Assembly: GCA_947503885.1 (NCBI GenBank)
Contig: CANNFD010000003.1
Coordinates: forward strand, 62,001 to 126,000
DNA: 64,000 nt
Reading direction: 5' to 3'
Source of the DNA: an uncultured Olleya sp.
GTDB lineage: Bacteria; Bacteroidota; Bacteroidia; Flavobacteriales; Flavobacteriaceae
In this document: one piece after another, positions 1 through 64,000 of the stretch
How the letters are laid out: each line of letters starts with the position of its first letter
Position numbering within the stretch: the first letter of the stretch is position 1
The notes under the pieces: generated by a model
Seen by the model: the letters and a program-made list of their open reading frames with translations, nothing else
What the model was told of the DNA's origin: nothing
The model's database searches: none
Translations under genes and position numbers: made by a program

Positions 1-1034
1 TTTGAATACCCCAAAGGGTTTTTGCTTAGCTCTTCGTATTCTTTTCTATTTTTAAAAATCTGTATTCCTGTAAAAATCGCTTCTTTAAAAGAACTAATAT
101 CTGCGGTTCCTTTTCCTGCAATTTCATAGGCTGTACCGTGATCTGGAGAGGTTCTTACTTTATTTAACCCTGCTGTAAAATTGACACCTTGACCAAAAGA
201 CAACGTTTTAAATGGTATTAACCCTTGGTCATGATATGATGCAATTATTGCATCAAAATTTTTATAATTATCGGATCCAAAAAAACTATCAGCAGCATAA
301 GGACCAAAAACCAACTTGCCTGATGCTTTAATTTTTTGAATTGCAGGTCTTAAAACAGTATCATCCTCTGTACCAATAACACCATTATCTCCTGTGTGTG
401 GATTAATACCTAATATTGCAATTTTGGGTTTATTAATTTTAAAATCCTGAATTAAAGAGGTGTAAACTGTGTTTATTTTTTCTTCAATTAGTTTAGGTGT
501 AATATGATTTGAAATATCTTTAACAGGCACATGGTCTGTTAAAAGTCCAACTCTAAGTGTTTCTGTAACCATAAACATTAGGCTATTACCTTCTAACTCT
601 TGGTTTAAATAATCTGTATGTCCTGGAAACTTAAATGTATCAGACTGTATATTATGTTTGTTTATAGGTGCAGTAACTAAAATATCAATCTCGTCTTCTT
701 TTAATGCTTTTGTAGCCTCTACTAAAGATTTTATAGCATATTCACCAATTTTTAAATCTTCCTCTCCAAATTTAATATTAACATTTTCTTTCCAGCAGTT
801 TAAAACATTTATGCGTCCCACAATTGCTTGATTAACGTTTTGGATTCCGTTTAAATTAAGATCTAATTTAAAATGGTTTTTAACAAAACTCATCGTTTTT
901 ATTGAAGCAAAAATAATAGGCGTACAAAATTCTAGCATCCTTTTATCTTCAAAAATTCTTAAAACCACCTCAGCACCTATTCCGTTTAAGTCCCCTATTG
1001 ATATCCCTAGTCTAATATTTTCTTCTTTCTTCAT
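1..1034 (-). CDS. pdxA: 4-hydroxythreonine-4-phosphate dehydrogenase PdxA (3' end cut by window edge)
   Basis: The frame opens at ATG 1034 (MKKEENIRLGISIGDLNGIG) and stays open to base 1, so the C-terminus lies outside the window. PdxA oxidises 4-phosphooxy-L-threonine in the DXP-dependent pyridoxal phosphate pathway. Family signatures are visible: the N-terminal GDLNGIGAE loop, FPGHTDYL with a metal-binding His, GINPHTGDNG, and ASYHDQGLIPFK carrying the second His/Asp metal site. About 344 codons are present, close to the usual ~350, so little is missing. It is divergent from riboflavin synthase, with a 66 bp spacer between them. A minus-strand TAAATTTG (1071-1078) fits a -7 element. The family call is secure. 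Confidence 0.93.
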   Translation of the reverse strand, partial: MKKEENIRLGISIGDLNGIGAEVVLRIFEDKRMLEFCTPIIFASIKTMSFVKNHFKLDLNLNGIQNVNQAIVGRINVLNCWKENVNIKFGEEDLKIGEYAIKSLVEATKALKEDEIDILVTAPINKHNIQSDTFKFPGHTDYLNQELEGNSLMFMVTETLRVGLLTDHVPVKDISNHITPKLIEEKINTVYTSLIQDFKINKPKIAILGINPHTGDNGVIGTEDDTVLRPAIQKIKASGKLVFGPYAADSFFGSDNYKNFDAIIASYHDQGLIPFKTLSFGQGVNFTAGLNKVRTSPDHGTAYEIAGKGTADISSFKEAIFTGIQIFKNRKEYEELSKNPLGYS

Positions 1035-1070
1035 TAATACTACTAACTATTGTTTGTAAATTTACCAAAG

Positions 1071-1078
1071 CAAATTTA
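1071..1078 (-). promoter_or_regulatory. Candidate -7 element for pdxA (TAAATTTG)
   Basis: This matches the Bacteroidota -7 consensus TAnnTTTG on the minus strand, 36 bp before the pdxA ATG. It predicts a transcript start near 1065. No convincing -33 TTG was fixed, so it is a candidate only. Confidence 0.45.
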
Positions 1079-1100
1079 ACCAAATAATACGATTAAGTTT

Positions 1101-1691
1101 ATGTTTACAGGAATAATTGAAACACTTGGAACAGTCAAGTTATTAACTAAAGTAAAAGATAATTTAGATATTACTATTGAAAGTGACTTTACAGATCAAT
1201 TAAAAATTGACCAAAGCGTAGCACATAATGGTGTGTGTTTGACTGTAGTCGAAATTAATAATAATCAATATAAAGTGTCTGCTATAAAGGAAACACTAGA
1301 CAAAACTAATATTGGAGATTTACAAGTAAACGATTTTGTAAATTTAGAACGCGCCATGAAACTTGGCGACAGATTAGATGGTCACATTGTACAAGGCCAT
1401 GTAGACCAGACCGCAACTTGTATTAATATTAAAGACACAAATGGTAGTTGGTTATATACTTTTGAATATGATCCAAAATTAAATAATATAACTATTGAAA
1501 AAGGGTCTATAACAGTTAATGGAGTAAGTTTAACTGTTGTAAATTCTCAAAAAAACAGCTTTAGCGTAGCAATTATACCTTATACATTTGAACACACAAA
1601 TTTTAAACAATTTAAAATTGGATCTAAAATAAACTTAGAATTTGATGTAATTGGGAAATATGTTAAGCGATTAAACGAACTAAACGTTTGA
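1101..1691 (+). CDS. ribE: Riboflavin synthase, alpha subunit
   Basis: This enzyme dismutates two molecules of 6,7-dimethyl-8-ribityllumazine to riboflavin in the cytoplasm. The 196-residue protein has the family start MFTGIIE and two tandem lumazine-binding barrels (about 1-96 and 97-196). Each carries the repeat signature: GVCLTVVEI in the first and GVSLTVVNS in the second. Length is normal for the family (~200). It is divergent from pdxA. Its 3' end overlaps the converging small gene on the other strand by 12 bp. The other rib genes are not in the window. The symbol ribC is used for the same gene in some organisms. Confidence 0.95.
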   Translation: MFTGIIETLGTVKLLTKVKDNLDITIESDFTDQLKIDQSVAHNGVCLTVVEINNNQYKVSAIKETLDKTNIGDLQVNDFVNLERAMKLGDRLDGHIVQGHVDQTATCINIKDTNGSWLYTFEYDPKLNNITIEKGSITVNGVSLTVVNSQKNSFSVAIIPYTFEHTNFKQFKIGSKINLEFDVIGKYVKRLNELNV

Positions 1692-1895
1692 TGCTTTCTT
1701 TTTTGCAACAAGTTTATACACCCCATATATAACACCCGCAACAAACAAAAATATAATACCGTTATCTATTGGTAAACCAACAGGAGGTGTCCCTTGTGCG
1801 CCTTCAGGCGCAGATGGCAACACAGATTGCGCAATACCAAATACACTTATTAATAAAAATAAGACTGTTGTTAATAATGTTGTATTTTTCTTCAT
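1680..1895 (-). CDS. Small secreted protein with PID-CTERM-like sorting tail
   Basis: The preferred start is ATG 1895 (MKKNTTLLTTVLFLL), giving 71 residues; an in-frame ATG at 1940 would add an unlikely 15-residue prefix. Residues 1-22 form a signal peptide ending near GIAQ. A short linker rich in Pro, Gly and Ala follows, then PPVGLPIDNG, a hydrophobic stretch (IIFLFVAGVIYGVYKL) and a basic tail (AKKK). This order of PID motif, transmembrane helix and basic end matches the PID-CTERM sorting domain described in Bacteroidota. The function of the mature peptide is unknown. It overlaps the 3' end of ribE tail-to-tail by 12 bp. Confidence 0.72.
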   Translation of the reverse strand: MKKNTTLLTTVLFLLISVFGIAQSVLPSAPEGAQGTPPVGLPIDNGIIFLFVAGVIYGVYKLVAKKKASNV

Positions 1896-2139
1896 TGTTG
1901 ATTTGAGAATGTAAATGTATAAAAAAAACAATGCCATCAAAACTTTATAACTCTTTTTTTATATCAAAACATCTTTAAAGCGCAATTTTATCCGATAAAA
2001 TACCGCTTTTTAAGACTAAAAAATATATTTGAAGATCTATAAACGTATAATTGTTGATATTATTTTCAGCAATATAAAGTTAGAAAAACTTAAAAACTAG
2101 TAATTATTTATATAAATATATCAAACCATTAAAATATTA

Positions 2140-3690
2140 TTACTTGACATAAAAAGTAATGTACTTATCCCTAATAATCTGACCAACTGGTTTGTCTTCA
2201 ATTTTACTTTCCAACCAGGAAATAATATCTAAATATAAAAACGCGCGACGCTCAAAAGGGTGGTCTTCAAATTGCCTTAGTACTTCTAATAGTTTTTTAA
2301 ATTCTTTTTTTATATCCTGTGGGTAGATGTACTGTAAACCTCTAATAAATTTTATCATTTCTTTTTGCACCATATTTAAGTCATTCATTTTAATCAAAAA
2401 CTTATAAGTACTTTTTAATAAACTATCTAAATGGTAATCTAAACCAGCTTCATAATGCGCTACTAGGTTTAACACCCTAGAAAAGCACAATAAATCTTCA
2501 CGCATGGATAAATTTTTATTAGAGATTATTTTTTCTAGATAAATTATACAAGCTTTATTATTTCCAGCTCCAAAATGTAAACTAGCAAACTTATAGTAAA
2601 ATATCATTTTATGATGAGAATCAATAGTGGTATTAAATTGAATTAATTGTTGTTCAATTTCAGGAATTAAGGTTAGTCCTTCTTCAAAACTACCATCAAT
2701 AAAATGCTGATTTATTTTATGAAAATTTCCATATAAGAAGACTAAGGAGACTACATTTTCATCATTCGGAAAATTAGCTTGTTTAACAATTGTATTAAAC
2801 TCTAAAAGTTTAATATTAAATTTTTGTTTGTTTTTTATAAAATATAAAGCCTCTAATAGATAATTGTTTCCTTTTAAAAAAAAAACAGGGTTTAATGTTA
2901 TCATATTAGGGTTTTCATAAAAAAGACCAACCCATTTTAGTGCATATTTATAACAATTTAAAAAATCTTGCATTAAAAAACTATACCATAAATGTGCCTT
3001 ATAATACCACAGTTTTTCTCTAAACCCTAAATCTGACAGATTAACTTCAGGCAACCTGTCTTTAAAGTACTTAGCAACAGCAATACTTTCTTGTTGGTTT
3101 TTTACATAACCACTTTTTAAAATAGTGCTATATAATTGTAAAGATAAATTAGAGAGTTTACTTGCAATTACATTAAGTTCGCTCAACTCTTTAGCTTGTA
3201 AAGTCAACTGATCTGCTCGGCTATTAATACTTCTAGTAATATATTGTGTTTCAATTATTTTTTCAAGCTCAACAATTTCAAAAGCTAAGTTTTTTTCTTC
3301 ATTTGATATTGCTACCTCTTTAGCTTTATCTAAAATTTTTAAACTTTGCTTATACAAACCTTTATGATATAATATTGAGGCAAAATCCAGCTGTTCTCTA
3401 ATTTGCGAGCGTATATTTTGGTGGGATGGATTTAGTTTTAGACTTATCAAAATTTGTTTATACAAATGTGCTTTGACATTTGCTAATTGCTGTTTTTTTA
3501 CAATACCACTTTTTAAAATGATATTTTCGTCATATAAACTTGCCTTATCTAATAGGTTAAATAAATTTAAAAATTTAGAATCAGAATTAACGCCAAGCCT
3601 ACCAACATACAATTTAAACTGTCGTTTCTCAGACTTAGTTAATGACTTAACTAATAAAAATAAATTATCTTTTTGCTCTTTAGTCATCAA
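2140..3690 (-). CDS. Large helical conserved hypothetical protein
   Basis: I do not recognise a named family. The 516-residue product has no signal peptide or membrane span and looks entirely alpha-helical. Its helices are paired and of TPR-like length throughout, e.g. ILYHKGLYKQSLKILDKAKEVA near residues 110-131 and KACIIYLEKII near residue 380. The N-terminus (KEQKDNLFLLVKSLTKSEKRQFKLYV) is a compact basic helix pair. The second codon is also ATG (3687) and may be the true start. It is a stand-alone gene with about 250 bp non-coding on each side. A cytoplasmic scaffold is plausible but unproven. Confidence 0.75.
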   Translation of the reverse strand: MMTKEQKDNLFLLVKSLTKSEKRQFKLYVGRLGVNSDSKFLNLFNLLDKASLYDENIILKSGIVKKQQLANVKAHLYKQILISLKLNPSHQNIRSQIREQLDFASILYHKGLYKQSLKILDKAKEVAISNEEKNLAFEIVELEKIIETQYITRSINSRADQLTLQAKELSELNVIASKLSNLSLQLYSTILKSGYVKNQQESIAVAKYFKDRLPEVNLSDLGFREKLWYYKAHLWYSFLMQDFLNCYKYALKWVGLFYENPNMITLNPVFFLKGNNYLLEALYFIKNKQKFNIKLLEFNTIVKQANFPNDENVVSLVFLYGNFHKINQHFIDGSFEEGLTLIPEIEQQLIQFNTTIDSHHKMIFYYKFASLHFGAGNNKACIIYLEKIISNKNLSMREDLLCFSRVLNLVAHYEAGLDYHLDSLLKSTYKFLIKMNDLNMVQKEMIKFIRGLQYIYPQDIKKEFKKLLEVLRQFEDHPFERRAFLYLDIISWLESKIEDKPVGQIIRDKYITFYVK

Positions 3691-3941
3691 TTAATATTTA
3701 ATTTATAATCCTGATTATCAATAAATTACACTTGTTTTTAAATATTGAACATCGTAACACTTCTAATGCCGATTATCAAAACAAATATCCAAAGTATAAA
3801 TTAGTATTTCAATTAAAAAACAATACCACTTTAAATACCAAAGACTTATATAACAAATGTATCTAATGATATTGACTCTTTGTTACTTAAAATAATATTC
3901 TAGCTTATAAAGCTAAAAAAATCATATTAATATTTATACAT

Positions 3942-5054
3942 ATGAAACTAAACATAGCAGTTTTACCAGGTGACGGAATTGGGCCCGAAACAACAAATCA
4001 AGCTATAAAAGTGCTAAAAGCAATAGCTTTAGAGTTTAATCACACGTTTTTATTTAAAGAAGCCCTTATCGGAGCTATAGCAATTAACCAAAATAATAAC
4101 CCATTACCTGATTATACTTTAAACTTATGTAAATCAAGTGACGCTATTTTGCTAGGTACTATTGGAAAGGCTATTTTTGAAAACGATGCAAAAATGAGTC
4201 CAGAACAAGGTGTAACTACACTTAAAAAAGAGCTAGACTTACATACAAGCGTACTACAAATAAAGGCTTACAGCTGCTTAATAGAAAAATCTCCTCTTAA
4301 AAAAGAAATAATTGAAGGAACAGATATTTGTGTTTATAGCAATCAAGCTAACATGATTTATTTTGGCAAAAAACACTTAAATAAGGATGAGATCATCACT
4401 TCAGATTTATTTGAATATTCTAAACAAGAAATAGAGCGTGTTACTAATCTAGCCTTTAAAAAAGCTCAAAACAGAAATAAAAAAATGACTTTAGTTGATA
4501 AAGCTAATGCTTTAGAAACCTCAAGTTTGTGGGAAAAAGCGGTTAAAGAATTAGCAACTAAATACCCAGATGTAGTTTTAGATTTTATGTTGGTTAAAGA
4601 TGCTGCCAAACAAATAATTTTAAACCCAAAACAATTTGATGTGATTTTATCCGATAAACTTTTTGGTGATATTATAAGCAGTGAAGCTAGTATAATTAGT
4701 GGCATACCTAACTTGTCTGCTTCTGCATCAATTGGAGATAAATATGCAATGTTTAAGCCTAATCATGGATCTTACACAGAGGCAACTGATAAAGGTATTG
4801 CAAACCCACTTGCATCTATATTAAGCGCAGCAATGTTACTTGAGCACTTTGAGTTATTTGAAGAAGCTAAAATAATTAAAAAAGGTGTAGAAAAATCTTT
4901 AAAATTAAAAATTACTACACCCGATTTAAATAATACTTACGATAATGTTTCGACCTCTAAAGTTGGCGATTTTATTGCAGATTTTATAAGTAATCCATAT
5001 GATACTAATATCAACTTCAACAATATTCACTTAGGGCAATCAACAATTATATAA
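3942..5054 (+). CDS. LeuB-like protein lacking key catalytic residues (probable non-canonical paralogue)
   Basis: The fold is that of 3-isopropylmalate dehydrogenase, the NAD-dependent oxidative decarboxylase of leucine synthesis. It has GDGIGPE at 11-17, VDKAN at 185-189, FGDII at 241-245, and GIANPLASILSAAM at 285-298. Length is normal (370) and the frame is intact. Measured against Thermus numbering, the three malate-binding arginines are replaced: R94 by K95, R104 by L105, and R132 by S133 (RELTGG becomes SNQANM). Metal ligand D217 is K219 and D245 is S247. Only Y140, K187 and D243 remain. The usual RPEQG is SPEQG. No leuA, leuC or leuD is nearby. It converges on ilvA, 50 bp away. I infer a decayed or repurposed LeuB copy. 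Confidence 0.85.
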   Translation: MKLNIAVLPGDGIGPETTNQAIKVLKAIALEFNHTFLFKEALIGAIAINQNNNPLPDYTLNLCKSSDAILLGTIGKAIFENDAKMSPEQGVTTLKKELDLHTSVLQIKAYSCLIEKSPLKKEIIEGTDICVYSNQANMIYFGKKHLNKDEIITSDLFEYSKQEIERVTNLAFKKAQNRNKKMTLVDKANALETSSLWEKAVKELATKYPDVVLDFMLVKDAAKQIILNPKQFDVILSDKLFGDIISSEASIISGIPNLSASASIGDKYAMFKPNHGSYTEATDKGIANPLASILSAAMLLEHFELFEEAKIIKKGVEKSLKLKITTPDLNNTYDNVSTSKVGDFIADFISNPYDTNINFNNIHLGQSTII

Positions 5055-5104
5055 ATAAGAGATGCTACTTTTTTTATAAAATAGGCATATTGTATTATTA
5101 TGAT

Positions 5105-6373
5105 TTAAACTAAAAACTGAAATAAATCAGGCTTATCATTTAAATAATCTCCATAAAACTTATGAAGCTTCATTTTGGCAACTAATGGTTCTAAGTCGTT
5201 AGGAGATTTTAATTCTATACCAACCACAGCCACATCATTCTCACGGTTTGCTTTTTTGGTATATTCAAAATGTGTAATATCATCTGTTGGCCCTAAAATA
5301 TCCACTACAAAATCCCTTAAAGCACCAGCACGTTGCGGAAACTTAACAATAAAGTAATGTTTTAAGTTAGCATACAGTAATGCTCGTTCTTTAGTTTCAG
5401 AAGTACGTGTTATATCGTTATTGCTTCCACTAATAACACACACTACATTTTTTCCTTTAATCTCTTCAGAAAATTGCTCTAAAGCCGAAAGGCTTAATGC
5501 CCCAGCTGGTTCAACAATAATAGCATCTTTATTATAAAGCTCTAAAATAGTCTGACAAACCTTGCCTTCATCAACAGTAACAACACGATGTAATGTTTCT
5601 TTACATATTGCAAAGTTTAAGTCTCCAACACGTTTTACTGCTGCACCATCAACAAAATTATCTATAGATTTTAACTCGGTGTTTTTGTTATTTCTAATGG
5701 AGGTTAACATGGAAGAAGCCCCTTTAGGCTCAACTCCAATAATTTTTGTTTGAGGTGATAAAATTTTAAAAACAGATGATAATCCTGCAGCAAGTCCACC
5801 TCCGCCAATTGGTAAAAACACATAATGGATTGGGTGCTCTTTAGCCTGATCTATAATTTCTAAACCTACGGTTGCTTGACCTTCAATTACTTTTTCGTCA
5901 TTAAAAGGATGAACAAAAGTTTTGTTTAAGCTCACACATGTTTCCATAGCTGCATGATATGCATCATCAAAAGTATCTCCTGTTAAAACAATCTCTACAA
6001 ACTCTTCACCAAACATTTTTACCTGTTCAATTTTTTGTTTTGGCGTAGGTGAAGGCATATAAATTGTGCCTTTTATTTTTAATAGTTTACAAGACAATGC
6101 AACACCTTGTGCATGGTTTCCTGCACTTGCGCATACAATTTCATTTTCTATTTGAGAAGTGTTTAATGAGGAGATTTTATTGTATGCTCCTCTAATTTTA
6201 TAAGAACGAACGTCTTGTAAATCTTCTCTTTTAAAATAAATACTTGCATCAAAAAACTTAGAGTAACGCGCACTTTTTATCAAAGGTGTTACAGTAGCTA
6301 TTCCTAATAATTTTTCGGCAGCAGCTTCAACCGCTTTTAATGTTGGTTTATATGTTGAATTGGTTTTTTCCAT
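5105..6373 (-). CDS. ilvA: Threonine dehydratase (biosynthetic)
   Basis: This is a PLP enzyme that deaminates threonine to 2-oxobutanoate, the first committed step to isoleucine. The pyridoxal lysine is K59 in RSYKIRGAYNK. The phosphate-binding glycine loop is PIGGGGLAAG near residue 190. A shorter C-terminal ACT-like regulatory region (about 330-422, including FPQRAGALRDFV) suggests isoleucine feedback control. The length of 422 is that of the single-regulatory-domain form. It lies 164 bp downstream of ilvC on the same strand, so it is probably co-transcribed, though that gap is wider than the others and could hold its own promoter. Confidence 0.94.
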   Translation of the reverse strand: MEKTNSTYKPTLKAVEAAAEKLLGIATVTPLIKSARYSKFFDASIYFKREDLQDVRSYKIRGAYNKISSLNTSQIENEIVCASAGNHAQGVALSCKLLKIKGTIYMPSPTPKQKIEQVKMFGEEFVEIVLTGDTFDDAYHAAMETCVSLNKTFVHPFNDEKVIEGQATVGLEIIDQAKEHPIHYVFLPIGGGGLAAGLSSVFKILSPQTKIIGVEPKGASSMLTSIRNNKNTELKSIDNFVDGAAVKRVGDLNFAICKETLHRVVTVDEGKVCQTILELYNKDAIIVEPAGALSLSALEQFSEEIKGKNVVCVISGSNNDITRTSETKERALLYANLKHYFIVKFPQRAGALRDFVVDILGPTDDITHFEYTKKANRENDVAVVGIELKSPNDLEPLVAKMKLHKFYGDYLNDKPDLFQFLV

Positions 6374-6537
6374 ATGCTCTTCCCATGAAAGTGGGACTGT
6401 TATTTATTCAATAAATCTGTTTGTCAAGCACTGTTAAATACTTAATTAATTTTTGAAACAATTACTAAATACCACATACTAGAAGTGATATTTAGTTTTG
6501 CTTTTGTATTACTACTTTCGTAGGAATGATAAAGCGT

Positions 6538-8040
6538 TTATGCTAATACCGAATCTTCCGTATTTACATCTGTTTTTATAATTTTCATGGCTGTCATTGC
6601 AGTTCTTAAACGTTTTCCAACTGCTTCAATTGGATGGTTTCTAATAGCATCGTTTACTGCAATTAACTCTAAATTATCTACACTATTTGTTGCTGAAAAA
6701 GGTTTACCAATTATATCTGTTTTAACGGTTTTCATGAAATCTGTTAATAATGGTTTGCAGGCATGATCAAATAAGTAGCAACCATATTCTGCAGTGTCAG
6801 AAATCACTCGGTTCATTTCAAATAATTTTTTTCTAGCAATTGTATTGGCAATTAATGGTAATTCGTGAAGCGATTCATAATAAGCAGAATCTTCAATAAT
6901 TCCAGCACTTACCATTGTCTCGTAAGCTAGCTCTACACCAGATTTCACAAAAGCTACTAATAAAGTTCCATGATCAAAATAGTCTTGTTCCGTAATGTGG
7001 TCTGTTGTTAAAGTCGTTTTTTCAAAAGCAGTTTCTCCAGTTGCTGCTCTCCATTTTAAAAGGTTTACATCGTCATTTACCCAATCTTCCATCATAGTTT
7101 TAGAAAAATGACCAGAGATAATATCGTCCATGTGCTTTTCAAATAAAGGACGCATAATGTCTTTTAATTCTTCCGATAAGTTATACGCTTTAATTTTTGC
7201 TGGATTAGATAATCTGTCCATCATATTAGTAATTCCACCATGTTTTAATGCTTCGGTAATCGTTTCCCAACCATACTGAATTAATTTTGCTGCGTAACTT
7301 GGTTCAATGCCTTCTTCCACCATTTTATCAAAAGACAGAATTGCTCCTGTTTGAAGTAAGCCACAAAGAATAGTTTGCTCTCCCATTAAATCACTTTTTA
7401 CCTCAGCAATAAAAGAAGATTCTAAAACCCCTGCTTTATGTCCTCCAGTTGCAGCAGCATACGCTTTTGCTTGTGCCCAACCCTTATTTTCAGGATCGTT
7501 TTCTGGATGTACAGCAATTAATGTTGGCACACCAAACCCTCGTTTATATTCTTCTCTAACTTCTGTTCCAGGACACTTTGGTGCGACCATAATTACGGTT
7601 AAATCTTTACGGATTTGCGTGCCTTCTTCCACAATATTAAATCCGTGAGAATAACTTAATGTTGCCCCTTTTTTCATTAAAGGCATTACAGCTTTTACAA
7701 CATTGGTGTGTTGTTTATCTGGAGTTAAATTTAGTACTAAATCTGCAGTAGGAATCAACTCTTGGTAAGTACCAACAGTAAAACCGTTTGAAGTCGCATT
7801 TTTATAAGACTCTCTTTTATGGTCAATTGCAGCTTGTCTTAATGCATAAGAAATATCTAATCCAGAATCTCTCATGTTTAGACCTTGGTTTAACCCTTGT
7901 GCTCCACAACCAATAATTACAATTTTCTTTCCTTTTAATGCATTTACACCATCTTCAAATTCTGAAGCATCCATGAATCTACATTTTCCTAATTGCTCTA
8001 ATTGTACTCTTAATGGTAATGTGTTAAAATAATTTGACAT
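6538..8040 (-). CDS. ilvC: Ketol-acid reductoisomerase (class II, long form)
   Basis: The enzyme isomerises and reduces acetolactate or acetohydroxybutyrate to dihydroxy acids in Val/Leu/Ile synthesis. The NADPH Rossmann loop [12 protein letters not shown] lies near residues 42-53. [16 protein letters not shown] marks the substrate domain. At 500 residues it is the class II (duplicated knotted domain) type, like E. coli IlvC. It sits 12 bp after ilvN and belongs to the ilvD-B-N-C-A run. The start [20 protein letters not shown] matches the family N-terminus. Confidence 0.96.
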
Positions 8041-8052
8041 TGTTTTTGTTTT

Positions 8053-8583
8053 TTAATTTTGAAATGCTTCTAGCATTGTTGATATTTTCATCTCGTCTTT
8101 AGTAATTGCAATACGTCCCGAACGTGTAAATTGCATGATTCCGTATGTACTAAGCACTTTATACAAATCATCAATTTCTTCCTTTTTACCAGATTTTTCT
8201 ATCACAAAAAATTGCTTGTTTACAATTACAATTCTGGCGTTATTCTCCTTAATAATATCCGGAAATTGGCTATCACCAAACAATAAATCCGATTTCATTT
8301 TAAAGATGCAAGACTCTTGATAAATGATTTCATCTTCAGTATGGTAGTAGGCTTTTATAACTTCTACTTGCTTTTCAATCTGACCGATAATTTTTTTAAT
8401 TTGTTCTTCAGAAAGCTTTACCACCATAATCCACTTGGTTACATTTTCAATTTCTGAAACGGAAGAATTGATACTTTCAACATTAATATGTCTACGTTGA
8501 AAAATTGCCGAAATACGATTTAATAATCCGATATTATTTTCCGTATAAATGGTTACTGTGTATAGTTTGTTTTCTTGATTCAT
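8053..8583 (-). CDS. ilvN: Acetolactate synthase small (regulatory) subunit
   Basis: The 176-residue subunit starts with an ACT domain (about 7-80; TVTIYTENNIGLLNRISAIF), which binds valine and confers feedback control on the catalytic subunit. A second C-terminal domain follows, typical of the ~160-180 residue IlvH/IlvN type. Its ATG (8583) lies one base after the ilvB stop, implying translational coupling and 1:1 expression with IlvB. Some annotators call the same protein IlvH. Confidence 0.94.
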   Translation of the reverse strand: MNQENKLYTVTIYTENNIGLLNRISAIFQRRHINVESINSSVSEIENVTKWIMVVKLSEEQIKKIIGQIEKQVEVIKAYYHTEDEIIYQESCIFKMKSDLLFGDSQFPDIIKENNARIVIVNKQFFVIEKSGKKEEIDDLYKVLSTYGIMQFTRSGRIAITKDEMKISTMLEAFQN

Positions 8584-8584
8584 A

Positions 8585-10318
8585 TTACTCTAATCTTATA
8601 TCTGAAACTGATGCTCCTGTTTCTATCATTGGAAATACCTTACCTTCTTTTTCAACACAAACTTCTAAAAAATAAGGTCCATCTGTGTTTATCATTTTAG
8701 CTACTGCATCTTTTAGTTCTTCGCGTTTTGTTACTTTTTGTGCTGCAATAGAATAGCCTTTTGCAATAGCCACAAAATCTGGATTTGTCATTTCGGTTGA
8801 AGCATAGCGTTTATCAAAAAATAATTCTTGCCACTGTCTAACCATTCCTAAAAACTCGTTATTTAAAACCACAATTTTAACTGGTGTTTTTTGCTGAAAA
8901 ATAGTCCCTAACTCCTGAATAGTCATTTGGTAACCACCATCTCCTGAAATGGAAATAACCTCGCGATCTGGAGCCGCCATTTTTGCTCCAATAGCAGCAG
9001 GAAGACCAAAGCCCATCGTGCCTAAACCACCAGATGTAATATTGCTTCTTGTTTTATTAAAATTAGCATATCTGCACGCTATCATTTGGTGTTGACCAAC
9101 ATCACTAACAATTGCAGCATCACCTTTTGTTTGGTTGTTAATTTCGTTTAACACCTCAGCCATAGTCAATCCTTCTTTTGTGGGATGCAAGTCGTTTTTG
9201 ATGACTTTTTCATATTCAATAGCATATAAATCCTTGAATTTTTGATGCCATTCTGGATGTGTTTTTTCTTCTAAAAGTGGCAATAAAGCAGCTAAACTTT
9301 CTTTTGCATCCCCTAAAACAGCCACATCTGTTTTTACATTTTTATCTATTTCTGCAGGATCAATTTCAAAATGAACCACTTTTGCTTGCTTTGCATAACG
9401 CGATAAATCGCCCGTAACACGGTCGTCAAATCGCATACCTATTGCAATTAAAACATCGCATTGGTTGGTTAAAACGTTTGGCGCATAATTACCATGCATA
9501 CCAACCATACCAATATTTAAAGGATGTGAAGTTGGCATTGCTGAAGCGCCTAAAATAGTCCATGCAGCCGGAATCCCTGCTTTCTCTACTACAGCCTTAA
9601 ATTGTGATTCTGCTTCTCCTAAAATAACGCCTTGACCCCAAACTATCATTGGTTTTTTGGCTTCATTTATCAATTTTGCAGCAGCTTCAAGCGCTTTATG
9701 ATCTAATTTTGGAATTGGATTATAACTTCTGATGCCTTTACATTTTTTGTATTTAAAATCGAATTCTTCAAACTGTGCATCTTTTGTAATATCTACTAAA
9801 ACAGGTCCTGGACGACCACTTTTAGCAATGTAAAATGCTTTAGCTATTGCTTCAGGAATCTGAGAAGCTTTGGTAACCTGACAATTCCATTTGGTAACTG
9901 GAGTTGAAATACCAACAATATCTGTTTCCTGAAAGGCATCACTACCTAATAAATGCGACGCCACTTGACCTGTAATACAAACCATTGGAGTCGAGTCTAT
10001 TTGGGCATCTGCAATACCAGTAATTAAATTTGTTGCTCCTGGTCCTGAAGTTGCAATACAAACTCCAACTTTTCCGGAAATACGAGCGTAACCTTGCGCA
10101 GCATGCGTTGCGCCTTGTTCATGGCGTGTTAATACATGATGAATTTTATCTTGAAACTTATATAATTCATCATAAACTGGCATAATTGCTCCACCAGGAT
10201 AACCGTATAATGTATCTACACCTTCAGCAAGTAGTGAACGAACGACTGCTTCGCTTCCTGAGATGCGAATCGTTTTAGTTGTGTCGGTTGCCTTTTTTGT
10301 TTTTGTTTCTGTATTCAT
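8585..10318 (-). CDS. ilvB: Acetolactate synthase large (catalytic) subunit
   Basis: This is a thiamine-diphosphate enzyme joining pyruvate with pyruvate or 2-oxobutanoate. YGYPGGAIMPVYDELY and RHEQGA (catalytic Glu) are in the N-terminal PYR domain. The TPP/Mg motif GDGGYQMTIQEL with NNEFLG is in the C-terminal PP domain. The length of 577 is normal. It forms the holoenzyme with the downstream IlvN (1 bp gap) and lies 28 bp after ilvD. The N-terminal 20 residues (rich in Thr and Lys) are a poorly conserved extension. Confidence 0.96.
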   Translation of the reverse strand: MNTETKTKKATDTTKTIRISGSEAVVRSLLAEGVDTLYGYPGGAIMPVYDELYKFQDKIHHVLTRHEQGATHAAQGYARISGKVGVCIATSGPGATNLITGIADAQIDSTPMVCITGQVASHLLGSDAFQETDIVGISTPVTKWNCQVTKASQIPEAIAKAFYIAKSGRPGPVLVDITKDAQFEEFDFKYKKCKGIRSYNPIPKLDHKALEAAAKLINEAKKPMIVWGQGVILGEAESQFKAVVEKAGIPAAWTILGASAMPTSHPLNIGMVGMHGNYAPNVLTNQCDVLIAIGMRFDDRVTGDLSRYAKQAKVVHFEIDPAEIDKNVKTDVAVLGDAKESLAALLPLLEEKTHPEWHQKFKDLYAIEYEKVIKNDLHPTKEGLTMAEVLNEINNQTKGDAAIVSDVGQHQMIACRYANFNKTRSNITSGGLGTMGFGLPAAIGAKMAAPDREVISISGDGGYQMTIQELGTIFQQKTPVKIVVLNNEFLGMVRQWQELFFDKRYASTEMTNPDFVAIAKGYSIAAQKVTKREELKDAVAKMINTDGPYFLEVCVEKEGKVFPMIETGASVSDIRLE

Positions 10319-10346
10319 ATTAATCTTGTTAGGATTATTTTATTTT

Positions 10347-12026
10347 TTAAAATTCATCAGTCACACAACCTTTGGATGCAGACGAAACTGTTTTTGCATA
10401 TTTGTAAAGTACACCACGTTTAAATTTTAAATCTGGTGCTTTCCATTGTTTTTTTCTTTCGTTTAATTCTGCGTCTGAAACTTCTACTTTAATAGTATTA
10501 GTTTCGGCATCAATAGTAATAATATCACCATCTTTTACTAAAGCAATTGTACCGCCTTCTTGCGCTTCTGGTGTAATGTGACCAACAACAAAACCGTGTG
10601 TACCTCCAGAAAAACGACCATCTGTAATTAATGCGACTTCTTTACCTAAACCTGCACCCATAATTGCAGCAGTTGGTTTTAACATTTCCGGCATTCCTGG
10701 ACCTCCTTTTGGACCTTCGTAACGAATAACAACTACATCTCCTTTTTCTACTTTACCATCTCGAATACCATCATTTGCAGCATATTCGCCTTCAAAAACT
10801 TTTGCTTTTCCTGAGAATTTTAATCCCTCTTTTCCTGTAATTTTTGCTACAGAACCTTCGGTTGCTAAATTGCCATAAAGCATTCTTAAATGTCCTGAAA
10901 TTTTAATTGGTTTTTCAATTGGTTTTATTACATCTTGACCTTCGGTTAAATCCGATACATCTAATAAATTTTCTGCAATTGTTTTTCCTGTAACCGTTAA
11001 ACAATCGCCATGAATTAAGCCTTTCTTTAATAAGTATTTTAAAACCGCAGGGATTCCGCCAACAGCGTGAACGTCTTCCATTAAATATTTTCCGCTAGGT
11101 TTTAAATCGGCTAAAAAAGGTGTGTTATCACTTATATCTTGAAAATCTTTTAATGTGAAATCTATTTGCGCTGCTCTTGCAATTGCTAAAAAATGAAGCA
11201 CTGCATTTGTTGAGCCTCCTAAAATAGTAACTAATCGCACTGCGTTTTCTATTGATTTTCTTGTAATTATATCTGAAGGTTTGATGTCTTTTTCTAATAA
11301 TAATCTTAAGGCTTCACCAGCTTTTACAGACTCTTCTTTTTTAGCATCGCTTAATGCAGGATTAGAAGAATTAAAAGGCAAGGTCATCCCCAAAGCTTCA
11401 ATTGCAGAAGCCATAGTATTTGCTGTGTACATACCACCACAAGCACCTGCTCCTGGACATGCTTTTTCTACTATGCTTTGGTATTCGCTTTCTTCCATAG
11501 TACCAGCAACTTTGCTTCCCCAAGCTTCAAAAGCGGACACGACATCTAGTTTTTGTCCGTTATGGCAACCAGAATCTATGGTTCCGCCATACACCAAAAT
11601 ACTTGGTCTATCTAAACGAATCATTGCCATTAAAGCACCAGGCATATTTTTGTCGCATCCAACAACTGTAATCAAACCATCATAACTCATAGCCTGCACA
11701 ACAGTTTCCATAGAATCTGCAATAATATCTCGAGATGGTAATGAGTAACGCATACCTGGAGTTCCCATAGAAATTCCGTCACTTACGCCAATAGTATTAA
11801 AAATTAATCCGACTACGTCTTCATTTTTTGTACCCTCTTTAACCAATTTTGCTAAATCATTGAGGTGCATATTACATGGATTACCTTCGTAACCTGTACT
11901 TGCTATACCTACAATAGGTTTAAAAAAATCTTCTTTGGTTAACCCGATAGCATGCAACATGGCTTGTGCTGCTGGTTGTGTTGGATCTTGTGTAACTGTT
12001 TTACTGTATTTGTTTAGTTGTTTCAT
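10347..12026 (-). CDS. ilvD: Dihydroxy-acid dehydratase
   Basis: This iron-sulfur enzyme dehydrates dihydroxy acids to the 2-keto acids of Val and Ile. Cluster and metal-site motifs are visible: [24 protein letters not shown], and the C-terminal [15 protein letters not shown]. The length of 559 is standard. It is the first structural gene of the ilv operon, about 160 nt downstream of an attenuator terminator and leader peptide (12188-12316). Its expression is therefore probably set by charged tRNA-Ile and tRNA-Val supply. Confidence 0.96.
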
Positions 12027-12187
12027 GTTTATGTCTACTAAATCTAAATTACTTATTTGCTTTTATTTGACTATTACTGTTATTTACTTCAAGTTAAACT
12101 CAATACTGCAAAATACTTAATAAAATATTGATTATCAACTGTTTAAATGCTAATTTATATGATACTCAATACTATAATATTTTATAC

Positions 12188-12217
12188 AAAAAAAGCCTTC
12201 CGAAAAAGGAAGGCTTT
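12188..12217 (-). terminator. Attenuator terminator of the ilv operon
   Basis: On the minus strand, AAAGCCTTCC (12217-12208) pairs perfectly with GGAAGGCTTT (12201-12192) across a 6-nt loop, and a run of seven T follows (12194-12188). It lies between the leader ORF stop (12242) and ilvD (12026), inside the transcribed leader. The 5' arm can also pair, 9 of 10 bases, with leader segment AAGGAATGCT (12255-12246), which would disrupt the terminator. Confidence 0.88.
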
Positions 12218-12241
12218 AAATAAATTATATGTTTAAATTCA

Positions 12242-12316
12242 TCATAGCATTCCTTGGCTTCGTGAAATAATCACGATGCTAATAATAGAAATGATAATAA
12301 TGACTTGTTTGCTCAT
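12242..12316 (-). CDS. ilv operon leader peptide (Ile/Val-rich, 24 aa)
   Basis: ATG 12316 to TGA 12242 encodes 24 residues beginning MSKQVIIIISIISIVII. Nine are Ile (seven ATT, two ATC) and two are Val; 11 of residues 5-17 are Ile or Val. It precedes an intrinsic terminator and the complete ilvD-B-N-C-A set. Stems AGCA/TGCT and TCGTGA/TCACGA inside the ORF form a 1:2 hairpin. That hairpin sequesters the segment able to act as antiterminator. This is the arrangement of classical ribosome-stalling attenuation (as in E. coli ilvGMEDA). A TAATATTTG resembling a -7 element lies at 12325-12333, so the 5' leader would be very short if it is used. Confidence 0.87.
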   Translation of the reverse strand: MSKQVIIIISIISIVIISRSQGML

Positions 12317-12365
12317 TGTAAGGTCAAATATTAGAATTTTATTTTTACTATCCTAATTTGTTAAA

Positions 12366-12398
12366 CAAAAAAACCGATTCAAATTAATGAATCGGTTT
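12366..12398 (-). terminator. Intrinsic terminator after the CAU tRNA
   Basis: The arms AAACCGATTC (12371-12380) and GAATCGGTTT (12389-12398) pair perfectly around an 8-nt loop, with a T run on the minus strand. It separates the upstream tRNA transcript from the ilv leader that starts about 50 bp further on. Confidence 0.85.
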
Positions 12399-12401
12399 TG
12401 A

Positions 12402-12478
12402 TGGTGGTCCCACCTGGGCTCGAACCAGGGACTTTCTGATTATGAGTCAGATACTCTAACCAGCTGAGTTATAGGACC
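12402..12478 (-). tRNA. tRNA with CAU anticodon (elongator Met or lysidine-modified Ile)
   Basis: A full cloverleaf is readable on the minus strand. The acceptor GGTCCTA pairs with TGGGACC, the D-arm is ACTC...GAGT, and the anticodon stem TCTGA/TCAGA closes loop CTCATAA (anticodon CAT). The T-arm is CCTGG/CCAGG with TTCGAGC. The discriminator is A and CCA is encoded (12404-12402). It is not the initiator type, because the anticodon stem lacks the three G-C pairs. From sequence alone I cannot separate elongator tRNA-Met from tRNA-Ile(CAU), whose C34 is modified by TilS. Confidence 0.93.
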
Positions 12479-12534
12479 CGAAATCGGATTGCAATATTAC
12501 TACTATTTTTAAAATCTTGCAAACCTTTTTTTAA

Positions 12535-12936
12535 TTACTTGATGTCTTGACATAACTCTATTAACACACCGTTTGATGATTTAGGGTGTAAAAAAGCGAC
12601 TAACTTGTTGTCTGCCCCTTTTTTAGGTGTTTCATTAAGGACTATAAACCCTTCAGATTTTAATCTTAAAATTTCTTTATTAATATCTTTTACTGCAAAA
12701 GCTATATGATGTATTCCTTCTCCTTTTTTTTCTAAAAACTTAGCAATAGGACTTTCTGGCTTTGTCGCTTCTAATAATTCTATCTTATTTGGTCCTACTT
12801 TAAAAAACGAGGTGTTAACCCCTTCACTTTCTACAGATTCAATTTTATAATGTGGTTTACCAAAAAGCTTAGCAAAAAGTGCATTAGATTCCTCTAAATT
12901 TTTAACTGCGATACCAATATGCTCTATCTTTTTCAT
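12535..12936 (-). CDS. mce: Methylmalonyl-CoA epimerase
   Basis: It interconverts (2S)- and (2R)-methylmalonyl-CoA between propionyl-CoA and succinyl-CoA metabolism. The 133-residue protein is a vicinal-oxygen-chelate (glyoxalase-like) fold of two beta-alpha-beta-beta-beta units. Metal ligands are recognisable at HIGIAV (His 6), GIHHIAFAV (second half) and the C-terminal IELCQ (Glu). Length is normal. It is monocistronic, between the tRNA and divergent rbfA. Confidence 0.9.
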   Translation of the reverse strand: MKKIEHIGIAVKNLEESNALFAKLFGKPHYKIESVESEGVNTSFFKVGPNKIELLEATKPESPIAKFLEKKGEGIHHIAFAVKDINKEILRLKSEGFIVLNETPKKGADNKLVAFLHPKSSNGVLIELCQDIK

Positions 12937-13007
12937 TTTTTATGTATTTTAGGGTACAATAATTGCTTAATTATGGCTTAAAAGTAATATATTCTTGTAA
13001 TAACAAC

Positions 13008-13015
13008 TATTTTTG
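13008..13015 (+). promoter_or_regulatory. Candidate -7 element for rbfA (TATTTTTG)
   Basis: This is an exact TAnnTTTG match ending only four bases before the rbfA ATG at 13020. If it is used, transcription starts at or next to the ATG and the mRNA is effectively leaderless. Confidence 0.5.
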
Positions 13016-13019
13016 CAAC

Positions 13020-13415
13020 ATGGAAGAAAGTCAAAGACAAAAAAAAATAGCTTCGGTTTTACAGCGTGATTTAGTAGATATCCTTCAAGGTGCTGCTACA
13101 CAAGGTGGAATGCGAGGAATAATTATATCTGTATCTAAAGTCAGAGTCACTGCAGATTTAACAGATGCTAAAATATATTTAAGCATTTTCCCTAATGATA
13201 AAGCTAAAGAATTATTAGAAGGGATTAGAGCTAACAAACCAATGATAAGACATGAATTGGCACAGCGTACAAGAAATCAATTACGCAGGATGCCCGTTTT
13301 AGAGTTTTACGTTGATGATAGTTTAGAGCATATCGACAAAATTGAAAAATCATTAAAAGGAGAAGACAATCCAATTCAAAATCCTGATTTATTAGACAAA
13401 CGTAATAAAGGTTAA
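13020..13415 (+). CDS. rbfA: 30S ribosome-binding factor RbfA
   Basis: RbfA binds the 5' helix of 16S rRNA during late 30S maturation and cold adaptation. The start is placed at ATG 13020 (MEESQRQKKIASVLQRDLVD), which matches the family N-terminus; upstream in-frame sequence belongs to the promoter. The 131-residue protein has a KH-type fold, with SVSKVRVTADLTDAKIYLSIF in the core and LEFYVDDSLEHIDKIEKSL near the C-terminus. Its stop codon TAA is directly followed by the TTG start of the permease gene, so the two are probably coupled. Confidence 0.93.
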   Translation: MEESQRQKKIASVLQRDLVDILQGAATQGGMRGIIISVSKVRVTADLTDAKIYLSIFPNDKAKELLEGIRANKPMIRHELAQRTRNQLRRMPVLEFYVDDSLEHIDKIEKSLKGEDNPIQNPDLLDKRNKG

Positions 13416-14621
13416 TTGAATTTTTCGCTATACATAGCTAAACGGTATATACGTAGTAAAAGCAGTAATAATGCTATTAACTTTATTACTATAATTGCTA
13501 TTGTAGGTATTGTTTTGGGGGCAGCCTCGTTATTTATTGTGCTTTCTGGTTTTGCAGGTTTACGTGATTTTACTTTAGAGTTTTCAAGTATTATAGACCC
13601 TGATTTAAAAGCCGAAACCACAATTGGTAAGTCTTTTATTTTAAACGATACACAAGACAAACAGTTGCGTGACATTGAGGGTATCGCAAATTTTTCAAAA
13701 ATAATTGAAGAGCGCATTATTGCATCTTCAGACGGAAATAATCATCCCGCTTATATAAAAGGAGTTGACCAAAACTATAATAAAATTACAGCAATAGACT
13801 CTGTAATACCTTATGGTAACTGGTTGTATCAAGACACACCACAAATTGTTGTGGGCTGGGCAATTTCTAATCGTCTATCTGTTTTTGTTAACGATTACGG
13901 GAAAACTATTACCTTATCTGTACCAAAACCCGGGAAGGGTCAAGTTAGTTCTCAAAGTCAAGCCTTAAATCAAGTAAATACCATTAATGTTGGAATCTAT
14001 GATATTAATGAAGAGCTAAATAATAAATATATTTTTGCTTCAATTAATACTGCAAGACAACTTTTAAATTACGACTCCAATCAATACACTAGTTTAGAGT
14101 TTAAACTTACTGAAGGTGCTGATCAAGATCAGATTAAAACCAAAATTAAAAACATCTTAGGTCAAAATATAATTGTCAAAAATAAGGACCAACTTAACGA
14201 TGCTATTTACAAAATGCTAAACACAGAGAATTTGGCAGTTTACCTAATTTTTACCTTAGTACTAATAATAGCATTGTTTAATGTTATTGGCTCTATAATC
14301 ATGATGATTTTAGATAAAAAGAAAACCTTAAACACCCTATTTAATATTGGTGCGACGGTTAAGGATATTAGAAACATCTTTTTTTACCAAGGGGTTTTAA
14401 TGACTTTTATAGGTGGTTTTATAGGTCTAATGGTTGGTTATATTATCATACAATTGCAAGCTAGTTTCAGTTTAATAATGATTACTCCAAACTTAGCCTA
14501 TCCGGTAGCAATTCACTTTAAAAACTTTGTAATAGTAATGCTTACTATTTCTATTTTGGGGATTATAGCTTCAAAAATTGCAGCTTCAAGAATCACTAGA
14601 GATTTAGTTAAAACTAATTAA
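13416..14621 (+). CDS. FtsX-like ABC permease, LolC/LolE type
   Basis: The 401-residue inner-membrane protein has one N-terminal helix (about 20-45), a large periplasmic domain (about 50-270) and three C-terminal helices carrying the FtsX domain (about 275-400). This is the topology of lipoprotein-releasing LolC/E subunits, which pull lipoproteins from the inner membrane. The start is TTG at 13416, immediately after the rbfA stop; MNFSLYIAKRYIRSKSSNNAINFIT matches the family start. No LolD-type ATPase gene is adjacent, so the partner must be encoded elsewhere. Confidence 0.87.
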   Translation: MNFSLYIAKRYIRSKSSNNAINFITIIAIVGIVLGAASLFIVLSGFAGLRDFTLEFSSIIDPDLKAETTIGKSFILNDTQDKQLRDIEGIANFSKIIEERIIASSDGNNHPAYIKGVDQNYNKITAIDSVIPYGNWLYQDTPQIVVGWAISNRLSVFVNDYGKTITLSVPKPGKGQVSSQSQALNQVNTINVGIYDINEELNNKYIFASINTARQLLNYDSNQYTSLEFKLTEGADQDQIKTKIKNILGQNIIVKNKDQLNDAIYKMLNTENLAVYLIFTLVLIIALFNVIGSIIMMILDKKKTLNTLFNIGATVKDIRNIFFYQGVLMTFIGGFIGLMVGYIIIQLQASFSLIMITPNLAYPVAIHFKNFVIVMLTISILGIIASKIAASRITRDLVKTN

Positions 14622-14773
14622 ATTTAAGGCAAGTTGCCTTATCAGGCAAACAGGCTCGCGCAACTCGCTCTCTGCGAGGAGCTCAGACAAATTGCTTCAT
14701 CCTTCTTGCGCTTACTGTTGTATATAGTTGCGCTTTGCTTAACTGAGTATTTTTACTTTGTAGGCTTGTTTAA
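14622..14773. other. Intergenic segment of unusually high GC with nested inverted repeats
   Basis: Between the converging permease and dusB genes lies about 150 bp of composition unlike its surroundings. AAGGCAA (14626-14632) and TTGCCTT (14634-14640) form a tight inverted repeat, and TTGCC can alternatively pair with GGCAA (14645-14649). A GC-rich stretch (about 14650-14690) holds CTCGC/GCGAG. No ORF was found. It may be a dispersed intergenic repeat, but the window holds only one copy. Confidence 0.4.
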
Positions 14774-15769
14774 CTATTCTGTAAACTGAAAATCTCCAAA
14801 CTGCTCTAACACCTCATCAAAAGCAGCAAACACATCTTTAGAGGCATCGCTTGTTACCATTTTCATACGGTGCTCTTTAAAATGCGGAATCCCCTTAAAG
14901 TAGTTGGTATAATGTCTTCTAGTTTCAAAAACACCAAGGATTTCTCCTTTCCAATCAATAGACATTTGTAAGTGTCTGCGTGCAGCATCAACACGTTCTT
15001 GCATTGTAATTGGTCTGTAATGCTCACCGGTTTCAAAAAAGTGTTTTACTTGTTTAAAAAACCAAGGGTTACCAATTGTAGCACGACCAATCATACAACC
15101 ATCTAAACCATACACATCGCGCATTTCCATTGCACGTTCTGGTGTAGTCACATCTCCGTTTCCAAAAACAGGAATGTTCATTCTTGGGTTGTTTTTAACC
15201 TCTGCAATTGGCTTCCAATCGGCATCACCTTTATACATTTGTGCTCTTGTACGACCATGAATTGCTATTGCTTTACAGCCAACATCTTGAAGTCGTTCTG
15301 CAACCTCAACAATCCTAATAGAGTCATGATCCCAACCTAAACGGGTTTTTACGGTAATAGGGATATTGGTACGTTTAACCATCTCTGCAGTTAGCTGCTC
15401 CATTAAACAAACATCCTTTAAGATCCCTGCTCCTGCACCTTTGCTAACTACTTTTTTAACAGGACATCCAAAATTAATATCAATGATATCAGGTTTAGAC
15501 TCTGCAACAATATCAATAGTTTGCAGCATACTATCTAAATTAGCTCCAAAAATTTGAATCCCTACGGGACGTTCTTTTTCGTAAATATCTAATTTCATAA
15601 CGCTTTTTGCTGCGTTACGAATTAAACCTTCGCTACTAACAAACTCTGTATATACCACATCAGCGCCTTGCTCTTTACACAATGCTCTAAACGGTGGGTC
15701 TGACACGTCTTCCATTGGTGCTAACAACAATGGAAAATCCGGAAGCTCTATGTTACCTATTTTTACCAA
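14774..15769 (-). CDS. dusB: tRNA-dihydrouridine synthase (DusB type)
   Basis: This flavoenzyme reduces uridine to dihydrouridine in the tRNA D-loop. The FMN TIM barrel shows LLLAPMEDVSDPPFR near the N-terminus, DINFGCPVKKVVSKGAGAG with the catalytic Cys, and IAIHGRTRAQMYKG. I place the start at TTG 15769 (MVKIGNIELPDFP), which fits family N-termini. A longer TTG start at 15790 would fall inside the promoter -7 element TATTTTTG. That leaves about 331 residues, the usual length. No operon partner is evident. Confidence 0.92.
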   Translation of the reverse strand: MVKIGNIELPDFPLLLAPMEDVSDPPFRALCKEQGADVVYTEFVSSEGLIRNAAKSVMKLDIYEKERPVGIQIFGANLDSMLQTIDIVAESKPDIIDINFGCPVKKVVSKGAGAGILKDVCLMEQLTAEMVKRTNIPITVKTRLGWDHDSIRIVEVAERLQDVGCKAIAIHGRTRAQMYKGDADWKPIAEVKNNPRMNIPVFGNGDVTTPERAMEMRDVYGLDGCMIGRATIGNPWFFKQVKHFFETGEHYRPITMQERVDAARRHLQMSIDWKGEILGVFETRRHYTNYFKGIPHFKEHRMKMVTSDASKDVFAAFDEVLEQFGDFQFTE

Positions 15770-15787
15770 GTAATAATTATTTTTATG

Positions 15788-15795
15788 CAAAAATA
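15788..15795 (-). promoter_or_regulatory. Candidate -7 element for dusB (TATTTTTG)
   Basis: This is an exact TAnnTTTG match on the minus strand, 18 bp upstream of the TTG start at 15769. It overlaps the alternative TTG at 15790 and so argues against that start. Confidence 0.5.
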
Positions 15796-15870
15796 AGTTT
15801 TTATTATTCTTTGCACATTAGATTCTTAAAATAAACGTTAAAAGTAAATATGTATCTTTATCCCAAAAAA

Positions 15871-16410
15871 ATGAAAATGAAAAAATTCCTATTTCCACTA
15901 TTAGCATCTTTAACTTTACTTTTTAATTGTGATGTTGCTGACAAATTAACTAAGTTTGATTTAAACCTTCAAACCAACTACACCATAGAGCCTACGGTTT
16001 TAGTTGACTCTCCTTTTAATACTTTTACCCCAGATGTAACGACAGAATCTGAGTCTACTTTTCAAAATAACAATACTAATAAAGATTTAATAGAAAGTAT
16101 TAAACTATCAAGAATACAGCTTACCATTGACACTCCTGCTGATGGAAATTTTAATTTTTTGAAAGAAATACATGTTTATATTGAAGCTGAAGGCCTTGAA
16201 GAAATTGAAATTGCTAATCGTTTTGAATTAGAAAATTCAAACTCTTTAACTTTAGGTCTAGATGTTTTAGGTCAAGAGTTAAAAGAGTATCTTAAAAAAG
16301 ATAGTTATAGTTTACGTGTGCAAACAACCACAGATGAAACTATTAGTGAAACTCATGAAATTATTATTGACACAAGATTTAGAGTAGACGCTAAAATTTT
16401 AGGTATATAA
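15871..16410 (+). CDS. Hypothetical lipoprotein
   Basis: The start is taken at ATG 15871 (MKMKKFLFPLLASLTLLFNC); a longer frame to 15850 would begin in the probable promoter. The N-terminus is a lipoprotein signal with the lipobox cysteine in LLFNCD. The remaining ~160 residues are predicted beta-rich and acidic, with no family I recognise. The protein is probably anchored in the outer or inner membrane. The gene ends 32 bp from the converging M28 peptidase, with a perfect 14-bp inverted repeat across the junction. Confidence 0.75.
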   Translation: MKMKKFLFPLLASLTLLFNCDVADKLTKFDLNLQTNYTIEPTVLVDSPFNTFTPDVTTESESTFQNNNTNKDLIESIKLSRIQLTIDTPADGNFNFLKEIHVYIEAEGLEEIEIANRFELENSNSLTLGLDVLGQELKEYLKKDSYSLRVQTTTDETISETHEIIIDTRFRVDAKILGI

Positions 16411-16422
16411 TACCATTTAATT

Positions 16423-16466
16423 ATTGATGCTACTATTTGGTATTAAAACTGTATAGTAGCATCAAT
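16423..16466. terminator. Inverted repeat between converging genes, possible bidirectional terminator
   Basis: ATTGATGCTACTAT (16423-16436) and ATAGTAGCATCAAT (16453-16466) are perfect 14-bp complements around a 16-bp spacer. The right arm lies inside the last codons of the M28 peptidase gene. No strong U tract follows on either strand, so termination is an inference. Confidence 0.5.
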
Positions 16467-17669
16467 TAATTTACCTTTTCTGTCCACTGTAACATTGGTT
16501 TTATCGCCCTCTTTAAAGGTTGCTAAAACCTTCATATAGCTCATCATATCTGTTACAGTACTATCTCCAAGCTTAATTACAATATCTCCTTTTTGCAAAC
16601 CTGCTTTTTGTGCTGGTTTTTCTTCACTAATACCATCAATACGCATCCCTTTTCCATCAAATAGGTAGTCTGGAATAACCCCTAACCCTACTTTAAATCT
16701 TGGTACGTCATCACTTTCGTTTTTAGTTTTTCTAAACGGTAATTTTCCGTTATTATCTAAGTCTGTAATAATTTCAAAAATATAGTTAGAGATGGTTTGC
16801 ATTCCGTTAAAATTTAAAAGCTCCGTGTCATCAGATGGTTTGTGATAATCTTCATGCTGTCCAGTAAAAAAATGTAATACAGGTATATCAACATTATAAA
16901 AGCTAGTGTGATCACTCGGGCCAACACCTGACTCTTTTTGGACAAGTTTAAAACGATTATTATGTGCTTTTAAAGTTTGTTTAAAAATTGGTGAAGTACC
17001 AACACCGTAAACAGCTAAAGTACTATCTGCTTTTAAACGACCAACCATATCCATGTTAATCATAAAATTAGCTTTATCATTACTTGTAGTTGGATTTTTA
17101 GTATAGTAATTAGACCCTAATAGCCCCATTTCTTCTCCAGAAAATGTTATAAACAAGTAATTGTTGTTTGTGTTTTTGGATTTTAGTTTTTGAGCTAGAT
17201 TTAAAAGTACTGCTACCCCACTTGCGTTGTCATCTGCGCCATTATGGATTTCTTTTTTTTCGCCTCTAAACAAACTACCTTCTGCGCCATAACCTAAATG
17301 GTCATAGTGTGCACCTATTATAATGGTGTGATCTGCTTTATTATCGATATACCCAATTACATTTGTACCAGTAATCGTACTGTCACCATCTTTTACATTA
17401 TACTTTACTTCTTGATGTGGGTCCGTTTTTGGTTTAAAAGAAAACGCTTGAAAATATCCATCAGTTCCTTTTGGCACTAATCCTAAATTTTTAAAACGAT
17501 CTGCTATATATTTTGCTGCTTTTTGCTCTCCTTCTGTACCTGTTTGACGTCCTTCTAATGCATCATCTGCAAGAAACTTGACATCTTCTTGAATGGTAAT
17601 TTCTTTTATAATTTCATTTTTACATGATGTAAAAACAAGTAAAAAAACAAGTAGTTTTATGTATTTCAT
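16443..17669 (-). CDS. M28-family aminopeptidase with C-terminal PDZ domain, lipoprotein
   Basis: Residues 1-16 form a lipoprotein signal (LLVFTSC). The zinc-peptidase domain (about 25-300) carries the two-metal ligands in order: GAHYDHLG (His), NGADDNASG (Asp), SGEEMGLLGS (catalytic Glu and ligand Glu), NMDMVGR (Asp) and GPSDHTSFY (His). A PDZ domain follows (about 325-405; GLQKGDIVIKLGDSTV) and may bind peptide ends. It is an exported aminopeptidase acting on small peptides. It is divergent from the beta-propeller lipoprotein gene next door (59 bp gap). Confidence 0.9.
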   Translation of the reverse strand: MKYIKLLVFLLVFTSCKNEIIKEITIQEDVKFLADDALEGRQTGTEGEQKAAKYIADRFKNLGLVPKGTDGYFQAFSFKPKTDPHQEVKYNVKDGDSTITGTNVIGYIDNKADHTIIIGAHYDHLGYGAEGSLFRGEKKEIHNGADDNASGVAVLLNLAQKLKSKNTNNNYLFITFSGEEMGLLGSNYYTKNPTTSNDKANFMINMDMVGRLKADSTLAVYGVGTSPIFKQTLKAHNNRFKLVQKESGVGPSDHTSFYNVDIPVLHFFTGQHEDYHKPSDDTELLNFNGMQTISNYIFEIITDLDNNGKLPFRKTKNESDDVPRFKVGLGVIPDYLFDGKGMRIDGISEEKPAQKAGLQKGDIVIKLGDSTVTDMMSYMKVLATFKEGDKTNVTVDRKGKLIDATIQF

Positions 17670-17728
17670 AATAAGAAGTATTAATTTTACTCAAAACTAG
17701 GCAATAAAAGCCATTTATAAAAACTATT

Positions 17729-18841
17729 ATGAAAACACGCTTATTTGGAATCTTACTAGTAACAGCTATTCTTTTTTCTTGTAAAAACGAAACAAAAACT
17801 GATGTCAAAAACATAGAAGATAACTCTGAAGTTTCAGAAATAAAAAATCCTTTAATTTACCCTGAAGAAGTTCATTTTAAAAATTTACGTCAAGTCACTT
17901 TTGGAGGCGATAATGCTGAAGCTTATTGGAGTTTTGATGACAAACAATTAGTGTTTCAGTCTAATTATGACAAATGGAATGTAAGCTGTGATCAGATGTT
18001 TTTAATGAATGCAGACGAGACTTTTAAAGATAATATACCACCAATGGTAAGTACAGGAAAAGGACGTACAACATGCTCTTATTTTATGCCTGATAATAAA
18101 CATATCATTTACGCTTCTACGCATTTAGGAGATGAAAAATGTCCTGATACACCACTACGTAAAAACGGAAAATATATCTGGCCTGTTTATGATACGTTTG
18201 ACATTTTTATAGCAGATTTAGAAGGTAATATTGTAAAACAACTAACTAATGAAGTTGGTTATGATGCCGAACCAACCGTATCACCCATGGGCGATAAAAT
18301 TGTATTTACATCAACTAGAAGTGGCGATTTAGAGTTGTACACCATGAATTTGGATGGCAGTGATGTAAAGCAAATTACTGACGAATTAGGTTATGACGGA
18401 GGTGCATTTTTCTCGCCAGATGGCACAAAAATTATCTTCCGTTCTTCTAGACCAAAAACAGAACAAGAAATTAAAGAGTATAAAGATTTACTTGCTGAAG
18501 GCTTAGTAGAACCAACGGATATGGAACTTTACATTTGTAATGCAGATGGTAGTGATTTACGTCAATTAACCGATTTGGGTAACGCAAATTGGAGTCCATT
18601 TTTTCATCCAAGTGGAGAAAAAATATTGTTCTCGTCTAACTTTGAGGCAGAACGTGGTTTTCCTTTTAATTTGTACTTAATTGATATTGATGGGAAAAAT
18701 CTAGAACGTGTGACACATAGTGAAACCTTTGATGCGTTTCCTGTATTTTCTAACGATGGAAAAAAATTAGCCTTCTCTTCAAACCGTAATAATGGTGGTG
18801 GACGTGATACTAATTTGTTTATCGCAGAATGGGTGGATTAA
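17729..18841 (+). CDS. TolB-like beta-propeller lipoprotein (PD40 repeats)
   Basis: The N-terminal lipoprotein signal is ILFSC. The 370-residue protein carries several WD40-like PD40 repeats with the motif of type SPDGTKIIFRS (e.g. SPMGDKIVFTSTRSGDLELY, HPSGEKILFSS, SNDGKKLAFSSNRN), which build a six-bladed-type propeller as in TolB. It lacks the tol/pal neighbours, so it is probably not TolB itself. Its divergent neighbour is an M28 peptidase, and a joint role in peptide handling at the envelope is possible but only inferred. Confidence 0.87.
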   Translation: MKTRLFGILLVTAILFSCKNETKTDVKNIEDNSEVSEIKNPLIYPEEVHFKNLRQVTFGGDNAEAYWSFDDKQLVFQSNYDKWNVSCDQMFLMNADETFKDNIPPMVSTGKGRTTCSYFMPDNKHIIYASTHLGDEKCPDTPLRKNGKYIWPVYDTFDIFIADLEGNIVKQLTNEVGYDAEPTVSPMGDKIVFTSTRSGDLELYTMNLDGSDVKQITDELGYDGGAFFSPDGTKIIFRSSRPKTEQEIKEYKDLLAEGLVEPTDMELYICNADGSDLRQLTDLGNANWSPFFHPSGEKILFSSNFEAERGFPFNLYLIDIDGKNLERVTHSETFDAFPVFSNDGKKLAFSSNRNNGGGRDTNLFIAEWVD

Positions 18842-18950
18842 TCACGTTGTTAAAAAAAAAATCAAATTTAAAAGCACAATTTATATTTAAAACGAAGAAA
18901 AGAGATGAAATTTTAAGTATAGTGCTTAACCACTATTATTTCATAATTTA

Positions 18951-19142
18951 TTATGTCACTTTTTTATTAAGTGATCTTAATTTTAAGATAAAGACAGCTG
19001 TAAAGAAAAGAAAACCAATCAGTGAAAAGCAAATTCTCCAAAGTTCTAAGTCTCCAATTTTTTTATTTAAAACTAAAAACACCGTTCTAATAGAAAATAA
19101 AAGCATAAACACAATTGGTATAATAATTTTTCTATTTTTCAT
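18951..19142 (-). CDS. Small two-helix membrane protein, hypothetical
   Basis: The 63-residue ORF starts with MKNRKIIIPIVFMLLFSIRT and has two hydrophobic helices (about 6-25 and 37-55) joined by a short polar loop, with basic ends. It fills most of the 353 bp between the propeller gene and the TonB receptor. There is no Shine-Dalgarno sequence, as is usual here. I recognise no family. The composition looks like a real membrane peptide rather than a shadow, but support is limited. Confidence 0.5.
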   Translation of the reverse strand: MKNRKIIIPIVFMLLFSIRTVFLVLNKKIGDLELWRICFSLIGFLFFTAVFILKLRSLNKKVT

Positions 19143-19194
19143 TCATAATTATTTTAATATTCACATAAATCACAACACCTGTTAATGCAGGAAT

Positions 19195-21600
19195 TTACTT
19201 TTCTAATCGTTCTCTTTCTTCCAGCCCCTTAGTACGTTCATTGGTTTGTAACGTTGTGTTTCCAAACTTATAACTAAACCCTAATTTAATATAACGATTG
19301 TCCATATTGGTATAGTTTCGACTGTTTTGGTTTGCGTATTTAGTTCTGACAGCAAAGTCTTGTTGGTTAAATAAGTCTGCAAAAGCTAAAGACAGGGTTC
19401 CTTTTTTATTAAACATTTTTTTACTGAATGATAAGTCAGAAATCAATCGGGAATCTACAACCATAAAACCTTGTTGATTTTTGCTTACATAAGTTAAAGT
19501 AAAATTAGCAGTTAAGCTATTATCCTTTAAAAATGAGAAGTCATTACTTAAAACAGAATAATTACTCCATTGATCCGTTTTTATAAGTTGATTATCAAAA
19601 ATAGCTTCGTCTTGAATATTATAAAAAGAGGTTACAAAATAAACAGACCATTTATCTAACATATCAAAATAAGTAATAAAGTCAAACCCAAACTCTACAG
19701 TACTTCCAATGTTTGTTGGAGAATATATTAAAATAGAATTAGTGTTATCTTGTAGTGGTAATTCGTTTATCTGGTTTGATATATCCTTATAATAAGCTTC
19801 AATGGTGTAACGTTGATTTATCTCTGACCCTACAACAAAATGATTAGTAAATGCAGGTTGTAAATTAGGATTACCCGTTACAATAGTATTATCATTTAAA
19901 AAAAAGTTAAACGGGTTTAAATCCTGATAGTTTGGACGCTCTATCACACGTTTGTAATTAGTGTACAAACTGGTTTTTTCAAATGCTTGCCAGCTTAAAT
20001 TTGCAGTTGGAAATAGCTCTAAATAATCTTGTTTATTATTAAGATTAGTCGTTGGTGATTGCCCTTCAAGATTAGTTTGTTCTGCTCTTAAACCTCCTGA
20101 AAAACTCCATTTATCCCAGCTTTTATTATAACTCATATAAGCTGCAAAAACACGCTCGTCATAATCAAATGCATTTGTATTTGCTAGGTTTAAAGTTTGA
20201 TTTCCTGACATTGGATCTATATCAAACTGGGTAATATCACTTTTTGTATTTACATTAGAAGCTTTAATACCAATAGACCAATTGCTAGTATCTGTAATTG
20301 GTAAATCATAATCTAATTGTGATGTAAATATATCTGTGGACTGATTATTATTAGTCTTAAAAGCGGTGCTATTATTAGAAGAATTATTTTGAAAAAAGTA
20401 ATCAGAGTTTACCTGCTGATTTCTGTTATAGTCATATTTAGTAAAATGAGTATTTAATAATAATTTTGCTCCATTTTTAAACACGTGCTTGTAATCTAAA
20501 TCTGTTCCTAAATTATATTTATCATCTTGAGAATAATTAATAGAATTAAAATAATAATTAGTAGAGTTTTGAATATCGTTAATATTAGTATTTCCTTTAG
20601 TTAAGTAATCAAAGTAAGGCAAATACAAAAAATTAGACGATAAACTTAAAGTGTTATTATCATCAATAAAGTAATCAAAATTTAAATTAGCATTATGTGT
20701 TTTAGAAGTAGTGTTGCGGTTTAAATCTGTCGACCATACCTCTGAGACTGTATTGTTATTTATATAATTAATATCCTGTTGATTCTCTCTATTTATTTTA
20801 CTGTGGTTATAATTATAGTTAAGGTTAATATTAATTTTATTTGTTTTATAAAATTGATTTATCCCAGCATTATATCTAGGAAAAATACCTTGGGTATAAT
20901 TAGTAAAAACAGTCCCTCTATAACCAGTAATTAAATTTTTACTCATTACAATATTTAGCACCACTCCACTATCGGCATCATATTTAGCAGGAGGATTTGT
21001 AATAACTTCTATTTTTTGAATAGAATTTGCAGACGAGTTATTTAAAAGCTGATTTAGCTCGGTTGAAGATAACTGCACTTTTTTATCATTAATAAAAACA
21101 ACAGGAGTACTATTTTTTACAGAAATATCGTCTCCTAAAATTAACACGCCAGGTGTACTTCTTAATACGTCAAGCATACTACCTTCGCTTAAAGAAGTGT
21201 TTTCAACATTAAAAATTAGTCTATCCACCTCCTTTTTTAAAGTTGGTTTATTAACTGTAATTAAAACCTCATCTAAGTTTTCACTTTCTTCAATTAGAGT
21301 AATAGGGCTATTATAATCTTTATCTAATTGAAAATCATTTTCAAAAGTTTTGTATCCTATAAAACTGGCAGAAATTTTATATTTTCCACTAGATAATTCA
21401 TCAAATTTAAAAAACCCGTCTTCATTTGAAGACATTCCGTTAGCTACAGTAATACCAGATTGGGTGTATTGATATAATATAATATTAGCATAAGCTACTG
21501 GTTGATTATTTTCATCTAAAACCTTACCAGATACAGATAAGTCTTGTGCATAACTAGTTATAGAGATGCATAAAAAAAATAGAAATATAAAGTGCTTCAT
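19195..21600 (-). CDS. TonB-dependent outer-membrane receptor (OMP_b-brl_3 type)
   Basis: The 801-residue protein has a signal peptide (1-18). A CarboxypepD_reg-like beta-sandwich follows (about 22-105; SGKVLDENNQPVAYANIILY), then a TonB plug (about 120-220, with STPGVLILGDDISVKNS and KIEVITNPPAKYDADS). The rest is a long beta-barrel with a C-terminal strand region ending KLGFSYKFGNTTL. It belongs to the Bacteroidota barrel type that lacks a SusD partner, and none is adjacent. The substrate is unknown. The barrel is rich in Asn and Tyr, as usual for this group. Confidence 0.9.
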   Translation of the reverse strand: MKHFIFLFFLCISITSYAQDLSVSGKVLDENNQPVAYANIILYQYTQSGITVANGMSSNEDGFFKFDELSSGKYKISASFIGYKTFENDFQLDKDYNSPITLIEESENLDEVLITVNKPTLKKEVDRLIFNVENTSLSEGSMLDVLRSTPGVLILGDDISVKNSTPVVFINDKKVQLSSTELNQLLNNSSANSIQKIEVITNPPAKYDADSGVVLNIVMSKNLITGYRGTVFTNYTQGIFPRYNAGINQFYKTNKININLNYNYNHSKINRENQQDINYINNNTVSEVWSTDLNRNTTSKTHNANLNFDYFIDDNNTLSLSSNFLYLPYFDYLTKGNTNINDIQNSTNYYFNSINYSQDDKYNLGTDLDYKHVFKNGAKLLLNTHFTKYDYNRNQQVNSDYFFQNNSSNNSTAFKTNNNQSTDIFTSQLDYDLPITDTSNWSIGIKASNVNTKSDITQFDIDPMSGNQTLNLANTNAFDYDERVFAAYMSYNKSWDKWSFSGGLRAEQTNLEGQSPTTNLNNKQDYLELFPTANLSWQAFEKTSLYTNYKRVIERPNYQDLNPFNFFLNDNTIVTGNPNLQPAFTNHFVVGSEINQRYTIEAYYKDISNQINELPLQDNTNSILIYSPTNIGSTVEFGFDFITYFDMLDKWSVYFVTSFYNIQDEAIFDNQLIKTDQWSNYSVLSNDFSFLKDNSLTANFTLTYVSKNQQGFMVVDSRLISDLSFSKKMFNKKGTLSLAFADLFNQQDFAVRTKYANQNSRNYTNMDNRYIKLGFSYKFGNTTLQTNERTKGLEERERLEK

Positions 21601-21721
21601 TTTTAAATAGGTTAAGTATGCAAGGTAATAATTGTATTACACTTTTTATTGTGGGAAAAACCGCAAATTTAGTCAAGTTGGTATTACTAACAAATAAAGA
21701 AAAAAAGCTCAATAATTACTT

Positions 21722-21729
21722 TATATTTG
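21722..21729 (+). promoter_or_regulatory. Candidate -7 element for lepA (TATATTTG)
   Basis: This is an exact TAnnTTTG match, 31 bp upstream of the lepA ATG. It gives a predicted 5' leader of about 25 nt that contains an AAGGAG. Confidence 0.55.
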
Positions 21730-21759
21730 CAATATCTTTATTTATAAGGAGATTTGACT

Positions 21760-23556
21760 ATGAAGAACATTAGAAATTTTTGCATAATTGCGCATATTGA
21801 TCACGGAAAAAGCACATTAGCTGATAGGTTACTTGATGCTACAGGCTCTGTAACCGCTAGAGAGCAACAAGCACAATTATTGGATAGTATGGATTTAGAG
21901 CGTGAACGTGGTATAACCATTAAGTCACACGCCATACAAATGGATTATATTTACGAAGGAGAAAAATATGTCTTAAACTTAATTGACACACCTGGACACG
22001 TAGATTTCTCTTACGAAGTATCTAGATCAATTGCTGCTTGTGAGGGGGCATTACTAATTGTAGATGCAGCCCAAAGTATACAAGCTCAGACTATTTCTAA
22101 CTTATATTTAGCTTTAGAAAATGATTTAGAAATTATTCCAGTGCTAAATAAAGTAGATTTACCTAGCGCAAACCCTGAAGAGGTTACTGATGATATTGTC
22201 GAGTTATTAGGCTGTGAACCTGAAGATGTTATTCACGCAAGTGGAAAAACTGGCTTTGGAGTAGAAAATATTTTAAAAGCAATAATTGAGCGTATTCCTG
22301 CTCCAAAAGGAGATCCTGATGCGCCTTTACAAGCCTTAATTTTTGACTCGGTTTACAATACATTTAGAGGAATTGAAACTTATTTTAGAGTTTTTAACGG
22401 TGAAATTAAAAAAGGACAAAAAATTAAATTTGTCGCTACAGATAAAGAATATAATGCAGACGAAGTTGGTACATTAAAATTAACTCAGGTTGCAAAACAA
22501 AGTGTAAAAACTGGAGATGTAGGATACCTAATTACAGGTATTAAAACTGCAAAAGAAGTTAAGGTTGGAGATACTATTACAGACTTTGCTAATCCAACAA
22601 CAAATATAGTTGAAGGTTTTGAGGACGTTAAACCAATGGTTTTTGCTGGTATATATCCAGTAGATACTGAGGATTATGAAGAGCTTAGAAACAGTATGGA
22701 AAAGCTACAACTTAACGATGCCTCTTTAGTCTTTCAGGCAGAGAGCTCGGCAGCTTTAGGATTTGGTTTTAGATGTGGGTTTTTAGGAATGTTACACATG
22801 GAAATTATCCAAGAGCGTCTAGAACGTGAGTTTGATATGACTGTAATTACTACAGTACCTAACGTGTCGTATCATGCTTACACCAATAAAAATCCGGAAG
22901 ATGCTTTTATAGTTAATAATCCATCCGACCTTCCAGATCCTTCAACCGTAAATCGTGTTGAAGAACCTTATATTAAAGCAACCATAATAACTAAATCCGA
23001 TTTTGTTGGTAATGTTATGAGTTTGTGTATTGAAAAACGTGGTATGATCATGAATCAAACCTATTTAACACCAGAACGTGTTGAATTAACTTTTGAAATG
23101 CCTTTAGCTGAAATTGTATTTGATTTTTACGACAGGTTAAAAACTGTATCTAAAGGATATGCTTCTTTTGATTATCACCCAATTGGTATGAAGGTATCTA
23201 AATTAGTACGTTTAGACGTGTTATTAAATGCACAACCTGTTGATGCCCTTTCTGCTTTAATACATGCAGATAATGCACACCATATTGGTAAAAAAATGTG
23301 TGAAAAACTTAAAGAGTTAATCCCGCGTCAACAATTTGATATTCCAATTCAAGCTGCTATTGGTGCAAAAATTATAGCTAGAGAAACCGTAAAAGCATTA
23401 CGTAAAGATGTAACTGCAAAATGTTACGGTGGAGATATTTCGCGTAAGCGTAAACTTTTAGAAAAGCAGAAAAAAGGTAAAAAACGTATGCGTCAAGTTG
23501 GTAATGTAGAGATCCCACAACAAGCGTTTATGGCGGTTTTAAAACTTAATGACTAA
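21760..23556 (+). CDS. lepA: Elongation factor 4 (LepA GTPase)
   Basis: This ribosome-bound translational GTPase back-translocates or remodels stalled ribosomes. The start is ATG 21760 ([19 protein letters not shown]), supported by AAGGAG at 21746-21751, a rare good Shine-Dalgarno in this genome. GTPase motifs are AHIDHGKS (G1), DTPGHVDF (G3) and NKVD (G4), followed by domains II, III and V and the LepA-specific C-terminal domain ([21 protein letters not shown]). The 598-residue length is standard. It is monocistronic. Confidence 0.97.
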
Positions 23557-23580
23557 CATATATTTACAATATATAATAAT

Positions 23581-23608
23581 AAAAATTCCTGCTTTCGCAG
23601 GAATTTTT
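23581..23608. terminator. Bidirectional terminator between lepA and the antiporter gene
   Basis: The arms AAAAATTCCTGC (23581-23592) and GCAGGAATTTTT (23597-23608) pair perfectly around TTTC, with A and T tracts on both sides. It serves the two converging genes. Confidence 0.85.
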
Positions 23609-23652
23609 TAGTTAATAACTAGTGTTATTTTAAAGATTAAAATAGTATTACG

Positions 23653-25497
23653 TTATACCGTTTCAATATCTTCCACATCTAGAGGTTTACCTAAATATAC
23701 TAGCCTATTACCTTCTTGGACGTTATCAATCTCTGTATTATAAGACGATATTATATTTAACTCGCCTTCATTATTTTTAATAAATAAAGGAACAATGTCT
23801 TTATCATTATTAGTCACCTTTATTAGGTCTTCTAAATGAGCTTTATCAATAATTTCAATCTCTTGAATACTTGGATACTTTTTAGTCACATCAGACAATG
23901 TTATATAATCATCTGTGTGAGAAAATAAACCTTCATGTGGATTATTGTTTTCATCACGCATTTCTTCATTAGAAACTAATCTAAAAGCACCATTTTCTCC
24001 AAATTGTTTTGCAAACTTGTTTATAGCATATTTATTTATATCACTATTTCCTGTTAAAGCCATTAAATAACCCACATCATTAAGCTCTATATTATCCGTT
24101 AAAGTTTCTGAGTATATGTTTGTGTTTATAGCTTCTAAGCCTAATTCTTTAGCTTTATTAATATTATTTTGGTTACTATCAATTAACACCACGTGCCTTC
24201 CTTGAGACTCTAAGTAATGACCAATTAGCCTTGATACTTTTGATGCACCAACAATTAAAATTCCGTTAGATTTAGTTAAAAACACCCCTACTACTTTAGC
24301 AAAAAGTCTTGCTGTTGTTGCGTTTAAAAGTACGGTTCCTAATACAATCATAAAAACTAAAGGCGTTATATACTCTGCACCTTCTACGCCTTGTTTTATT
24401 AACTTACTTCCAAATAAAGATGCAATTCCTGCAGCAACAATACCACGTGGACCAACCCAGCTGATAAAAAGTTTTTCATTTAGCTTAAGTTTGGACCCAT
24501 AGGTACTTAAAAAGACTGCTAATGGCCTTATTACAAATACAACTATAGCAAAAAGTACAGCTGTTTTCCAATTATAAAGTAAAAGTAAATCGTCAAAATT
24601 AATATTGGCAGCTAGTAGAATAAATAATATCGAAATTAATAATACACTAAGGGACTCTTTAAAATAAAGTAGCTCTTTAATGTTTTCTAATTTTCCATTT
24701 CCTAATACCATACCCATAACAACAACTGCAAGTAAACCGGACTCGTGCGCAAAAACTTCGGACTCTACAAACACCAATAGCACTGTTGATAAAGACACTA
24801 CATTAAGCAAATAATGTGGTATAAATTTTTTGTTAATCGCGTAGGCTAATGCATGTGCAAACGTAAAACCAAACGTAGTACCAAAAAGGATAATCTTACC
24901 AAACTCGATTAAAGCTGTTTTTGTAAATCCACTATCACCACCAACACTAATAAACTCAAAAACTAAAACCGCTACTAAAGCTCCGATAGGGTCTATTAAA
25001 ATACCTTCCCATTTTAAAACAGTTGATAAATCCTTTTTTAAAGGTATGTTTCTTAAAATAGGTGTGATTACTGTTGGTCCAGTTACGATTATTAATCCTG
25101 AAAATAAAAAAGCCAAGTCCCAACTTAAATTAAAGACCAAATGTGCCACTATACCAGCACCAAAAAAAGTTATAGCGGACCCTAGTGTAATTAGTTTTGT
25201 AATTACAGGACCTACATTTTTAATTTCAGATCGTTTTAATGTTAATCCCCCTTCAAACAGAATTATACTGATAGCTAAAGAGACAAAATAGAACAAGCTC
25301 TCGCCAGGAAATAAACCTTTTTTTCCGTTCCAAACAGGTTCTATCCATTTAGTTCCGTCTTCACTTAAAAACTCCGCTGCAATTGGACCTACCAAAAGCC
25401 CTATTAAAATTAAAGGTAAAATAGCTGGTATTTTTAGTTTCCATGCTACCCATTGTGCTAATATTCCTAAAATAATAATTCCTGCTAACTCTATCAT
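23653..25497 (-). CDS. Na+/H+ antiporter (CPA1/NhaP type) with C-terminal TrkA-N domain
   Basis: The 614-residue protein has about 12 membrane helices (1-400) of the monovalent cation:proton antiporter fold, with GPTVITPILRN and WVGPRGIVAAGIASL as family motifs. A cytoplasmic RCK/TrkA-N nucleotide-binding domain follows (about 410-520; GILIVGASKVSRLIGHYLESQG), then a TrkA-C-like part. The RCK domain suggests gating by NAD(H) or a nucleotide. It is convergent with lepA. Its likely role is pH and Na+ homeostasis in a saline environment. Confidence 0.88.
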   Translation of the reverse strand: MIELAGIIILGILAQWVAWKLKIPAILPLILIGLLVGPIAAEFLSEDGTKWIEPVWNGKKGLFPGESLFYFVSLAISIILFEGGLTLKRSEIKNVGPVITKLITLGSAITFFGAGIVAHLVFNLSWDLAFLFSGLIIVTGPTVITPILRNIPLKKDLSTVLKWEGILIDPIGALVAVLVFEFISVGGDSGFTKTALIEFGKIILFGTTFGFTFAHALAYAINKKFIPHYLLNVVSLSTVLLVFVESEVFAHESGLLAVVVMGMVLGNGKLENIKELLYFKESLSVLLISILFILLAANINFDDLLLLYNWKTAVLFAIVVFVIRPLAVFLSTYGSKLKLNEKLFISWVGPRGIVAAGIASLFGSKLIKQGVEGAEYITPLVFMIVLGTVLLNATTARLFAKVVGVFLTKSNGILIVGASKVSRLIGHYLESQGRHVVLIDSNQNNINKAKELGLEAINTNIYSETLTDNIELNDVGYLMALTGNSDINKYAINKFAKQFGENGAFRLVSNEEMRDENNNPHEGLFSHTDDYITLSDVTKKYPSIQEIEIIDKAHLEDLIKVTNNDKDIVPLFIKNNEGELNIISSYNTEIDNVQEGNRLVYLGKPLDVEDIETV

Positions 25498-25664
25498 AGG
25501 TTTTTTTTTGTGAAAGTAATAATTCTTAAATTCTTCTTAGATAATTTAAGTCAAATTTAGAGTAAAAATCTATTTTTTAAATCCAAGACTATAGCTTTTC
25601 AAGCTATTTTAAAACTTTAAAAATAGTATCTTTCAATTTTTAAGCAAACTTTTTATTCAAACAT

Positions 25665-26513
25665 GTGTCTTTAAAACCATTTAAAACTATAGGAATTGGT
25701 ATCGCTTTTTCGCCTAACTTAAAAGCAAACCTATACGAAGCTGCAAGATTAACTTTGTTTTTTGATGCTAAGCTTGTTATGATTCATATTGGAGAAGAAA
25801 CTGAAGATAAGTTAAAAGCTTTAAAAATTATTTTAAACACCTTTAAAAAGGATAATCTCCAATACGAAGTTGTCTTTAAATCCGGAAATCCAGTTGATGC
25901 TATTTTAAATGCTACAGAAGAAAAAAACATAGATTTATTAATTATAGGCGCTGCAAAAAGTGAAAATTTTGTAAAATATTACGTTGGCTCTATTGCAAGG
26001 AAAATTACAAGACAAGCCAAATGTAGTTTACTGTTATTAATTAATCCTTCAATAAATAGAATTGCTTGTCAACACATTGTGGTTAACGGATTAAAAGATC
26101 CAAAAACAGAGCAAACCATAGCTGCAGCCTTTTATGTCGCTACAAAATTAAACGCCGAAAAAATTACTATTGTTGAGGAAATTAAACAAACTGAAATTAC
26201 AGTTAATGTTGACGATGATAAATCTTTAAGACATGCTAATATTATTAAAGAAAAACTTAGGAATAGAGAAAAATTAAGGATTAATCATATTATTGAAAAC
26301 CTACCTAAAGCGCACACTAGTAATATTGTAATAAAGTCTCAACCTATTTTTGGTACACAAGGGTACTCCATTGGCCACTATGCACAAGTATCTAGAGCAG
26401 ATTTATTAGTAATGAATGCACCATCAAAAATGACTTTTTGGGATCGCGTATTCCCACATGATATAGAACATATTTTAACCGAGCTACCAACCGATGTTTT
26501 AATTATCCAATGA
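25665..26513 (+). CDS. Universal stress protein (UspA family), two-domain
   Basis: The 282-residue cytoplasmic protein has two alpha/beta Usp-type halves. The first (about 5-127) ends with LLIIGAAKSENFVKYYVGSIARKITRQ, close to the ATP-binding G-2x-G-9x-G motif. The second half is less canonical. The start is GTG 25665; the overlapping ATG at 25663 is out of frame and stops after three codons. Its TGA overlaps the ATG of the SulP gene (ATGA), so the two proteins are translationally coupled and probably act together, for example by regulating anion uptake. Confidence 0.83.
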   Translation: MSLKPFKTIGIGIAFSPNLKANLYEAARLTLFFDAKLVMIHIGEETEDKLKALKIILNTFKKDNLQYEVVFKSGNPVDAILNATEEKNIDLLIIGAAKSENFVKYYVGSIARKITRQAKCSLLLLINPSINRIACQHIVVNGLKDPKTEQTIAAAFYVATKLNAEKITIVEEIKQTEITVNVDDDKSLRHANIIKEKLRNREKLRINHIIENLPKAHTSNIVIKSQPIFGTQGYSIGHYAQVSRADLLVMNAPSKMTFWDRVFPHDIEHILTELPTDVLIIQ

Positions 26514-28696
26514 TCCCTAAAAAAAGTAACATAAATATTTTTTTAAAAGCATTACCTAAAAACATTTTTTCAGGTTTTGTAGTAAGTCTTATTGCTTTAC
26601 CCTTAGGTTTAGGATTAGCTATGGCTAGTGATGCACCTCCAATTTCTGGTGTTATTGCAGCTGTTGTTGGAGGGGTTTTAGTGTCTATTTTAGGAGGTAG
26701 TAATGTTACTATTTCTGGTCCAGGAAATGGTTTAGTAGGTGTCTTATTAGTCGCAATTACTACCTTAGGGATAGAAAGTGCTTACGCTGCCATTATCTGT
26801 TCTGGGATTATATTGATAACTCTAGGATTTTTACGCTTGGGTAAACTAGCCGATTTCTTTCCTTCTTCTGCGATACAAGGGATGTTAGCTGCAATTGGAT
26901 TGATTATATTAGGAAAACAGTTTCATATTATGTTAGCGCATAAGATTAAACGTGAGGATACTGTGGACTATCTGTTTGAAATCCCATTTACTATTAATGA
27001 TGCTATTAATTATGAAAATACAGGATTAATTTATGCGGCATTAGCTGGTGTTTTAAGCTTATTAATTATGGTTTTTTATTCTAAAATAAGAAACAAGTAC
27101 CTACAGCTTATCCCCGCTCCTATGTGGATTGTTATTTTATCAATAACATTTAGTTATTATTTTGAATTAGTTGCAAACGAAGCTAATCCAATAGCAAGTA
27201 GTTATATGATATCTGGTATTCCGGAATTTTCAGAAATTATCTCTCAAATACCAACTGTAGATTTTAGTAAAATAGGCAGTTTTCCATTTTGGACCAGTGT
27301 ATTAGCATTAACACTTATTGCTAGTATTGAGTCTTTATTAAGCATCAAAGCAGTAGATAAATTAGACCCAGAAAAACGAAGAAGTAATGTTAATCGTGAC
27401 TTAAAAGCGTTAGGCTTAGCAACCGTTGGTAGTGGGTTTTTAGGAGGTCTTAACGTTGTTACAGTAATTGCAAGAAGCTCTGTAAATGTTAATAATGGTG
27501 GTAGTAATAGGTCCTCAAACTTTTTTCATGCGCTGTTTTTAGTTGTTTTTATAGTTTTATTTAGTACCCAATTAACACGTATTCCATTACCAGCATTAAT
27601 GGCTATTTTGGTTTATACAGGTTATAAATTAGCGTCACCAGATAATATTAAAAAGATTTTTAGAATAGGTAAAGAGCAGTTAATAATCTTTTTTGTAACG
27701 CTTATTGTAACCCTTAAAATCGGATTAATTTCTGGTATTTTATCTGGTGTTTTGGTAACTTTTATTATCCATATCATTATAAATAAAAGTGTAACACTTT
27801 TTGCAAAAAATTGGATGAAACCTAACGTTTTAATGTTTCAAGAAGAAGGACACTATTACTTAAGTGTCAAGCATTTTTGCAGCTTTTTAAATTTCTATAA
27901 ATTAAAAGCTAAACTTGATGCTGTACCACAAAACGAAGATGTAATATTAGATTTTTCGTTATGTCAATTTGTTGATCATACGGTTATGGAAAACCTAAAT
28001 AACTATCAAGAATTGTTTACAAAACGCGGTGGTCATTTTGAAGTGCTTGGGTTAGATTTGCATGATACCGAGTCTGAACACCCTTTTGCTTTACGTCGTT
28101 TACTTCCTGTACCTAAAGTTATTACAAATAGTTTAACACGACGTCAAACGACTATAGAGGAGTTAGCAGTAGACTTTAATTTAAACTATGATTCGAAAAA
28201 AGAAAGACAAACCGATTTTCTTAATAACTTCTTGTTTTTTAGAACCAAACAAATCAATCATATTTATAACCAATTAGAAAATAAAGAAGAAGCTTTAAAC
28301 TTATTTGATATCGAGTTTTCTGAAGGCGAATTTATTGCAAAAGAGGTTGTACGTACTACAATGCTTCATATTAAACTAGATAAAAACATCCCAGAGTTTA
28401 CTTTAGACAGAGAAGGGTTTTTAGAAAAAGTCTATGCTTTTGCGGGTTTTAAAGATATTCCTATTAAAAATCACACCGATTTTTCTTATCGTTTTTATTT
28501 ATTAGGTGAGGATACACAAGCTATTCAGCAATTTTTTACAGATCAAATTACTCACTTTTTTGAAAGTAATCCATATTACCATATCGAGTCTAACGGGAAA
28601 GATTTACTTGTTTTTCAAAGAGAGCGTCTAGCTAGTATAAAAGAAATTAAAGCGCTTTACGATTTTGGAAAACGCCTTAAACAAGTCATTTCTTAA
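26510..28696 (+). CDS. SulP-family inorganic anion transporter with STAS domain and long C-terminal extension
   Basis: The 728-residue protein has the SulP membrane core (about 12-425, 10-14 helices; GFVVSLIALPLGLGLAMASDAPP, GGSNVTISGPGNGLVGVL). A STAS domain follows (about 440-530; DVILDFSLCQFVDHTVMENL), the usual regulatory anti-sigma-antagonist fold. About 185 further residues (545-728) follow, which typical SulP proteins lack; they are soluble and mixed alpha/beta. The substrate could be bicarbonate or sulfate. It overlaps the uspA-like gene by 4 bp. Confidence 0.88.
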   Translation: MIPKKSNINIFLKALPKNIFSGFVVSLIALPLGLGLAMASDAPPISGVIAAVVGGVLVSILGGSNVTISGPGNGLVGVLLVAITTLGIESAYAAIICSGIILITLGFLRLGKLADFFPSSAIQGMLAAIGLIILGKQFHIMLAHKIKREDTVDYLFEIPFTINDAINYENTGLIYAALAGVLSLLIMVFYSKIRNKYLQLIPAPMWIVILSITFSYYFELVANEANPIASSYMISGIPEFSEIISQIPTVDFSKIGSFPFWTSVLALTLIASIESLLSIKAVDKLDPEKRRSNVNRDLKALGLATVGSGFLGGLNVVTVIARSSVNVNNGGSNRSSNFFHALFLVVFIVLFSTQLTRIPLPALMAILVYTGYKLASPDNIKKIFRIGKEQLIIFFVTLIVTLKIGLISGILSGVLVTFIIHIIINKSVTLFAKNWMKPNVLMFQEEGHYYLSVKHFCSFLNFYKLKAKLDAVPQNEDVILDFSLCQFVDHTVMENLNNYQELFTKRGGHFEVLGLDLHDTESEHPFALRRLLPVPKVITNSLTRRQTTIEELAVDFNLNYDSKKERQTDFLNNFLFFRTKQINHIYNQLENKEEALNLFDIEFSEGEFIAKEVVRTTMLHIKLDKNIPEFTLDREGFLEKVYAFAGFKDIPIKNHTDFSYRFYLLGEDTQAIQQFFTDQITHFFESNPYYHIESNGKDLLVFQRERLASIKEIKALYDFGKRLKQVIS

Positions 28697-28768
28697 TAAA
28701 ACCTTAATGTTACAAATCTTCTCTTGTATATTTAGTAATTTGCAAAGCCTTTTAAAAATATATTTATA

Positions 28769-29629
28769 ATGAAATTACACCCAATTCAATCTGGTCATTT
28801 TAAATTAGATGGTGGCGCCATGTTTGGTGTAGTCCCAAAGTCCTTATGGACTAGGACTAATCCTGCAGATGCTAATAATATGATAGATATTGCTGCACGC
28901 TGTTTATTGATAGAAGATGGTGACCGTTTGACTTTAATAGACACTGGTATGGGAACCAAACAAAGCGATAAGTTTTATGGTTATTATAACTTGTATGGAG
29001 ATGACACGCTTGAAAAATCCCTAAAAACTGCGGGATTCTCTACAGACGATGTGACTGATGTGTTTATGACGCATCTTCATTTTGACCATTGTGGTGGTAG
29101 TTTTAATTACAATAAAGACCGTACAAAATTAGAATCTGCTTTTAAAAACGCGCATTTTTGGAGTAACAAAGACCACTGGAAATGGGCAACACAGCCTAAC
29201 CGACGTGAAGTCGCATCGTTTTTAAAAGAAAACATTCTACCAATGGAGCAAAGTGGACGATTAAAGTTTACAGACATTCCGCAGGACGATATACTAAAAA
29301 AATCAGCACTTGGTTTTGATATATTTTTTGCTAATGGACATACCGATAAGCAAATGATACCTATGATTAATTACAAAGGAAAAATCATCTGTTTTATGGC
29401 AGATCTTTTACCAACTGTAGGACATTTACCATTACCATTTGTAATGGGGTATGACACAAGACCATTGTTAACACTAGACGAAAAAGAAAAATTCCTCAAT
29501 TTAGCAGCAGATAACAATTATTACTTATTTTTGGAACATGATGCTCATAACGAGATTATAACTGTACAACACACAGAAAAAGGTGTACGATTAAAAGACA
29601 CTTTTACTTGTAACGATATTTTTAATTAA
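28769..29629 (+). CDS. MBL-fold metallo-hydrolase
   Basis: The 286-residue soluble protein has the metallo-beta-lactamase fold with the zinc motif THLHFDHCGG (HxHxDH) near residues 96-105. Later ligands are a His in FANGHTDKQM, an Asp in CFMADLLPT and a His in FLEHDAHN. This layout resembles quorum-quenching lactonases and related hydrolases, but the substrate cannot be read from sequence. It sits between SulP and the subtilase as a plus-strand gene with its own 72 bp upstream spacer. Confidence 0.9.
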   Translation: MKLHPIQSGHFKLDGGAMFGVVPKSLWTRTNPADANNMIDIAARCLLIEDGDRLTLIDTGMGTKQSDKFYGYYNLYGDDTLEKSLKTAGFSTDDVTDVFMTHLHFDHCGGSFNYNKDRTKLESAFKNAHFWSNKDHWKWATQPNRREVASFLKENILPMEQSGRLKFTDIPQDDILKKSALGFDIFFANGHTDKQMIPMINYKGKIICFMADLLPTVGHLPLPFVMGYDTRPLLTLDEKEKFLNLAADNNYYLFLEHDAHNEIITVQHTEKGVRLKDTFTCNDIFN

Positions 29630-29649
29630 CAACTCAAAAACAATTTATA

Positions 29650-31266
29650 ATGAAGATTATTTATAAACCAATTTTATTATCAGCTTTTGCTGCATTAGTA
29701 TTATCAAGCTGTGGTGGAAGTGTACCAGTATTATCTACACCAATTGAAAATATTGACAATACACCAATTAAAGAATCAGCTTTAACAGAAGCAGAAGCGC
29801 AAAATTGGGGACATTTAGATTTAGTAAAAGATACCATTCCAGGAATGAGTGTTGATAAGGCTTACGCCGAAGTTATTAAAGGTAACAAAGGACAGCAAAT
29901 TATTGTTGCAGTTATCGACTCTGGAATTGACATTACACACGAGGATTTAGATGGTGTTATCTGGACTAACCCTAAAGAAATTGCAGGAAACGGAATTGAT
30001 GATGATAACAATGGTTATGTTGACGATATCCATGGATGGAACTTTTTAGGAGATGCTTATGATGAGCAATTAGAAATGACACGTATCGCTGCTAGTGGAG
30101 ACTCTAGCATCCCAAGATATGCAGAAGCTGTTGCACAGTTAGAAAAAGACTACCAACAAGCATTAAGCAACAAACAACGTTACGATCAAATTTATACTAA
30201 TGTTAGTAGCGCACACAAAGTACTAACTGCTCACTTTAAAAAAGCAGACTATACAGCTGAAGAAGTTAACGCAATAACTGCTGAAGAAGGATCAGAATTA
30301 GCAACTGCAGTATCTACTGCTAAATTTATGTATGCTAATGGAATGAAGTCTGTTGCTGAAGCTGAAGAGCAAATTAAAGGTGGTGTAGAGTATTTTACTG
30401 ATCAATTAAACGCTAACCTAAATAAAGACTTTAATGGTCGTAAAACAGGTGATAATCCAAACGACTTTAATGACAAGCCTGGTTATGGAAACGGAAACGT
30501 GATGCCAATTAAAAAATCTGAGAGTCATGGAACACACGTTGCTGGTATTATTGCTGCAGAACGTAACAATGGTTTAGGTGCAAACGGAGTTGCTAATAAT
30601 GTAAAAATTATGTCAATTAGAGCGGTACCAAATGGTGACGAGTATGATAAAGACGTTGCAAAAGCTATTAGATATGCAGTAGATAATGGTGCAAAAATAA
30701 TTAATGGTAGTTTTGGTAAAAGCTTCTCTACAAACCCAGAATGGGTAAGAGATGCAATTAAATATGCAAGTGATAATAATGTAATTTTTGTACACGCAGC
30801 AGGAAACTCAAGCGAAAATGTTGATATAGCACCTAACTTCCCAGATGATAATGTGGATTATGTAGAAATATCTAATACATACATTCGTGTTGGTGCTTTA
30901 GCGCCAAGTTACGGTACTAAAATGGTAGCAGGTTTTTCTAACTACGGTAAGAAAAATGTAGATGTATTTGCTCCAGGTGCAAAAATATACTCTACTACTC
31001 CAGAAAACGAATACAAAACAATGGGAGGAACTAGTATGGCTGCACCTGCAGTAGCTGGTGTTGCTGCTTTAGTTTGGTCTCAATATCCAAAATTAACTGC
31101 TTCTCAGGTTAAACAAATCATTATGGATTCTGGTTTAGCGATACCTTCTAAAGTAGTAGTTGGTGGAGACGCTAGCAATGTTCAGCCATTTTCAGATTTA
31201 AGTAAATCTGCAAAAATTGTTAATGCTTATAACGCATTAATAATGGCTTCTCAAATTTCTAAATAA
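29650..31266 (+). CDS. Subtilase (S8) family serine protease, lipoprotein
   Basis: The lipoprotein signal ends at LSSCGGS (Cys about 21). The catalytic triad is complete: Asp in AVIDSGIDITHEDLDG (about 90), His in ESHGTHVAGI (about 294) and Ser in GGTSMAAPAVAG (about 460). About 150 extra residues, strongly helical and Lys/Glu-rich, are inserted between Asp and His. It is an envelope-anchored endopeptidase of unknown target. A strong terminator follows at 31282. Confidence 0.92.
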   Translation: MKIIYKPILLSAFAALVLSSCGGSVPVLSTPIENIDNTPIKESALTEAEAQNWGHLDLVKDTIPGMSVDKAYAEVIKGNKGQQIIVAVIDSGIDITHEDLDGVIWTNPKEIAGNGIDDDNNGYVDDIHGWNFLGDAYDEQLEMTRIAASGDSSIPRYAEAVAQLEKDYQQALSNKQRYDQIYTNVSSAHKVLTAHFKKADYTAEEVNAITAEEGSELATAVSTAKFMYANGMKSVAEAEEQIKGGVEYFTDQLNANLNKDFNGRKTGDNPNDFNDKPGYGNGNVMPIKKSESHGTHVAGIIAAERNNGLGANGVANNVKIMSIRAVPNGDEYDKDVAKAIRYAVDNGAKIINGSFGKSFSTNPEWVRDAIKYASDNNVIFVHAAGNSSENVDIAPNFPDDNVDYVEISNTYIRVGALAPSYGTKMVAGFSNYGKKNVDVFAPGAKIYSTTPENEYKTMGGTSMAAPAVAGVAALVWSQYPKLTASQVKQIIMDSGLAIPSKVVVGGDASNVQPFSDLSKSAKIVNAYNALIMASQISK

Positions 31267-31281
31267 TATTTTATTAATTAT

Positions 31282-31315
31282 AAAAAGCCTCAACCATGAA
31301 TAGTTGAGGCTTTTT
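31282..31315 (+). terminator. Intrinsic terminator after the subtilase gene
   Basis: AAAAAGCCTCAAC (31282-31294) pairs with GTTGAGGCTTTTT (31303-31315) across 8 nt, with a T tract following. Confidence 0.9.
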
Positions 31316-31333
31316 TATTTCAATTTAAATACA

Positions 31334-33154
31334 ATGAAAAAATTATTTCTATTAATCACCGTTTTTGGAGTTTTAACCTCTTGTAACTCAACAAAGCAAG
31401 TGACTTCAACAAATGGAAAAACAGATGTAAAATCTACTTATTGGCAACAACATGTAGATTATAAAATGGATATTGATATGGATGTAACTACCTATCAATA
31501 CAAGGGTAAACAAACGTTAGTTTACACTAACAACTCGCCTGATGTTTTAAACCGCGTCTATTACCATTTATATTTTAATGCTTTCCAGCCTGGTAGTGAG
31601 ATGGATGTACGTTCTCGTACCATTGAAGATCCAGACCGACGTGTTGGTGACCGTATTAGTAAATTAACACCTAACGAGATTGGTTACATTAAAGTAAACA
31701 GCTTAAAACAAGACGGTAAAACATTAAACCATGATACTGTTGGGACTGTTTTAGAAGTAGATTTAGCAAAACCTATCCAACCAGGAGAAAGTGTAACATT
31801 TACTATGGACTTTGACGCTCAAGTACCAAAACAAATTAGACGTTCTGGTCGTAATAGTGCAGAAGGTGTTGCGTTATCTATGACACAATGGTATCCAAAA
31901 TTAGCAGAATATGATTTTGAAGGATGGCATGCTGACCCATACATTGGACGCGAGTTTCATAGTGTTTGGGGAGATTTTGAAGTTAACCTGACTATTGATA
32001 AAAATTACATCGTAGGTGGTACTGGTTACCAACAAGGAGAACCAGTGGTAAAAGGAAATAAAAAAACCATTAAATTTAATGCTCCTAAAGTACATGACTT
32101 TACTTGGGCTGCAGATCCTGATTATATCCATGATACAATGCAAGTTCCAGATGGACCGCTTTTACATTTTTATTATAAAAAAGATTTGCCTTCAGAAAAT
32201 TTACAATTCTGGAAAGACTTACAACCTAAAACTGTACAATTAATGCAATATTTTTCTGAAAATATTGGTAAATATCCATATGACCAATATTCGGTTATTC
32301 AAGGTGGAGATGGTGGAATGGAGTATGCAATGTGTACTTTAATTACCGGAAAAAGAAGCTTTGGAAGTTTAGTTGGTGTAACTGCACATGAGTTAGCACA
32401 CACTTGGTTTCAGTTTTTATTAGCTACTAACGAAACTAAACATGAGTGGATGGACGAAGGTTTTACAAGTTATATTAGCGATTATGCAATGGATGCTATC
32501 AATAATACTAACCTTAAAAATCCAGCAGCAAGCGCATATAACGGGTACTATTACCTAGTTAAATCTGGTAAAGAAAAACCTCAGACTACACATGCAGACC
32601 GTTACGAAACTAATATGGCTTACGGTATTACTGCATACAATAAGGGGTCTGTATTTTTATCTCAGTTAGGATATATAATTGGAAAGGATAATTTAAAGAA
32701 AACTATTAAAAAATATTATACCGATTTTGCTTTTAAACACCCAAGACCAATAGATATTATTCGTACTGCAGAAAAAGTTTCGGGCTTAGAGCTAAATTGG
32801 TACTTAATAGATTGGACACAGACAACTAATACTATTGACTATGCTATTACTTCCGCTGAAGAAAATAACAGCATTACAACCGTTAATTTAGAGCGCAAAG
32901 GGTTAATGCCTATGCCTTTAGATCTTGAAGTGGAATATACTGATGGAACAACAGAGCAGTATTACATCCCATTACAAATGATGCGTGGCGAAAAGCCAGT
33001 AGCAACAACTACTAAAATATTAAACGATTGGGCTTGGGCTATGCCAACTTACAGTTTTAGTATTAACAAATCAAAAGCAATGATAAAATCTATCACTATT
33101 GATCCAAATCATCTAATGGCTGATATAGATAAAACAAATAATACTTTAAACTAG
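31334..33154 (+). CDS. M1-family metallopeptidase, lipoprotein
   Basis: The start is ATG 31334 (MKKLFLLITVFGVLTSC); the TTG 30 bp upstream is inside the preceding terminator. The N-terminus is a lipoprotein signal (LTSCNS). The gluzincin core is HELAHTWFQF (HExxH) with the third ligand in EWMDEGFTSY 19-20 residues on. The exopeptidase motif is GGMEYAMCT in place of GAMEN. Length is 606. It is an exported aminopeptidase with its own transcript. Confidence 0.92.
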   Translation: MKKLFLLITVFGVLTSCNSTKQVTSTNGKTDVKSTYWQQHVDYKMDIDMDVTTYQYKGKQTLVYTNNSPDVLNRVYYHLYFNAFQPGSEMDVRSRTIEDPDRRVGDRISKLTPNEIGYIKVNSLKQDGKTLNHDTVGTVLEVDLAKPIQPGESVTFTMDFDAQVPKQIRRSGRNSAEGVALSMTQWYPKLAEYDFEGWHADPYIGREFHSVWGDFEVNLTIDKNYIVGGTGYQQGEPVVKGNKKTIKFNAPKVHDFTWAADPDYIHDTMQVPDGPLLHFYYKKDLPSENLQFWKDLQPKTVQLMQYFSENIGKYPYDQYSVIQGGDGGMEYAMCTLITGKRSFGSLVGVTAHELAHTWFQFLLATNETKHEWMDEGFTSYISDYAMDAINNTNLKNPAASAYNGYYYLVKSGKEKPQTTHADRYETNMAYGITAYNKGSVFLSQLGYIIGKDNLKKTIKKYYTDFAFKHPRPIDIIRTAEKVSGLELNWYLIDWTQTTNTIDYAITSAEENNSITTVNLERKGLMPMPLDLEVEYTDGTTEQYYIPLQMMRGEKPVATTTKILNDWAWAMPTYSFSINKSKAMIKSITIDPNHLMADIDKTNNTLN

Positions 33155-33184
33155 TAAAGTAATTTTATTATAAATTGTATAAAG

Positions 33185-33213
33185 AAAGCTGCAACTTAGG
33201 TTGTGGCTTTTTT
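33185..33213 (+). terminator. Intrinsic terminator after the M1 peptidase gene
   Basis: AAAGCTGCAAC (33185-33195) pairs with GTTGTGGCTTT (33200-33210), with two G-U pairs, a 4-nt loop and a T tract. Confidence 0.82.
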
Positions 33214-33301
33214 GTTTTAAATAATCATACAAATGTTTAACTTTTATTAATTTGTATATTAGCATTAAATTAGTGTGTCATGCACAATTACTACTTTAGC
33301 A

Positions 33302-34105
33302 ATGCAGCAGATAGATGAGAAAATTACAGCAATAATCAATCATTTTAAACTTAATAATTATGCGTTTTCAAAACGTATAGGTGTTACCGGAACCACTATA
33401 GATAGTATAATTAATGGTCGTTTACAAAAAGATGGGACCCGTAAAAAAACAAAACCAGGTTATGATGTTTTAAATGCTATTATTAACAAATTTGACATTA
33501 ATCCAAATTATCTTTTTGGAAAAAGTAAAGTCATGCTAAATAAAGATATAGCAACTATTCAAACATATTCTGGAGTCCCACAAGTAGTCTCTGTAAATCA
33601 GGATAATACAGAAAATATTGTTTTTGTACCTATAAAAGCTAGAGCAGGTTATTTAGATGGTTATGGAGATAGTCAATTTATCCAAACTTTACCAGCTTTT
33701 AATATGCCACAATTAACCAATGGTACCTTTAGATGTTTTGAGGTACAAGGCAACTCAATGGTGCAAACTTTTTTTGATGGAGACTTAGTGTTTGGAAAAT
33801 ATGTGGAGCATTTAGACCATGTTAAAGATGGGCTTGTGTATGTTATTGTTAGTAAAAATGATGGTATCGTTTTAAAACGTGTTATTAACACTATTAAAGA
33901 CCAAAACAAACTAATTTTAAAAAGTGATAATAAAGACGGAAATTATCCAAATTATACTATATCTGCAGAAGATATTATGGAAATTTGGCAAGTAACAATG
34001 TTTGCCTCAAAGCAAATACCAGAACCCGTTGATGTATACGACAGATTACACGAGTTAGAGCGTAAACTAGTACAACTTCAAGAAACAGTAAAAACAAAAG
34101 CCTAA
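33302..34105 (+). CDS. HTH (XRE) transcriptional regulator with S24 peptidase-like domain
   Basis: The start is ATG 33302 (MQQIDEKITAIINHFKLNN); an upstream GTG lies in the promoter region. An XRE helix-turn-helix (about 1-65; NNYAFSKRIGVTGTTIDSIING) is followed by a S24/LexA-type domain (about 95-230). Its Ser-Lys dyad is in GNSMVQTFFDGD and GIVLKRV. Proteins of this build act as self-cleaving repressors such as phage CI, or as non-cleaving regulators. No phage genes surround it; the neighbours are rnpA and an S41 protease. A short coiled coil ends the protein (LHELERKLVQLQETV). Confidence 0.87.
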   Translation: MQQIDEKITAIINHFKLNNYAFSKRIGVTGTTIDSIINGRLQKDGTRKKTKPGYDVLNAIINKFDINPNYLFGKSKVMLNKDIATIQTYSGVPQVVSVNQDNTENIVFVPIKARAGYLDGYGDSQFIQTLPAFNMPQLTNGTFRCFEVQGNSMVQTFFDGDLVFGKYVEHLDHVKDGLVYVIVSKNDGIVLKRVINTIKDQNKLILKSDNKDGNYPNYTISAEDIMEIWQVTMFASKQIPEPVDVYDRLHELERKLVQLQETVKTKA

Positions 34106-34116
34106 AAAAAATAAAA

Positions 34117-34482
34117 ATGCGCCTTACTTTTAACAAGCACGAAAAACTTAAAAGCCAAAAAGCAATAGAGCAATTATTTGCAGAAGGTAAATCTGTTTCG
34201 GCATATCCTTTGCGTATGGTTTACTTAAAAAATGACATTCATTTAAAAGTAGGTGTGTCTGCTAGTAAGCGTAATTTTAAAAAAGCGGTAGATAGGATTC
34301 GTGTAAAACGACTACTTAGAGAAGGGTATAGACTTAATAAAAGCCTATTATTAGACAATAATATTAACCATTACACGCTAATGATTTTATATATTGGTAA
34401 AGAAATGCCAGATTTTGAGCTTATTAATCAAAAAACAAAAGTGTTATTAACTAAATTTAATGATCAGATTTCTAAAGTTTAA
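34117..34482 (+). CDS. rnpA: Ribonuclease P protein component
   Basis: This small basic protein (121 residues, pI clearly high) helps the RNase P RNA cleave tRNA 5' leaders. The family signature is KVGVSASKRNFKKAVDRIRVKRLLREGYR, from about 44. LTFNKHEKLKSQKAIEQLF is the typical N-terminus. In many bacteria it follows rpmH near dnaA; rpmH is not in this window. Here it is 11 bp after the S24 regulator and 49 bp before the S41 protease. Confidence 0.94.
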   Translation: MRLTFNKHEKLKSQKAIEQLFAEGKSVSAYPLRMVYLKNDIHLKVGVSASKRNFKKAVDRIRVKRLLREGYRLNKSLLLDNNINHYTLMILYIGKEMPDFELINQKTKVLLTKFNDQISKV

Positions 34483-34531
34483 AAGCTATCAAAATACAGG
34501 ATACTTAGATAATTAAAACAAAAAAATCAAA

Positions 34532-36166
34532 ATGAAAAATATATTTAAACGACGCATTTTAATTCCAATATTTGCTGCAATTATACTATTTACAGGAAGC
34601 GCATTTAAAAACGATTTTTTTGAAATTGCAAAACAAATAGAGATATTCACAACGCTTTTTAAAGAGTTGAATATGAATTATGTTGACGAAACAAACCCAG
34701 CAGAATTAATGGATAATGCCATTAAAAATATGCTGAATGATTTAGATCCATACACTAAGTTTTATAACGAGCAAGATGTGGAAGCAGAGCGTATCCGTCG
34801 TACAGGAGATTATACAGGTGTAGGAGCAAGAATAAGAACCTTAGAGGATAAATTAGTAGTAGTGGAGCCTTATAAAGGCTACCCTGCTGATAAAGCTGGC
34901 TTAAAAGCTGGAGACGAAATTATTACAATTGACGGAGTATCTGTTGCTGGTTATGATGGGGTTGCATCAGACCTTTTAAAAGGCACACCAAACTCTAAAT
35001 TAGAAGTGACCTATATACGCCAAGGAAAAACTTATAACGCTGCTGTTACACGTTCTGAAATAGAAATTGATGCAGTGCCACATTTTTCTATGATAGATGA
35101 TCAAACAGGTTATATTGTATTACAAAAATTTAATGCAAAAGCATCACAACAAACGGGCTATGCATTAAAAGACTTAAAAGCTCAAGGTGCTAAAAAAATT
35201 ATTCTAGATTTAAGAGGTAATCCTGGTGGATTATTAAACGAAGCAGTTAATGTTGTTAACCTATTTGTACCAAAAGGACAATTAGTGGTGACTACAAAAT
35301 CTAAAGTTAAAAAATATAACAAAACCTACTATACTAGTAAAGAGCCTGTAGATACAGAGATACCAGTAGTGGTTTTAATTAATGGGCGTAGCGCTTCAGC
35401 ATCAGAGATTGTATCAGGAACACTACAAGATTTAGACCGTGCAGTAATTGTAGGTTCTAGAAGTTTTGGTAAAGGTTTAGTGCAACGACCAAAAAAACTA
35501 ACTTATGGAACACAACTTAAAGTGACAATTTCTAGATATTATACGCCTTCAGGAAGATGTATTCAGGCTTTGGATTACTGGAATAGAGACGATAGCGGAA
35601 ATGCAGTACGTGTAAAACAAGAAAACTATAACGAATTTAAAACTAAAAACGGACGTAAAGTTTTTGATGGTGGTGGTGTATTTCCTGACGAAGCTTTAGA
35701 GCTAACTAAAAATACCGCTATAACAAATGCAATCTTAAATAGTCAAAGTATTTTTGATTTTGCTACCAAATATTACTACTCAAATAAAGTAGAGGATATC
35801 TCTAAGTTTAAACTATCAGATTCAGATTTTAATGCTTTTAAAAGCTATTTAACAACAACCGGATTTGAGTTTGAAACCGAAACAGAAAAAGCGCTTAAAA
35901 AAGCACTAGAAGTAGCTAAATCGGAAAATCTTGACGACGATATTAATAAAGATTATAAAACGTTAATTACCAACTTAGATAATTCAAAATCTAAAGCAGT
36001 AGAAACCAATAAAAAACAAATAATCAATTTATTAACTGATGAGATTGTAAAACGTTATGTTTACAGAGAAGGGTTATATGAGTATTATAAAACCAACAAT
36101 GAAGAGATTAAAACAGCAACAGATATCTTAGCAAACCAATCAAAATATAATAGGTATTTAAACTAA
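34532..36166 (+). CDS. C-terminal processing peptidase (S41, CtpA/Prc type)
   Basis: The N-terminal signal or anchor helix covers about 8-25. A PDZ domain follows (about 85-165; GVGARIRTLEDKLVVVEPYKG and AGLKAGDEIITIDGVSV), then the S41 protease domain (about 190-360). The catalytic Ser lies in NGRSASASEIV and the Lys in GSRSFGKGLVQ. A helical C-terminal ~150 residues completes the 544. It is a periplasmic protease that trims C-termini and degrades misfolded proteins. It is co-directional with rnpA. Confidence 0.92.
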   Translation: MKNIFKRRILIPIFAAIILFTGSAFKNDFFEIAKQIEIFTTLFKELNMNYVDETNPAELMDNAIKNMLNDLDPYTKFYNEQDVEAERIRRTGDYTGVGARIRTLEDKLVVVEPYKGYPADKAGLKAGDEIITIDGVSVAGYDGVASDLLKGTPNSKLEVTYIRQGKTYNAAVTRSEIEIDAVPHFSMIDDQTGYIVLQKFNAKASQQTGYALKDLKAQGAKKIILDLRGNPGGLLNEAVNVVNLFVPKGQLVVTTKSKVKKYNKTYYTSKEPVDTEIPVVVLINGRSASASEIVSGTLQDLDRAVIVGSRSFGKGLVQRPKKLTYGTQLKVTISRYYTPSGRCIQALDYWNRDDSGNAVRVKQENYNEFKTKNGRKVFDGGGVFPDEALELTKNTAITNAILNSQSIFDFATKYYYSNKVEDISKFKLSDSDFNAFKSYLTTTGFEFETETEKALKKALEVAKSENLDDDINKDYKTLITNLDNSKSKAVETNKKQIINLLTDEIVKRYVYREGLYEYYKTNNEEIKTATDILANQSKYNRYLN

Positions 36167-36225
36167 AATAACTAAGAAAAATTAACATATTTTTTTTTTG
36201 GTATATTTAATGCTAGTTTAAAGCT

Positions 36226-37095
36226 ATGAAACAACTTCTATTTTTATTATTACTAACTACAAGCTTAGGTTTTTCGCAAAGCGAATTGACTCATGATGTT
36301 TATTTTAATACAGACGAATATGATGTCCCATTAACTGAGGAAAACCGAATTTTATTATTTATTTCTAGCTTAGATACTATTCAAATTGAAAAAATTTCTA
36401 TCTATGGTTTTACAGACGATAGAGGAAGTACTGACTATAATTTAGAACTCTCACAAAACAGAGCTAATACTATTAAAGAGCTGTTTTCTGGCTACGGAAT
36501 CGATGAAAATTTAATTACCAATGTCGATGGTAAAGGGATTATTTTACTTAAAGTTTTAAACGAAAATGAAGTCAATAAAATAAGAGGTTTAAACCGTAAA
36601 GTAGAAATTATAGTTACCCCTAAAACCAAAGAGAAAAAACCAGTAGAACAACCTAAAAAGACTACAAAGGAAGCTACTAAGGTTAACCAAAATAAAACCG
36701 CAGAGGATATTGCTAAGGGCGCTATCAAAAAAGGTGATAAAATTACTTTAGATAAAATTTATTTTAAAACTAGCTATAGTTACGTGACTTCTGACTCTAA
36801 AAAGACTTTAGAGAAATTAGCAAAAATACTAGTAGAAAAAAAGAACATTTACTTTACTATACAAGGTCATGTCTGTTGTACGCAAATGAGTCGTGATGCA
36901 GTAGATAAAAAAACGAAAAAACGAAATTTATCAGTTGCGCGTGCAAAATATATCTACGATTATTTAGCTAGAAAAGGCGTTGATAAAAAACGAATGAAAT
37001 ACGTAGGCATGCGACGAAAATTCCCTTTAGGTGGTGCACCAGAATTTGATAGACGAGTTGAGATTTTAATTACCTATGTTGGTACAGCTGACTAA
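36226..37095 (+). CDS. Protein with two OmpA-like domains
   Basis: A signal peptide (MKQLLFLLLLTTSLGFSQ) is followed by two OmpA-like peptidoglycan-binding folds. The first (about 20-130; GFTDDRGSTDYNLELSQNRANTI) has the canonical NxxLSxxRA helix. The second (about 165-285; IQGHVCCTQ ... RNLSVARAKYIYDYLARKGV) is more divergent. A Lys/Thr-rich linker joins them. No barrel is present, so it is a periplasmic cell-wall tether. It is monocistronic and followed by about 330 bp of non-coding DNA. Confidence 0.85.
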   Translation: MKQLLFLLLLTTSLGFSQSELTHDVYFNTDEYDVPLTEENRILLFISSLDTIQIEKISIYGFTDDRGSTDYNLELSQNRANTIKELFSGYGIDENLITNVDGKGIILLKVLNENEVNKIRGLNRKVEIIVTPKTKEKKPVEQPKKTTKEATKVNQNKTAEDIAKGAIKKGDKITLDKIYFKTSYSYVTSDSKKTLEKLAKILVEKKNIYFTIQGHVCCTQMSRDAVDKKTKKRNLSVARAKYIYDYLARKGVDKKRMKYVGMRRKFPLGGAPEFDRRVEILITYVGTAD

Positions 37096-37403
37096 AAGCA
37101 AAAAAAAAACTTTCTATAGCTTTTTTTATGAATACTTTTAGATATTATCTATAAAATACATAGTAAATCAGACCATTAAAAAAGTAATTCAACGTAAGAA
37201 ATTACCTCTTGTCCCAATAAATGTTTTTAGACCTTAATTATCTGATATTAGTCTATTTTTTTTTACAAAACGACAAGTGTATTGTATGTTTGACCTCTGT
37301 TACCTATTTGATTAGAAGATAAAAAATAATCAAATTAAAAAATCATAAAATAGTATTAAAATATATTTCTAAGTAAGGTACCTATATAAGGTAACCTTCT
37401 TTT
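37096..37403. other. Non-coding, very AT-rich spacer
   Basis: No ORF, tRNA or clear promoter was seen here. It is dominated by A/T runs and ends at a strong terminator hairpin (37404). Confidence 0.5.
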
Positions 37404-37436
37404 AAAACCGCTTCGTGCCGAAGCGGTTTTTTTATT
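37404..37436. terminator. Bidirectional terminator
   Basis: AAAACCGCTTCG (37404-37415) pairs perfectly with CGAAGCGGTTTT (37419-37430) around a 3-nt loop, with T tracts on both strands. It ends the minus-strand GNAT gene and may stop read-through from the OmpA-like gene. Confidence 0.88.
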
Positions 37437-37878
37437 TTTTATAAAGCATTCCTATATGTGGGATTCCGTCTTCTAAGTAAGTTTCTCCAACCTCTTCAAA
37501 TCCTAAATTACCATAAAAACGTTTTAGGTAACATTGCGCAGAAATTTTTATTTGTGAAGTATTATAATTAGATTTTATAGCATCAATTGAAGCGTGCATT
37601 ATATCATAACCATATTTAAACTGACGGTGTTTTTTATCCACTAAAACTCTACCAATACTAGCAAATTCAAAATAATCTCCAGGTTTAAAAATGCGTGTAT
37701 AAGCGATCATTTTTTGGTTTTTAAAACCAATAACATGTAATGCTTTTTGATCTTTACCATCAATATCTTGATACACACAATCTTGTTCAACCACAAAGAT
37801 TTCACTTCGTAGTTGAAGTAATTTGTATAACTCTTGTGTGGTTAATTCCTTAAAGGTTTTTATTTTAATGTCTATCAT
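37432..37878 (-). CDS. GNAT N-acetyltransferase, ElaA type
   Basis: The 148-residue cytoplasmic protein has the ElaA/GNAT build. LLQLRSEIFVVEQDCVYQDIDGKD is near the N-terminus (the ElaA signature), IGRVLVDKKHRQFKYGYDIM carries the acetyl-CoA loop, and AQCYLKRFYGNLGFEEVGETYLEDGIPHIGM lies at the C-terminus. The acceptor substrate is unknown. It is 36 bp downstream of rpiB on the same strand, so probably co-transcribed with it. Confidence 0.88.
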   Translation of the reverse strand: MIDIKIKTFKELTTQELYKLLQLRSEIFVVEQDCVYQDIDGKDQKALHVIGFKNQKMIAYTRIFKPGDYFEFASIGRVLVDKKHRQFKYGYDIMHASIDAIKSNYNTSQIKISAQCYLKRFYGNLGFEEVGETYLEDGIPHIGMLYKK

Positions 37879-37914
37879 ATGGTAAAAATCATTAATCCTT
37901 TATTTATATAGATA

Positions 37915-38349
37915 TTAACAATTAACAGGTATTTTATCTACACGATTTTGGTGGCGACCACCTTCAAATTTAGTTTCTAAAAACGTATCAACCATAGCAA
38001 TAGCTTGCTGTACCGCAGTATAACGTGCCGGAATACAAATAATATTAGCATTATTATGTTGTCTTGTTAATGCTGTAATCTCCTTAGTCCAGCAAATTCC
38101 AGCTCTAACTTTTTGATGTTTATTAGCGGTCATAGCTACACCGTTAGCGCTACCGCAAATTAAGATTCCAAAATCTACTGTATTATTAGCAACATCCTTT
38201 GCAACTGGATGTACAAAATCAGGGTAATCTACACTGTCGGTTGCATCTGTACCATAATTATTAACAGTATATCCTTTTGCTTCTAAGTGTTTAATAATTG
38301 CAAATTTATAATCTGTGCCTGCGTGATCGTTTCCTATTGATATTTTCAT
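37915..38349 (-). CDS. rpiB: Ribose-5-phosphate isomerase B
   Basis: It interconverts ribose 5-phosphate and ribulose 5-phosphate. The start is ATG 38349 (MKISIGNDHAGTDYK); a longer frame to 38379 lacks family similarity. GNDHAG, the catalytic Cys in GILICGSANGVAMTANK and the anion loop typical of RpiB/LacAB are present. The 144-residue length fits the family. It is upstream of the GNAT gene. Its own upstream region is the 700-bp non-coding segment. Confidence 0.93.
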   Translation of the reverse strand: MKISIGNDHAGTDYKFAIIKHLEAKGYTVNNYGTDATDSVDYPDFVHPVAKDVANNTVDFGILICGSANGVAMTANKHQKVRAGICWTKEITALTRQHNNANIICIPARYTAVQQAIAMVDTFLETKFEGGRHQNRVDKIPVNC

Positions 38350-39049
38350 TGTAGTAGTGTGTTGTTGTTTAAGTTTCAAAGTTAATAATTGATTACAAGT
38401 TTTAATAAGTAATAAGGATTAACTTATTCATAAAAATTAATTTAGTCTTTGTTTTATAACTTAAATGGATTTGGTGACTTGTTAACTACTCTTGATTTAG
38501 TATTCATTACTTGTTAATATCTTTCGATTGTTTTTTAAAACTTTTGTTAGGATTATCCATTTAATTTTCCAAACCAAAATTGCTTATTAACAACCAAAAA
38601 AGTTAGCAGTTTTTTTTAGAAGACTTATCATTAAAATAATACCACATACCAACATCAAATTTTTAATTACTTATTAAAAATAGGTTGTCAATATTGGATA
38701 TAAACAACTGTTAATAACATAAGTATTTTGTTTAAAATCACCTACTTTACAGTACTAATAACTTGTTAATAAAGTCCCGTAATAAACAAATCAAATCAAA
38801 ACTTAAAAAAGTTATACCGCTATTAACAAGCAATAATAATCACCATTTTTTTTTAAAATTTTTAAAGAAAATAAATGATATAATATATATATGTGAATAA
38901 CTCTAAATTTCAATTTTAATATTATCTTAATATTCATTTAATAATAAAAACGTAGCTTTGTAAAAACTTAATACCTTCTCTCCTTTTATATTAAGTTAGA
39001 AAATAACAGAATTTCACGTAACTTAGAAATTCAATAGATTACAAATTAA
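38350..39049. other. 700-bp non-coding region with a clustered 12-mer; candidate replication origin
   Basis: No ORF is supported here. Six copies of an ACTTGTTAATAA-like motif occur. Plus-strand copies are at 38477, 38509, 38708 and 38761; inverted copies are at 38584-38593 and 38821-38830. The core TGTTAATAA differs from the bacterial DnaA box TGTGGATAA at two central bases. TGTGAATAA at 38892-38900 differs by one. TTATCCATT lies near 38553. A run of almost pure A/T (about 38848-38960) follows, like a duplex-unwinding element. The region lies between divergent rpiB and rnr. An origin function is an inference. Confidence 0.5.
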
Positions 39050-41293
39050 ATGACAAAAAAGAAACATAGGAAACCTTCAAATAATAAGATTTCCAACCTT
39101 ACAAATACAATCTTAAGTATTTTAAAAAAAGATAGAAATCAAAGCTTTAACTACAAGCAAATTGCTGCTAAACTAGATGTAAATGATGCTAGTAGCAGAA
39201 ATCAAATTATTAAAAAACTAGCTCAACTTAAAGCCAAAGACGAAATCGAAGAAGTCGAACGTGGTAAATATAAAGCAGTTGTTAACACAGAGTATCATAC
39301 AGGTATATTTGATGCTGCACAACGTGGTAACGGTTACGTAATTTGCGATGATTTTGAAAACGATATATACATTGCCTCTAATAATGTTAATAAAGCATTA
39401 AATGGTGATGAAGTAGAATTATATGTTTATAAACGCAGAAAACAAGGTAAACTTGAAGGCGAAATTACAAACATTATTAAACGTGCTAAAACCGAGTATG
39501 TTGGTATTATCCAAATCCATGACAAAAAGAATTTTGCTTTTGTAATTGTGGATGGTAATAAAATGAAAACAGACATTTTTGTACCAATCAATAAAACTTT
39601 AAATGCCCAAGATGGTGATAAAGTTGTTGTAACAATGGAGGATTGGCCAGAAAAAGCAGATTCACCAAACGGTAGAGTAATTAAAATTTTAGGTAAAGCT
39701 GGAGAACATAATACAGAAATACATTCCATACTTGCAGAATATGGTTTACCATATGAGTTTCCGGTGGAAGTAGAAGACTTTGCTAATAATATTGATTTAA
39801 ATATTACACCTAAAGAAATTGCAAAACGTCGCGATATGCGTAAAGATTTAACCTTTACCATTGACCCTAGAGATGCAAAAGATTTTGATGATGCTTTATC
39901 TTTTGAAGTGTTAGATAATGGATTATACGAAATAGGAATTCATATTGCAGACGTATCACACTATTTACAAGAAGGTACTGTTTTAGATGACGAAGCTTAT
40001 GAACGTGCAACCTCAGTATATCTAGTAGATCGTGTTGTACCAATGCTACCAGAAGTATTATCAAATGGTGCTTGTTCTTTACGTCCAAATGAAGAAAAAT
40101 ATACCTTTTCTGCAGTATTTAAAATAAATGATAAAGCCGAAATTAAAGACCAATGGTTTGGTCGTACAGTAACCTATAGTGATGCACGTTTTGCTTATGA
40201 AGAAGCGCAAGCAATTATAGATAATAATGCAACATTAAGTCCAGATGATGTACTAAATAATAAACAAAAAATAAATACTACTATACCTGCAGAGGTCTCT
40301 TTAACAGATAAAGAATACCAAACTAGTGTAGAAGTTGCTCAGGCGACTTTAAAGCTAGACGAGTTAGCTAAAAAAATGAGAAGCAGACGTATGCGTGATG
40401 GGGCAATTAGTTTTGATAAAGTAGAAGTTAAATTTACTTTAGACGAAGAGGCTAATCCAATTGGTGTGCATTTTAAAACAAGCAAAGATGCTAACAAGTT
40501 AATAGAAGAGTTTATGCTTCTTGCTAACCGTAAAGTATCAGAGTTTGTGTCTAAAATGAAACCTGCAAAAACATTTGTTTATCGTGTGCATGACGAGCCT
40601 GATCAAAGTAAATTAGAAGCTTTACAAGGTGTGGTTGCTAAATTTGGTCATAAATTAGATTTTAGAAGTAAAAACGGAATTGCTTCATCTTTAAACCAAT
40701 TATTATCTGATGTACAAGGTAAAAAAGAACAAAATCTAGTCGATACATTAGCTATTAGAACTATGTCTAAAGCTGAATATACCACCGATAATATTGGACA
40801 TTACGGATTAGCTTTTGATCATTATAGTCATTTTACGTCTCCAATTAGACGTTATCCAGATGTTATGGCACATAGACTTTTACAACGTTATATTGATGGC
40901 GAAAAAAGTGCAAGTGCAGAAGTCTATGAAGAACGTTGTAAACATGCTTCAAATATGGAGTACCTAGCAACAAAAGCAGAACGTGACTCGATTAAATACA
41001 TGCAGATTAGATTTATGCAAGACCATAAAGACGAAGAGTTTGTTGGTGTTATTTCTGGGGTGACAGATTGGGGGATTTATGTCGAGATTATTTCAAACAA
41101 ATGTGAAGGAATGGTCAGAACTAGAGATATTAAAGATGATTATTATCAGTTTGATCAAGATCAGTTTGCACTAGTTGGACGTGATCATAAAAAAGTATAT
41201 CAACTTGGAGATGAAGTTGTTGTAACTGTTAAACAAGCAGATTTAGTTAAACGTCACCTAGATTTTAATCTAATAGGAAAACACGAAGGATAG
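39050..41293 (+). CDS. rnr: Ribonuclease R
   Basis: This processive 3'-5' exoribonuclease degrades structured RNA. The 747 residues run: an N-terminal helix-turn-helix (about 20-85), two cold-shock domains (about 85-240), the RNB catalytic domain (about 255-590) with metal motif IDPRDAKDFDDALSF, and a C-terminal S1 domain (EEFVGVISGVTDWGIYVEI). Length is normal. It is monocistronic, with a terminator directly after it. Confidence 0.96.
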   Translation: MTKKKHRKPSNNKISNLTNTILSILKKDRNQSFNYKQIAAKLDVNDASSRNQIIKKLAQLKAKDEIEEVERGKYKAVVNTEYHTGIFDAAQRGNGYVICDDFENDIYIASNNVNKALNGDEVELYVYKRRKQGKLEGEITNIIKRAKTEYVGIIQIHDKKNFAFVIVDGNKMKTDIFVPINKTLNAQDGDKVVVTMEDWPEKADSPNGRVIKILGKAGEHNTEIHSILAEYGLPYEFPVEVEDFANNIDLNITPKEIAKRRDMRKDLTFTIDPRDAKDFDDALSFEVLDNGLYEIGIHIADVSHYLQEGTVLDDEAYERATSVYLVDRVVPMLPEVLSNGACSLRPNEEKYTFSAVFKINDKAEIKDQWFGRTVTYSDARFAYEEAQAIIDNNATLSPDDVLNNKQKINTTIPAEVSLTDKEYQTSVEVAQATLKLDELAKKMRSRRMRDGAISFDKVEVKFTLDEEANPIGVHFKTSKDANKLIEEFMLLANRKVSEFVSKMKPAKTFVYRVHDEPDQSKLEALQGVVAKFGHKLDFRSKNGIASSLNQLLSDVQGKKEQNLVDTLAIRTMSKAEYTTDNIGHYGLAFDHYSHFTSPIRRYPDVMAHRLLQRYIDGEKSASAEVYEERCKHASNMEYLATKAERDSIKYMQIRFMQDHKDEEFVGVISGVTDWGIYVEIISNKCEGMVRTRDIKDDYYQFDQDQFALVGRDHKKVYQLGDEVVVTVKQADLVKRHLDFNLIGKHEG

Positions 41294-41320
41294 TATTTTT
41301 AAGATATTTAACTTATTAAC

Positions 41321-41359
41321 AATGTATCAAAAACCTAAAAATTTTTGATACATTTTTTT
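41321..41359 (+). terminator. Intrinsic terminator after rnr
   Basis: TGTATCAAAAA (41323-41333) pairs with TTTTTGATACA (41342-41352), followed by seven T. Confidence 0.82.
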
Positions 41360-41434
41360 ATCTATAAAGTTATTTAAATGTTAACCGTAACTTTTTACTA
41401 CATTTAGCTACCAATATTATATAAATAACTACTC

Positions 41435-41737
41435 ATGATCTTAACAACTACAAACTCGATTGAAGGATTCAGAATAATTGAATATAAAGGTATTATTACT
41501 GGGACTTCATTTGAATTAAAAACTAAATTTTCTTTCAAAACAGAAAAAAATAAAGAGATAACTACTAACGTAATTAATGACTCAAAAGAACAAGCCTTTC
41601 AAGAGTTAAAAACAAATGCTAGTAATTTAAATGCAAACGCAGTAGTTGGTATCAGTGTTGATTTTGAAACTGTAAATGGTTCTTATTTTTTTGTTTCTGT
41701 TACAGGCACAGCAGTTAATGTTGCATTAGATAAATAA
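41435..41737 (+). CDS. YbjQ-like (DUF74) protein
   Basis: The 100-residue protein has the YbjQ/heavy-metal-binding family build: ILTTTNSIEGFRIIEYKGIITG at the start, then a helix and AFQELKTNASNLNANAVVGISVDFETV. Members form a pentameric beta-rich fold; their function is not settled. It is a small stand-alone gene between rnr and the GIN-domain gene. Confidence 0.85.
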   Translation: MILTTTNSIEGFRIIEYKGIITGTSFELKTKFSFKTEKNKEITTNVINDSKEQAFQELKTNASNLNANAVVGISVDFETVNGSYFFVSVTGTAVNVALDK

Positions 41738-41849
41738 TATATTATCAGTTTTAATATGTTTTCTTTTTAAAAAGAAAATAATATTAAATTGAATTAAACT
41801 GTAACACTTTTAATAAAGTACCCTCTTTATTAAAATAAATCCTTTTAAT

Positions 41850-42527
41850 ATGAAAAATTTACTAGTAGCAGTTTTCTTTTTATTTACTACTTTTTTAGTG
41901 GCACAAAATCCAAAAAATAAAAATGTTGGCGATTTTACCGAAGTCAAAGTTTTTGATTTAATAAAAGTTAGTCTAGTAAAATCTGATACTAATAAAGTGA
42001 TGATTACTGGAGAAGATGTGGAAGATGTAGAGATTATTATTAAAAATAATACCCTTAAAGTACGCATGAAAATGGACCGTAGCTTTGATGGTACTAAAAC
42101 ATTTGTCGCAGTACATTACACAAATCTAGAAATTATTGACGCTAATGAAGGCGCAATAATTATAGGAAATCAGTTGATTGAACAGGATACTATCCAACTT
42201 CGTGCACAAGAAGGTGCTTCTATAATTGTAGGGTTAGATGTCGATACAGTTAATATAAAAGGGGTTTCTGGCGGAATTATAGAAACTAGAGGTAAAGCCA
42301 ATACCCAAAATATAACGCTTAATACAGGAGGTATATACGAGGGACGTGCTTTTGAAACTAAACATACAACTATTAAAATAAGAGCTGCTGGTGAAGCAGA
42401 GGTTAAAGCCAGTCTAACTGTTGATGCACGTATCACCGCTGGTGGAACTATAGATATTTACGGAAACCCACAATCTGTAACTAAAAAACAAACCTTTGGT
42501 GGATCAATATCAGTTAAAGGTAATTAA
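41850..42527 (+). CDS. Secreted GIN-domain (DUF2807) protein
   Basis: A signal peptide (about 1-18, ending LVAQ) precedes a ~200-residue putative auto-transporter-like GIN domain (DUF2807). Beta strands repeat along it: VKVFDLIKVSLVKSD, ANEGAIIIG, AQEGASIIVGLDVDTVNIKG, GGTIDIYGNPQ. The regular strand turns suggest a right-handed beta-helix. It is common in Bacteroidota with unknown function. A long hairpin lies 20 bp after the stop. Confidence 0.85.
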   Translation: MKNLLVAVFFLFTTFLVAQNPKNKNVGDFTEVKVFDLIKVSLVKSDTNKVMITGEDVEDVEIIIKNNTLKVRMKMDRSFDGTKTFVAVHYTNLEIIDANEGAIIIGNQLIEQDTIQLRAQEGASIIVGLDVDTVNIKGVSGGIIETRGKANTQNITLNTGGIYEGRAFETKHTTIKIRAAGEAEVKASLTVDARITAGGTIDIYGNPQSVTKKQTFGGSISVKGN

Positions 42528-42546
42528 AAATTAATATTACATTTTA

Positions 42547-42582
42547 TACAAAAGCTTCAAATTTATATTTGAAGCTTTTGTA
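42547..42582. terminator. Long perfect hairpin after the GIN-domain gene
   Basis: The 15-bp arms TACAAAAGCTTCAAA (42547-42561) and TTTGAAGCTTTTGTA (42568-42582) pair perfectly across a 6-nt loop. The T tract is short, but the position between genes fits termination. Confidence 0.75.
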
Positions 42583-42653
42583 TTTTGTACCAGGACTACT
42601 ATGTGTTAATTAAATAATTTCTTTACTTTGTAACTCACGCATTTAATTAATCC

Positions 42654-43331
42654 ATGATAGACGATATTCTTAAAGCAATTCCATTAGGTATTATATTATC
42701 TTTTACCGTAGGTCCTGTTTTTTTCGTGTTATTAGAGACTAGTGCCACTAAAGGTATTAGAAGTGCATTAACATTTGATGCTGGAGTGATTATTGCCGAT
42801 ATTATTTTTATCACCATTGCCTATTTTAGTACAGAAAAACTTATTGGTAAAATAGAGAACGATCCAAATTTTATAATTTTTGGAGGTGTTTTGTTAGTGT
42901 TTTATGGCTTAATTACTTTTATAAAAACGTCAAGATCCTTTCGCTCTATAGTCAGAGAATACTATAAAGTTGAAATTAGAAAAGGTTATGGTAAACTATT
43001 TTTAAAAGGGTTTTTACTAAATTTTATAAATATAGGAGTCCTTTTAGGATGGTTAGGCTTTATTGTATTAGCTAATACAATTACTACTTCAAAAAACGGA
43101 GTAATTGTTTTTATAAGCACTATGTTAATCGCATACTTTTTAACAGATTTAGTAAAAATAGTTGTGGCTAAACGTTTAAAAAATAAATTAACACCCAAGC
43201 TAATCTTTAAAACTAAAAAAATTATAGCTTTAGTTATTTTAGGATTTGGTATTTTGTTACTAGCACAAGGATTTTTTCCAGAAGAAAAAGAAAAAATTAA
43301 AGATAAGCTAGAGCAAATTAATCCGTTATAA
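42654..43331 (+). CDS. LysE-family translocator
   Basis: The 225-residue inner-membrane protein has six predicted helices. It opens with the LysE/RhtB-type N-terminus (AIPLGIILSFTVGPVFFVLLETSATKGIR). Members export amino acids or related small molecules; the substrate is unknown here. It ends with a basic, glutamate-rich tail (FFPEEKEKIKDKLEQINPL). The following GldL-like gene begins 12 bp later, so both are probably one transcript. Confidence 0.86.
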   Translation: MIDDILKAIPLGIILSFTVGPVFFVLLETSATKGIRSALTFDAGVIIADIIFITIAYFSTEKLIGKIENDPNFIIFGGVLLVFYGLITFIKTSRSFRSIVREYYKVEIRKGYGKLFLKGFLLNFINIGVLLGWLGFIVLANTITTSKNGVIVFISTMLIAYFLTDLVKIVVAKRLKNKLTPKLIFKTKKIIALVILGFGILLLAQGFFPEEKEKIKDKLEQINPL

Positions 43332-43342
43332 ATCCAATTATA

Positions 43343-43867
43343 TTGACTACTATTCCTCCTAAAAAATTTAGTTTACTGCTTCGTATTTGTATCTCAATTT
43401 TACTACTTGGTGCTTTATTTAAAATAATGCATTGGCCTAATGCTAATCAACTATTAGTTATATCAATTACATGTATTTTGATACTATACCCAATTCGGTT
43501 TTTATTTAAACAACAAAAAGTGTTTATGGATTATGTTAAACTAATCTTAGTAGTAACTTGGTGTTTAAATTATCTCACTAAAGTCTTACATATTTATCAG
43601 TTTCCTTTATTTTTTAATATCATTTTGATACTAGCTTTTATATGGTGGTTTATTAATGAAGGTACTGCTTATATTACTTTTAATAATATTACACTTAATG
43701 GGATATATAAATCTCTTTATTTTACTGTAATAGGATTTACATTTGGTTTTATATTTTTAGGCGTTGTATTTAAAATTCAACATTGGCCTTTTAGTAATCA
43801 ATTGTTTGTTACAGGTATTTTTAGTGCTGCTGTGTTATTGATAGTAGACTATTTTTTAAGAAAATAA
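43343..43867 (+). CDS. Membrane protein with two GldL-like KIxHWPxxNQL motifs
   Basis: The 174-residue protein is nearly all membrane helices (about five or six). Two copies of a GldL-like segment are visible: GALFKIMHWPNANQLLV near 22-38 and GVVFKIQHWPFSNQLFV near 141-157. GldL of the type IX secretion motor has a similar FKIMHWPGA start. No gldK, gldM or gldN is nearby, so this is a paralogue of unknown role. The start is TTG 43343; no in-frame ATG lies upstream. It is 12 bp after lysE and 12 bp before the next gene. Confidence 0.7.
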   Translation: MTTIPPKKFSLLLRICISILLLGALFKIMHWPNANQLLVISITCILILYPIRFLFKQQKVFMDYVKLILVVTWCLNYLTKVLHIYQFPLFFNIILILAFIWWFINEGTAYITFNNITLNGIYKSLYFTVIGFTFGFIFLGVVFKIQHWPFSNQLFVTGIFSAAVLLIVDYFLRK

Positions 43868-43878
43868 AAAGATAAAAA

Positions 43879-44229
43879 ATGTCCAAAAACCAATATCATA
43901 TTTATGTGGTTGAGTTGTCTAAAAAAGTGTTTTCCGAGAATGTTAAGTTTAGAGCTGCTAATCCACAATTTAATGGCGTATTAGAATGTTTATATGTTGG
44001 TATGACAAGTAAAACGCCTAAAGAGCGTTTTTTACAACATAAAACAGGATACATTAATAAAAAAGGACACAAGCTTTCATCTAATATTGTTCAGAAATAT
44101 GGGTCATACTTAAGACCTAGTTTATACAACCATATTGGTCCAATTGCTACCAGAGTAGAAGCTTTAAAAATGGAAGAACAACTAGCATTACAGTTAAGAC
44201 GACAGCGCTATGCAGTTTGGTTTAATTAG
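43879..44229 (+). CDS. GIY-YIG-like nuclease domain protein
   Basis: The 116-residue protein looks like a stand-alone GIY-YIG fold. IYVVEL stands in for the GIY motif, LYVGMTSKTPKERFLQHKTG carries the YIG-equivalent and the conserved Arg, and the C-terminal KMEEQLALQLRRQ supplies the metal-binding Glu. It has only this domain and no transposon context. It may act in DNA repair or be a domesticated endonuclease. It follows the GldL-like gene by 12 bp. Confidence 0.68.
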   Translation: MSKNQYHIYVVELSKKVFSENVKFRAANPQFNGVLECLYVGMTSKTPKERFLQHKTGYINKKGHKLSSNIVQKYGSYLRPSLYNHIGPIATRVEALKMEEQLALQLRRQRYAVWFN

Positions 44230-44272
44230 ATTTATAGTAACTAATTACTAAATATTTATTAAAATTTAAACA

Positions 44273-44304
44273 TAAAAAAAGCGCTACTTATAAAGTAACG
44301 CTTT
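44273..44304 (-). terminator. Intrinsic terminator after tRNA-Cys
   Basis: On the minus strand AAAGCGTTACTT (44304-44293) pairs with AAGTAGCGCTTT (44289-44278), with one mismatch, and a T tract follows. Confidence 0.78.
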
Positions 44305-44308
44305 CTTG

Positions 44309-44379
44309 AGGTGTCGAGCGGATTCGAACCGCTGTAGATGGTGTTGCAGACCACTGCCTAGCCACTCGGCCACGACACC
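44309..44379 (-). tRNA. tRNA-Cys (GCA)
   Basis: A minus-strand cloverleaf is readable. The acceptor GGTGTCG pairs with CGACACC, loop CTGCAAC gives anticodon GCA, and the T-arm is GCGG/CCGC with TTCGAAT. The discriminator is U, an identity element of tRNA-Cys. CCA is not encoded. Length is 71 nt, typical of this tRNA. Confidence 0.95.
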
Positions 44380-44429
44380 CTTAATAGGACAGCAAATATA
44401 AAAATAATTACTGTTTTACCCTACTTCTG

Positions 44430-44792
44430 TTAGTTTTTTCTTTTTTCTGTTAATTCAACAGTAACCATCTGTACATCACCACCAATCGGAGGATTAATTT
44501 TACTTACTGCAACTGTAGCAATAGTAATTAATTTATCTTCTTTTAAAATACGGTCTAAAATACGCTTAGCAACATGCTCTAAAAGTGCACTTGGTATAGC
44601 CATTTCTTCAACCACAATTTTATTTAAAAAAACATAATCTACAGTATGTTCTAATTTATCTGATGCAGTACTTTTTTGTAAGTCTGCTTTTACTTTTAAA
44701 TTTACTAAGTAGTCACTTCCAATAGCAGTTTCTTCTTTTAAACAACCATGATAAGCAGTAACACGTATATTTTCAACTTTAATAATTCCCAT
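44430..44792 (-). CDS. folB: Dihydroneopterin aldolase
   Basis: It cleaves 7,8-dihydroneopterin to 6-hydroxymethyl-dihydropterin in folate synthesis. The 120-residue protein has the FolB tunnelling fold: IKVENIRVTAYHGCLKEETAIGSDYLVNLKV at the start, a Tyr/Glu substrate pocket (LEHTVDYVFL) and a C-terminal KINPPIGGDVQMVTVELTEKR. Length is normal. It is monocistronic, downstream of the tRNA-Cys region on the same strand's far side. Confidence 0.92.
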   Translation of the reverse strand: MGIIKVENIRVTAYHGCLKEETAIGSDYLVNLKVKADLQKSTASDKLEHTVDYVFLNKIVVEEMAIPSALLEHVAKRILDRILKEDKLITIATVAVSKINPPIGGDVQMVTVELTEKRKN

Positions 44793-45014
44793 TTTATATA
44801 AATTTTGAGCAAAAATACCTAAAATAGTACCTTACTAAATTTTTAAAGTGTTGTTAAATTCATTTCAACTAAAAAATAACTAATTTTACAGCTTATTATT
44901 AAATTGATGTAATTTAAAGATTAGCCTAAAAATATAATTTTAGGTTTTAGATACATTATCAGATTGCTGAGATATCAGGAATTTAGTAATCCATTACAAT
45001 AAAGTTTAAAACTT

Positions 45015-47024
45015 ATGTCTGAAGATAAAAAGTCGCTCAATTTTTTAGAGCAAATTATAGAAGAGGATTTAGCCAACGGATTAGATCCAAAAAAACTTCG
45101 TTTTAGGTTTCCACCAGAGCCAAATGGGTATTTACATATTGGACATACCAAAGCTATAGGTATTAGTTTTGGGTTAGGCGAAAAATATAACGCACCAGTA
45201 AACTTAAGATTTGACGATACTAATCCAGCTAAAGAAGAGCAGGAATATGTAGACGCTATTAAGGAAGATATCTCTTGGTTAGGCTATAAATGGGCTAACG
45301 AGCTTTATTCATCCGACTATTTTCAAATCTTATTTGATTGGGCAGTACAGTTAATAAAAGACGGTAAAGCTTATGTAGATTCTCAATCTTCAGAAGCTAT
45401 GGCAGAGCAAAAAGGAACGCCAACACAACCTGGGGTAGATGGTCCATATCGTAATAGATCTGTTGAAGAAAACTTAGACCTTTTTATGCGCATGAAAAAT
45501 GGCGAGTTTAATGAAGGCGAGCATATACTACGCGCTAAAATAGATATGCAACATCCCAATATGTTAATGCGTGATCCATTAATGTATCGTATTTTAAAAA
45601 AATCACATCATAGAACAGGAGACACTTGGTGTATTTACCCAATGTATGATTGGACTCATGGAGAGAGTGACTATATAGAACAGATTTCGCATAGTTTATG
45701 CTCGCTAGAGTTTAAGCCTCATAGAGAGCTTTACGATTGGTTTAAAGAGCAAGTCTATGATTATAGTAAATCAGAGTATCCAATGCTACCAAAGCAACGC
45801 GAGTTTGCACGTTTAAACCTTAGTTATACCATTATGAGTAAACGTAAGTTGCTTAAATTGGTGGAAGACGGTATAGTAAATGGTTGGGACGACCCACGTA
45901 TGCCTACAATATCTGGCTTACGTCGTCGTGGATTTACGCCAACAGCTATCAGAAAATTTGTCGAAACCGTAGGTGTAGCAAAACGTGATAATATTATTGA
46001 CGTTGCACTTTTAGAATTTTGTATTCGCGAGGATTTAAACAAAAAAGCACCTCGTGTTATGGCAGTTTTAGACCCTTTAAAAGTAGTGATTACCAATTAT
46101 CCGGAAGACAAAGAAGAATGGTTGGAAGCAGAAAATAATCAAGAAGACGAAGCAGCAGGTTTTAGAAAAGTACCTTTTTCAAGAGAAATTTATATAGAAA
46201 AAGACGACTTTAAAGAAGAAGCTAGTAGCAAGTTTTTTAGACTAAAACTAGGCGGAGAAGTGCGTCTTAAAAACGCCTATATTATTAAAGCAGATAGCGT
46301 TGTTAAAGATGCAGATGGTAATATTACAGAGGTACATTGTACGTATTCTGAAGATACAGAACGTCGTATAAAAGGGACCTTACATTGGGTAAGCATTAAA
46401 CATGCTGTAAAAGCTGAAGTTAGAGAATATGATAGATTATTTTTAGACGAAGCACCTGATAGTCATGAGGACAAAGATTTTATGGAGTTTATTAATCCAA
46501 ACTCTTTAAATATTGTTGAAGCTTTTGTAGAGCCAAGTTTAGCAGAAGCTAAAGTAGGAGAGCAGTTTCAGTTTCAACGTTTAGGCTATTTTAATGTAGA
46601 TAAAGACTCTAATTCTGGCGCTTTAGTATTTAATAAAACTGTTGGATTACGTGATAGTTGGGCAAAACAAAAACCTAATTTAGGCAATCAAAATAACCAA
46701 CAAAAGCAATCACAACAAAACAATCGTCCTGCAATAGATCAAATAAAATCGTATGGTAAAAAGTACGATAGGATGAAAGAAGACCAACAAAATAAGGCTA
46801 AAGCCGAAATACAAGCATTAGCTAAAAATGTTACATATCAAGATTTAGAACCTTTATTTGGTACAGCTGTTAAAAAAGTAGGAACCCGAATTATTACTAT
46901 GATAAGTTTAGGTGTTTTATTAGATAACGGATTACAAAAAAATGATGCTATTAATGACTTTATCAATAAAGCATTAGAAGATAAAAATGAGTTGTTAGTA
47001 ACTGAAGCTAAAGCAATCAATTAA
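45015..47024 (+). CDS. glnS: Glutaminyl-tRNA synthetase with C-terminal YqeY-like extension
   Basis: Class I synthetase charging tRNA-Gln. The catalytic core shows FPPEPNGYLHIGHTKAI (HIGH) and TIMSKRKL (KMSKS-like), followed by the anticodon-binding beta-barrels. After about residue 555 a Gln/Asn-rich linker (NLGNQNNQQKQSQQNN) leads to a helical domain of about 100 residues, similar to YqeY/GatB tail helices. This makes 669 residues instead of ~555. Such an extension is known in some Bacteroidota and Deinococcus GlnRS. A strong terminator follows. Confidence 0.93.
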   Translation: MSEDKKSLNFLEQIIEEDLANGLDPKKLRFRFPPEPNGYLHIGHTKAIGISFGLGEKYNAPVNLRFDDTNPAKEEQEYVDAIKEDISWLGYKWANELYSSDYFQILFDWAVQLIKDGKAYVDSQSSEAMAEQKGTPTQPGVDGPYRNRSVEENLDLFMRMKNGEFNEGEHILRAKIDMQHPNMLMRDPLMYRILKKSHHRTGDTWCIYPMYDWTHGESDYIEQISHSLCSLEFKPHRELYDWFKEQVYDYSKSEYPMLPKQREFARLNLSYTIMSKRKLLKLVEDGIVNGWDDPRMPTISGLRRRGFTPTAIRKFVETVGVAKRDNIIDVALLEFCIREDLNKKAPRVMAVLDPLKVVITNYPEDKEEWLEAENNQEDEAAGFRKVPFSREIYIEKDDFKEEASSKFFRLKLGGEVRLKNAYIIKADSVVKDADGNITEVHCTYSEDTERRIKGTLHWVSIKHAVKAEVREYDRLFLDEAPDSHEDKDFMEFINPNSLNIVEAFVEPSLAEAKVGEQFQFQRLGYFNVDKDSNSGALVFNKTVGLRDSWAKQKPNLGNQNNQQKQSQQNNRPAIDQIKSYGKKYDRMKEDQQNKAKAEIQALAKNVTYQDLEPLFGTAVKKVGTRIITMISLGVLLDNGLQKNDAINDFINKALEDKNELLVTEAKAIN

Positions 47025-47043
47025 TCAACATATCATTATATAT

Positions 47044-47078
47044 AAAAAACCGCTAAGCATTTGCTTAGCGGTTTTTTT
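47044..47078. terminator. Intrinsic terminator after glnS
   Basis: AAAAAACCGCTAAGC (47044-47058) pairs perfectly with GCTTAGCGGTTTTTT (47063-47077) across ATTT, with T tracts on both sides. Confidence 0.9.
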
Positions 47079-47113
47079 GTACATTTAAATATACTAACTA
47101 ATATATTAAAACT

Positions 47114-47593
47114 ATGGAGTTTAACTTTTTAGCAATTGCAGTAGCTGCAATTGTGCCAATACTAATTGGTTTTTTTTGGTACAACCCAAAAACATTTGGA
47201 AATGCATGGATGCGTGAGTCTGGAGTAACAGAAGACACTTTAAAAAAAGGCAACATGCCTATTATTTTTGCTATTACATTATTACTTTCTTTTGTATTAG
47301 CTTTTTTCTTGCAAAACCTTACAACACATCAAATGGGAGCGTTTAGTTTAGCTCAAGGAGAGTTAGGAGAAACAGAATCCTATAAAGCCTTTATGGAAGA
47401 TTATAAAAATGAGTTTAGAACTTTTAAACACGGTGCTTTACATGGTGTGTTAGCAGGTGTATTTTTGTTTTTTCCGGTCATGGCTATTAATGCTTTATTT
47501 GAACGTAAAAGTTGGAAATATATACTTATTAACACTGGGTATTGGATTGTATCTTTAGCTATAATGGGAGCAATTGTTTGTGGTTGGAGATAA
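47114..47593 (+). CDS. DUF1761 membrane protein
   Basis: The 159-residue protein has four predicted helices. It begins with the DUF1761 pattern FNFLAIAVAAIVPILIGFFWYNPKTFGNAWMRESG and has a conserved helix HGALHGVLAGVFLFFPVMAIN. The function of the family is not known. It has its own terminator at 47620-47650. Confidence 0.86.
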   Translation: MEFNFLAIAVAAIVPILIGFFWYNPKTFGNAWMRESGVTEDTLKKGNMPIIFAITLLLSFVLAFFLQNLTTHQMGAFSLAQGELGETESYKAFMEDYKNEFRTFKHGALHGVLAGVFLFFPVMAINALFERKSWKYILINTGYWIVSLAIMGAIVCGWR

Positions 47594-47619
47594 CATTTTT
47601 GTAACTTTAAAAAATAATT

Positions 47620-47650
47620 AAAGACTGATAGATTAACTTTCAGTCTTTTT
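47620..47650 (+). terminator. Intrinsic terminator after the DUF1761 gene
   Basis: AAAGACTGA (47620-47628) pairs with TCAGTCTTT (47640-47648), with a loop of 11 nt and a short T tract. Confidence 0.75.
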
Positions 47651-47660
47651 ATTTGCGCAT

Positions 47661-48818
47661 TTGATACATTTTAAAATTTATAAATCAGTAAGTAAGCTTC
47701 CTAATAATTGGGATGACTTACCGACTAACGATTTGTTTTTAAAAACACCATTTTTAAAAGCATTGGCAGCCTCTTGTCCTAATAATATCCATACCAATTA
47801 CGTGGCTATTTATAAAGACAATACATTAGCAGGAATAGCGATTATCCAGCGTGTTGAGATGTATATTGATGACATATTTAGAAACCCATCTGATAACCTC
47901 TTAAAACGTACAGTAAAGTCTAGTATAGCAACTATAGTTAAAGGCAATGCATTAATAATTGGTAATTTGATGCATACTGGTCAACATGGATTGTATTATA
48001 ACCCTAAATTACTGCAACAAATAGATTATTTACAAACTATTTTTAAGGTGGTTGATAGCTTGACTATTCAGATTAAAAAACAACATAATAAACGTATTAG
48101 AATAGTCTGTTTTAAAGATTATTTTAAAGCTGATTCCATTCATAAAAACCTAGGATTATTTACTAATAACAAGTTGTACAAATTACAAGTACAACCCAAT
48201 ATGATATTAGATATTCCAAAAGAGTGGAGTAGTATTAATGATTATGTGTCCGTTTTAAGTAAAAAGTATAGACATCGTTATAAATCAGCTTTTAAAAAAA
48301 CAAAACTTATAACTAAAAAGGAATTAAACCTTGAAGCTATTGATCTTGCTTCAGATGCGATTTATAACTTGTATAAAAATGTTTCTGATAATGCTAAAGT
48401 CAATTCTTTTATACTAGACAAGAGACATTTTTTCTACTTAAAAAAAGAATTAAAAGCCCAATTTAAAATGTTTGGGTATTATTTAAATGAAGAGCTTGTT
48501 GGTTTTTATACGCTTATTTTAAATAACAATCAATTAGAAACTTATTTTTTAGGCTACAATCCAAAGTATCAATATAAACACCAATTGTATTTAAATATGT
48601 TGTACGATATGCTTGCTTTTGGTATTAATAATCAATTTTATAAAGTAGTATATGCTAGGACAGCTATGGAAATTAAAAGTTCTGTAGGTGCTAAACCTAA
48701 GCCTATGTACATTTATATGAAACATACTAATTTTGTAGCAAATTCTGTTTTAAAGTTTTTAGTAAAATATTTAAACCCAACAAGTCAATGGGTTGAAAGA
48801 CATCCTTTTAAGAATTAA
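47661..48818 (+). CDS. GNAT/FemAB-like acyltransferase, hypothetical
   Basis: The 385-residue soluble protein looks like a GNAT-related acyltransferase with two lobes. The second (about 200-350) includes SVLSKKYRHRYKSAFKKTK, FGYYLNEELVGFYTLILN and the acyl-CoA-like TYFLGYNPKYQYKHQLYLNMLYDM. This resembles FemAB/GNAT fold proteins that join amino acids or acyl groups to polymers. The start is TTG 47661, right after the preceding terminator; no ATG is close. The substrate is unknown. Confidence 0.65.
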   Translation: MIHFKIYKSVSKLPNNWDDLPTNDLFLKTPFLKALAASCPNNIHTNYVAIYKDNTLAGIAIIQRVEMYIDDIFRNPSDNLLKRTVKSSIATIVKGNALIIGNLMHTGQHGLYYNPKLLQQIDYLQTIFKVVDSLTIQIKKQHNKRIRIVCFKDYFKADSIHKNLGLFTNNKLYKLQVQPNMILDIPKEWSSINDYVSVLSKKYRHRYKSAFKKTKLITKKELNLEAIDLASDAIYNLYKNVSDNAKVNSFILDKRHFFYLKKELKAQFKMFGYYLNEELVGFYTLILNNNQLETYFLGYNPKYQYKHQLYLNMLYDMLAFGINNQFYKVVYARTAMEIKSSVGAKPKPMYIYMKHTNFVANSVLKFLVKYLNPTSQWVERHPFKN

Positions 48819-48880
48819 TTAACCATTTATATTCTACTTTAAGCTATTAATTTATTAACTTTAAGTAAATACAAATAGAT

Positions 48881-49084
48881 ATGGAAAATAATATACTTTT
48901 AACTAAAATTAGTGCTGTTATTAATGAAATTGAAAATAAATTTCCTGAGGTTTATAAACACTTAGATGAAATACCACAAACTATTCCATCTCAAGAAAAT
49001 CCTGAGGTTCATAATAAACAGATGGAACATTATTTATTTAGTTTGGAAACCATGCTTAAAAAGGCAAAAAAAACCCCGAAGTAA
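48881..49084 (+). CDS. Small conserved-looking hypothetical protein
   Basis: The 67-residue protein begins MENNILLTKISAVINEIENKFPE and is mostly helical, polar and Pro-punctuated (DEIPQTIPSQENPEV). It has no membrane helix. The stop codon lies inside a terminator stem (49071-49098). I recognise no family. Confidence 0.6.
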   Translation: MENNILLTKISAVINEIENKFPEVYKHLDEIPQTIPSQENPEVHNKQMEHYLFSLETMLKKAKKTPK

Positions 49085-49098
49085 AGACTTCAGGGTTT
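49071..49098 (+). terminator. Terminator overlapping the end of the 67-aa ORF
   Basis: AAACCCCGAAGT (49071-49082) pairs with ACTTCAGGGTTT (49087-49098) with one mismatch, then a T tract. The left arm lies within the last codons of the gene. Confidence 0.8.
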
Positions 49099-49115
49099 TT
49101 GTTTTTACAACACTA

Positions 49116-50045
49116 TTATTTGTTGTTTTTCTTATTTAGTTTGGCTTCTTTCATAGCTTCACCAATTTGATTACTTGCTGCAAAGCTTGCCACCATATCG
49201 TTAAGCATATTACTTCCTGCTTGTGGCGAATTAGGTAATAAAATTAAGTTACTATTAGTTTCGCTTCCAATAGCTTGTAATGTATCATAATGTTGTGTTA
49301 CCACTATCAAAGCAGACGCTTCTTGACTGTTAATACCAACTTTATTTAAAACTTCTACAGACTCTTCTAATCCACGTGCAATCTCACGTCTTTGGTCAGC
49401 AATACCTTGACCTTGTAATCGTTTGCTTTCTGCTTCTGCTTTTGCTTTTTCAACAATTAGGATACGTGCAGCATCACCTTCAAATTGTGCAGCAGTTTTT
49501 TCTCTATCGGCTGCATTAATACGGTTCATAGCTTCTTTTACTTGCGCATCTGGGTCTATATCTGTTACAAGTGTTTTAATAATATCAAAACCGTAATCTG
49601 CCATAGCATCATTTAATTCTGCTTTTACTGCTAATGCAATATCATCTTTTTTAACAAAAACGTCATCTAATTTCATTTTTGGGACTTCTGCACGAACTAC
49701 ATCAAATACATAACTTGTAATTTGCTCATGTGGATAGTCTAACTTGTAAAAAGCATCATATACTTTTTGGCTAATAACTCGATACTGTACAGATACTTTA
49801 AGACGTACAAATACATCGTCTAAGGTTTTAGTTTCAATAATAACATCTAGTTGTTGGATTTTAAGACTTAATCTGCCTGAAATTTTATCCACTAAAGGAA
49901 TTTTTAATTGTAGTCCAGAAGGTTTTACACTATGGAATTTACCAAAGCGCTCAACAATAGCTGAGGTTTGTTGCTTAACAACAAAAAATGAGGATAAAAA
50001 AACAAATAGTACAAAGACTATTATAATAATAAGCGTTGGATTCAT
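49116..50045 (-). CDS. SPFH/band-7 protein (stomatin-like)
   Basis: One N-terminal membrane helix (about 3-24) anchors an SPFH domain (about 25-190; TSAIVERFGKFHSVKPSGLQLKIPLVDK). A coiled coil follows (about 180-230, rich in Ala, Lys and Glu), then a C-terminal tail. Length is 309. Proteins of this type assemble into ring-like scaffolds at membrane microdomains. No NfeD-like partner is adjacent. The start MNPTLIIIIVFVLFVFLSSFF fits. Confidence 0.9.
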   Translation of the reverse strand: MNPTLIIIIVFVLFVFLSSFFVVKQQTSAIVERFGKFHSVKPSGLQLKIPLVDKISGRLSLKIQQLDVIIETKTLDDVFVRLKVSVQYRVISQKVYDAFYKLDYPHEQITSYVFDVVRAEVPKMKLDDVFVKKDDIALAVKAELNDAMADYGFDIIKTLVTDIDPDAQVKEAMNRINAADREKTAAQFEGDAARILIVEKAKAEAESKRLQGQGIADQRREIARGLEESVEVLNKVGINSQEASALIVVTQHYDTLQAIGSETNSNLILLPNSPQAGSNMLNDMVASFAASNQIGEAMKEAKLNKKNNK

Positions 50046-50095
50046 AAAAAATGGATTTTTAAAGGTTAAACTACTATGATTACTAAATTAAGTTA

Positions 50096-50103
50096 TATTT
50101 TTG
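50096..50103 (+). promoter_or_regulatory. Candidate -7 element (TATTTTTG) for the 50124 gene
   Basis: This is an exact TAnnTTTG match 20 bp upstream of ATG 50124, so the 5' leader is short. Confidence 0.5.
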
Positions 50104-50123
50104 GACAAATCCCTTAATTTAAA

Positions 50124-50807
50124 ATGAAAAAACTTCAATTCATCTTATTAGTAGCACTTACTATAGGTTTTGTTACAAAAAACTTTGCACAACATAAAAG
50201 ATATAAAATTAAAAACGGATTTTCTCTAGGTGGAGGAATCACACAATTTGATATTATTACTGATAATTTTGAAACCAAAAAAGGAGACGGTTGGATTGCT
50301 AATATGTCTGCTACAGTAGATATACCACAAAAATGGTACAACTTAAGTTATGGTATGCAATTATCAGAAAATACGATTAGTACGTCTGGTTTTGATGGGA
50401 TTGGTGGTGCTATCGCACAGGATGTAGAATATAAAATTTTTACAGCGCAAATTCAATTTTTATGGCATGCAAAACCATTTAGAACTTCTCATTTTACAAT
50501 TGATTTTGGACCAATGTTACAATACAATAGTGATTTAGAGTTAAGTGACGAGCAACAGGAAGAGTTTATACTAGCCGATTTTGATACCGTACAAGCTAAA
50601 GCAGTTAAGGACTTAAATAATTTAAATGTTAATGGTACTGTTGGCGCTACATTAGGATTAGGCTTTTTTAAACTAAGAGCACAATACATTTATGGGTTTA
50701 CTAACATCTTAGGCGCTTTAAATGACTCGGAATTTAATCAAGCATTAGGCAAACAGTTTAAAGGAAATCAAAGTATGTTTACCTTTACAGGAATGATTAC
50801 TTTTTAG
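50124..50807 (+). CDS. Outer-membrane beta-barrel protein, hypothetical
   Basis: A signal peptide (about 1-22, ending NFAQ) precedes about 205 residues with regular alternating strands and aromatic girdles. They include GFSLGGGITQFDI, GFFKLRAQYIYGFTNIL and a final FTFTGMITF ending in Phe, the usual barrel C-terminus. This fits an eight-strand type barrel. Function is unknown. The divergent neighbour is the band-7 gene. Confidence 0.78.
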   Translation: MKKLQFILLVALTIGFVTKNFAQHKRYKIKNGFSLGGGITQFDIITDNFETKKGDGWIANMSATVDIPQKWYNLSYGMQLSENTISTSGFDGIGGAIAQDVEYKIFTAQIQFLWHAKPFRTSHFTIDFGPMLQYNSDLELSDEQQEEFILADFDTVQAKAVKDLNNLNVNGTVGATLGLGFFKLRAQYIYGFTNILGALNDSEFNQALGKQFKGNQSMFTFTGMITF

Positions 50808-50824
50808 TAAAATATCAGATATAA

Positions 50825-50853
50825 AAAAAGCCATCTAATTTAGATGGCTTTTT
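50825..50853. terminator. Bidirectional terminator between the barrel gene and gltX
   Basis: AAAAAGCCATCTAA (50825-50838) pairs perfectly with TTAGATGGCTTTTT (50840-50853), with T tracts on both strands for the converging genes. Confidence 0.88.
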
Positions 50854-50858
50854 TAGTT

Positions 50859-52367
50859 TTACACTGTTTCAATAAGTTTTTCTATACGTTTTATACTTTC
50901 GTTTTTACCAATCATGTACATGATGTCAAAAACATCAGGTCCTTGTAAAGCGCCAACTAAAGCTAAGCGTAAAGGCATCATTACTTTTCCAAAACCAATT
51001 TCGTTTTTAGTAATCCATCCTTTTATTTCGGTTTGAAGCGTTTCTACTTCAAAATCTTTAATATCTGATACAATTGCTAACACATCGGTCATTATTGTCT
51101 TAGTATCGTCTTTAAATGCTTTTTTAGAAGCTTTTTCGTCATAACTTTCTGGAGCAACAAAAAAGTAGCTACTTAAACTCCAAAAGTCATTAACAAATGT
51201 GGCACGTTCTTTAATTAAATCAACTACTAATGCAATGTAATTAATATCAATAGTAGCTAATTCCTTATGATTATTTTGGAACACTTTTGCTAAATCTTCA
51301 TTAGATTGTTCTTGCATATAATGGTGATTAAACCATTTGATTTTGTCTGGATCAAAACGTGCTCCAGCTTTATTTACTCGTTTTAAATCAAAAGCAGCAA
51401 CTAATTCTTCTAAATTAAAAAGCTCTTGTTCTGTTCCTGGATTCCAACCTAAAAAGGCTAAAAAGTTTATAACTGCTTCCGCAAAGTATCCTTCTTCTTT
51501 ATACCCTTTAGCGTTATCACCAAACTCTGGGTTCCACTCTAAAGGAAATACCGGAAAACCTAATTTATCACCATCACGTTTGCTTAATTTTCCTTTTCCA
51601 GTTGGTTTTAAAATTAATGGTAAGTGTGCAAATTCTGGCTGTTCCCAACCAAATGCTTTATATAATTGATAATGTAAAGCTAAACTTGGTAACCACTCTT
51701 CACCACGAATAACATATGTAATTTCCATTAAATGGTCATCCACAATATTTGCTAGGTGATAGGTTGGCATACCGTCGCTTTTAAATAGTACTTTATCATC
51801 TAAAATATTTGTATCTATTTTAATATCACCACGAATAATATCTTTTAAATGTAGCGTTTCATCTTGAGGTGATTTAAATCTAATCACATAATCATCTCCT
51901 GCATCTAATTTAGCTTTTACCTGTGCTTCAGTTAGTGATAAAGAGTTGCTTAATTTTAAGCGATTATGCCAGTTATAGATAAAGGTTTTACCTTTAGACT
52001 CATGATCTGCTCTATGATAATCTAACTCTTCTGACGTATCAAAAGCATAGTATGCATTTCCGCTAGCTATTAATTGGTCTGCATATTGTTTATATAATGC
52101 TTTACGCTCACTTTGTCTATAAGGTCCAAATTTTTCGTTTTTATCTGGTCCTTCATCATAAGGGATGTTACACCAGTTAAGTGCATCTACAATATATTGC
52201 TCAGCACCCTCAACATAACGGTTTTGGTCTGTATCTTCAATACGTAACACAAAAGTACCATTGTGTTTTTTAGCAAATAAATAGTTAAAAAGTGCTGTAC
52301 GCACACCTCCTATATGTAAAGGTCCCGTTGGACTTGGTGCAAAACGCACTCTGACTTGTTTTGACAT
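50859..52367 (-). CDS. gltX: Glutamyl-tRNA synthetase
   Basis: Class I synthetase, 502 residues. RVRFAPSPTGPLHIGG (HIGH) opens the Rossmann fold and GKGKLSKRDGDKLGFP is the KMSKS loop. A helical anticodon-binding domain fills about 330-502. It is a canonical discriminating-type length. As glnS is also present, the genome probably does not need the transamidation route for Gln-tRNA. Confidence 0.96.
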   Translation of the reverse strand: MSKQVRVRFAPSPTGPLHIGGVRTALFNYLFAKKHNGTFVLRIEDTDQNRYVEGAEQYIVDALNWCNIPYDEGPDKNEKFGPYRQSERKALYKQYADQLIASGNAYYAFDTSEELDYHRADHESKGKTFIYNWHNRLKLSNSLSLTEAQVKAKLDAGDDYVIRFKSPQDETLHLKDIIRGDIKIDTNILDDKVLFKSDGMPTYHLANIVDDHLMEITYVIRGEEWLPSLALHYQLYKAFGWEQPEFAHLPLILKPTGKGKLSKRDGDKLGFPVFPLEWNPEFGDNAKGYKEEGYFAEAVINFLAFLGWNPGTEQELFNLEELVAAFDLKRVNKAGARFDPDKIKWFNHHYMQEQSNEDLAKVFQNNHKELATIDINYIALVVDLIKERATFVNDFWSLSSYFFVAPESYDEKASKKAFKDDTKTIMTDVLAIVSDIKDFEVETLQTEIKGWITKNEIGFGKVMMPLRLALVGALQGPDVFDIMYMIGKNESIKRIEKLIETV

Positions 52368-52424
52368 GATGTTTTGTTAATAATTAACACTTAAACATTT
52401 AGCGTTTAAGCAACCTATAATTTA

Positions 52425-52452
52425 TCACCCTGAACTTGTTTCAGAATCTAGT
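52425..52452. repeat. Copy of the CCTGAACTTGTTTCAG-type intergenic repeat
   Basis: TCACCCTGAACTTGTTTCAG and the following bases lie in the gltX-DUF4175 spacer. CTGAA/TTCAG forms a small hairpin around CTTGT. This sequence type recurs in intergenic regions of Flavobacteriaceae genomes, as I recall it. Only one copy is in this window. Confidence 0.4.
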
Positions 52453-52621
52453 GTGTAAAGATATAATAGAGTAGTAGAAACAGCAAAGAAATTATTATAA
52501 ACAATACTTTTATAACACTGCAGATTTTCCGCGAAAGCATATACCTTTAACAATAACTTATAATCCTAAATATATAGGTGTAAAAATAAAACTGTATTTT
52601 AGTAAGTTAAATGGCAAATAC

Positions 52622-55600
52622 TTGAATAATTTTAATAACATACAATACAAATTAGAACAATTTATTAGAAAATATTATACTAATGAGTTGATAAAAGGTA
52701 CCCTATTATTTTTTAGTATTGGTTTACTATATTTTATTTTTACACTATTAATCGAGCATTTTTTATGGTTAAATTCCGCTGCTAGAACTATTTTATTTTG
52801 GTCGTTTATTGCTGTAGAATTAGCACTTTTTGTAAAATTTATAGCCCTACCATTAGCTAAGTTATTTAAGCTTAAAAAAGGGATTGATTACAAAAAAGCT
52901 TCTACAATAATTGGTAACCATTTTCCAGAAGTAAATGATAAATTACTAAATGTACTCCAATTAAAAGAAGCAAGTAATGAGTCTGAGTTGTTACTAGCAA
53001 GTATCGATCAAAAATCTGAAGAGCTACGTCCAATCCCTTTTAAACTAGCAGTTAATTTTAAACAAAACATCAAGTATTTAAAATACGCTGCGATTCCTGT
53101 TTTAATACTATTAGTTTCTGTTATTTCTGGTAAGATGAATTGGTTTAGCGATAGTTACAACCGTGTCGTTAATTATCAAACTGCCTATGAGCCACCAGCG
53201 CCTTTTGCATTTTTTGTCTTAAATGAAAATTTAGAAACTATACAAAATAAAGAATTTAGATTAATTGTGACCACTCAAGGAGATGTTGTTCCGGATAATG
53301 CACAAATTAGCTTTAATAGCGAAACCTATTTTCTTCAACAACGCGAAGCTGGGACTTTTGAGTATGTTTTTGAGCAACCTAAACAAGATATTAATTTTAA
53401 TTTATCTGCAAATAATGTTACCTCTAAGCCTTACACTTTAAAAGTAGTCGAAGTACCAACATTGCTAAGTTTTAGTATGGCTTTAAATTATCCAAACTAT
53501 ACTAATAAGCGTAACGAAGTTTTAAAAGGTATTGGTAATGCAGTAGTCCCTCAGGGTACTAGAGTAACTTGGCAATTAAATACAAAAGCAACCGATAATG
53601 TTGACTTAATCAGTCAAGATACAGTTTCGTTTTCTAGACCTAAAACGAGTCTATTTGAAGCTTCAAAAAGCATATATAATAATTTTGATTATAACATCAG
53701 TACAAGTAATAACAAACTAAAAAATTACGAAAATTTAGCATATAGTATCTCAGTCATAAAAGACCAGTATCCCGAGTTAAAACTTGAGGCTAAAATAGAT
53801 ACTTTAGATCAACAATCCCTTTATTTTAAAGGGCAAGTTAGTGATGACTACGGTTTAAGTAAATTACAATTAGTATATTATCCTAACGGAAATGACACCG
53901 CTAAGAAGATACAAAATATAGCCATTTCTAAAACCAATTTTGACCAGTTTATTAGTGCGTTTCCAAACCAATTAGATATAGAAGATGGAGTTGCTTACGA
54001 CTTATATTTTGAGGTGTTTGATAACGATGCTGTAAACATAAATAAAAGTACTAAAAGTCCTGTTTTTAATTATAGAAAACGCACCCAAGACGAAGAAGAA
54101 CAAAAACAGTTACAAGAGCAAAACCAAACTATTAAAGATTTAAATAAGTCTTTAGAAAAATTTGATAAGCAACAAAAAGAGCTTGAGGAGTTATCTAAAA
54201 CACAAAAAGAAAAAGCAAAACTCAATTTTAACGATAAGAAAAAGTTTGAAAATTTTCTAAAACGTCAAAAAGCACAAGAGCAAATGATGAAGCAATTCAA
54301 CAAAAAGTTGAAAGATAATTTAGAACAATTTCAAAAAGATAAAAAAGAAGACGATCAATTTAAAGAGGATTTAAAAGAACGTTTAAAAGATAATGAGGAG
54401 CAGCTTAAAAAAGATGAAAAGTTACTTGAAGAATTAGAAAAACTGAAAGAAAAATTTAGTAAAGAAGAATTTACTGAAAAGCTTGATAACTTAGCAAAGA
54501 AAGCTAAAAGCCAAAAACGAAGCTTAGAGCAACTGGTAGAATTAACCAAACGTTACTACGTGACTAAAAAAATGGAAAAAATTAGTGACAAGATTGATAA
54601 ACTAGCAAAAGCACAAGATAAACTAGCAAATAGTAAAGACGAAGAAAACACAAAAGAGAAACAAGACGAGATTAATAAGAAGTTTGAAGAGCTTCAAAAA
54701 CAGTTAGAAGAATTAGAGAAAGACAATCAAGATCTTAAACATCCAATGGATGTCCCTCGTGATAAAAATAACGAAGAAAACATAAAAGAAGAGCAGCAAG
54801 AAGCAAGTGACGATTTGCAAGAAAAACAAGATGTTCAAGATCCACAACAAAAAAATGATAAACAACAATCTGCTAAGAAAAAACAAAAAAGTGCTGCTCA
54901 AAAAATGAAAAAAATGAGCCAAAGTATGCAGATGCAAATGGCTGGTGCAGCCAAAGAACAATTAGAAGAAGATATAGAGATGCTACGTCAAATTCTGGAC
55001 AACTTAGTCATTTTTTCTATGGATGAAGAGGCGTTAATGAAACAGTTTAAAAGTATAGAAATTAATCATAACGAATACGCTACTTATCTTAAAAAACAAA
55101 AAGAATTACGTACTCATTTTGAACATGTAGATGATAGCTTATTTGCTATATCATTACGTCAACCTAAATTTTCCGAAGATATTAATCGTGAGATTAACGA
55201 AGTTTATTTTAATATCGATAAGTCTTTAGCAGAATTCTCTGAAAACAAAATTTATCAAGGTGTGTCCTCTCAACAATATGCATTAACCTCTGCTAATAAT
55301 TTAGCAGACTTTTTAAGCGGTGCTTTAGATAATATGCAAAATCAAATGGGGATGCCATCTCCTGGTCAAGGAGAAGGCGGTATGCCAATGCCAGATATTA
55401 TTATTAGTCAAGAAGAGTTAGCCAAAAAAATGGGTGACGCCATGAAAAAAGGTAAGAAAGGTAAAAAAGGAGAAGAGGGAGATAAGGGTAAAGAAGGTGA
55501 TAAAGGTAAGGAAGGCGATAAAGGTAAAGAAGGAGAGGGTGGTAAAGACGGTGATAAGGGCAAGGGTGAAGGAGATGGTAAAGGTAGACAACAAGGCGAT

Positions 55601-56062
55601 GGTCAAGGTGGCGATCAAAAGGGAGCTGATGGATTTAACGAAGATGTTAATGGAGAATTATTTAAAATTTACCAAGAACAACAAATGTTACGTCAAGCCT
55701 TAGAACAACGTCTAGATAAAGAAGGGCTGGGTCAAAATAGTGATGCCAAACAACTATTAAAAGATATGGAGGAAGTTGAACTGGATTTAATTAATAAAGG
55801 TTTTACTAATCAAACCTTAAGCAAAATGATGAATCTTCAACATCAATTATTAAAATTAGAAAATGCGGTTTTACAGCAAGGACAAGAACAAAAACGACAA
55901 TCCGAAACTAATAAAACCCAATTTAAAAATACAACTAACAATCAAGTTGATAAGGCTAAACAATATTTTAATACAACAGAGATATTGAATAAGCAAACCT
56001 TACCTTTGCAACAAATTTATAAGCAAAAAGCACAACAGTATTTTAAACAAAAAAATGATTAG
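52622..56062 (+). CDS. DUF4175 family large membrane protein
   Basis: The 1146-residue protein has three N-terminal membrane helices (about 22-45, 52-75, 140-165) and then a large beta-rich extracytoplasmic part (about 180-480). A long charged coiled coil follows (about 490-760, mostly K/E/Q). After a helical region comes a Gly/Lys/Asp-rich repeat (about 940-1000, including GDKGKE three times), then a C-terminal helical tail. This is the DUF4175 layout of Bacteroidota. Function is unknown; a stator- or scaffold-like envelope role is possible. The start is TTG 52622, about 20 bp after a TATTTTAG. It overlaps ybeY by 8 bp. Confidence 0.85.
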   Translation: MNNFNNIQYKLEQFIRKYYTNELIKGTLLFFSIGLLYFIFTLLIEHFLWLNSAARTILFWSFIAVELALFVKFIALPLAKLFKLKKGIDYKKASTIIGNHFPEVNDKLLNVLQLKEASNESELLLASIDQKSEELRPIPFKLAVNFKQNIKYLKYAAIPVLILLVSVISGKMNWFSDSYNRVVNYQTAYEPPAPFAFFVLNENLETIQNKEFRLIVTTQGDVVPDNAQISFNSETYFLQQREAGTFEYVFEQPKQDINFNLSANNVTSKPYTLKVVEVPTLLSFSMALNYPNYTNKRNEVLKGIGNAVVPQGTRVTWQLNTKATDNVDLISQDTVSFSRPKTSLFEASKSIYNNFDYNISTSNNKLKNYENLAYSISVIKDQYPELKLEAKIDTLDQQSLYFKGQVSDDYGLSKLQLVYYPNGNDTAKKIQNIAISKTNFDQFISAFPNQLDIEDGVAYDLYFEVFDNDAVNINKSTKSPVFNYRKRTQDEEEQKQLQEQNQTIKDLNKSLEKFDKQQKELEELSKTQKEKAKLNFNDKKKFENFLKRQKAQEQMMKQFNKKLKDNLEQFQKDKKEDDQFKEDLKERLKDNEEQLKKDEKLLEELEKLKEKFSKEEFTEKLDNLAKKAKSQKRSLEQLVELTKRYYVTKKMEKISDKIDKLAKAQDKLANSKDEENTKEKQDEINKKFEELQKQLEELEKDNQDLKHPMDVPRDKNNEENIKEEQQEASDDLQEKQDVQDPQQKNDKQQSAKKKQKSAAQKMKKMSQSMQMQMAGAAKEQLEEDIEMLRQILDNLVIFSMDEEALMKQFKSIEINHNEYATYLKKQKELRTHFEHVDDSLFAISLRQPKFSEDINREINEVYFNIDKSLAEFSENKIYQGVSSQQYALTSANNLADFLSGALDNMQNQMGMPSPGQGEGGMPMPDIIISQEELAKKMGDAMKKGKKGKKGEEGDKGKEGDKGKEGDKGKEGEGGKDGDKGKGEGDGKGRQQGDGQGGDQKGADGFNEDVNGELFKIYQEQQMLRQALEQRLDKEGLGQNSDAKQLLKDMEEVELDLINKGFTNQTLSKMMNLQHQLLKLENAVLQQGQEQKRQSETNKTQFKNTTNNQVDKAKQYFNTTEILNKQTLPLQQIYKQKAQQYFKQKND
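55481..55534 (+). repeat. 18-bp tandem repeat inside the DUF4175 gene
   Basis: Three consecutive near-identical units at 55481, 55499 and 55517 each encode DKGKEG. The units differ only at third positions. The surrounding 170 bp continue as an imperfect Gly/Lys/Asp repeat. Confidence 0.8.
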
Positions 56063-56471
56063 TTTTAATAACGAAACCGATTTTAAGCTCCAAGATGAAG
56101 CTAAAATCTCTAAGTGGATATCTACTATTATTTTAAAAGAAAACTGCAAGGAGGACGAGATAAATTATGTGTTTTGTGATGACCAATACCTTCATAAATT
56201 GAACGTAGAGTTTTTACAACATGATACTTTAACAGATGTAATTAGTTTTGATTATTCAGTAGGAAAAACACTACAAGGCGATATTTTTATTTCTGTTGAA
56301 AGAGTAGCGGATAATGCTAAGGATTTTAAAGTTGAATTTGAAACAGAGTTGCATCGTGTCATCATTCATGGTATTTTACACTACTGTGGATATAAGGACA
56401 AAACTGAAGCTGATGCCAACTTAATGCGAAGTAAAGAAAATGAGGCTTTAGCAATCTTGGACACAATGTAA
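56055..56471 (+). CDS. ybeY: Endoribonuclease YbeY
   Basis: YbeY is a metal-dependent RNase acting in 16S rRNA 3'-end maturation and ribosome quality control. The 138-residue protein has the core HDTLTDVISFDY and the metal motif region HGILHYCGYKDK. Two histidines of the usual HGxLHLxGYDH are present, while the third is replaced by K-D-K. This form is usual in Bacteroidota. It overlaps the preceding gene by 8 bp, so translation is coupled. Confidence 0.88.
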   Translation: MISFNNETDFKLQDEAKISKWISTIILKENCKEDEINYVFCDDQYLHKLNVEFLQHDTLTDVISFDYSVGKTLQGDIFISVERVADNAKDFKVEFETELHRVIIHGILHYCGYKDKTEADANLMRSKENEALAILDTM

Positions 56472-56481
56472 TTGTTTGTTG

Positions 56482-56489
56482 TATATTTG
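56482..56489 (+). promoter_or_regulatory. Candidate -7 element for mnmG (TATATTTG)
   Basis: This is an exact TAnnTTTG match 11 bp after the ybeY stop. It puts the parS-like palindrome at 56520 in the mnmG 5' leader. Confidence 0.55.
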
Positions 56490-56519
56490 CAAGCTAAAAT
56501 TTTAAAAATAAATTTAAAC

Positions 56520-56533
56520 GTTCCACGTGGAAC
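56520..56533. promoter_or_regulatory. parS-like palindrome upstream of mnmG
   Basis: GTTCCACGTGGAAC is a perfect 14-bp palindrome. It equals the core of chromosomal parS sites (TGTTCCACGTGGAACA type, bound by ParB in many bacteria). It lies 50 bp upstream of the mnmG ATG. A second identical core is at 58477-58490. Confidence 0.65.
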
Positions 56534-56583
56534 ATTAACTAAAATACACTTAGCTAATTTAAGTGTTTAGTCAAATAAATATT

Positions 56584-58455
56584 ATGTTTAACGAAGTATA
56601 TGATGTAATTGTAGTTGGAGCTGGTCATGCAGGAAGTGAAGCAGCAGCAGCTGCAGCCAATATGGGAAGTAAGACATTGCTTATAACCATGAATTTGCAA
56701 AACATTGCTCAAATGTCTTGTAATCCTGCGATGGGCGGAATTGCAAAAGGGCAAATTGTTAGAGAGATAGATGCGCTTGGAGGATACTCGGGTATTGTAA
56801 GTGATACCTCTGCAATTCAATTTAAGATGCTTAACAAATCTAAAGGACCTGCTATGTGGAGTCCAAGAGTGCAAAGTGATAGAATGCGTTTTGCAGAAGA
56901 TTGGCGTCTTATTTTGGAACAAACAAAAAACCTAGATTTCTATCAAGAAATGGTATCTGGTTTAATTGTAGAAAACGGAAAAGTTACTGGGGTTACAACT
57001 TCACTTGGTGTAAAAATTAAAGCTGAAAGTGTTGTCCTTACAAATGGTACTTTTTTAAATGGTTTAATACATATTGGTGATAAAAATTTTGGTGGTGGTA
57101 GAGCAGGAGAAAGAGCAGCAACAGGAATTACAGAACAGTTAGTAAATCTTGGTTTTGAATCTGGCCGAATGAAAACCGGAACACCTCCAAGAGTTGATGG
57201 AAGATCTTTAGATTTTTCTAAAATGACAGAACAACCTGGCGATGTTAATCCTGAAAAATTTTCTTATTTAGATATAACAAAACCATTAACACATCAGCGT
57301 TCATGTCACATGTCTTATACAAGTGAAAAAGTTCATGATTTACTTCGCGAAGGTTTTGATCGCTCACCAATGTTTAATGGTAGAATTAAAAGTTTAGGAC
57401 CTAGATATTGTCCTTCAATCGAAGATAAAATAAATCGTTTTGCCGATAAGAATAGGCATCAATTATTTGTGGAGCCTGAAGGATGGAATACCTGCGAATA
57501 TTATATAAATGGTTTTTCAACTTCGCTTCCAGAGGATGTGCAATTTAAAGCATTACGATCTGTTGAAGGTTTTGAAAATGTCAAATTTTTTAGACCAGGT
57601 TATGCAATCGAGTATGATTATTTTCCGCCAACACAATTAAAGCATACTTTAGAAACTAAGTTAGTTGACGATTTGTATTTTGCTGGTCAAATTAATGGAA
57701 CAACTGGGTATGAGGAAGCAGCATCGCAAGGTTTAATGGCAGGTATAAATGCTGCTTTAAAAGTGCAAGAACGTGATCCTTTTATTTTAAAAAGAGATGA
57801 AGCTTATATAGGTGTTTTAGTTGACGATTTAATTACAAAAGGTACAGAAGAGCCTTACCGTATGTTTACATCAAGAGCAGAATATAGGACTTTATTGCGT
57901 CAGGATAATGCAGATATTAGACTTACACCAAAAGGTTATGATTTAGGATTAGCATCTGAAAAACGTTTGCGTAGGATGGAAGAGAAGCATGATGCTGCGG
58001 AAAAGTTTGTTCAGTTTTTTAGAGATACTAGTGTCACACCTGAAGAGATGAATCCTGTTTTAGAAGCTAAAGATTCTGCTGCAATAAGACAACAAGATAA
58101 GATGTTTAAAATGTTTGCTAGACCAAATATTGGTATTGAAGATATGAAACAAGTTGCTTCGGTTTCAGAATATATTAATGAAAATAATCTTGATGGAGAA
58201 GTGATTGAGCAGGCAGAAATCCAGGTTAAATATTCAGGATATATTGCTAAAGAAAAAAATAATGCAGACAAATTAACACGCTTAGAAAACATTAAAATCC
58301 CTCCTAATTTTGATTACTCTAAACTGCAATCTATGAGTTTTGAAGCAAGAGAAAAACTTAAAAAAATACAACCCGTAACCATATCTCAAGCGTCAAGAAT
58401 TAGCGGTGTTTCTCCTTCTGATATTTCTGTGTTATTAGTTTATATGGGTAGGTAA
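56584..58455 (+). CDS. mnmG: tRNA uridine-5-carboxymethylaminomethyl modification enzyme MnmG (GidA)
   Basis: MnmG works with MnmE to add cmnm5 to the wobble U of several tRNAs. The start is ATG 56584 (MFNEVYDVIVVGAGHAGSEAA), which matches the family; the GTG at 56563 lies in the leader. The FAD motif GAGHAGSEA is at residues 11-21. MSCNPAMGGIAKGQIVREIDALGG and GTEEPYRMFTSRAEYR, with the C-terminal helical domain, complete the family features over 623 residues. In many bacteria mnmG lies near oriC with parAB; here parS-like palindromes flank it. Confidence 0.96.
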   Translation: MFNEVYDVIVVGAGHAGSEAAAAAANMGSKTLLITMNLQNIAQMSCNPAMGGIAKGQIVREIDALGGYSGIVSDTSAIQFKMLNKSKGPAMWSPRVQSDRMRFAEDWRLILEQTKNLDFYQEMVSGLIVENGKVTGVTTSLGVKIKAESVVLTNGTFLNGLIHIGDKNFGGGRAGERAATGITEQLVNLGFESGRMKTGTPPRVDGRSLDFSKMTEQPGDVNPEKFSYLDITKPLTHQRSCHMSYTSEKVHDLLREGFDRSPMFNGRIKSLGPRYCPSIEDKINRFADKNRHQLFVEPEGWNTCEYYINGFSTSLPEDVQFKALRSVEGFENVKFFRPGYAIEYDYFPPTQLKHTLETKLVDDLYFAGQINGTTGYEEAASQGLMAGINAALKVQERDPFILKRDEAYIGVLVDDLITKGTEEPYRMFTSRAEYRTLLRQDNADIRLTPKGYDLGLASEKRLRRMEEKHDAAEKFVQFFRDTSVTPEEMNPVLEAKDSAAIRQQDKMFKMFARPNIGIEDMKQVASVSEYINENNLDGEVIEQAEIQVKYSGYIAKEKNNADKLTRLENIKIPPNFDYSKLQSMSFEAREKLKKIQPVTISQASRISGVSPSDISVLLVYMGR

Positions 58456-58464
58456 TTTTGAATA

Positions 58465-58502
58465 AAAAAGGCAAACGTTCCACGTGGAACGTTTGCCTTT
58501 TT
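58465..58502. terminator. Perfect 38-bp palindrome: mnmG terminator with a parS-like core
   Basis: Each arm is 19 bp, beginning AAAAAGGCAAACG on the left. The centre is GTTCCACGTGGAAC. The stem has no unpaired loop on DNA and both ends run into A and T tracts, so it fits a bidirectional terminator. The core equals the parS-like site at 56520. Whether ParB binds is not shown. Confidence 0.75.
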
Positions 58503-58567
58503 AAATTCTAAACAATGTAAATAATACTTTTAGTCTATCTGGAAGTGTTTTAAAAATTAGATAATCT

Positions 58568-59428
58568 GTGGCAACTTCAATCCGTCAAAATGTGTTTATA
58601 ACTGCAAAAGATCACTCTGTTTCTGGAGAACAATTTCAGTTAATTGAAAACGATAAATTTGGTTTTTTAGAAACTATTCCTAAACCTTCTGTTGAAAAAT
58701 TACCTGAATATTATAAGACTGAAGATTATATTTCTCATACAGATTCTAAAAGAAATTTGTTTGAAAAAGTATATCATGGTATTAGAGAAGTGTCTTTAAA
58801 ACGAAAATTAAAGTTGATTAATTCGTTTCAAACAGATCAAAAAAAACTATTAGATTTTGGTTGCGGTACAGGTGATTTTTTAAAAACCGCACAAGATAAG
58901 GGTTGGAGTGTTTCAGGTATCGAACCAAATAAAGAGGCAAGGCAAATTGCAAATGCTAAAACAAATAATGTAGTTTTAGAGTCATCCCAAATAAATAGTT
59001 TCCAAAAACAAAGCTTTGATGTAATTACACTTTGGCATGTATTAGAACATATTCCTAATTTAGAGGAACAGATTATAATACTAAAATCTTTAATTAAACC
59101 TAATGGTGTTTTAATTATTGCTGTACCTAACTATAAAAGTTATGATGCAAAACATTACAACCAATTTTGGGCAGCTTATGATGTGCCTAGGCATTTATGG
59201 CATTTTAATCAGGATTCAGTTTCAAAGTTATTTTCTAAAATAAGTATGACTGTTATAAATACTAAACCAATGGTTTTTGATGCTTATTATGTTAGCTTAC
59301 TTTCTGAAAAATATAAATCTGGTCGGATGAATGTTATAAAAGCATTTTGGACGGGATTTAAGTCAAATTACAAAGCTAAGTCTTCAGGAGAGTATTCTTC
59401 ATTAATTTACACCATTAAAAACAGCTAA
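58568..59428 (+). CDS. Class I SAM-dependent methyltransferase
   Basis: The 286-residue soluble protein has the Rossmann methyltransferase fold: KLLDFGCGTGDFLKTAQ (SAM-binding GxGxG) near 97-113, then IEPNKEARQ, and VITLWHVLEHIPN as motif IV. The N-terminal ~90 residues (ITAKDHSVSGEQFQL, PEYYKTEDYISHTD) form the lid typical of small-molecule or O-antigen-type methylases. The start is GTG 58568, which fits the family. The substrate is unknown. It is 65 bp after the mnmG palindrome. Confidence 0.82.
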   Translation: MATSIRQNVFITAKDHSVSGEQFQLIENDKFGFLETIPKPSVEKLPEYYKTEDYISHTDSKRNLFEKVYHGIREVSLKRKLKLINSFQTDQKKLLDFGCGTGDFLKTAQDKGWSVSGIEPNKEARQIANAKTNNVVLESSQINSFQKQSFDVITLWHVLEHIPNLEEQIIILKSLIKPNGVLIIAVPNYKSYDAKHYNQFWAAYDVPRHLWHFNQDSVSKLFSKISMTVINTKPMVFDAYYVSLLSEKYKSGRMNVIKAFWTGFKSNYKAKSSGEYSSLIYTIKNS

Positions 59429-59628
59429 AAATAATTTTAATAACATCTGTTAGCTTTTAGGTCATTTAAACGTGTAATTACATCTTGTTTTTGTAAAATG
59501 CGCTTAAATCGCTTTATTTAAAGCTGATTTTGATAGTTAAATATTATAAAAGTTTAATTTTATCATAAGAATATTTTATTAAGATAAAATTCTACATTAA
59601 AAAATAAAATTCGACTTATTTAATTATT

Positions 59629-59636
59629 TACATTTG
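59629..59636 (+). promoter_or_regulatory. Candidate -7 element for the 59668 gene (TACATTTG)
   Basis: This is an exact TAnnTTTG match 31 bp upstream of the ATG. The transcript would begin at an AAATTATC tandem repeat. Confidence 0.45.
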
Positions 59637-59638
59637 CT

Positions 59639-59664
59639 CAAATTATCAAATTATCAAATTATAT
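59639..59664 (+). repeat. AAATTATC tandem repeat in the 59668 gene's 5' leader
   Basis: The 8-bp unit AAATTATC occurs three times in a row (the last copy ends in A). It lies between the candidate -7 element and ATG 59668. Confidence 0.6.
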
Positions 59665-59667
59665 AAA

Positions 59668-60168
59668 ATGAAAAAAATTGTTGGATTAGTATTAGTAGCA
59701 TTAGTTTTTACCTCTTGTCAAAAACAAAAAATTGCTTTTGTAGATAATGGAGTAATTATTAATGAAATTAAAGAAAAAGTAGACTTAGAAAACAGATACA
59801 ATGCAAAGGATTCTTTATTTAAAAGAAAAGTAGATAGTTTCCGTCAAGTTTTTCAAGTAGAATATCAAAAAGTAGCTACACTTTCTAAAAGTAAGCAAGA
59901 ATCAGAACTACAAGCATTAAACCAAAAAGCACAAAGTTTACAACAAACTTGGCAAGCAGAGCAGCAAGTTTTCCAGAAGGAATACCAAGTGGAAATAGAT
60001 ACATTAATATCTAAAGTAAAAGGATTTGTAAGGGAATATGGTAAAATTAATAATTACGATTATATCCTAGGAACTGTTGAAAACTCTCCAAGTGTCATGT
60101 TTGGCAAAGAAGAAAACAACATTACTAAAAAGATTATTGAAGATTTAGATGCTGCTTATAAAAAATAA
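59668..60168 (+). CDS. OmpH/Skp-like lipoprotein
   Basis: A lipoprotein signal (about 1-17, VFTSC) is followed by an OmpH (Skp) layout: KIAFVDNGVIINEIKEK, a long coiled-coil tentacle (about 60-110, rich in K, Q and E) and the end IINNYDY-type return strand (NNYDYILGTVENSPSVMFG). Skp is a periplasmic chaperone for outer-membrane proteins; this copy is lipid-anchored. It is 166 residues long and followed by a clear terminator. Confidence 0.82.
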   Translation: MKKIVGLVLVALVFTSCQKQKIAFVDNGVIINEIKEKVDLENRYNAKDSLFKRKVDSFRQVFQVEYQKVATLSKSKQESELQALNQKAQSLQQTWQAEQQVFQKEYQVEIDTLISKVKGFVREYGKINNYDYILGTVENSPSVMFGKEENNITKKIIEDLDAAYKK

Positions 60169-60185
60169 AGCAGTATTAGGTTATT

Positions 60186-60219
60186 AAAAAGGCGATTAAC
60201 ATCAGTTAATCGCCTTTTT
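60186..60219 (+). terminator. Intrinsic terminator after the OmpH-like gene
   Basis: AAAAAGGCGATTAAC (60186-60200) pairs perfectly with GTTAATCGCCTTTTT (60205-60219) across ATCA, with a T tract. Confidence 0.88.
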
Positions 60220-60300
60220 TGATTTATAATAGTTTAAATATCAGTCATTTTGATATAATTAGTTATATTTATTGCGCTATTAATTATTTTCAATAAGACT

Positions 60301-62070
60301 ATGAGATGCTTGCTAATGCAATTTGCTATCTTCTTTTTTATTATTTCTATTAGTAATGCTCAAACCGCAGTGCCTTTTAAAACGCAAAAGGAATTTTATA
60401 TTTATGGTGATGCAGTAGCTATTGGAAACAATATATTAAGTAAGGACAGACAAAAACCATATAACGACAACCTGTTAACAAATGACGATATTGACATGGT
60501 TTATGTTGATATTGATGACGACGACTCCACATTTTCTTCTAGTTCAGCCACCCTTCAACTACCTGACAATCAATCTAATATAGTTTATGCTGTATTATAT
60601 TGGTCTGCTACATATAGTTATATTAAGGGAAGCCGAAGAGAGGAAAATTCACAATTTTACTTTCAGGGTGATAGGCAGAGAAATAGAAGTTTAATTAATA
60701 AAATTAAACTAAAATTACCAGGAGAAACGTATCAAAATATTAAAGGCGAAGTCATTTTTGACGGTTCTAGTCAAGCCTCATTTGCATTAAACTCACCATA
60801 TGCATGTTTTGCTGATGTTACAAAGTTATTAAAGAGTGCTAAAACGGTTAACGGTCAATTTACAATTGCTAATATTAATGCAACAGAGGGGTTTGTTTCT
60901 GGAGGTAGTGCAGCTGGATGGATGCTTTACGTAGTTTATGAAGCACCAACAAGTAAACCTAAATATATTACTACATTTAATGGCTTTTCGCATGTAGGAA
61001 ATCAACCTGTTAAAATAGTTTTAGACAATTTTAAAACCCCTAACACGGGTCAAACCACTACAGACATAACATTAGTAGCATTGGAAGGGGACTCTGCTTT
61101 AATTGATGACGAGTGTGTTATTGCTAACCCTAAATTAAGGAAAGCGTGGCGATTAAAAACCGATCAAAGAGCAGAAAATAATTTTTTTAGTAGTCAGATT
61201 ACCAGCTCTAATCAAGCTAATAATAGTCGTTATCCAAATAGTAGTAATACCTTAGGTTTTGATATTGCAACGTTAAGACTGCCTAATAATCAAGATGCGG
61301 TTATTGTTAATAATACTGAAAATGTTGACCTATTATTTAATACAAAACTAGACCGTTTTTATTTATTTTTTACCGCCTTTCAAACAGAGATTAGTGAAAC
61401 TTTTTTTAATGAAATTGAAAAAAATACTCCTGAAAATGCAGTTGTTTTAGCAAACAAAGCACCCAGTGTTAAGCAAAATATAATTGAAAATATAGAGGTG
61501 GTTAATACACCGTTGCCCACTGTAAAAACGTTGTCTATTCCAGAAACTAAAAATATTGAGCACCCCCAAGAAAGTGTAATTAAAGCTAGTCCAATTATCT
61601 TAAAAACACCTGATATTGTTGAAGAACAAGCAGTAAAAAAAGTTATAAATCCAATATCATCAGAAATAGCCACATCATTATCACAGCAAGAAGCATTAGC
61701 AGAAGGAGAGGTGTATATAACATCAACAACATATGTTCAAGCATTAAACCTTGAGGATAAACCAATCGAAACACAATCATTTAAGTTGCTATTAGAAAAA
61801 AATGCAGCTCAAATTGATGGTGCTGATAAAGGGTATTATGTAGTTAATAAGTTTTTTTCTGAACCAAAAAATGCAATTAATTGGCAAAATCAATTAAAAG
61901 AACAAGGTTTTGAAAGTGAGATTTTAATTGATGAAAAAAGAAACTTATTTTATGTGTACGTCTTTAAAACACAAAATTTTTATGATGCTTACATGCAGCA
62001 TAAAACCTTGATTGTTAATGATCCATTTAAACAAAACTGGGTGTTTAAAGTAAATATGACTAATTATTAG
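60301..62070 (+). CDS. Secreted protein with C-terminal SPOR-like domain
   Basis: A signal peptide (about 1-20, ISNAQ) is followed by a beta-rich domain (about 30-365). It carries a run of Asp (VDIDDDDSTF), Cys-rich points and GGSAAGWMLYVVYEAPT, a pattern seen in Bacteroidota surface proteins. A low-complexity, Pro/Thr/Glu-rich linker (about 370-470) leads to a SPOR-like fold (about 505-570; KGYYVVNKFFSEPKNAINW, FYVYVFKT) that should bind peptidoglycan. The rest is not a family I can name. It has its own upstream spacer of about 130 bp. Possible ties to gliding or adhesion are a guess. Confidence 0.68.
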   Translation: MRCLLMQFAIFFFIISISNAQTAVPFKTQKEFYIYGDAVAIGNNILSKDRQKPYNDNLLTNDDIDMVYVDIDDDDSTFSSSSATLQLPDNQSNIVYAVLYWSATYSYIKGSRREENSQFYFQGDRQRNRSLINKIKLKLPGETYQNIKGEVIFDGSSQASFALNSPYACFADVTKLLKSAKTVNGQFTIANINATEGFVSGGSAAGWMLYVVYEAPTSKPKYITTFNGFSHVGNQPVKIVLDNFKTPNTGQTTTDITLVALEGDSALIDDECVIANPKLRKAWRLKTDQRAENNFFSSQITSSNQANNSRYPNSSNTLGFDIATLRLPNNQDAVIVNNTENVDLLFNTKLDRFYLFFTAFQTEISETFFNEIEKNTPENAVVLANKAPSVKQNIIENIEVVNTPLPTVKTLSIPETKNIEHPQESVIKASPIILKTPDIVEEQAVKKVINPISSEIATSLSQQEALAEGEVYITSTTYVQALNLEDKPIETQSFKLLLEKNAAQIDGADKGYYVVNKFFSEPKNAINWQNQLKEQGFESEILIDEKRNLFYVYVFKTQNFYDAYMQHKTLIVNDPFKQNWVFKVNMTNY

Positions 62071-62071
62071 A

Positions 62072-62467
62072 CTATTTTAATAAGTATAGGGTAATAATTG
62101 TCGGAATAAAATAAATAACAATCGTTTTTGCACCTTCATAATCTTTAGCTAAACGTTGTCCAAACAGTAATAAAAGTAAAGTGATAGCGCTAAAAATTGC
62201 CGAATAAAAACCAAAGCTAGTGTTACTGTCTAGTATTAAAGTAAAAATTCCAACGATAGCCAATACACCAGCTATAACTTCTAAAATTAAAATAACACCA
62301 AGATTTAAAGGTACCATATTAGCTATAAATGTTTTTGAAAAATGGCCTTTTAGCCATTCAATATTACCGTTCCAATCTAAAATTTTATCTATTCCAGATT
62401 GTAAGAAAGTAATAGCTAAAAAGATTAGTAATATTATTTCTGTAATGTTATTTAATAGGTTGTTCAT
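62072..62467 (-). CDS. DoxX-like membrane protein
   Basis: The 131-residue protein has four helices in DoxX order. The first (IILLIFLAITFLQSGIDKILDWNGNIEWLKGHF) holds the DoxX signature with the conserved Gly-x-x-Lys. The rest alternate short loops. Function of the family is unclear, with redox or terminal-oxidase links suggested. It lies tail-to-tail with the SPOR gene, one base away. Confidence 0.82.
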   Translation of the reverse strand: MNNLLNNITEIILLIFLAITFLQSGIDKILDWNGNIEWLKGHFSKTFIANMVPLNLGVILILEVIAGVLAIVGIFTLILDSNTSFGFYSAIFSAITLLLLLFGQRLAKDYEGAKTIVIYFIPTIITLYLLK

Positions 62468-62511
62468 TGTAGTAATTTTTATTCAAAGATATTAATATTA
62501 ATGAGTCAATT

Positions 62512-63420
62512 TTAACAATAAAATTTAATTGCTTTAGGTATTATAAACACTTCAATTTCTCCAAAATTTATTTGTTCTCCGTCGGACTGAATTAAGGTGT
62601 TAGTATTAATTAATGATAAGTCACTAGTTTTAAATGTTTCAACTTTTTTATGATTTACTATTTTACCATTAAATAATTCTAAAATGTTACTAATAAGGTC
62701 CCATTTAGTAAACTTTGTAGCTATAGTAATGTCTAATAGTCCATCTTTTGGATCAGCTTCTTTAGTAAGTTTCATGCCTGAGCCTGTGTATTTACAAATC
62801 CCTAATTGGATCATAAAACAAGATTTATAGATTTTATTCTGAGAATTAACAGTCATTTGCATATCAAAATACTTGAAGAGAAATAAACTTTTTAAAGCTC
62901 CTAAAAGATAAGTTAGCTTTCCAAATGCCCTATTATTTTTAACAGTGTTTACAACCAAACCATCAAAGCCAATACCACAAAGATTAATAAAGTATTTTTT
63001 AGAATTGTCCTTTGTGTAATTAATGCAACCAACATCTTGTGTGTCTGTTTTACCATCAAGAATCGTTTGAAGAGCCTTATTTATGTTATTTGAAATGTTA
63101 TGGGTTTTAACCCAATCATTACCTGTTCCAATTGGTATAATGCCAAACGTTATGCTATGTGGACTAACAGTGTCTTGGCTAAATAAAGCATTGACAAACT
63201 TACTTAAAGTACCATCCCCGCCTATAATAATAAAATGCCTAAAGCCTTTATTAATAGCTTCTTTGGCTATTTTTATTTCATGATTAGAATGCTTTGTAAA
63301 TCGATACTCTGTATTGTGATGTAAGTTTAATTTAGGCTGTATTTTTTGCCAAACTTTTTTCCCTTTTCCATTGCCAGAAACAGGATTAATTATAACAAAA
63401 AAATTGTGTTTTGTTGTCAA
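62512..63420 (-). CDS. Diacylglycerol/lipid kinase (DagK/YegS family)
   Basis: The 302-residue soluble or peripheral protein carries the DAGK catalytic core: VIINPVSGNGKGKKVWQKI (nucleotide and phosphate loop), IIIGGDGTLSKFVNALF (GGDGT), and FGIIPIGTGNDWVKTH. It phosphorylates diacylglycerol or a similar lipid. The start is TTG 63420, one base after the holB stop, so it is translationally coupled to holB. No in-frame ATG is close. Confidence 0.89.
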   Translation of the reverse strand: MTTKHNFFVIINPVSGNGKGKKVWQKIQPKLNLHHNTEYRFTKHSNHEIKIAKEAINKGFRHFIIIGGDGTLSKFVNALFSQDTVSPHSITFGIIPIGTGNDWVKTHNISNNINKALQTILDGKTDTQDVGCINYTKDNSKKYFINLCGIGFDGLVVNTVKNNRAFGKLTYLLGALKSLFLFKYFDMQMTVNSQNKIYKSCFMIQLGICKYTGSGMKLTKEADPKDGLLDITIATKFTKWDLISNILELFNGKIVNHKKVETFKTSDLSLINTNTLIQSDGEQINFGEIEVFIIPKAIKFYC

Positions 63421-63421
63421 T

Positions 63422-64000
63422 TTAGTCTTGTTTTGCGTGAAGCAATCGTGTTAACTTTATACTTAAATCAGTAAGAATAATTCTAGAATTTCCGTTACGC
63501 TCTATATGGTAGATAGCATCATTCAACTCGTTAGAAATATCCATAATATTGTTATTGTGGATAAATGGAGCAAATTTTGAGATATCAAAATTCTTGCTTT
63601 TAGTTTCAAAATACACTAGCTCTTCTGCACCATAATTTAAAAGCATAGCTTGTCTAAAAAAGTCTAAACAAAAGTTTAAAAATTGTTTCTGAGTCTCTCT
63701 TCCGGTTTTTGCAATATCATCACTCCAACCAATTAAATCGTGGATAGCAGCCTTGTTGCCTTTAGCTTTAAAAGCTGCACGAATCCAAAATATAAACCAT
63801 TGTTCAAATTGGTCGTCTTCACTATCATGATAAACTAAATCGCATGCTTTATTATAATTTCCATCTGCTTGATGGGCTATTTTAGTAGCAGTAGCTTCGT
63901 CAAGTTTAAATTGTTTGATAATACCTGCTTTGATATCGTCTTCCGCTAATGGTGGAAAATGTAAAGTTTGACATCGTGACCTAATAGTGTTAATTATTTG
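63422..64000 (-). CDS. holB: DNA polymerase III subunit delta' (partial, N-terminal part beyond the window)
   Basis: The frame is open from base 64000 to the stop at 63422 (192 codons). It begins with QIINTIRSRCQTLHFPPLAEDDI, the conserved AAA+ sensor region of HolB (IRSRCQ). HolB is a subunit of the clamp loader that places the beta ring on DNA. The C-terminal helical domain is complete. The Walker A part lies upstream, outside the window. It is followed directly by the lipid kinase gene. Confidence 0.88.
   Translation of the reverse strand, partial: QIINTIRSRCQTLHFPPLAEDDIKAGIIKQFKLDEATATKIAHQADGNYNKACDLVYHDSEDDQFEQWFIFWIRAAFKAKGNKAAIHDLIGWSDDIAKTGRETQKQFLNFCLDFFRQAMLLNYGAEELVYFETKSKNFDISKFAPFIHNNNIMDISNELNDAIYHIERNGNSRIILTDLSIKLTRLLHAKQD

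Follow-up and report, generated by a model that had tools for sequence, protein, structure and literature searches.

A probable ribosome-mediated transcription attenuator ahead of ilvDBNCA in an uncultured Olleya sp. and its counterparts in Flavobacteriaceae

The ilv locus and the anatomy of its leader

The window, i.e., the whole stretch of 64,000 nucleotides analyzed (from contig CANNFD010000003.1 of an uncultured Olleya sp.), contains an ilvDBNCA operon, whose genes were identified with NCBIfam models. The features of the locus, in the direction of transcription, are the following.

12478-12402, minus strand: tRNA gene, anticodon CAT, Met according to ARAGORN; upstream of the leader on the same strand
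12352..12356, minus strand: TTAGG, -33-like element of the predicted leader promoter P1; conserved spacing in homologous leaders
12325..12332, minus strand: AATATTTG, putative -7 box of P1, of the Bacteroidota type TAnnTTTG with one mismatch; box conservation
12242..12316, minus strand: leader peptide ORF of 24 amino acids, MSKQVIIIISIISIVIISRSQGML, stop codon TGA; read from the sequence, with comparable Ile/Val leaders in relatives
12239..12303, minus strand: 1:2 (anti-antiterminator) hairpin, with the inner stem TCGTGA (12276-12271) with TCACGA (12265-12260) and the outer arms 12303-12297/12245-12239 and 12293-12287/12254-12248; minimum free energy and centroid folds
12246..12255, minus strand: segment 2, antiterminator strand AAGGAATGCT, overlapping the last leader codons; pairing with the terminator 5′ arm and co-variation over 80 attenuators
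12208..12217, minus strand: segment 3, terminator 5′ arm AAAGCCTTCC; terminator scan and folding
12192..12201, minus strand: segment 4, terminator 3′ arm GGAAGGCTTT, followed by a T-tract; terminator scan and folding
12044..12169, minus strand: element P2, with TTGAGTATCATA (12169-12158), TTAAACAGTTGATAATCAAT, TTGAGTTTAAC (12103-12093) and the putative -7 box TAATTTAG (12051-12044); alignment
10347..12026, minus strand: ilvD, dihydroxy-acid dehydratase, first gene of the operon; TIGR00110, 745 bits
8585..10318, minus strand: ilvB, acetolactate synthase large subunit; TIGR00118
8053..8583, minus strand: ilvN, acetolactate synthase small subunit; TIGR00119
6538..8040, minus strand: ilvC, ketol-acid reductoisomerase; TIGR00465 / NF003557
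5105..6373, minus strand: ilvA, threonine ammonia-lyase; TIGR02079 / NF006390

As is typical of leader-peptide attenuators, a short ORF rich in Ile and Val codons has ilvDBNCA downstream, and an intrinsic terminator (12217-12192; 10 pairs, a loop of 6 and a T-tract) sits between this ORF and ilvD. The leader ORF is located on the upstream side of ilvD, at a distance of 290 nt, and its residues 5–17 hold all the 9 Ile and the 2 Val. An earlier sequence-only reading had described the 24-codon ORF (12316-12242) with this concentration of Ile and Val codons, the intrinsic terminator after it, and a complementarity of 9 out of 10 bases between AAGGAATGCT (12255-12246) and the terminator 5′ arm; all three were borne out.

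Concerning the stability of the structures, the 161-nt leader folds at -34.4 kcal/mol versus -21.1 ± 3.3 kcal/mol for dinucleotide shuffles (z = -4.0), and none of 200 shuffles folded as well. The 1:2 hairpin amounts to -18.4 kcal/mol as soon as position 12236 is transcribed, and its 5′ arm falls inside the run of Ile codons. A masking hairpin inside the ORF had been anticipated, correctly as to its kind and as to its inner stem TCGTGA/TCACGA, which is indeed predicted. Its extent did not hold: the outer AGCA/TGCT stem appears only in an isolated 39-nt piece, and the fold of the whole leader gives the larger hairpin 12303-12239.

The consequences of translation were modeled by folding, for each codon, the RNA downstream of the ribosome, with 12 nt beyond the P-site codon taken as protected. 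Before segment 4 is present, the probability that segment 3 is paired upstream was 0.85 with the P site at codons 1–17, 0.36 at codon 18 and 0.07 at codon 19. Since the last Ile codon is number 17, a ribosome stalled at any control codon would, according to this folding model, leave the antiterminator free. The proposal that stalling frees the antiterminator is thus reproduced in silico: the folding models of both structures leave that strand free with the ribosome stalled at the control codons, and covered by a ribosome that has finished the leader. Antiterminator and terminator are mutually exclusive, and the antiterminator is conserved.

Two results of the modeling count against an attenuator. 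On the one hand, the terminator dominates the full-length RNA at every ribosome position, with P(3:4) of 0.74–1.00. As the terminator is more stable once segment 4 exists, the decision must be taken during transcription, in agreement with the standard kinetic model. On the other hand, with no ribosome and before segment 4, the 2:3 pairing (-24.1 kcal/mol) beats the 1:2 hairpin; the latter can form first.

Conservation, co-variation and spacing in relatives

The 900 nt upstream of ilvD (or less where short) were compared in 80 named loci, 10 loci of the genus and 109 loci of the family, the last from 109 genomes, one per genus; the genome of the window is counted in the family and genus sets. 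The starts of ilvD were placed by tblastn, and 43 short stretches were set from known coordinates. An attenuator was counted when a leader with at least 6 Ile/Val and at least 7 Ile/Val/Leu in 12 codons ended at most 130 nt from a terminator with a stem score of at least 11 and 6 T in 7, and the counts depend on these chosen thresholds. One locus having leader and hairpin with a short T-run (L018) was left out of them, and several leaders of class B (defined below) are just under the thresholds. Named and unnamed loci may share species, and collapsing was limited to identical stretches.

The attenuator anatomy was found before ilvD in 48 of the 109 family loci, 26 of the 80 named loci and 2 of the 10 genus loci (own included), compared to 0/597 dinucleotide-shuffled upstream regions and 1/199 reverse complements. 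Named carriers include Winogradskyella (L003), Meridianimaribacter (L004), Lutibacter, Flavobacterium, Aquimarina and Zobellia, and further ones are some Saprospiraceae (L034, L036, L080), a Segetibacter MAG (L044) and an Ignavibacteriae MAG (L029). By the same criterion, no match was obtained in 61 family, 54 named and 8 genus loci, the last being L083-L087, with ilvD about 94% identical, and three with a more distant ilvD (68–69%). Absence from these family and genus loci indicates that the attenuator can be lost, or may never have been gained. The sequence-only reading had staked its case on Ile/Val-rich ORFs with a terminator recurring before ilvD in other Flavobacteriaceae, and on the codon bias and the hairpin pair being conserved; the former do recur, at the frequency just given, and anatomy, co-variation and spacing are kept. 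As the candidates were chosen by their Ile/Val content, this richness cannot serve as independent evidence; no selection was applied to pairing, spacing or codon choice.

Co-variation was examined in 80 distinct attenuators, with identical stretches counted once (L082 stands for that of the window, to which it is identical). By loose motif rules, 58 of them have a CCTTCC-like terminator (class A, arms CCTTCC/GGAAGG), 16 a CCTGTATC-like one (class B, arms CCTGTATC/GATACAGG) and 6 some other type. Segment 2 often reads GGAATG in class A, and commonly GATACAG, GATGCAG or GATATAG in class B. The mean energy of pairing between segment 2 and its own terminator arm was -11.4 kcal/mol, versus -8.4 kcal/mol when arms were swapped and -9.8 kcal/mol when they were swapped within class. 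The observed mean was reached by 0/10,000 permutations both overall and within class, with relatedness uncorrected. The folding switch (more than 0.5 when the A site holds the middle Ile/Val codon, less than 0.2 when finished) passed both thresholds in 58/80 distinct attenuators, and 20 of the 22 that missed them keep a pairing of at least 0.2 in the finished state.

Concerning geometry, the last Ile/Val codon of the run is separated from segment 2 by a median of 12 nt (IQR 10–14), while, relative to the end of the stop codon, the start of segment 2 varies between 22 nt upstream and 9 nt downstream in the same 80 attenuators. A near-constant distance from the control codons to segment 2 is what would be expected if the ribosome is the ruler.

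These data bear on the explanation that the terminator just ends the transcript of the upstream tRNA, the ORF and hairpins being accidents of AT-rich DNA, in which Ile codons are abundant. The tRNA gene does end at 12402, upstream on the same strand, but it has its own terminator-like hairpin at 12399-12370, and chance does not account for a combination that the shuffles never yielded, nor for co-variation and near-constant spacing over 80 attenuators. We consider this explanation extremely improbable, and a chance origin of the attenuator was rejected on account of the shuffles and the reverse complements. As to the tRNA itself, C4 and C5 of its acceptor stem, judged by eye, possibly hint at a lysidine tRNA-Ile2.

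The same genome carries two other leaders of interest. The locus before hisG (L205) has a His-rich leader, MNFIQSLHHHFHTSTQAS, and a terminator, and the one before the best trpE match (L209) has a Trp-rich leader, MNIILNHTWWWNFRKSNFVN, also with a terminator; the trpE match lies under the curated cut-off of its model (431.8 vs 517.7 bits). Both are probably further attenuators like the ilv one, as judged from their sequences. For two of the three aspartokinase-family matches (L212, L213) the scan gave no terminator, hence no leader.

The His and Trp leaders are also relevant to the idea that a riboswitch or T-box, i.e., an RNA binding a metabolite or tRNA, runs the terminator, with the ORF incidental. 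Such systems commonly have a terminator and a competing hairpin, as found here. However, the peptide shifts with the pathway (His before hisG, Trp before trpE), conservation concerns the codons and the placement of the control codons with respect to segment 2, and within the window the Rfam covariance models at gathering score match two tRNAs only. It seems reasonable to give this idea almost no weight.

Concerning leucine, the control run of the ilv leader has Ile and Val and no Leu. A leuB-like gene of the window (3942-5054, plus strand) scores below the model cut-off, and the leuA and leuC models gave nothing above cut-off in the nearly complete genome. The leuB-like gene is perhaps an orphan leuB in a leucine auxotroph.

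Predicted promoter elements, codon choice and attenuators in series

In 69 of the 75 first attenuators (72 distinct upstream stretches), the 45 nt preceding the start codon contain a match of at least 5/6 to TAnnTTTG, where shuffles would give 39. This P1-type box sits 8–12 nt before the start codon in 41 of the 69, that of the window included, and the gap from box to ATG is longer (18–22 nt) in eight Flavobacterium-type loci. Of 45 distinct leaders in which an nAnnTTTG box lies close to the start, 22 have a TT[TAG]G tetramer whose first base is 23 or 24 nt upstream of this box; no spacing outside 22–25 gave more than 8, and neighbouring spacings share the same tetramers. As the -7 box has been placed at -12 to -5 relative to the transcription start (PMC9723704), the P1 transcript of the window is predicted to start near 12320, about 4 nt before the leader ATG.

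Another feature of the leaders is their codon choice. In 41 loci for which a leader and a complete ilvD were available, GTC, a rare Val codon, is about five times as frequent among the Val codons of the leaders (54/125) as among those of ilvD (129/1611; odds ratio 8.7, Fisher p 2e-23). The share of ATA among Ile codons is 22/284 in leaders and 352/1657 in ilvD. The next codon is ATT for 53 of the 94 GTC codons in the 80 attenuators. The over-use of GTC could come from pairing in the masking hairpin, or from stalling at a scarce tRNA.

Between the terminator and ilvD, the element P2 consists of four blocks at nearly fixed spacing, TTGAACATCATA, TTAAAnnnCTGATnnnCAG, TTGAATTTAAC and TAnnTTnG(A), as seen in 75 distinct aligned sequences drawn from 199 loci by a pattern matching the first block. 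The fourth block is compatible with a -7 box, and in the window it ends 17 nt before the ilvD ATG. The alignment of the 75 sequences gave no consensus RNA structure (RNAalifold 0.0 kcal/mol; the column shuffles likewise gave 0.0, so this control is uninformative), and the single-sequence folds of 40 of them had a mean z of -0.55. A riboswitch was therefore rejected for P2: with no consensus structure and with a promoter-like TAnnTTnG box at its end, P2 is read as a DNA element.

A pattern for the first two blocks of P2 matched once in the genome of the window and gave 30 matches in the 149 family genomes, distributed over 28 of them, versus one match of the reversed control pattern. By coordinate comparison, 21 of the 30 matches are directly upstream of ilvD, 2 are about 1 kb upstream and 7 are elsewhere. 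Judging by these patterns, the 109 family loci comprise 24 with P2 and attenuator, 16 with P2 only, 24 with the attenuator only and 45 with neither; in the genus, P2 is present in 8/10 loci and the attenuator in 2/10. P2 is probably a second, ilv-specific promoter, with an upstream region for a putative binding protein, independent of the attenuator. Being downstream of the terminator, it would give rise to transcription that bypasses the attenuator.

It could be argued from this that P2 and the conserved region upstream of it are the main ilv control, and that the attenuator is a minor device never met by P2 transcripts. The occurrence of P2 with and without the attenuator, its prevalence in the genus and its near confinement to ilvD speak for this. 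Against it, the pairing and spacing of the attenuator are constrained across many genera, 45 of 75 attenuator-bearing loci are without P2 by pattern, and in eight Flavobacterium-type loci the terminator ends 33–39 nt before ilvD, while the activity of P2 is itself deduced only from a -7-like box and from conservation. We regard a dominant role of P2 as unlikely, yet deserving serious consideration beside the attenuator.

Two attenuators in series were found in 9/199 upstream regions. In seven of them (L005, L030, L101, L102, L105, L106, L135) the first unit is of class A and the second of class B; the Aquimarina locus L013 has two similar units, and the Ignavibacteriae locus L029 two others. 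The window has a single class A unit, with 22 nt between the terminator stem and the P2 element. On these grounds, we tentatively suggest, at somewhat less than even odds, that ilv control in Flavobacteriaceae works in several stages, a single one of which is retained in the window. Stage A would be a near-leaderless Ile/Val leader with a CCTTCC-type terminator; stage B, in several relatives, would be a second, structurally different Ile/Val attenuator placed in series, with a CCTGTATC-type terminator; and the ilv-specific promoter region P2, after these stages, would escape both. If this is true, a second attenuator sensing the amino acids already read by the first would make the response steeper or more graded. 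Loci with A and B in series offer a natural test of what the second one contributes.

Proposed mechanism and comparison with known systems

The match between the amino acids of the leader and the pathway, the conserved anatomy, the co-variation, the near-constant spacing and the sister His and Trp leaders support the reading of the locus as a ribosome-mediated transcription attenuator of the trp/his/ilv type, to which we assign a probability of about 0.93. RNA polymerase would start at P1, and a ribosome would be loaded onto the leader ORF very close to where the transcript begins. With plentiful charged tRNA-Ile and tRNA-Val, it would reach the stop codon and cover segment 2, so that segments 3 and 4 would form the terminator and transcription would stop before ilvD. 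With Ile or Val in short supply, the ribosome would stall within codons 5–17, leaving segment 2 free to pair with segment 3 as the antiterminator, and the polymerase would read into ilvDBNCA. P2, past the terminator, would probably add transcription independent of the attenuator.

Ribosome-mediated attenuation of ilv genes is textbook knowledge for E. coli. The leaders of ilvGMEDA (ilvL) and ilvBN (ivbL) also have a peptide rich in branched-chain residues, a masking hairpin, an antiterminator and a terminator ahead of ilv genes. In contrast, the control run of the window is without Leu (the single Leu is residue 24, just before the stop codon), and the window has a Bacteroidota-type promoter, a predicted 5′ UTR of about 4 nt and the gene order ilvDBNCA. 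Attenuators of amino acid operons were reportedly predicted in some Bacteroidetes/Chlorobi genomes by Vitreschak et al. in 2004 (FEMS Microbiol Lett).

Outside enterics, the ilvBN attenuator of Caulobacter crescentus is described as combining a terminator with a leader ORF that has Ile and Val codons in tandem (PMC4117421), and is similar to the window in this arrangement ahead of ilv genes. It differs in belonging to an alphaproteobacterium, in the other genes directly downstream, and in that ribosome profiling and RNA-seq were used there, and sequence alone here. Closer in taxonomy, the main text on Flavobacterium psychrophilum reports 'strong clues' for leader peptide attenuation ahead of operons for amino-acid biosynthesis, as well as conserved 5′ elements preceding, for example, pheA and hisG (PMC9723704); the host is likewise a flavobacterium and the operons concern amino acids. 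The same source describes Bacteroidota as lacking Shine-Dalgarno sites. The view of the sequence-only reading, that few cases are described in Bacteroidota, has to be qualified, since attenuation was already noted in that species; ilv itself has 0 occurrences in the main text of PMC9723704. In a literature search covering mainly the main texts of openly accessible journals, no paper on ilv attenuation in Flavobacteriaceae/Bacteroidetes was recognized.

The tandem loci resemble the leader of Salmonella mgtCBR in having two short ORFs and attenuators in series, with the difference that the mgtCBR ORFs are not known to sense Ile or Val and the operon is not biosynthetic. The two short ORFs of that single leader are proposed to act as serial attenuators (PMC3641672). 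The location of the leader ORF right at the beginning of the transcript, which is predicted to start about 4 nt before the ATG in the window, recalls trpL of Sinorhizobium meliloti, which is described as leaderless, with transcription beginning at the ATG (PMC7298713). To such known systems, the present comparison would add a conserved putative promoter near the leader ATG, candidate tandem attenuators, the over-use of GTC and a second conserved promoter-like element. Extended over many genera, it supports the operation of textbook attenuation for Ile/Val, and probably for His and Trp, in Bacteroidota, a group with unusual promoters. If so, leader-peptide annotation and amino-acid regulation would become more predictable in these abundant bacteria.
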